Source: a virus. From it: a DNA stretch of 24,446 nucleotides. Both the position numbers and the translations under genes were made by a program. The notes under the pieces are model-generated. The model was given only the letters and a program-made list of their open reading frames with translations. It had not been told where the DNA came from and ran no database searches. The DNA lies in IMG/VR virus record IMGVR_UViG_3300044624_002353, positions 1 to 24,446 of that record; one strand, given 5' to 3'. Each line of letters opens with the position of its first letter. Within the stretch, counting starts at the first letter, position 1. Positions 1-24,446 of this stretch are shown piece after piece.

Positions 1-65
1 GACCACCGTTTGAACAAGCAGTTAACCGTATTGCCACTAAAGCAGCTATTGCAAGGAGCTTTTAA
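1..65 (+). CDS. C-terminal end of an unidentified upstream protein (partial)
   Basis: An open frame (third frame, codons from base 3) runs from the window edge to TAA at 63-65 and encodes 20 residues ending in AIARSF. Its stop lies 2 bases before the next start codon, and its end carries that gene's ribosome binding site, which is the packing seen in the rest of this phage. The fragment is too short for assignment. By position it is probably another structural gene, but this is inference from neighbours only. Confidence 0.45.
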   Translation, partial: PPFEQAVNRIATKAAIARSF

Positions 66-67
66 TA

Positions 68-556
68 ATGCCTAGAATATATTGTCGTACACCGTCTACT
101 GGAAAACCGTTGAATCTCATTTATCCAAATGTAACAACTTCCTATGCAACTATTCCTCTTGCAAATGCTCCGGATTATTCGGTGCCAGATCCTTCTGAAG
201 TTTATTCCGAAAGAGATCCTGACTTTCCCAGCAGAGCAATAATACCAGGAGAAATATTTTTCCTTACTCCGCTGTCGGCAGTTAACAAAAGTGATGCAGA
301 ACAATGGGTAGAAGTAATTCTTCTTACACAGGATGGCACGACTGTTGCTGTTGGACGAGCTGTTATTCCTGCAAGAGACACTGCATATATTCCCTTGCAG
401 GGTCGTAGCTTGCTCAAAACTGCCACTGAGGAACCTGCTGATGGCGACAGATTGCGAGTTCGTGCCAGTGCTGTTGATGTGATTGATGTATGGGTTGCAG
501 CAGATGAATCACCTGCCAGCCAGAACATAGGTGTCTTTACACCGGTGGTGCCATAA
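68..556 (+). CDS. Putative virion structural protein, 162 aa
   Basis: This protein is preceded by AAGGAG at 53-58, nine bases before the ATG, and its TAA overlaps the ATG of the collagen-like fibre gene by one base (taATG), so the two are probably translationally coupled. The N-terminal half is rich in Pro, Ser and Tyr ([19 protein letters not shown] near residue 7; [14 protein letters not shown] near residue 49). The second half looks like a small beta domain ([28 protein letters not shown]). There is no signal peptide or membrane segment. From memory, similar proteins with the [17 protein letters not shown] pattern occur next to tail-fibre genes of T4-like cyanophages, without a defined role. 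A fibre-attachment or baseplate-periphery role is inference from the neighbour. Confidence 0.7.
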
Positions 557-3500
557 TGGCTAAACTGTTATCAAACCGAGTCCAAACAACTCCACCCGCT
601 GATGCTGAACCAGATCGCACAGACTGGCTGGCACCGCAGGATGCAGAACCCAACTTAGGTGTTCCTGGAGCCAGCGGGCAAATTTTAGCATCGGGTGCTG
701 ATGGTTCTCGTTACTGGGTAGATCCAGGCGCAGGTGCAACTGGACCACAGGGCCCACAAGGACCGCGTGGACCACAAGGTCCCACAGGATCAACAGGTGC
801 AACTGGACTCACTGGAGCAACAGGGTTTGAAGGGGCAACAGGATTTAGTGGGGCAACAGGATTCGAGGGGGCAACTGGAGCAACAGGATTTGAGGGGGCA
901 ACTGGATTCAGTGGTGCTACCGGACTAAATGGTTCTACTGGTGCAACCGGAACGGGTGGTGCCACCGGCGCCACCGGACTTCAAGGTGCAACTGGAATAG
1001 CTGGTTCAAATGGACTCGACGGAGCCACCGGAATTACCGGGGCAACTGGTGATATTGGCCAAACTGGAGCTACTGGGTTAGATGGAGCTACCGGAGCAGG
1101 TGCCACTGGAGCTACTGGGTTAGATGGAGCAACTGGAGCAGGCGCCACTGGCGCCACCGGTCCACAAGGCCCACAAGGCCCAGCAGGCTCAGGAGCTACT
1201 GGTTTTGATGGAGCTACAGGTGCAACTGGAGCAGGTGCCACAGGTGCCACAGGACCACAAGGACCACGCGGGCCACAAGGAGTAAATGGATTTGTTGGAA
1301 CTACTGGAGCTACAGGATCAGAAGGACCACAAGGACCCACTGGACCCACAGGACCACAAGGACCCACAGGACCCACAGGACCACAAGGACCTGCTGGAAC
1401 TTCTGTGACCATTATCGGATCAGTACCTGATGTTAATGTAGTACCACCTGGTAATCCTCAGACCACACTAAATGCTGCTTTTCCTGGTGCAATAGCCGGG
1501 AATGGTGTTATTGATACAGCCACTGGTAATTTATGGGTATACGACGGAGCTCTTTGGGAAAATGTGGGTCAAATCACAGGTCCGCAAGGAGCTACTGGTG
1601 TTAACGGTCTTACAGGTGCAACTGGCCTAACTGGTACTACTGGACTAGAAGGATCAACGGGCCCACAAGGACCACGCGGTCCTCAGGGATTCTTCGGATC
1701 TACCGGACCAGATGGAGCCACTGGAGCTACTGGTTTTGATGGATCTACAGGTGCAACTGGAGCAGGTGCCACTGGTGCTACAGGACCACAAGGACCACAA
1801 GGACCAGCAGGTGCAGGTAGTACAGTACCGGGACCACAAGGACCACAAGGACCACAAGGACCCATTGGACCGCAAGGACCCACAGGACCCATCGGACCCA
1901 TTGGACCACAAGGACCACGTGGACCACAAGGACCACAAGGACCACAAGGACCACAAGGACCCATTGGACCACAAGGACCACAAGGACCCATTGGACTAAC
2001 AGGTGCAGGTGCTACCGGAGCAACCGGACCACAAGGACCACAAGGATCAGAAGGACCACAAGGACCCACAGGACCACAAGGACCACGTGGACCACAAGGA
2101 CCCATTGGGTTAACTGGACCACAAGGACCCACAGGACCGCAAGGACCCACAGGACCACAAGGACCACAAGGACCACAAGGACCACAAGGTTCTACAGGCT
2201 CAGGAGCTACTGGAGCAACAGGACCACAAGGACCACGCGGACCACAAGGTGAAGGTGCTACCGGAGCAACTGGACCACAAGGACCACAAGGACCACAAGG
2301 ACCCATTGGACTAACAGGTGCAGGTGCCACTGGAGCAACAGGACCACAAGGACCACAAGGACCACGTGGACCACAAGGTGAAGGTGCCACCGGAGCAACA
2401 GGACCACAAGGACCACAAGGACCCATTGGACCAACAGGTGCAGGAGCCACTGGAGCAACAGGACCACAAGGACCACAAGGACCACAAGGTTCTACAGGTG
2501 CAGGAGCCACTGGAGCAACAGGACCACAAGGACCACAAGGACCACAAGGACCCATTGGCCCAACAGGTGCAGGAGCTACCGGAGCAACTGGTTTAACAGG
2601 ATCCACTGGACCACGTGGACCACAAGGACCACAAGGACCCATTGGACCCATTGGACCACAAGGACCACAAGGACCAACAGGTGCAGGAGCCACTGGAGCA
2701 ACAGGACCACAGGGACCGCAAGGACCACAAGGACCACAAGGTGCAGGTAGTACAGTACCAGGACCACAAGGACCACAAGGACCACAAGGACCCATTGGAC
2801 CACAAGGACCACAAGGACCAACAGGTGCAGGAGCCACTGGAGCAACAGGACCACAGGGACCGCAAGGACCGCAAGGACCCATTGGACCAACAGGTGCAGG
2901 TGCTACTGGAGCAACCGGACCACAAGGCCCACAAGGACCCATTGGACCAACAGGTGCAGGAGCCACTGGAGCAACCGGACCACAAGGACCACAAGGCCCC
3001 AATGGAGCAACAGGATTAGGATCAACGGGTGCAACTGGACTAACAGGATCAACTGGGCCATCTGGAGGACCAGTAGGCTCAACCGGAGCAACCGGACCAC
3101 AAGGACCCACAGGACCACAAGGACCACAAGGACCCACTGGACCACAAGGACCCACAGGACCACAAGGACCACAAGGACCACTGGGATCAACGGGTGCAAC
3201 TGGACTAACAGGATCAACTGGGCCATCTGGAGGACCAGTAGGCTCAACCGGTGCAACTGGACCACAAGGACCACAAGGACCCATCGGACCACAAGGACCA
3301 CAAGGACCGCGTGGACCACAAGGACCACAAGGACCCATTGGAGCAACAGGATCCGGTGCAACGGGTGCAACCGGACTAACAGGATCAACTGGGCCATCTG
3401 GAGGACCAGTAGGCTCAACCGGTGCAACTGGACCACAAGGACCACAAGGACCGCGTGGACCACAAGGGCCTACAGGATCAACTGGGCCATCTGGAGGACC

Positions 3501-4542
3501 AGTAGGCTCAACCGGTGCAACTGGACCACAAGGACCACAAGGACCAGCAGGTGCAGGTGCCACTGGAGCTAGTGGTGCTACAGGACCACAAGGAGCAACT
3601 GGTGCAGGTAGTGCAGTACCTGGACCACAAGGACCCACAGGACCACGTGGACCACAAGGACCACAAGGACCAGCAGGCTCAGGTGCCACTGGAGCTAGTG
3701 GTGCTACAGGACCACAAGGAGCAACCGGTGCAGGTAGTGCAGTACCTGGTCCACAAGGACCACAAGGACCCATTGGACCACAAGGACCAACAGGACCACA
3801 AGGCCCACAAGGACCAGGCGGCATTGGACCACAAGGACCACAAGGACCCATTGGACCACAAGGACCACAAGGACCAGCAGGTGCAGGTGCAACTGGTGCT
3901 GCAGGACCACAAGGACCACAGGGACCACAAGGACCCATTGGACCACAAGGACCACAAGGACCGTCGGGTGATCCAGGCAGCGACACTAATATAAATGCTG
4001 TAGATACCGAAACCAACGCAAGTTATTATCCTGTGTTCGTATCTGCTACTGGGGAAAGTGTACTTGCTCGTGCCGACAATGCTGGTCTGACCTACAATCC
4101 CTTTACCAAGACCATGACAACAACCAATTTTGCTGGTACTGCTACTACAGCACTATACGCCGACTTGGCAGAACGATACTTGGCAGATGCAGAATATTCT
4201 CCAGGTACCTTGTTGGAGTTTGGTGGTGATCAAGAAGTTACACGCACAGCTACCAGTCACAGTGTACGTATAGCTGGAGTGGTATCAACTGATCCTGCTT
4301 ACCTGATGAACTCTGGTTTGGAAGGAACTTTTGTAACCAGTGTAGCATTGACAGGTCGAGTGCCGTGCAGTGTGGTTGGTACAATTAGTAAAGGTGATCG
4401 ATTGGTAGCAAGTGATATTCCGGGTGTGGCCACAGTGATGGATACTGCTCGATATCAGCCAGGATCAATTGTGGGTAAAGCTCTCGAGGATTACAATTCT
4501 GAAGATGTGGGAATTATAACAGTAGTAGTAGGAAGATTGTAA
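556..4542 (+). CDS. Collagen-like tail fibre / virion adhesin, 1328 aa
   Basis: Residues 1-58 are a non-repetitive head ([20 protein letters not shown]). From about residue 60 to 1140 the protein consists of Gly-X-Y triplets (mostly [15 protein letters not shown]), broken once at about 282-341 by a non-collagen module ending in [15 protein letters not shown]. The C-terminal ~185 residues are globular and contain [20 protein letters not shown] and VALTGRVPC, a module I recognise from the ends of many phage fibres and related surface proteins. Phage collagen-like proteins form trimeric stalks, so this is most likely a long fibre with a C-terminal trimerisation or receptor domain. The triplet phase is broken repeatedly by GAG and GSG steps. 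Codon use is very repetitive (ggaccacaa units). The gene ends just before a strong hairpin terminator. Whether it is a tail fibre or a head or whisker fibre cannot be decided from sequence. Confidence 0.88.
736..3975 (+). repeat. Collagen Gly-X-Y coding repeat tract
   Basis: About 3.2 kb of in-phase 9-bp-based repeats (variants of ggaccacaa and ggagcaact), interrupted at about 1400-1575 by unique sequence. The tract gives long spurious open frames on both strands. Its high identity makes length change by slippage or recombination, and misassembly, plausible. Confidence 0.9.
3046..3513 (+). repeat. Four identical 39-bp repeats inside the collagen gene
   Basis: An identical 39-base block starts at 3046, 3211, 3382 and 3475, each encoding [13 protein letters not shown]. 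The starts are 165, 171 and 93 bases apart, all multiples of three, so recombination between any two copies would keep the reading frame. The block contains an extra Gly (PSGGPV) that breaks the triplet phase. Confidence 0.85.
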
Positions 4543-4547
4543 TAGTA

Positions 4548-4578
4548 AAAATAAACGGGCAATTTGCCCGTTTATTTT
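4548..4578. terminator. Bidirectional hairpin terminator between convergent units
   Basis: The inverted repeat 4548-4561 / 4565-4578 (aaataaacgggca with tgcccgttta) has a 3-base loop and a GC core of about five pairs. It is flanked by A-rich sequence on one side and T-rich on the other, so it can act as an intrinsic terminator in both directions. It follows the fibre stop codon at once and overlaps the stop codon of the minus-strand NUDIX gene (4577-4579). Confidence 0.85.
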
Positions 4579-5017
4579 ATTGTGCTGGGTGAACTACATC
4601 TTTCAATGTGGCAATTTTCTGTTTGACAACATCAAAATTTACAGTATTCCACAGCCCAGGATGCATGGGTTTTGGCAATACTGAACTGTCCATCCAAGCA
4701 TACCCTAGATGTTCTTCGTTGAGTTTGGGTCGGAATTCACTGGCCACACAGCAAAAAAATGTATGATAAACAAATACATTATCAGTGCTGGTAAATTTTT
4801 CTAGCGGGACCAATCTCAAGTAATCGGGCATGAATCCCAACTCTTCAGTGCATTCTCTTGTAATGGTGTCCATGAGGGTTTCTGCAGATTCGACCTTGCC
4901 ACCGGGCAATCCCCATGTGTTTGGGTTTTTAGGATCGTTACGCATGAGATATAGATATCGTTGTGTATCAAAACTATAAAACCAAACCCCAACTGCATTT
5001 ACAGAACTATGCTCCAT
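4577..5017 (-). CDS. NUDIX hydrolase, 146 aa
   Basis: A complete NUDIX box spans residues 40-62 (G40, E46, R54-E55, E58-E59, G61): G-x5-E-x7-RE-x2-EE-x-G, with Cys56 at the usual hydrophobic position. It is preceded by the typical WGLPGGK. These enzymes hydrolyse nucleoside diphosphates linked to another group, using metal ions bound by the box glutamates. T4 has a family member (NudE) active on ADP-ribose and related dinucleotides, but the substrate here cannot be told from sequence. The length is normal for the family. The start overlaps the end of gp15 by 19 bases, so it is the last gene of the minus-strand gp14-gp15-NUDIX unit and is probably expressed late. This is an unusual place for a nucleotide-metabolism enzyme. 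Confidence 0.92.
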   Translation of the reverse strand: MEHSSVNAVGVWFYSFDTQRYLYLMRNDPKNPNTWGLPGGKVESAETLMDTITRECTEELGFMPDYLRLVPLEKFTSTDNVFVYHTFFCCVASEFRPKLNEEHLGYAWMDSSVLPKPMHPGLWNTVNFDVVKQKIATLKDVVHPAQ

Positions 5018-6378
5018 TCGCCACCCGGATAAAGACCTTCGTAACTTTTAACCCATTCACTACCAGTCCAAAGATATTGTAATCCTGTGGTAATGTTTGT
5101 AGTGTATTGTATATTAGTTCCTGTGGTGCTGTCAAATGCAACTAACCAATCTTGCCCGTCGTATTCAATAATGTCATTGGCTTGAGCCACTACAGCACCC
5201 CACGCTACAGATGGTGTTGTATTATCAGCATTACCGATACTGTTTAGAATAAGATATCGTTGCCCAATTGCAGAAACAGGTAGTCCGGCTCCAGGACCAC
5301 TTAGTAGTGGATCAATCACAGCATCTATTGCCGGCAATGTATTCTGTGGAACAGTGTCAGTGTCGACATCAAACAACAGGAATCTCTGATCAGTTGGATC
5401 ATAACTTACTGTTCCAATAATGTCGGCGGTTTCGTCCCAGGGATTGGTCAGTCGTATCTGTGTAATACCGGGTCTAAAATTTCCATACAGGTTCATCACT
5501 GTGGGCCAGTACTCGTTGCTGGGTGGCGAATCTGGCAACACAGGAGATGAGTTGGGTTCGTCAACTACAGCACTGAGTTTTAAAATTTGTAATTTATTAC
5601 CAATTAACAAAACTTGGTACATGTATGGAGTAAATTTTTGCCTTGTGCCTAATAACAGATCACTGTTCTGAATGGCTTCTACCGCATCTCCTTGATCATC
5701 GAATGCAGAGGCAATGATTTTTTCAATCACACCCAACTTTTTGACCTTGGCTGGACTAGATATCCAAATTGGAATTGAAAATTTCATAGTCATGATATCT
5801 ATGGGATTTTCTGTTCCTTGCGGTATTGTACGACTAGACCATATAGTATCATCTAAATCCACAACGCTTAGGCTGGTCCAATCCAAATAGTTGTCGGTGC
5901 TTTGAATTTCCAGACTGGGATTGAACAACGTAGAAATTTGCTCAAATATCTGCAATTTTTGATTGGTGTTTGATGTCCAAATGTCCAAGCTCAAGGACAT
6001 TTTGTAAGGCACTGGCATCAAGCGTTCGATTGTGAATGCATTACCTTGTGTGGTTTCATAACTTTCGGATTGAGTATCATAAAATCGTTGACGCACCTGC
6101 TGGTTGCTGACAAAATAAGGATCCTGTAGTCGCTCACGTGCATAGTTCATACCGGTAATGTAAAAAGTCATCAAAGGAGTCGAAGGCAATGCACTTGATG
6201 AGTTTTCTTGCAACACTGTTTGAGCCAGTCGTGTCCAGTCACCATAGCGAACTGGCACCCGTATCAGCGCAGCTTCGTTAGAATTGGTACGTCCGTATTC
6301 AACTTGAAAGTTACTAAACATTCTAGTAAACTGCAAGAGAAAACGACGTATTTGAGCATCATAAAAAAATTGTTGCAT
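4999..6378 (-). CDS. 15: Tail sheath stabiliser / tail completion protein (T4 gp15-like), 459 aa
   Basis: The N-terminus (FFYDAQIRRFLLQFTRMFSN, then VRYGDW near residue 43) matches the gp15 family opening: a tyrosine- or phenylalanine-rich start, IRR, MFSN and RVPVRYGD. In T4, gp15 forms the hexameric ring capping the tail terminus and joining it to the neck. T4 gp15 is 272 aa. Here the gp15-like part covers roughly residues 1-270, followed by about 190 extra residues with Trp/Tyr/Gly-rich beta segments (YDGQDWLVAFDS, YLWTGSEWVKSYEG), also seen, as I recall, in aquatic T4-like phages. The ATG lies four bases downstream of the gp14 stop, so the two genes are co-transcribed. The family assignment is firm; the role of the extension is unknown. 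Confidence 0.85.
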   Translation of the reverse strand: MQQFFYDAQIRRFLLQFTRMFSNFQVEYGRTNSNEAALIRVPVRYGDWTRLAQTVLQENSSSALPSTPLMTFYITGMNYARERLQDPYFVSNQQVRQRFYDTQSESYETTQGNAFTIERLMPVPYKMSLSLDIWTSNTNQKLQIFEQISTLFNPSLEIQSTDNYLDWTSLSVVDLDDTIWSSRTIPQGTENPIDIMTMKFSIPIWISSPAKVKKLGVIEKIIASAFDDQGDAVEAIQNSDLLLGTRQKFTPYMYQVLLIGNKLQILKLSAVVDEPNSSPVLPDSPPSNEYWPTVMNLYGNFRPGITQIRLTNPWDETADIIGTVSYDPTDQRFLLFDVDTDTVPQNTLPAIDAVIDPLLSGPGAGLPVSAIGQRYLILNSIGNADNTTPSVAWGAVVAQANDIIEYDGQDWLVAFDSTTGTNIQYTTNITTGLQYLWTGSEWVKSYEGLYPGGEWSIVL

Positions 6379-6381
6379 ATT

Positions 6382-7752
6382 TTAACTCGATCTTTGTCCA
6401 GGTTGTGTACCGGGATAAGGGTTAGCCGGTTTGTTGCCGCCTTGATTACCGTTGTCAGCTTGAGGTTTCAAAATCTCACTCAGACTCTGACGACTTGGTA
6501 TATTACCCTGATCCGTAGTGGATGTAGTATATGTATTGTTAACAAACGTACTGCGTAAAGTATTGTTCTGTGGACCGTTAGTTAGATTAGTTCTAACATT
6601 CTCTTCAATCTTGACCCAAGTACGCCCATTGTATCGAAACAATCGATTTGGAAAGTAGTCTAGTCGCAACGCATACTGTCCGTCTTGCGGATTGATCGGA
6701 AATGACACGCCCGGAGTAACAGGCAACCCATTGGGTGCAATACCGTCGCCAGTTAGGTAGCCCATGGTCCATCCGTCGGACCGTGGAGATACCGATGCTT
6801 CGTCGGCATTGACTCCAGTCTGACTAGCATTAATATAGGTGCTGTCAATAGTTGGTCCTTGCGGATTGCCTGGTGTGCCAGTAGGATTGGTTGAGAATAT
6901 GTAAAAGCTCGTTGTGTCGTAACCCGATAATGGAAGCTCGGCTTCGGCTTGATTCAAGATAGCATCGTTAATTTCCAGATCTTTGGGTCTGGTACTGGCT
7001 TCAGTTTCGACTGTATCGCACTCTTTGCTGATCCAGAAGTTGGTGTCGGTGATGTCTGTTCCAACAGGAACACCTTGTAGAGCACGATAGTGCTGATCTC
7101 CTGCCAACACAACTGACCCCACAGGATAGTAATTGCCTGAATCCCAAATGGCATTGTTGTCCAAACAGGCATTGACAATGTCTTGGTACTCTTGACTATT
7201 GGTCATAGGAGTGGCTTTGACACGCCACAAGTGCGGCAACCAGGTTTGGCTAAATCCTTCGCTGGCAAAGCTGGCATCTTGTATTACATAAAATCTTGGC
7301 AAGGGTGGCGTAGCTGGATTCAGTGGATTCCAGTCTTTGAGATTGGGAAATTCCAAAACATCGCCACTCATTAACTTGCGTTGAAACGTATCAATCATGT
7401 CATTGTAGTGAAATGTAATAAACAAGGTATCGTTGTTTAAAAACAGTCCAAACTGTGTCAAGTCAAAATCAATATCCTGTTGACGATAAACTCCGCGCAT
7501 GCGATAAATGTCAGCATCGTATTTTCGGTCCCGTATTTCGCCCAACAACAAGTCTTCGATGAACAAGGGACTGCTCTCAGCGTAGTTGGGCTGAGTGGCA
7601 TCACCATTTACTCCGGTGGTTGTAGAATTGTCAGCAGTGGGTTTTGGCCCCATGTACTTGTGAACAAAAATGTCAAGCCCGCCCACAGTGAACATTTCAC
7701 TTATGGTGCGATCAAAATATCGATAATCGGCCGTTTTATTGGGCCGGTACAT
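6382..7752 (-). CDS. 14: Neck protein (T4 gp14-like), 456 aa or slightly longer
   Basis: The N-terminal region (YFDRTISEMFTVGGLDIFVH, then SPLFIEDLLLGEIRDRKYD, MRGVYRQQDIDFDLTQFGLF and HYNDMIDTFQRKLMSGDVLE) follows the gp14 family pattern of an early MRGV segment and a LMSGDVLE-type strand. T4 gp14 (256 aa) joins gp13 in the collar between head and tail. This copy carries about 200 extra residues, including a Trp/Tyr-rich insert encoded near 7030-7155 (NYYPVGSVVLAGDQHYRAL) that resembles carbohydrate-binding module families 5/12, and a disordered Gly/Asn/Pro tail. The first in-frame ATG is at 7752, but AAGGAG (7775-7780, minus strand) sits 22 bases upstream of it and exactly seven upstream of an in-frame ATT at 7767. 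The true start may therefore be ATT (I-P-R-L-S-M). Confidence 0.82.
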   Translation of the reverse strand: MYRPNKTADYRYFDRTISEMFTVGGLDIFVHKYMGPKPTADNSTTTGVNGDATQPNYAESSPLFIEDLLLGEIRDRKYDADIYRMRGVYRQQDIDFDLTQFGLFLNNDTLFITFHYNDMIDTFQRKLMSGDVLEFPNLKDWNPLNPATPPLPRFYVIQDASFASEGFSQTWLPHLWRVKATPMTNSQEYQDIVNACLDNNAIWDSGNYYPVGSVVLAGDQHYRALQGVPVGTDITDTNFWISKECDTVETEASTRPKDLEINDAILNQAEAELPLSGYDTTSFYIFSTNPTGTPGNPQGPTIDSTYINASQTGVNADEASVSPRSDGWTMGYLTGDGIAPNGLPVTPGVSFPINPQDGQYALRLDYFPNRLFRYNGRTWVKIEENVRTNLTNGPQNNTLRSTFVNNTYTTSTTDQGNIPSRQSLSEILKPQADNGNQGGNKPANPYPGTQPGQRSS

Positions 7753-7784
7753 GCTGAGACGTGGAATTTTGGTTCTCCTTGCAG

Positions 7785-7791
7785 TATTTAG
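7785..7791 (-). promoter_or_regulatory. Late-type promoter motif (CTAAATA) for gp14-gp15-NUDIX
   Basis: The minus strand reads ACTAAATAC, matching the TAAATA core of the T4-type late promoter (TATAAATA; degenerate at its 5' end in aquatic relatives). It lies just upstream of AAGGAG and 18-33 bases from the possible gp14 starts. The same core occurs before gp13, gp18, gp19 and the 18776 gene. Confidence 0.65.
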
Positions 7792-7807
7792 TTGTATCTT
7801 GCAACGG

Positions 7808-7836
7808 TTGACCGCTATCGGAACAGGTGCTATAAT
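7808..7836 (+). promoter_or_regulatory. Sigma70-type promoter with extended -10
   Basis: TTGACC (7808-7813), a 17-base spacer and TATAAT (7831-7836) with TGC directly before the -10 (TGn extended -10). The predicted start of transcription is about 7843, giving a ~27-base leader to the ATG at 7870. It diverges from the late motif at 7785-7791. Confidence 0.8.
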
Positions 7837-7869
7837 GCTATATACTTGGAAATTCCCAATAGGAACACA

Positions 7870-9015
7870 ATGAAATCCGTAGCCCAAAAACCCATTAAGT
7901 CAATGACCCCGCGCAGCTTAGATGTTGGTACAGGTCCAGAACCTGATTGGAAACAGCAGCCCGAGGACGACTACAGAAAAAGCCGTTTGACAACCATGTT
8001 CAACTGGTATAACTATTACTACGGCAAAAAAGAAGCTAGAGATTGCATCATTGATTGGTTGAGCCGTACCGGTCGTGCTACAGAAGCCAAGGACTTTGCT
8101 CGGGTGCCCGAAAATGCTGTGACACGAATGGGAATCGGTTGGCTATGCCGTGCCAACCTGTTGGGATTGCAGTTGTCTGAATCTGAATTGGCCACAATCA
8201 ATGCTGCCATAGCCGATTATATCGAAGCACATCGTCGTGTCAAAGCAGTGGTTGAAACTGCAGAGGCAGCAGTGATACGACCCAATATTCAAGATCGTTT
8301 GCGTGAAAAACTGGTAGAAGCAGCCGGCGAACTAGAGGGCATGTACGACGAGATGATTCAGTCTGGTGCCAAGATGTCAGCCAATTACAAGCCTGTGAGC
8401 CTGTTCCGCAGCATGAATGTAGCACCGCAAATGATCAACGAAATTGCCACTCAGTGGAAAACACGACTGGATGAATTGGAAGAAGTTGCCAAAGGCAAAG
8501 ACGCTGACCTAGTTGAAGGCTATAGCCAATTTGGCAAGCTGCAAATTCGTAATCTCATTAAATTTGCTGAAACAGTAATCAACGACTGCGGTGCGTACAT
8601 TCAGATCAAGAAAGTTGAACGCAAGCCACGTGCCAAAAAAGCAGTACCGGTTGAAAAGATTGTGTCCAAATTCAAACATCTAAGAGCCTTAACTGATCCA
8701 AAACTGCAGGGCGAACCAGCTACCAAGCTGGTTGGAGCCAGCGAGGCTTGGCTATATGATACTGCTAAACGCAAATTGATTTATGTGGTAGCAGACACTC
8801 ATGTGGGCAGTCTCACTGTCAAGGGATCCAGTGTTATTGGTTTTGATCCTGCAACAACAGTACAAAAAACTCTGCGTAAACCGGCAGAGCAACTCAAAAG
8901 TATTACCAGTGTGGGAAAACCAGCTGCACGTAAAGCTTTCAAAGAAATCAAAGCCACCGAAGTTAAATGGAATGGCCGCAGCAATGAGCATTTGCTGATA
9001 CTAAAGGTTTACTAA
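7870..9015 (+). CDS. Conserved phage protein of unknown function, 381 aa, probably early
   Basis: I chose the ATG at 7870 because AGGA (7861-7864) is five bases upstream and it lies downstream of the sigma70-type promoter; the frame is open further upstream to 7792, but that would place the start before the promoter. The N-terminal third has an aromatic helix (LTTMFNWYNYYYGKKEARDC), the middle is strongly helical and charged (residues about 110-250), and a basic linker (KKVERKPRAKKAVP) leads to a C-terminal domain (SEAWLYDTAKRKLIYVVADT ... TLRKP). No catalytic motif is evident. From memory, similar proteins sit near neck genes in T4-like aquatic phages without assigned function. The basic linker might bind nucleic acid, but this is inference. 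It is not collinear in expression with its structural neighbours. Confidence 0.78.
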   Translation: MKSVAQKPIKSMTPRSLDVGTGPEPDWKQQPEDDYRKSRLTTMFNWYNYYYGKKEARDCIIDWLSRTGRATEAKDFARVPENAVTRMGIGWLCRANLLGLQLSESELATINAAIADYIEAHRRVKAVVETAEAAVIRPNIQDRLREKLVEAAGELEGMYDEMIQSGAKMSANYKPVSLFRSMNVAPQMINEIATQWKTRLDELEEVAKGKDADLVEGYSQFGKLQIRNLIKFAETVINDCGAYIQIKKVERKPRAKKAVPVEKIVSKFKHLRALTDPKLQGEPATKLVGASEAWLYDTAKRKLIYVVADTHVGSLTVKGSSVIGFDPATTVQKTLRKPAEQLKSITSVGKPAARKAFKEIKATEVKWNGRSNEHLLILKVY

Positions 9016-9018
9016 ATA
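9012..9018 (+). promoter_or_regulatory. Late-type promoter motif (CTAAATA) for gp13
   Basis: ACTAAATAC overlaps the stop codon of the preceding gene and lies 20 bases before the gp13 ATG. AAGGAG follows at about 9025-9030. The octamer is the same as that before gp14 on the opposite strand. Confidence 0.65.
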
Positions 9019-9037
9019 CTAGGGTAAGGAGCCCCAA

Positions 9038-9802
9038 ATGGCAGACCAAACCCTAGATCCACTAAAAAAACAACTGATTGATTATGTACAACTACAGTTA
9101 GGCAGTCAAATTGTAGACGTTGAATTAGATCCTGCACACTACGAAGCAGCGTATCAGCGCACAATTGGTACTTACCGTCAGCGTAGTCAAAATGCCTACG
9201 AAGAAAGCTATAGTTTTATGCAGTTGTTGGACAATGTAAACGAATACACTTTGCCACAAGAAGTCACACAAGTACGGCAAATTTTTCGACGCACAATTGG
9301 ATTGAGCACCGGTGGCAGTGCCAGCAGCTTTGATCCATTTGGCGCAGCAACATTAAACGTGTATCTGCTGAACTTTAACCAGTCGGGCGGCAGCCTGGCT
9401 ACTTACGACTTTTATCAACAATATGTGGAGCTTGCTGCCAGAATGTTCGGCGGATACATCAACTACACATTCAATCCTGTTACCAAAAAACTACAGCTGA
9501 TTCGTGACCCTAAAGGCACTGGAGAAGTTGTCCTGCTGTGGACTTATAATCTGCGTCCAGAAATTGTATTACTGAGCGACTTTCAGATCAGTCAATGGAT
9601 TCGTGACTACATGGTGGGTGCTTGTAAGTACATCATTGGTGAAGCTAGAGAAAAATTTGGTACTATTGCTGGTCCACAAGGCGGCGGAACCTTAAACGGT
9701 GCTGCTATGAAGTCGGAAGGTCAAGCTATGATGGACAAATGCATAGAAGACCTCAAGTTGTATGTAGACGGTTCGCAACCATTGACCTTGGTAATCGGCT
9801 AA
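9038..9802 (+). CDS. 13: Neck protein (T4 gp13-like), 254 aa
   Basis: The start is supported by TAAGGAG about seven bases upstream. The sequence follows the gp13 family seen in T4-like aquatic phages: [20 protein letters not shown] near residue 31, a NEYTLPQEV segment, then KKLQLIRDP and [10 protein letters not shown] strands, and a C-terminal helical part with [14 protein letters not shown]. In T4, gp13 with gp14 makes the collar that seals the packaged head and receives the tail. This protein is somewhat shorter than T4 gp13 (309 aa). In T4, gene 13 is followed directly by 14 and 15; here those two lie upstream on the opposite strand, with an early-type gene between. The stop overlaps tail-to-tail with the GIY-YIG gene. 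Confidence 0.85.
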
Positions 9803-10434
9803 TTGTTTTTGCGAGCAGCATCACGTGCTCGCTTTTTAGCGCCAATGATTGCTCGAGTTGCGGCTGTTTGGATTCTTCCTTCTTGATTACTAGTGGCACC
9901 TCTGCCAATTTGCCATCCGTTGTTTAAGAAATTATTAACTTCTGTTAAATTGACTCGCATTGAATCTGTACTATTATGGATCCATTTTTGATTTTTAGTG
10001 GTACCTTTTTTTGCATTAACTTGTGGCGAGTATGTTTTGCCTAAATTAATTTGCATTAGAGTTTTTTTAGTAGAGTTTGTGTGTTTAAATCCTGCATTTG
10101 ATGCAATTCTTTTTGCAATAGTTTTAGGGCTTTGTTTGACTCCTGCTGCCCCATCGCCACCATCTGTTAAATTTCTAAGTATTCCTGTGCCTAAATCTTT
10201 TCGACCGTACCATCTTATTAGCCTACGTTCGATTGCTAATGCACCGATGTTAGTTAAGTTTGATTCTACAATAACGATACGATGATAATCTGTTGGGACA
10301 ATAACATTATGTTCTTTTTCCCACGCCCTGTATCGTTGTCCTTTACCGATATAATACGGTGTTAGATTACCTTTGCGTAGATATACGTAAACATAGAAAC
10401 CGGGCGGATAAGTAGACAGGCTGATGCTCCTCAA
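9799..10434 (-). CDS. GIY-YIG homing endonuclease, 211 aa
   Basis: The nuclease domain is N-terminal: YVY at residues 14-16, YYIGKG at 27-32, arginines R34 and R36, the metal-binding glutamate most likely E69 in [11 protein letters not shown], and N88 in NLTDGGDG. The C-terminal half carries short DNA-binding-type motifs common in homing endonucleases, including [14 protein letters not shown] and a GWQIGRG element, and is basic and Asn/Lys-rich. The start is unclear: TTG at 10432-10434 has no ribosome site, while AGGAG lies within the first codons and would place a CTG (10420-10422) at good spacing. No ATG exists near. It lies opposite to, and between, gp13 and dexA, a usual place for a free-standing intron-less homing gene. 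It is probably a selfish element that spreads by cutting the unoccupied gp13-dexA junction. Confidence 0.87.
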
Positions 10435-10480
10435 AAGCGTTAGAACGGGTGGATGTTGGTAGCATCGCGATCCGTGCTAT

Positions 10481-10487
10481 TATTTAT
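10481..10487 (-). promoter_or_regulatory. Late-type promoter motif (ATAAATA) for the GIY-YIG gene
   Basis: The minus strand reads GAATAAATAAT, 47 bases upstream of the TTG start at 10434. It diverges from the sigma70-type promoter of dexA, only about 11 bases away. Confidence 0.5.
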
Positions 10488-10497
10488 TCTGATTTCA

Positions 10498-10526
10498 TTG
10501 ACAATTGCATAGTATTGTCTTATAAT
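10498..10526 (+). promoter_or_regulatory. Consensus sigma70 promoter for dexA-gp1
   Basis: TTGACA (10498-10503), a 17-base spacer and TATAAT (10521-10526): a perfect match to the bacterial housekeeping promoter in both hexamers. Counting from the -10, the expected +1 is 10533, the A of the dexA ATG, so the transcript would have no leader. Confidence 0.88.
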
Positions 10527-10532
10527 AATGGT

Positions 10533-11057
10533 ATGAGCTCCCTTATGATCGATATCGAAACCATTGGAGTAGCACCTGCTGCTACTATTCTAACCATTGC
10601 TGCCCAATCTTTTGATCCATTGGGTTCCGGGTACTACAAACAACATTACTATGCTAGAATTGATTTAGACAGCCAAGAAAATCGTACCATTGACGAAAGC
10701 ACATTAAACTGGTGGGCTACTCAACCTGCAGTAGCCCGTGACGAAGCATTTGCTGAAGATAATCGAGTACCTCTTGACCAAGCCTTAGATGAGTTAGGTA
10801 AGCTTATTTGGACTAGCAATTTTTTATGGTGTCAAGGCCCTACATTTGACTGCACTATTCTAGAACATGCCTACAAGAGCTACAATAAACCTATACCTTG
10901 GCAATATTTCAAAGTTAGGGACAGCCGAACACTTTGTAGTGTATGGCCCAACCGCCCCAAACCACCCACAACACACCATGCATTAGAAGATTGTCGCAAG
11001 CAGATTGATCTAGTGCAAGCAACACTTAGACATTTGAACGTTAAGGAATTATCATGA
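10533..11057 (+). CDS. dexA: DexA-like 3'-5' exonuclease (DEDDh family), 174 aa
   Basis: The ATG at 10533 makes the protein begin MSSLMIDIE, which aligns residue for residue with T4 DexA (MFDFIIDFE). The frame is open upstream to 10449, but that part would lie before the promoter. Exo I is D7-x-E9, exo II lies in FDCTILEHAY, and exo III is H148-x4-D153 in HHALEDCRK, so the four acidic residues and histidine of the DEDDh class are present. ESTLNWWATQPAVARDEA matches the T4 DexA STIEWW region. DexA degrades DNA 3'-5' and in T4 acts in nucleotide scavenging or recombination. This copy is shorter than T4 DexA (227 aa). It is joined to gp1 by an ATGA overlap. An alternative ATG at 10545 has only a weak GAG upstream. 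The function is well supported. Confidence 0.9.
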   Translation: MSSLMIDIETIGVAPAATILTIAAQSFDPLGSGYYKQHYYARIDLDSQENRTIDESTLNWWATQPAVARDEAFAEDNRVPLDQALDELGKLIWTSNFLWCQGPTFDCTILEHAYKSYNKPIPWQYFKVRDSRTLCSVWPNRPKPPTTHHALEDCRKQIDLVQATLRHLNVKELS

Positions 11058-11692
11058 TTATTGGAATTTGCGGCCTGATTGGGTCCGGCAAAGACACTGT
11101 AGCTGACTACTTGGTAAACGTACACGGGTTTAGGCGTGAAAGCTTTGCAGGCACTTTAAAAGATGCTGTGGCTGCTGTGTTTGACTGGGATCGTACCTTG
11201 TTGGAAGGACGTACCAGAGCCTCCAGAGAGTGGCGCGAGCAACGCGATGAATGGTGGAGCCGCCGTTTAGGACAAGACATTACACCACGCTGGGTGCTGC
11301 AATACTGGGGCACAGAAGTCATGCGCCGCGGATTTCACGACGATATTTGGATTGCTAGCATTGAAAACAAAATACGCAACAGCAGCGACAACGTGGTCTT
11401 AAGTGATTGCCGTTTCCCCAATGAAATTGCCAGTATTCGCAACGCTGGTGGGCGTATTGTGCGCACTTGTCGTGGACCAGATCCCGAATGGTTTCATGCT
11501 GCCGAAGTGGTAAATCGTGGTCCTACACTGAATTTGTCCTGGGCCAGTAATCGATCTGTACTAGACACATTCAAGGTGCATGCCAGCGAAACTGCCTGGG
11601 TAGGAACTGATTTTGACCATGTGCTTGACAATAATCATTCAATGGATGACTTGTATGCTCAAGTAGATCGCATTGTCAAAAATCAGGAGTAA
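11054..11692 (+). CDS. 1: Deoxynucleoside monophosphate kinase (T4 gp1-like), 212 aa
   Basis: The Walker A loop is GLIGSGKDT (residues 7-15), followed by an LKDAVAAVFDWDR helix, an R-rich region (EGRTRASREWREQR), RRLGQDITPRWVLQYWGTEV and a SDCRFPNE segment typical of phage dNMP kinases. The enzyme phosphorylates dNMPs to dNDPs with ATP, supplying precursors for phage DNA synthesis; in T4, gp1 handles dGMP, dTMP and hydroxymethyl-dCMP. The length is slightly below T4 gp1 (241 aa). It overlaps dexA by ATGA and is expected to be co-transcribed from the sigma70 promoter. Together the two genes form a nucleotide-salvage pair: DexA releases dNMPs and gp1 rephosphorylates them. The 3' end overlaps the HNH gene by 17 bases, tail to tail. 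Confidence 0.93.
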   Translation: MIIGICGLIGSGKDTVADYLVNVHGFRRESFAGTLKDAVAAVFDWDRTLLEGRTRASREWREQRDEWWSRRLGQDITPRWVLQYWGTEVMRRGFHDDIWIASIENKIRNSSDNVVLSDCRFPNEIASIRNAGGRIVRTCRGPDPEWFHAAEVVNRGPTLNLSWASNRSVLDTFKVHASETAWVGTDFDHVLDNNHSMDDLYAQVDRIVKNQE

Positions 11693-12020
11693 TATCACCT
11701 GCACGCCAGGGTAGTTCCAATCTGACAATTTCAGCAATACAGTTCAAGCACACTGTTTTTAAGTTTCGTGTTTCGCAGTTATTTAGATCCCCGTCTACAT
11801 GATACACAGTCAACTGAGTATGGTGTCTAGCCCGAAACCCACATCTATCACATGTGGGTTTTTTCTTGTAACCGGCTGTCAGCCATCTGGGTCTGGCTGG
11901 TTTGATCTTTTTGTCTTGCCTAATACACACGTTACAACGACTGCGATAGTACAGTTTTTCACGGTGATAGCCATTTATAGCAGCGGGATTTTTGTTGCAA
12001 ACCTTGCATAGCGGTCTCAT
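11676..12020 (-). CDS. HNH endonuclease-like zinc protein, 114 aa
   Basis: Four CxxC pairs are visible (C5/C8, C29/C32, C57/C60, C91/C94), which could bind two zinc ions. Between the last two pairs is HVDGDLNN...RNLKTVC (H74, D76, N80-N81, N86), the H-N-N core of the HNH nuclease fold with its beta-beta-alpha metal element. Similar small proteins occur in many aquatic T4-like phages. It lies opposite the structural genes between gp1 and gp18 and, with the GIY-YIG gene, brackets dexA-gp1. The ATG is only five bases after an ATAAATA motif and no ribosome site is seen, so the message may be leaderless. A homing nuclease or a resident DNA-processing nuclease are both possible. Confidence 0.82.
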   Translation of the reverse strand: MRPLCKVCNKNPAAINGYHREKLYYRSRCNVCIRQDKKIKPARPRWLTAGYKKKPTCDRCGFRARHHTQLTVYHVDGDLNNCETRNLKTVCLNCIAEIVRLELPWRAGDITPDF

Positions 12021-12025
12021 ACGAC

Positions 12026-12032
12026 TATTTAT
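12026..12032 (-). promoter_or_regulatory. Possible late-type motif (ATAAATA) at the HNH gene
   Basis: The minus strand reads CAATAAATAGTCGT and then ATG. With +1 about six to seven bases after the motif, transcription would begin at or next to the start codon. The motif is a good match but its distance to the gene is atypical. Confidence 0.4.
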
Positions 12033-12084
12033 TGATTAGACCTTAATCAAGGTATACATAATCACCTGATTTTTGGTCGATGCA

Positions 12085-12091
12085 ATAAATA
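12085..12091 (+). promoter_or_regulatory. Late-type promoter motif (ATAAATA) for the sheath gene
   Basis: CAATAAATATC lies 29 bases upstream of the gp18 ATG, and AAAAGGA (about 12107-12112) provides the ribosome site. The distance is close to that of the gp13, gp19 and 18776 motifs. Confidence 0.68.
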
Positions 12092-12119
12092 TCATTAACC
12101 CATTTAAAAGGATAACATT

Positions 12120-15100
12120 ATGGCACTAGTATCCCCCGGCGTAGAAGTAACCATCATTGATGAGTCCAGCTATCTACCAGCAGGTACCAATTCGGTACCT
12201 TATATTTTGCTGGCAACAGCACAAGACAAAATTTCTGGTACAGGTGTCACTGTTGCTCCTGGCACCACTGAAGCAAACGCTGACAAAGTGTATTTAATTA
12301 CTAGTCAACGCGATCTTGCTGCAACATTTGGTAACCCTTTCTTTTACAAGACAACCAACGGTACACCAATCAATGGATATGAACTCAATGAATACGGACT
12401 GCTTGCTGCACACAGTGTATTGGGTATCAGCAATCGTGCATATATCCAACGTGCAAACGTAGACTTGGCAGAATTAACAGCCACTTTGGTACGTCCCACA
12501 GGTGCACCTGACAATGGAACCACATGGCTAGACACAACACTTACGCTGTGGGGTATCAATCAGTGGAATCAAACAACAGGTGAATTTACTGTAGCAACTC
12601 CGTTGGTTATTACTGATACCACACAACTAGAGTCCGGAATTCCTGCTGCCAGCTTCGGATCAATCGGGCAATATGCAGTTGTTGCAACCAACACTGCTAA
12701 CCCTGTATACTACAAAAACACAGCCAACGACTGGGTACTGGTTGGATCCGACGACTGGAAACTGTCGTGGCCCACAGTGCAAGGTACAGAAAGTGTCACT
12801 GGCGCAGTATTGCCTGTTGGTGCTGTATTAATTATTAATGGGCAAACTGCAACTGTGCCTGGCGCAGCCACTTTGGCTGGACTAGTTACTGCCATTAACA
12901 ACCTTAGCATTGACGGTGTCACAGCCGAAGCTGATTCCAGTAATCGCCTGATTCTTCTTGCTGATAGTTCGGCCGAAGCCGACGGTTCAACTGCCGACGG
13001 CGGTGCTGTCAACATTGAACTAGCAAGCACAGCTGGCCTGCTGACTGCTTTGGGAATCACAGCTGGCACTTACTATGCACCAGCTCTACAACAAAGTCCT
13101 AACTATACTGTGCCACGTTGGAGAACAACTGATACATCGCCGCGTCCAACTGGTTCTGTGTGGAATAAAACCACTGACCCTAACTTGGGAGCTAAAATTG
13201 TTGTCAAAGAATACAGCACAGTGTTTGGTACTTTTACTACTAAAGCAGCTCCAATATACCAAACTGATCGTGACGCAAATGCTGCGCTAGATCCTGCAGG
13301 AGGTGGCAAGAACATCTCAGCTGGTACATTGTACACTCAATATGATGTGAGTCCAGAAGTAGTACCATCCGGCTACAACGACACATTTACGTTGAAGATT
13401 TTTGAACGACTGACTACTGGTCCCACAATTATCACTGGTAACACAGTTGATCCAGTGTTTATCAACGGTAACCAATTTACCATTCGGACCAGTCAAGCAA
13501 ACAGTACAGTATATACACCATTTGTTACTGTCACTATAAACGGAACAACAGCAGCTGATTTTGTTGCTGCAGTTTCGGCTGCTGGCGTTCCCAACGTTAG
13601 TGCATCGGTATCGTCAACTGGTCAGATTGTGTTTACACAAAGTATAGGTGGCGTAATTTCTGTTGTGAATACAACAGGAACACCTATAACTACAGCTGGT
13701 TTCACCACTGCTGTAACAGGAGTGCGCGATGGTACAACAACAGGAACACTGTTGTTGTCAAACTGGGTGCCGTTAGAATATACAGCCAGTGCCACTGCAC
13801 CTGATCAAGATCCTGACAACGGTCGTTACTGGTATTACTCTGCTACAAACCAAGTTGACATCATGATCAACACAGGTTCAGCCTGGGTAGGTTACCAGAA
13901 TGTATCAAACGATGCACGTGGCTTTAATTTAACACTGACCAATCCAACAGGTCCTATTATCAGTGCAACAGAACCCTTGTTGCAGACAGACGGGACACCG
14001 TTGGTATACGGTGACTTGTGGATTAACACCAGCAATCTTGAGATTTATCCGGTTATCAACCGTTGGCAAATTGTGGAAGGTGTGGATCAGTGGGTTGTGG
14101 TAGACAACACTGATCAAACAACTTCCAATGGTATCTTGTTTGAAGATGCACGCTGGGCACCCAATGGTACTACAGATCCAATTGTTGCTGCAATACCATC
14201 AATTACTAGTTTGCTGACCAGTAATTATCTTGACATTGATGCTCCTTCTGCAACAATTTATGCAGCAGGCACACTGTTGTTTAACACACGTCGCAGCGGA
14301 TTTAATGTCAAAGAATTCCGCACAAATTACTTCAACGCTTTGAGCTTTGATGTTGATCCGTACAATAACACAGTTGAGTATGTTGTGGGCAACAAGGTAC
14401 TTTACAACGGTTCTATATACGTAGCGATATTGGGTGGACAAGGCAATCTTCCATCCAATGTCACTTACTGGTCGCCGTTGGAAACCAATGCATGGGTAAC
14501 TGCCAGCGGTAACCGTGCAGACGGTTCGCCTAACATGGGTCGTTTGGCAGTTCGTGCAATTATAGTAGCTGCACTTAAATCTGCTATTGACAGCCAGGAA
14601 ACCTTGCGCGAAGAGCAAAATGTGTTCAACTTGATTGCTTGCCCGCAGTATCCAGAACTGATCCCCAACATGATCGCACTCAACAACGAGCGCAGTAACA
14701 CTGCATTTATTGTAGGTGACACTCCATTGCGCCTTGGACCTGATGGAAATTCCTTAGTGGCATGGGCCAACAACAACGGCGGTCTTGGTGTATTTGCTGG
14801 CGACAGCATACCTCTAGGTGACCCATATGTTGGTGTGTTCTATCCCAGCTGTCAGACAACTGACTTGTCTGGAAGCGTAGTAGTTCAGCCTCCAAGTCAC
14901 ATGATGTTGCGTACAATTGTTCGCAGCGACGAAATTGCGTATCCGTGGTTAGCTCCAGCAGGTACACGTCGTGGTCTAATTGACAATGCTGCGCAGATTG
15001 GTTATGTCAACGCACAAACAGGTGAATTTGTATCTATCGCCACAGGCCAGGGTGTACGTGATGTGTTGTACGAAAATCGTATCAATCCAATCACATTCAT

Positions 15101-15503
15101 TCCTGGCACAGGTATTACCAACTACGGTAACAAGACTGTGGCTGCCAGCCCAAGTGCGCTGGATCGCATCAACGTGGCACGTTTGGTAGCATTTATTCGC
15201 GCACGTTTGAACCAAATTGGCAAGAGCTTTGTGTTCGAGCCAAACGATCAGATCACACGCAACGAACTCACCAATGCTATTACCGGCTTGATGACAGACT
15301 TGGTGGCCAAACGCGGTATCTATGACTACCTGGTTGTTTGCGACTTGAGCAACAACACACCTGCACGTATTGATCGCAATGAGCTGTATGTTGATATTGC
15401 GATTGAGCCTGTTAAGGCGGTTGAATTTATCTACATTCCGGTTCGTCTCAAGAACACTGGCGAAATTGCTGCAGGGAATGTATCAAGTTCTGCTTCTGTT
15501 TAA
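12120..15503 (+). CDS. 18: Tail sheath protein (T4 gp18-like), 1127 aa
   Basis: The start MALVSPGVEVTIIDESSYLP and the C-terminus (ALDRINVARLVAFIRARLNQ, then EPNDQITRNELTNAITGLMT and the GIYDYLVVCD strand) are diagnostic of myovirus sheath proteins. The C-terminal domain forms the conserved inner fold that wraps the tube and drives contraction. At 1127 aa it is far longer than T4 gp18 (659 aa). The additional sequence lies in the middle, roughly residues 130-770, with Thr/Ala/Gly-rich beta segments that would project on the outside of the sheath. Near residue 760-785 (encoded about 14380-14475) is VVGNKVLYNGSIYVAILGGQ followed by NVTYW, resembling a carbohydrate-binding 5/12-type module. A terminator follows, so the sheath is probably a single-gene, high-output unit. 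Confidence 0.93.
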   Translation: MALVSPGVEVTIIDESSYLPAGTNSVPYILLATAQDKISGTGVTVAPGTTEANADKVYLITSQRDLAATFGNPFFYKTTNGTPINGYELNEYGLLAAHSVLGISNRAYIQRANVDLAELTATLVRPTGAPDNGTTWLDTTLTLWGINQWNQTTGEFTVATPLVITDTTQLESGIPAASFGSIGQYAVVATNTANPVYYKNTANDWVLVGSDDWKLSWPTVQGTESVTGAVLPVGAVLIINGQTATVPGAATLAGLVTAINNLSIDGVTAEADSSNRLILLADSSAEADGSTADGGAVNIELASTAGLLTALGITAGTYYAPALQQSPNYTVPRWRTTDTSPRPTGSVWNKTTDPNLGAKIVVKEYSTVFGTFTTKAAPIYQTDRDANAALDPAGGGKNISAGTLYTQYDVSPEVVPSGYNDTFTLKIFERLTTGPTIITGNTVDPVFINGNQFTIRTSQANSTVYTPFVTVTINGTTAADFVAAVSAAGVPNVSASVSSTGQIVFTQSIGGVISVVNTTGTPITTAGFTTAVTGVRDGTTTGTLLLSNWVPLEYTASATAPDQDPDNGRYWYYSATNQVDIMINTGSAWVGYQNVSNDARGFNLTLTNPTGPIISATEPLLQTDGTPLVYGDLWINTSNLEIYPVINRWQIVEGVDQWVVVDNTDQTTSNGILFEDARWAPNGTTDPIVAAIPSITSLLTSNYLDIDAPSATIYAAGTLLFNTRRSGFNVKEFRTNYFNALSFDVDPYNNTVEYVVGNKVLYNGSIYVAILGGQGNLPSNVTYWSPLETNAWVTASGNRADGSPNMGRLAVRAIIVAALKSAIDSQETLREEQNVFNLIACPQYPELIPNMIALNNERSNTAFIVGDTPLRLGPDGNSLVAWANNNGGLGVFAGDSIPLGDPYVGVFYPSCQTTDLSGSVVVQPPSHMMLRTIVRSDEIAYPWLAPAGTRRGLIDNAAQIGYVNAQTGEFVSIATGQGVRDVLYENRINPITFIPGTGITNYGNKTVAASPSALDRINVARLVAFIRARLNQIGKSFVFEPNDQITRNELTNAITGLMTDLVAKRGIYDYLVVCDLSNNTPARIDRNELYVDIAIEPVKAVEFIYIPVRLKNTGEIAAGNVSSSASV

Positions 15504-15517
15504 TGTAGTAGCAACAC

Positions 15518-15547
15518 AAAAATGGGGCTTTATGCCCCATTTTTTTT
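15518..15547 (+). terminator. Intrinsic terminator after the sheath gene
   Basis: The inverted repeat AAAAATGGGGC / GCCCCATTTTT (about 15518-15528 with 15534-15544) has a 5-base loop and ends in a run of T residues to 15547. It separates the sheath transcript from the gp19 promoter motif at 15561. Confidence 0.9.
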
Positions 15548-15560
15548 GATCATCAAGATC

Positions 15561-15567
15561 ATAAATA
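15561..15567 (+). promoter_or_regulatory. Late-type promoter motif (ATAAATA) for the tube gene
   Basis: CATAAATAA lies 23 bases before the gp19 ATG and directly after the sheath terminator. Separate initiation for the tube gene is therefore plausible. Confidence 0.68.
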
Positions 15568-15589
15568 ATTGCATATAGGAGATATACTC

Positions 15590-16234
15590 ATGTCCGTTTC
15601 ATCACTCTCAAGAATGACGGTGCCGTTGGCAAGCGATCAATCCAGCCCAACCCAAGGCCTGCTCATGCCCAAGCTCAAGTATCGCTTTCGAGTGACACTT
15701 GAAAACTTTGGCGTAAGTACACCCAGAACAGAATTAACCAAACAAGTTATGGACTTCACAAGACCGTCGGTTTCGTTTGAAGACATCACAATCGATCTGT
15801 ACAATTCCAAATTGAAATTGGCAGGCAAGAGCTCGTGGGAAGACACTACTCTCAACCTGCGTGATGATGCCAGCGGACAAGTTCAGCGCCTAGTTGGCGA
15901 ACAATTGCAAAAGCAAATGGACTTTTATGAACAGGCCTCAGCACGCTCTGGCGGTGACTACAAGTTCCTGACACGTTGCGAAATTCTCGACGGCGGCAAT
16001 GGAAACTTGGTTCCCACTGTGTTAGAAACTTGGGAATTGTATGGGTGCTTCTTGCAAGCAGCTAACTACGGCGACTTAAACTATGCCACCAGCGAGCCAG
16101 TTACTATTGCACTGACCATTAGATTTGACAATGCATTACAGACTCCGCTTGGTACTGGGGTGGGTATATTTATTACTCGTGGTACTAACGGCACGGTAAC
16201 ATCGACTGGTGCTGGAATACCCGGCGACGAATAA
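15590..16234 (+). CDS. 19: Tail tube protein (T4 gp19-like), 214 aa
   Basis: I chose the ATG at 15590 because AGGAG (about 15578-15582) is eight bases upstream; a TTG seven codons earlier would overlap that site. The sequence shows the gp19 pattern: KLKYRFRVTLENFG near residue 27, a LTKQVMDFTRPSVSFEDITI strand pair, ETWELYGCFLQAANYGDLNY and a final PVTIALTIRFDNAL strand. Tube subunits stack as hexameric rings inside the sheath and form the DNA channel. T4 gp19 is 163 aa; the extra ~50 residues are at the N-terminus and in the Gly/Thr-rich C-terminal tail. It follows the sheath, as in T4. The next gene begins 10 bases on with a GTG. Confidence 0.9.
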   Translation: MSVSSLSRMTVPLASDQSSPTQGLLMPKLKYRFRVTLENFGVSTPRTELTKQVMDFTRPSVSFEDITIDLYNSKLKLAGKSSWEDTTLNLRDDASGQVQRLVGEQLQKQMDFYEQASARSGGDYKFLTRCEILDGGNGNLVPTVLETWELYGCFLQAANYGDLNYATSEPVTIALTIRFDNALQTPLGTGVGIFITRGTNGTVTSTGAGIPGDE

Positions 16235-16243
16235 GGCTAACCT

Positions 16244-17137
16244 GTGTCATCATTCGGCCAGCAGTATATCACCAATACTTACGGTACAGAAACTCTTAGG
16301 GACTATGCACATGCTCCTAAGTTTTTCCGTGCCAATAGTCTTGAGTATGTACCGCGGGTCAAGTTTCTATTTCATGTTTACTTTAATCTCAACACAGATC
16401 CACAAACTGGTATTCCAGCCTTACGTAATGTATTCAGTGAGGATCAAGCTACAATTGGCCTATTGGTCAAAACTATTCAGTTACCGCAATTTACCATCGC
16501 GACAGAAGTACTGAATCAATACAATCGCAAACGAGTAATACAGAAAAAGATAGAATACAATCCTGTGCAAGTAGAAATGCACGACGACGGCGGCGATCTG
16601 ATACGTACACTTTGGTATAATTATTTTTCATACTATTACAAAGACCCAAACCAACCTTACAATAATGTTTCATCTACTAACGGAGCTGCTGGAGTTGACT
16701 CATCGCAGGCCGCGGGTTTCAGTTACAACAATCGTGATATCTATGTCAATGACCGAACAGTAAACGACTGGGGTTACATTGGCGAAAGTTTCAACGACGG
16801 AACCAATGCCGAAAACGGCAAACCAGCCTTTTTCAGAGACATCACAATTTACGGTTTCGACCAGCACAAGTGGGTGTCGTATGTGCTGGTCAATCCGTTG
16901 ATCAGCACCTGGAATCACGACACGTACAATTACAGCGAAGATGGCGGCATCATGCAAAATAGCATGACTATACAGTACGAAACAGTAAAATACTACTCGG
17001 GTACGATCGGAGCAGAACGTCCAGATACTAATGTGGTTGGATTTGCAGATCCCAATGCATATGATCAGATTCTCAGCCCTTTGTCAACGCGAGATCAGAC
17101 ATCATTCGTCAACGGACAAGGAGGTAATATACCATGA
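16244..17137 (+). CDS. Tail tube-like or baseplate structural protein, 297 aa
   Basis: The start is GTG with AAGG seven bases upstream. The protein begins SFGQQYITNTYGTETLRDYA and then has a hydrophobic strand (RVKFLFHVYFNLN, residues about 39-51), LVKTIQLPQFTI, the conserved-looking VLNQYNRKRVIQKKIEYNPV, aromatic-rich YNYFSYYYKDPNQPY, and paired strands DITIYGFDQHKW and VLVNPLISTW. The overall pattern (strand, I-LP-F, NQYNRKR, W-Y-Y) suggests the tube-like fold used by gp19-type and baseplate-tube-junction proteins, but I cannot assign it to T4 gp54 or gp48. It sits between gp19 and unknown small genes and overlaps the next ATG by ATGA. Expect it in the virion. Confidence 0.72.
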   Translation: MSSFGQQYITNTYGTETLRDYAHAPKFFRANSLEYVPRVKFLFHVYFNLNTDPQTGIPALRNVFSEDQATIGLLVKTIQLPQFTIATEVLNQYNRKRVIQKKIEYNPVQVEMHDDGGDLIRTLWYNYFSYYYKDPNQPYNNVSSTNGAAGVDSSQAAGFSYNNRDIYVNDRTVNDWGYIGESFNDGTNAENGKPAFFRDITIYGFDQHKWVSYVLVNPLISTWNHDTYNYSEDGGIMQNSMTIQYETVKYYSGTIGAERPDTNVVGFADPNAYDQILSPLSTRDQTSFVNGQGGNIP

Positions 17138-17442
17138 GTAGGGGTAGTATTTCAGATCTTCAAGCAACTGCAACTGCATCGGTACTGGGTAACGTCAAGC
17201 GAGCCGACATCAACTACAACTTGAGAATGGCCCCACCTGTGCCCACCAATACTAATCCACGGGCTACTGCAGGTCGCGTTAATAATTTACGAAATGGTCT
17301 TCCAGGCGAGAATAGAGCACAGCCCAATCAAACAGGAATTAGCGCACCGTTGATACCAACGCCACCGTTACGCAGACAATTTAATTCCACAACTGGCGTA
17401 ATGGGCGGCGGTGCAGGATCTGACCTACCGATCGCACCATAA
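17134..17442 (+). CDS. Small disordered protein, 102 aa, unknown function
   Basis: The ATG overlaps the stop of the previous gene (ATGA) and is preceded by AGGAGG, so translation is well supported. The sequence is low in hydrophobic residues and rich in Asn, Pro, Arg and Gly (MAPPVPTNTNPRATAGRVNN; a PLIPTPPLRRQF stretch), and is probably disordered. No family is recognised. Its place among tail and head-completion genes suggests a small virion or assembly factor, which is inference only. Confidence 0.6.
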   Translation: MSRGSISDLQATATASVLGNVKRADINYNLRMAPPVPTNTNPRATAGRVNNLRNGLPGENRAQPNQTGISAPLIPTPPLRRQFNSTTGVMGGGAGSDLPIAP

Positions 17443-17454
17443 GGACATTTTTAT

Positions 17455-17814
17455 ATGAGTACTGTAAATGCTATAAATCCCAATGTCGATTTATCTGCTA
17501 GAGTATTTGACACATTTGATGCGCCGCAGATACAACTAGATGCCAACGAGTACGACATAGTCAGTAGTTTTTTTGAATCAATATTCACTGACCAAACTGC
17601 AGCTAGAAATCTAACACTGACATTTTTTACCATTGCAGAACAAACCAAGACACCTGTATTGACCTTGCTGGATCAAGTTGTAGACCAGGACGCCATACAG
17701 CTCACAGCCACCATGGCCTATTATCTCAATGGTCTTCGTAGCCCTAGTACATTGCTGGGCGTCAACAGCTCAGTGACGCCAAACTTCTATACCGCGCGAA
17801 ACATAGCAGCATGA
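17455..17814 (+). CDS. Conserved small protein, 119 aa, unknown function
   Basis: AAGGA (17441-17445) precedes the ATG at a spacing of nine. The protein is acidic and largely helical, with DANEYDIVSSFFESIFTDQT near residue 29, a hydrophobic LTLTFFTIAEQTKTPVLTLL stretch and a C-terminal MAYYLNGLRSPSTLLG-VTPNFYTARNI motif. I recall proteins with the same YYLNG-RSP-TLLG ending next to head-completion genes in T4-like cyanophages, where they are unnamed. It overlaps gp4 by ATGA, so co-translation with the head-completion nuclease is likely. A tail or head-completion role is inferred from context. Confidence 0.68.
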   Translation: MSTVNAINPNVDLSARVFDTFDAPQIQLDANEYDIVSSFFESIFTDQTAARNLTLTFFTIAEQTKTPVLTLLDQVVDQDAIQLTATMAYYLNGLRSPSTLLGVNSSVTPNFYTARNIAA

Positions 17815-18242
17815 GTAAATTTGCTCAAGGTACCTACCAGCCAGTCAACAAACAAAAATACGCAGGAACACGGGATCCAAGATATAGATCCAGTTGGGAA
17901 TTGGCGTTTATGAACTTTTGCGACCACAACGATCATATACTGCAATGGGCAAGCGAATCAATTTCTATTCCTTATCGACATCCGCTCACAGGAAAAATGA
18001 CCATGTATGTGCCTGATTTTCTAATCACCTACATGAACAAGTCAGGACAGCAGATTGCAGAATTGATAGAAATTAAACCACGCAAACAAAGTGTGATCGA
18101 AGGCAAGATGACCGAAAAAGATCGTATGATTGTGGCAGTGAACTATGCCAAATGGGATTCTGCACAGAAGTGGGCTCGCCGTAACGGGCTAACATTCAGA
18201 GTAATCAACGAAGACAACATCTTTCACAACGGCAGAAGATAG
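17811..18242 (+). CDS. 4: Head completion protein (T4 gp4-like), 143 aa
   Basis: The sequence matches the T4 gp4 family: KFAQGTYQPVNKQKY, then YRSSWELAFMNFCD, IPYRHPLTGK, VPDFLI and IEIKPRKQ. It has the arrangement of a PD-(D/E)xK nuclease (E30 in SSWE, D69 in PDF, E87-x-K89), as in TnsA-like enzymes. In T4, gp4 (with gp50/65) is needed at the last step of head maturation, probably to trim or stabilise packaged DNA ends before tail joining. The length is near T4 gp4 (150 aa). It overlaps the previous gene by ATGA and is followed 14 bases later by gp16. Confidence 0.88.
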   Translation: MSKFAQGTYQPVNKQKYAGTRDPRYRSSWELAFMNFCDHNDHILQWASESISIPYRHPLTGKMTMYVPDFLITYMNKSGQQIAELIEIKPRKQSVIEGKMTEKDRMIVAVNYAKWDSAQKWARRNGLTFRVINEDNIFHNGRR

Positions 18243-18256
18243 TCGGTAAATACGGT

Positions 18257-18745
18257 ATGACCCGTAAACTCGAATCCTTGTTTGATCTCCCTTCCTCTGT
18301 GTCGGATGAGCTCACTGACCCAACTACCCAAGAACAAACCAGTCTAGAAAATTTACCTGACACCTTGGCTGCACTCGACAAAATCGAAGCAGCTCTTCCG
18401 GCAGTAAAGGGACTGGAATCATCTGATTCTGAAATGGACGAGCTGGCCGGAATGGCAGTGAAAGAATTTCACAACTTGCTGGACCTAGGCATGAATGTAG
18501 ATAGCCGGTATGCTAGTGAAATTTTTGGAGTAGCTAGCCAAATGTTAGGGCATGCAATCACAGCCAAAACTGCCAAGGTAAACAAAAAACTACGCATGAT
18601 CGATCTGCAGTTAAAGAAAGCCAAGTTAGATCAAGACACCAACAAAGACGATGCATTGCCGGTTGGGCAAGGTACAGTGCTGGATCGCAACGAATTGTTG
18701 GCCAGTTTGCTAAAGCGCAATGAATCAGATACACCAAAAAAGTAA
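18257..18745 (+). CDS. 16: Terminase small subunit (T4 gp16-like), 162 aa
   Basis: The length equals T4 gp16 (164 aa). The acidic N-terminal tail (FDLPSSVSDELTD), central helical hairpin (MAVKEFHNLLDLGMNVDSRY, then SEIFGVASQMLGHAITAKTA and NKKLRMIDLQLKKAKLD) and polar C-terminus follow the gp16 architecture, with a central coiled coil that forms the ring recognising DNA for packaging. Similarity is by pattern rather than by a sharp motif, so confidence is moderate. The large subunit gp17, which usually follows, is not in this window. A GTAAATA lies four bases before the ATG, too close for an ordinary leader, and there is no clear ribosome site. Confidence 0.68.
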   Translation: MTRKLESLFDLPSSVSDELTDPTTQEQTSLENLPDTLAALDKIEAALPAVKGLESSDSEMDELAGMAVKEFHNLLDLGMNVDSRYASEIFGVASQMLGHAITAKTAKVNKKLRMIDLQLKKAKLDQDTNKDDALPVGQGTVLDRNELLASLLKRNESDTPKK

Positions 18746-18751
18746 TTGTGC

Positions 18752-18758
18752 TAAATAT
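18752..18758 (+). promoter_or_regulatory. Late-type promoter motif (CTAAATA) for the head-interior cluster
   Basis: GCTAAATATA lies 24 bases before the ATG at 18776, with AGGA at 18764-18767 as ribosome site. It is the only clear late motif for the downstream block of genes, which is tightly packed to 24446. Confidence 0.65.
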
Positions 18759-18775
18759 ATCCATAGGACTATGAC

Positions 18776-19387
18776 ATGAAAACATTTGCACAATACCTGA
18801 CAGAAAGCGAAAAAACCTTTGATTATCGTATCAAAATCTGCGGAGATGTTGGGGCTGACCTCTTAAAGATGTTTAAGGAAAAACTTAAAAAGTTTGATCC
18901 TGTAAAGATTTCAGATCCAAAGACCACACCTGTACAGGCCAAGCCTGTAGACTTTCCCGGACAAACTAATCAACGAGTGACCATGATTGATGGCAGTTTT
19001 AGATACCCAGCAACGCCTCCGCAGATTCAACAGATGGCAGAGCTTTGCGGAGTACCTGCTACTGATATTTGTATCAATGACTTGCATTGGTCAGAAGGAA
19101 TGGATCAAGAGTTACTGGGCATTGAAGAAGAAAATTCTCCTTCCTTGCTGGAAAAAGATTACCCAGCTAACTCAGCAGAACAGAACAAGCTCAAGAAAGA
19201 ATACGCCGACAGCAATCAGCAGATAGTAAAAAACTCAGCTGAAAAAGCCACATGGACTGTAGCTGGCGGCCGTACTCCACCAGCTGTCACAACAAACGAT
19301 TTGCCACAGGGCGTCAAGAGTCCTATGTCAACAATAAAACGTCCACCACGTCCAGCCACTGGATTTAAATCTCAAGGAAAAAAGTAA
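18776..19387 (+). CDS. Putative internal head protein with capsid-targeting-like leader, 203 aa
   Basis: The protein begins MKTFAQYLTES. T4 internal proteins IPI-III begin MKTYQEFIAE-A, a capsid-targeting peptide removed by the prohead protease gp21 after (L/I)-x-E. The match in spacing and character (M-K-T-aromatic-x-x-aromatic-L/I-x-E-small) suggests this protein is drawn into the prohead and cut after residue 10. The body has a compact part (residues about 15-105: FDYRIKICGDVGADLLKMFK, PVDFPGQTNQRVTMIDGSFR), then a Lys/Gln-rich and Pro-rich disordered tail. I recognise the general type from aquatic T4-like phages but no function. It is the first gene after a late-type motif; the TAA is followed immediately by the next ATG. 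Confidence 0.72.
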   Translation: MKTFAQYLTESEKTFDYRIKICGDVGADLLKMFKEKLKKFDPVKISDPKTTPVQAKPVDFPGQTNQRVTMIDGSFRYPATPPQIQQMAELCGVPATDICINDLHWSEGMDQELLGIEEENSPSLLEKDYPANSAEQNKLKKEYADSNQQIVKNSAEKATWTVAGGRTPPAVTTNDLPQGVKSPMSTIKRPPRPATGFKSQGKK

Positions 19388-22179
19388 TGGATATCTATCA
19401 AATCATGGCTCGACTTGACGCCATTGGCTCAAAGAAAAATCTGACAGAAAGTCAGGATATGATGCAACCTGTTGCTGAAGGTCGCTTCAAAGAATTAGAT
19501 ATAATTCTGCAGGATTTTCCTGAGGATGTGGAAGAATTTAAACGCAGTGGCGATTTAGGCAGTAGATTTTATGAGGCCCTGGTTAACCATTATCTGGATT
19601 CGGGCGAAATGCCTTATGGCGTAGCTAAAGCACGCACTGGCGATCCGTATGACTGGGTTGTAAATCGGTTGGCTAGCGAGTTGGGTCTGGACGAAGCATC
19701 TGCAAGAAACCGCGGCGATGTTGCTGAAGCCAAGACTTCTAAGCCTGACTTTTTAGATCTTGACAAAGATGGCGACAAGAAAGAGCCAATGAAAAAGGCA
19801 GTTGCTGATAAGAAAAAAGGTGCAGTTAAAGAAAGCGAACAGAATATGAGTCGCGCTGCCAAAGGTTATGAAAAATATGGCAAACAAGGTATGCAGGCAT
19901 TAGCCAAGGCTGGTAAAGAAGGTAAAAGTCTTGATCCCGTCAGAAAAAAATACGACAGGTATGACGAATCACTTAGTCAAGATGACTTTGACCAAGCCGC
20001 AATTGCCCAGGGCAAACGTGGACGTGATGCTCGTGACAATCCTTCAAAAGCAGTAGCGGCAGCTAAACGTAGTCCAGCAGCTCAAGATGCACGTGCCAAA
20101 CTTGACAAAGTACGTCAATCTGAAATCAAAGTCAAAGAGTCAGCAAAACCAGACTTCTTGGACATGGACCAAGATGGCAACAAGAAAGAGTCAATGAAGA
20201 AAGCTGTCCAAGACAAGAATCGTGTTAAGAAAGTCGACGAAGCCGGCAAAAATCTATTCCCAGGCACACCTGAGTACGAATTGCGTTTTGGCAAAGACGA
20301 TGCTTCTAGTGCGTTTGATAAGAAAAAGATTTCAACAGGTACAGTGTATAGCCGCAAGCATCACGAAGAGCCTGAAGCAGCCGACAACGATGATACACCA
20401 AAGAAAAAAGGCCGCCCAGTTGGCGCCAAACGACGCCTAGGAGCCAAAGGACCCAGTGTTAACAGTTTACTGTTAAAAGGCAAAGGCGGTTTGAAAGAAC
20501 ACGATATCGATATTCAAGATAGAGGTGAATACGATCGCGAAGGCGATATGGCCTTGAATCAAGTGCACCAAATTGCAGACGCTGCTCGAGAATTGCATGC
20601 TATTTTGGCATCAGACGATAATCTGCCGGAATGGGTACAAAGCAAGATCACCAAGGCCTTGGATTACATTGACACAGCCAGAGATTATCTAGGTGCCGAA
20701 GGCGAAATGGATCGCGAAGAATTACCTGAAATTGCTCCTATCGTTGGGGCTCTTGCCGGTCGTGCATTGGCTGGAGCAGCTGGCGCAGGATCAACAGGAC
20801 AAGCAATTGGGAGCCTAGCTGGAAGAGCAGTTGCAGGTGCAATGAACGGCAACGATGAAGTTGAAGAAGCTGGATATTCAGCCAAATCAGCTCGTGCAGG
20901 TAAAGACATTGGCAAGCCCGGCAAGAACTTTAACAAGATTGCCAAAGGTGCTGCTGAACGTTACGGCAGCAAGGCTGCTGGTGAACGTGTTGCCGGCGCA
21001 GTGTTAAACAAACTGCGTGCCAAGGAAGGCGTTGAAGAAGGACCCGACACCGGAATTGGATCTAAACTACCAAAAAGCGACATCGAAACTTTTGGATTAC
21101 AAAAAGGACGACCATACAAAATCAATCCTCCTCAAGATTTCAAACCAGGCGATAGAAAACGTGCTGTTCAACAACTTATTCCCACTCAAGACAAGAAAGA
21201 TCACATTCGCAGTCGATTGGGTAAACATGTAGCTCCTGTATTGCCCGAACAAGATGTCGAAGAAGAATCTACTAACAAAAAAGATGTACCGTTTGACGGA
21301 CCATATCGTAAAAAAGGCGATGACAAAGACCAATTCGGCAACAAGATCAAGCATGTTGCTCGTCATGCCGCACGCCAAGGTTTAGCAGACATGACCACAG
21401 CTGAACTCAAGGCTGAACTCAAGCGCAGAAGTCAAGTAGAAGAAGAGTCTACTGATACTCAAGACCAGCATGCAGAAAAGGCCGGCAAGAAAGTCACCAA
21501 AGATCTTGAGTACGACATGAAGCACAAGGGCAAAGACGATGCCAAGGCAGAAAAGGCCGGTAAGAAAGTCACCAAAGATATCGAGTATGACGACAAGAAA
21601 GACAAAGAAAAGAAAGTCGACGAAACCACAGTGTCGGGTTCAGTAGCTACAGGTGGCGATGCTCCTAAGAAAAGCAAAGGCGGAATGCAGTTTGGTCAAG
21701 GTGTCTACGAAGGCGCTATTGCAGAAAGTTTTGACAAGAAGCTGGGCGGAATACTCACCGAAGGCATGAGTGTCAATGTCAGCACAGACGATACAGGCAA
21801 AAAGAGTATCACGGTCAATGCCACAGATGCTGATGCTGATTCCTTGGGCAACATGCTGAAGATGGCAGGTTTGTTCTCTAGCGAAGGCTACAGCAGAACA
21901 TGCGAAAGTTGCCACGGCATACACGAAGCAGGTGCTTGTCAAGCAGAGCAAGTTGCTGAAGAATTGGCCAACAGCCCTGACGAAGTGTATGCTGACAAAG
22001 ACTACATGACACAAACACTATCGGGTGGATTAAATGGTCCCAAGACAACAGGTCAAACAACAGGGCCTGTTGTGAATCGTCAAGATAGTCGTCAAGGTGT
22101 AATGGCTGAAGCTGAACGAGTTGTTGAGCAATCAGAATCACGCTTGTGGAATCTTTACAAGCAATACGAGAAAAAATGA
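19387..22179 (+). CDS. Large head-associated protein, 930 aa, multi-motif, Lys/Asp-rich
   Basis: Its ATG shares a base with the preceding TAA. The N-terminus ends in LTE-S at residues 19-22, a prohead-protease-type site, and more such sites occur inside (IAE-S at 778-781, LTE-G at 790-793). In order: an acidic helical start; two copies of KPDFLDxDxDGxKKExMKKA (about 119-138 and 254-273) with an EF-hand-like Asp loop; an AT-hook-like KKKGRPVGAKRR (339-350); an Ala/Gly-rich glycine-zipper stretch (about 450-487); a repeated AEKAGKKVTKD (two copies, encoded about 21474-21580); a Ser/Thr region leading to GGMQFGQGVYEG; a CxxCx3Hx4C cluster (C839, C842, H846, C851); and a C-terminal LSGGLNGPKTTGQTTGP with a WNLYKQYEKK end. 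Proteins with the same ending exist in T4-like cyanophages as unnamed structural proteins. It is probably packaged in the head; its action is unknown. Confidence 0.75.
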   Translation: MDIYQIMARLDAIGSKKNLTESQDMMQPVAEGRFKELDIILQDFPEDVEEFKRSGDLGSRFYEALVNHYLDSGEMPYGVAKARTGDPYDWVVNRLASELGLDEASARNRGDVAEAKTSKPDFLDLDKDGDKKEPMKKAVADKKKGAVKESEQNMSRAAKGYEKYGKQGMQALAKAGKEGKSLDPVRKKYDRYDESLSQDDFDQAAIAQGKRGRDARDNPSKAVAAAKRSPAAQDARAKLDKVRQSEIKVKESAKPDFLDMDQDGNKKESMKKAVQDKNRVKKVDEAGKNLFPGTPEYELRFGKDDASSAFDKKKISTGTVYSRKHHEEPEAADNDDTPKKKGRPVGAKRRLGAKGPSVNSLLLKGKGGLKEHDIDIQDRGEYDREGDMALNQVHQIADAARELHAILASDDNLPEWVQSKITKALDYIDTARDYLGAEGEMDREELPEIAPIVGALAGRALAGAAGAGSTGQAIGSLAGRAVAGAMNGNDEVEEAGYSAKSARAGKDIGKPGKNFNKIAKGAAERYGSKAAGERVAGAVLNKLRAKEGVEEGPDTGIGSKLPKSDIETFGLQKGRPYKINPPQDFKPGDRKRAVQQLIPTQDKKDHIRSRLGKHVAPVLPEQDVEEESTNKKDVPFDGPYRKKGDDKDQFGNKIKHVARHAARQGLADMTTAELKAELKRRSQVEEESTDTQDQHAEKAGKKVTKDLEYDMKHKGKDDAKAEKAGKKVTKDIEYDDKKDKEKKVDETTVSGSVATGGDAPKKSKGGMQFGQGVYEGAIAESFDKKLGGILTEGMSVNVSTDDTGKKSITVNATDADADSLGNMLKMAGLFSSEGYSRTCESCHGIHEAGACQAEQVAEELANSPDEVYADKDYMTQTLSGGLNGPKTTGQTTGPVVNRQDSRQGVMAEAERVVEQSESRLWNLYKQYEKK

Positions 22180-22937
22180 AGAAACTAGCAGATTATATCG
22201 CTGAATCCGAATCCCCAGTCGCTGGGGATCGATTTGCTATCAATATTCGAGAAGAATGCCTGATTGAATCGCATGTGGTTGATGTGGTTGAAGATGGCAT
22301 TGTGATCGAAGGCGACGAACGCTTGTTGGCCCTGTTGGAAGAATACGGCTTTCAGCTGGAAACTGTTCGTCGATACGGTGCTGTGGGTTCCAGTGCAGGA
22401 ATGGGATTTACCACAGCCGAATCAGATGTCAACGATGCTGGTAGCGACAACAGCGACCGAGAGTTACGCTTGATCCGCAGCCGTGCCGGACTGGCCGAAA
22501 CAGCACCCGATCAGCCCGAAACTGATGCTGACCATAACGATCCCTTGGCAGCCAAGGCAGCAAACCTTGCACCAGTGGGTGCCATTGGATCAGAACTTGA
22601 TGAAGATGGAGTTGATCCAGTAAACGCACAAGGACAAGATGCAGAAGATCTGCATGGCCAAGCCACATCAAGTGTTGCCGGTGCTGTAGACGAAGCTGAA
22701 TACCAAGGTCGTGAAGTCAAGTTAGGCAAGCCTTTTTTAACACCAGGCGGTCCAAAGAAACGTAGCGTTTATGTAAAAAATCCTAAAGGCAACATAGTCA
22801 AGGTCAACTTTGGCGATCCTAACATGCGTATCAAAAAGTCAAATCCGGCACGTAGGAAAAACTTCAGGGCCAGACATAACTGTGCCAATCCGGGTCCTCG
22901 CACATCGGCTCGTTATTGGTCTTGTAGAGCTTGGTAA
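22176..22937 (+). CDS. Putative head-interior or assembly protein with capsid-targeting-like leader, 253 aa
   Basis: The ATG at 22176 overlaps the previous stop (ATGA); a GTG ten codons earlier is possible but unlikely. It begins MKKLADYIAES, again fitting the capsid-targeting pattern with I-A-E-S at the cleavage point (residues 8-11). The next ~60 residues form an acidic alpha/beta part (CLIESHVVDVVEDGIVIEGD, LEEYGF). The middle is Asp/Ala-rich and probably disordered, and the last ~60 residues are a strongly basic module: KRSVYVKNPKGNIVKVNFGD, then PNMRIKK, KNFRARHNC and ARYWSCRAW. I recall this C-terminal module (FGDPNM...RARH.C...ARYWSC) in many marine phage proteins without known function. 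The two cysteines and many Arg/Lys residues suggest nucleic-acid binding, which is inference. Confidence 0.72.
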   Translation: MKKLADYIAESESPVAGDRFAINIREECLIESHVVDVVEDGIVIEGDERLLALLEEYGFQLETVRRYGAVGSSAGMGFTTAESDVNDAGSDNSDRELRLIRSRAGLAETAPDQPETDADHNDPLAAKAANLAPVGAIGSELDEDGVDPVNAQGQDAEDLHGQATSSVAGAVDEAEYQGREVKLGKPFLTPGGPKKRSVYVKNPKGNIVKVNFGDPNMRIKKSNPARRKNFRARHNCANPGPRTSARYWSCRAW

Positions 22938-22956
22938 TAAAAAAAAGGAATCATAA

Positions 22957-23235
22957 ATGCCACAAGCAAACGTATATACATCAGTATCAGCACAAGCCTG
23001 GTTAACAGACAAATGTAAAATTGCCACAGGAAATACGGCTGTGACTTTTAACGTAGATCTCGTCTATCCAACTGCCACTGGCAATTTGTACGGTAATTCA
23101 GTTTCTATTCCTGCAAACTACACACAAACAGTATTTGTGGGTGTAGGTAATAAACTTACTGTAGCCGGTGCTAACTTTACAGCACAAGAAATTGGAACAA
23201 CCAGTTCAGGCAGTTACTCAGTACGACAGGTATAA
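22957..23235 (+). CDS. Small beta-rich protein, 92 aa, unknown function
   Basis: An AAGGA ribosome site in an A-rich leader (about 22944-22950) precedes the ATG. The protein is composed of Thr/Val/Asn-rich alternating segments (KIATGNTAVTFNVDLVYPTA, YTQTVFVGVGNKLTVAG) typical of a small beta sandwich. There are no cysteine pairs, signal peptide or targeting-like leader, unlike its neighbours. It could be a capsid decoration or minor structural protein. No family is recognised. Confidence 0.62.
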   Translation: MPQANVYTSVSAQAWLTDKCKIATGNTAVTFNVDLVYPTATGNLYGNSVSIPANYTQTVFVGVGNKLTVAGANFTAQEIGTTSSGSYSVRQV

Positions 23236-23243
23236 GGTCGCAC

Positions 23244-23627
23244 ATGCGAGCCAGAGAATTTGTTTCTGCTAGAATAACCGAAACAGCAGATGCCAAGATT
23301 TCCCGCAGGCTGCAAGCGGCCACTCGCGGCCTAAATGTCTATAGTGATGCTGAACGCTGGAACGGTGATTATGTATTGAGTCGTTTGGGCCAAGCAGTGG
23401 CCTCAACAGATGGTACGTTTGTACCTGATATTGATATGAAATCGTGGATAGGTAAAAACAAAAGTACTCATCCATACACTCCAGAAGAACAAGCCATGCT
23501 GAAAATGGCGTACCGGGCCATTGGTGCTGACTATACGGATCTCAACGGCGGCAACATGAACAGTGAAGAAATGTCAGAAGTCAATCGAGTTAGCCCAGTG
23601 CAGGGATTTAAAGGTTATCCCAGATGA
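23244..23627 (+). CDS. MRAREF...FKGYPR family protein A, 127 aa, capsid-targeting-like leader
   Basis: It begins MRAREFVSARITE-T, with the protease-type I-T-E at residues 11-13, and ends SPVQGFKGYPR. The same two end signatures are found in the next gene, although the bodies differ. The central part has YSDAERWNGDYVLSRLGQAV, then DIDMKSWIGKNKSTHPYTPE and EQAMLKMAYRAIGADYTDLN, well-formed helices with conserved-looking aromatic residues. I recall similar proteins (SDAER..GDY..YRLG; SWIGK.KSTHPYT) in many aquatic phages without a function. The stop overlaps the next ATG (ATGA). It is probably a packaged or head-assembly protein. Confidence 0.7.
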   Translation: MRAREFVSARITETADAKISRRLQAATRGLNVYSDAERWNGDYVLSRLGQAVASTDGTFVPDIDMKSWIGKNKSTHPYTPEEQAMLKMAYRAIGADYTDLNGGNMNSEEMSEVNRVSPVQGFKGYPR

Positions 23628-24028
23628 GAGCCAGAGAATTTATTCGCGAACAACGAGATTTACCCCCTGAAAGCAAAGGACCCATGCGTTACACTTATGT
23701 GATCCCAGGGTTGAGTGCTTCCGACCCTTATGGAAACTATCGTATGGGTGTGGCAATGGCACGTGCCAGAAGCGATTATGCCAACGAACTCAGCAGTGAA
23801 AACGAAGGAATTGATCCCTACAAGCCTGAATGGTCTGCTGAAACTGCGTTTGGTGAACATGCTGTTGTTGTGGGATCTAGCCCGCACATTGCACAATTGA
23901 TTGACCGTGCTTTGGCAATGACTGGAACACCCGGCGGCAAGCGATTAGTCAGCAGTGCTGACAGTGACGAGCCTGCTTTTGTAGCAAACAAAAGTCCTGT
24001 TCGGGCCTTTAAAGGATACCCGAGATAA
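23624..24028 (+). CDS. MRAREF...FKGYPR family protein B, 134 aa, capsid-targeting-like leader
   Basis: It begins MRAREFIREQ, with I-R-E at residues 7-9, and ends SPVRAFKGYPR, matching the ends of the preceding protein. The body reads YTYVIPGLSASDPYGNYRMG, VAMARARSDY, TAFGEHAVVVGSSPHIAQLI, DRALAMTGTPGGKRLVSS, a small alpha/beta protein with a conserved-looking D-P-Y-x-x-Y-R-x-G-V-A motif. As with its partner, I recall homologues in aquatic phages of unknown role. The start overlaps the previous gene (ATGA) and the end shares a base with the next ATG, so it belongs to the same operon. The two genes look like a matched pair. Confidence 0.7.
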   Translation: MRAREFIREQRDLPPESKGPMRYTYVIPGLSASDPYGNYRMGVAMARARSDYANELSSENEGIDPYKPEWSAETAFGEHAVVVGSSPHIAQLIDRALAMTGTPGGKRLVSSADSDEPAFVANKSPVRAFKGYPR

Positions 24029-24399
24029 TGGCCAATAACCCGCCACCATACGACAATATTACTGGCATCTCTCGTGCTGTAATGAAAGACAACGCACAAG
24101 AAACCATTGGCGCATACAATGGCGTTGCTAGACCCAGCGAATTAGTAGTCAACCAACTCACACAAGATATCTATGTAGGCAACGTCAATGGAAATCTAAA
24201 TTTGGTCGCATACGGATCTGGTGTTACCAGCACCACAACATTCAACCCGCAGTTCACTGACGGATCAGGCACATTTGCTGGCGGTACTACCACAGCATCC
24301 TATGTGCGTATGGGTCCGCTGATGTATATACATGTGTATGTGGATTTTACAGGGGTTACCAACTTTGGCAGCACAGGATATCAGATTACACTGCCCTAA
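24028..24399 (+). CDS. Fibre- or capsid-surface-type structural protein, interrupted by an in-frame TAA
   Basis: The N-terminus (YDNITGISRAVMKDNAQETI, then RPSELVVNQLTQDIYVGNVN) is a pattern I recognise from the start of structural proteins of T4-like cyanophages, followed by a beta module (FTDGSGTFAGGTTTASYVRM, then HVYVDFTGVTNFG-GYQITLP). The reading frame stops at TAA 24397-24399, but the next 15 codons to the window edge, in the same frame, encode PAINTFRLAGGSLHQ, which continues the ITLP-x-PA...GG-LHQ pattern expected of this module. The gene is therefore probably truncated by a nonsense change or a sequence error, or is read through. Without the continuation the product is 123 aa. Confidence 0.65.
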   Translation: MANNPPPYDNITGISRAVMKDNAQETIGAYNGVARPSELVVNQLTQDIYVGNVNGNLNLVAYGSGVTSTTTFNPQFTDGSGTFAGGTTTASYVRMGPLMYIHVYVDFTGVTNFGSTGYQITLP

Positions 24400-24446
24400 C
24401 CCGCAATAAACACATTTAGACTGGCCGGCGGCAGCCTGCATCAAAC

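Follow-up and report, generated by a model that had tools for sequence, protein, structure and literature searches.

What are the proteins encoded between 18,776 and 24,028 of this viral DNA, several of which begin with a peptide recalling the capsid-targeting sequence (CTS) of T4 internal proteins (IPs)? The window (the whole stretch analysed, 24,446 nucleotides of IMG/VR record IMGVR_UViG_3300044624_002353) carries there, all on the plus strand, open reading frames for a 203-aa protein (18,776–19,387; leader MKTFAQYLTE/S, codons 18,776–18,805, the slash marking the predicted cut), a 930-aa modular protein (19,387–22,179; leader ending LTE21/S, 19,387–19,449), a 253-aa protein with an acidic N-terminal half (22,176–22,937; leader MKKLADYIAE/S, 22,176–22,205), a 92-aa protein without a leader (22,957–23,235), a 127-aa protein (23,244–23,627; leader MRAREFVSARITE/T, 23,244–23,282) and a 134-aa paralogue of the latter (23,624–24,028; leader MRAREFIRE/Q, 23,624–23,650). 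The first-pass annotation had reported T4 IP-like leaders with (L/I)xE at 18776, 22176, 23244 and 23624, and LTE/S at residues 19–22 of the 930-aa protein with further sites inside; coordinates, N-termini and sites are all as described. Its wider statement, that a whole operon of unrelated bodies shares such leaders, has to be narrowed: the genes at 22,957 (inside the cluster) and 24,028 have none, and the 23244 and 23624 proteins are related in their bodies (27% identity, E 2e-7), having also a common C-terminal tail, SPV(K/R/Q)(A/G)FKGYPR.

The window aligns with positions of about 103.5–128.0 kb of a 160,607-base IMG/VR contig, G001 (100% identity over 16,468 bases and 99.96% over 7,978 bases). 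Its source is a large T4-like phage: the tail sheath has Phosso, Atu_ph07 and PA5oct as nearest relatives, gene content also includes head-closure gp4, tail tubes and a neck protein, and related contigs reach 342–353 kb. A PF03420 search within the 24.4-kb window gives no match because the window is a genome fragment. The head block of G001 lies 10–14 kb left of the window start and comprises portal (phrog_213), protease, a protein in the scaffold position and gp23 (phrog_138), portal and gp23 being identified through PHROGs. The protease (phrog_207) matches PF03420 (E 4.9e-28) and the T4 gp21 structure 5JBL (E 2.7e-13), and contains the motifs GELDHP and SRGSG. A gp21-type prohead protease, whose absence had been named at the outset as grounds for abandoning the capsid-targeting idea, is thus encoded in the near-identical contig, and that objection falls away. 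G001 gp22 is assigned from position and site density only, phrog_10922 being of unknown function. Near gp23, a gene at 96,877 of G001 encodes a kinase-like protein (phrog_15752, E 1.6e-8) starting MKINQIVNE/E.

Family comparisons reveal leaders that are kept while the bodies diverge. Relatives of the 18776 protein, down to 31% identity, retain MKxFxxYLxES; across 24 sequences of this family Y7, L8, E10 and S11 are invariant and K2 nearly so, the leader ranking as the fourth most conserved of 193 11-residue windows. Relatives of the 22176 protein retain MKxxxxY(I/L)xE, with an exception at E10 in 1 of 12. In the joint 23244/23624 family (23 sequences aligned), M1, R2, E5, F6 and E9 are invariant, where the Glu aligned with E9 sits four residues later in sequence in 23244/L085 (the 23244 site is at ITE13, that of its relatives mostly at E9), and the leader is the second most conserved of 126 9-residue windows. 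Synonymous changes among the codons of the MRA leader place the conservation at the protein level. Targeting of T4 IPIII depends on residues 4 and 7, and its processing on residues 8 and 10 (PMC9026906). The corresponding residues are F4, Y7, L8 and E10 in the 18776 protein and L4, Y7, I8 and E10 in the 22176 protein; the conserved 18776 positions are therefore those picked out by T4 genetics. Likeness to the T4 leader accordingly stands for these two proteins, but is partial for the MRA type (23244 and 23624), in which EF(I/V)xE aligns with T4 residues 6–10 and the position-4 aromatic, used in T4 targeting, is missing.

A structure model of the 18776 protein contains a fairly confident α/β domain at residues 14–119, with residues 4–11 modelled as a helix at low confidence; compared with the PDB it has no meaningful match, its matches being unnamed phage proteins only. 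The model for the 23624 family, of low confidence (pLDDT 50), was set aside. Among Pfam and PHROG matches of the cluster bodies there is no internal-protein family (IPI/IPII/IPIII), a domain search finds no enzyme domain in the cluster bodies of the window, and the 92-aa protein has no family match.

A genome-wide search for the leader, proposed in the first-pass annotation, finds M[KR]x2-3[EDQ][FY][ILV]xE at 3 of 1,131 ATG starts in G001 against 0.04 expected, and at 8 of 2,671 in a 352-kb relative, G005, against 0.07 (expected counts from shuffling each N-terminus); all eight G005 matches are at plausible gene starts. Across 2.9 million viral contigs, MRAxEFIxE occurs in at least 120 stretches, compared with 10 for the scrambled MRAxFEIxE. 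The short variant MRAxEF(I/V)xE heads 31 sequence-unrelated clusters of bodies from uncultured phages among the matches listed, 18 of them firm (7 with two or more members, plus 11 singletons counted as firm where the locus carries another leader gene); some of the remaining clusters may be chance matches. MRA-leader bodies include an ADP-ribosyltransferase (ART; PF03496, E 9.5e-13; L367:6643-7242), an ART-PolyVal-like protein with a score under the cut-off, and a fusion of a kinase part (phrog_15752, E 8e-11) with GNAT and ParB-like parts recognised by eye; separate GNAT and ParB proteins likewise carry the leader. Among the matches listed, leader contigs above 100 kb carry PF03420 in 10 of 13 cases, including all nine above 140 kb, and those of 86–97 kb in 0 of 5; for scramble contigs the count is 0 of 7, a weak control since these are mostly short. 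The strict MRA-type DNA pattern is absent from T4, PA5oct, Atu_ph07, SCTP-2, Phosso, S-WAM2, HTVC008M and C48C1, and tblastn of the 18776 and MRA-type proteins against isolate phages returns no match. A literature search covering few subscription journals found no paper on MRAREF as a leader, or on QGVAEG. By analogy with T4, from which the gp23 cut position is taken, leader junctions appear to echo the gp23 junction: G001 gp23 reads YLKE/NASAG (YLKE/NASAGSTVSGNIAT), and small leader proteins read MRAQEFIKE/NASAG (MRAQEFIKE/NASAGATSSGSVAT) and MRANEFIKE/TASAGATTSGNIA.

Virion data bear on the 18776 protein through PA5oct. A leaderless neighbour (18,257–18,745, plus strand) is homologous to PA5oct EST35_0201 (36% identity, E 8e-29) and anchors synteny; in the same gene order, EST35_0202 matches the 18776 protein at 31% over 94 aa (E 5e-13), the leader being part of the match, and its deposited entry calls it a structural protein and carries an ESI-MS/MS note. 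The EST35_0202 leader, MKSFRDYYDAS, is without the cleavage Glu; in T4, Asp at position 10 blocks processing, not targeting (PMC9026906). Enzymes also figure in the PA5oct MS list, which makes detection poor evidence that a protein is structural, and a loose leader definition shows no association with MS detection in that phage (6/91 versus 17/295, p 0.47).

The 930-aa protein stands out by its density of predicted gp21-type sites, about 14–18 in all: the LTE/S leader and about 13 further. We counted sites in all 147 non-overlapping G001 ORFs against composition-preserving shuffles; [LIVM]xE[GAS] occurs 14 times in the 930-aa protein against 3.4 expected (z 5.6–6.0), for a motif that is short and degenerate and with copies of one domain that are not independent. 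Ranked by enrichment, gp22 comes first (z 8.0; a known gp21 substrate and the positive control), the 930-aa protein second and a 587-aa protein with GVAEG repeats, encoded near gp23, third. In the PA5oct ranking, too, gp22 leads, and the syntenic counterpart of the 930-aa protein, EST35_0203, takes fifth place; direct homology of these two was considered and set aside, their similarity not being significant. Relatives of the 930-aa protein are 388 to 1,412 aa long, each with 6–18 sites. Of the ends of BLAST segments (HSPs) between them, 21.1% lie no more than 3 residues from a site, compared with 9.9±1.1% for random positions and 12.1±1.1% for other Glu (0 of 300 draws reach 21.1%), and 84 of 669 HSP pairs are out of order; HSPs are not independent, and effect size therefore counts for more than number. 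As read from these alignments, relatives have reshuffled the modules, whose boundaries lie at predicted gp21-type sites. No enzymatic domain was detected in the protein.

The sequence of the 22176 protein follows the same plan. Its predicted cut, VDE173/A, precedes a conserved, very basic C-terminal module (22,695–22,934, plus strand; phrog_7595) of 80 aa with a net charge of +17 and a pI of 11.3. A [LIVMT]xE/[AGSN] site stands immediately before the module in 79 of 84 distinct copies, which have common ancestry, against a shuffled mean of 7.1; the residue preceding Glu varies freely and the one before that stays hydrophobic. The module is present also in smaller Pelagibacter and Roseobacter phages, and the T4-like phage record C48C1 holds a 105-aa compact form, MKKFKQYIDE/GCCEACKSLDEELELTE/AEYQGK...WSCRNW.

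The best reading, in which we have considerable confidence, is that the locus encodes T4-type capsid-targeted, protease-processed internal head proteins together with a protease-diced modular polyprotein. A large T4-like phage would make the cluster products as internal head proteins, the first 9–21 residues of which would be a capsid-targeting leader binding the prohead core. Cleavage behind (L/I/V)xE by the gp21-type prohead protease would then release the bodies within the head, and the same enzyme would also cut the 930-aa and 22176 proteins (the latter at VDE173/A) internally into small separate modules. From the leaders, their conservation, the protease gene, site enrichment and modularity, all evident at the sequence level, we infer targeting, cleavage and final location of the cluster proteins. 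The freed 80-aa, +17 peptide could condense packaged DNA, and, judging from T4 IPs and Alt, ejection into the host is plausible for some of the proteins. The capsid-targeting interpretation of the first-pass annotation is partly upheld, backed by the protease in the genome, the leader on unrelated bodies and the MS-annotated PA5oct homologue, and amended in the details given above. A bolder proposition is that MRAxEF(I/V)xE is a portable head-loading tag, common to large uncultured T4-like phages and added to tens of otherwise unrelated proteins, host-modifying enzymes among them, alongside cassette polyproteins recombined at prohead-protease sites and cut inside the head; we regard this as evenly poised between right and wrong.

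Other accounts fit parts of these data. The leader proteins might be prohead core or scaffold only, degraded by gp21 and leaving or staying as fragments, with no host role; this is a rather unlikely account, to which the gp22-like site density of the 930-aa protein, the dicing of T4 core proteins by gp21 (PMC9026906) and the window bodies without an enzyme domain nevertheless lend support. It sits poorly with the MS annotation of the 18776 homologue in PA5oct virions, and an ART, a kinase and an acetyltransferase with the MRA leader elsewhere make little sense as scaffold. More doubtful still is a leader that serves as an address to another phage structure or membrane (for example, as an amphipathic helix), the terminal xE being incidental. 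Although the MRA type is without one T4 targeting determinant, and 18776 residues 4–11 are modelled as a helix (with low confidence there), the Glu that ends the leader never varies in the 23244/23624 alignment or in the 24 18776-family sequences, gp21 accompanies the leader in 10 of 13 large contigs among the matches listed, and leader junctions copy the gp23 junction. Similarity by chance or at the DNA level (translation start context, recombination tract) might be suspected of so short a motif, the more so as 23244 and 23624 are paralogues whose leaders are not independent. Yet 3 and 8 leaders against 0.04–0.07 expected, synonymous codon variation and a scrambled pattern at 10 versus at least 120 make it exceedingly improbable, and the shuffle counts and the codons led us to reject a purely chance or DNA-level origin.

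If the capsid-targeting reading and its extension hold, a nine-residue tag would mark proteins that are loaded into the heads of giant T4-like phages and perhaps delivered into bacteria; injected effectors would be predictable from sequence alone, so that a large pool of phage genes without a name would become candidates to test; and phages would be seen to build internal peptides from exchangeable cassettes that the head protease cuts.

In T4, the core proteins gp22 and gp67 are diced by gp21, and the mature regions of the IPs diverge from one another. The 930-aa protein, which only gp22 outranks in predicted sites, resembles the former, but its modules are shuffled cassettes, some common to other phages, in relatives of 388–1,412 aa. 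With T4 IPI, IPII and IPIII the cluster shares an N-terminal leader of about 10 residues ending (L/I)xE, with residues 7, 8 and 10 matching (PMC9026906), as well as a gp21-type protease in the genome; the longer 23244 leader, ending ITE, is like that of IPI. Unlike in T4, the bodies are unrelated to IP bodies, the MRA type has one residue fewer and no position-4 aromatic, and the tag is on many more families. T4 ejects Alt, an ADP-ribosyltransferase cut at ITE6 and LTE619 (PMC5694885); related uncultured phages have a leader-bearing ART (PF03496) and other modifying enzymes, whereas the window has no ART and the leader on that ART is of the MRA type. Polyvalent proteins are multidomain, predicted to be packaged and injected, and contain ART, GNAT, ParB and kinase domains (Iyer et al. 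2017, PMC5512222), domains met here in leader proteins of other phages. Their processing is assigned mainly to fused zincin/assemblin-like domains, whereas here gp21-type sites join modules and a targeting leader is added; of the several enzymatic domains in one polypeptide that characterise that class, none was detected in the 930-aa protein. The ejection-protein propeptides of phiKZ and SPN3US likewise place identical N-termini on diverged, protease-processed head proteins (PMC5694885), but their protease is only distantly related, and motif and leader are different. What has been described for T4 does not extend to the MRA leader or the cassette polyprotein.

Both window paralogues bearing MRA leaders (23244–23627 and 23624–24028), short N-terminal tags read as capsid-targeting, end in a conserved tail, SPVxxFKGYPR, whose strong conservation suggests, from sequence, a second functional site. 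The product of 24028–24399 begins MANNPPPYDNITGISRAVMKDNAQ; its paralogue at 95774 of G001, a contig containing a near-identical copy of the window, lies shortly past gp23 and reads MANSPPPYSNITGISRAAMKDNAQ.

In the 94-kb contig G026, seven MRA-type leader genes lie inside 10 kb (58.6–68.5 kb, locus L370 plus flank), and the four of these proteins that were read have mutually unrelated bodies. Three consecutive leader genes with one-base overlaps (L367:5135–7946, minus strand) form an apparent effector operon, with a kinase/GNAT/ParB-like product, an ADP-ribosyltransferase and a third, unnamed product. A single 105-aa protein of phage C48C1 (L440:5923–6240) combines a leader with the basic C-terminal module of the window 22176 protein, making C48C1, if cultured, a handy experimental model.

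The 1,328-aa collagen-like protein (window 556–4542), composed of Gly-X-Y repeats and then a folded C-terminal part, is probably a fibre. Judged by eye, two minus-strand ORFs among the structural genes (window 9799–10434 and 11676–12020) resemble inserted homing endonucleases of the GIY-YIG and HNH types.

PA5oct EST35_0203 (L419:11322–12818), syntenic with the gene for the window 930-aa protein, includes KVEE followed, across a predicted gp21-type cut, by TASAGASSAGGIASVAK, a junction resembling the likely mature gp23 N-terminus of PA5oct itself.
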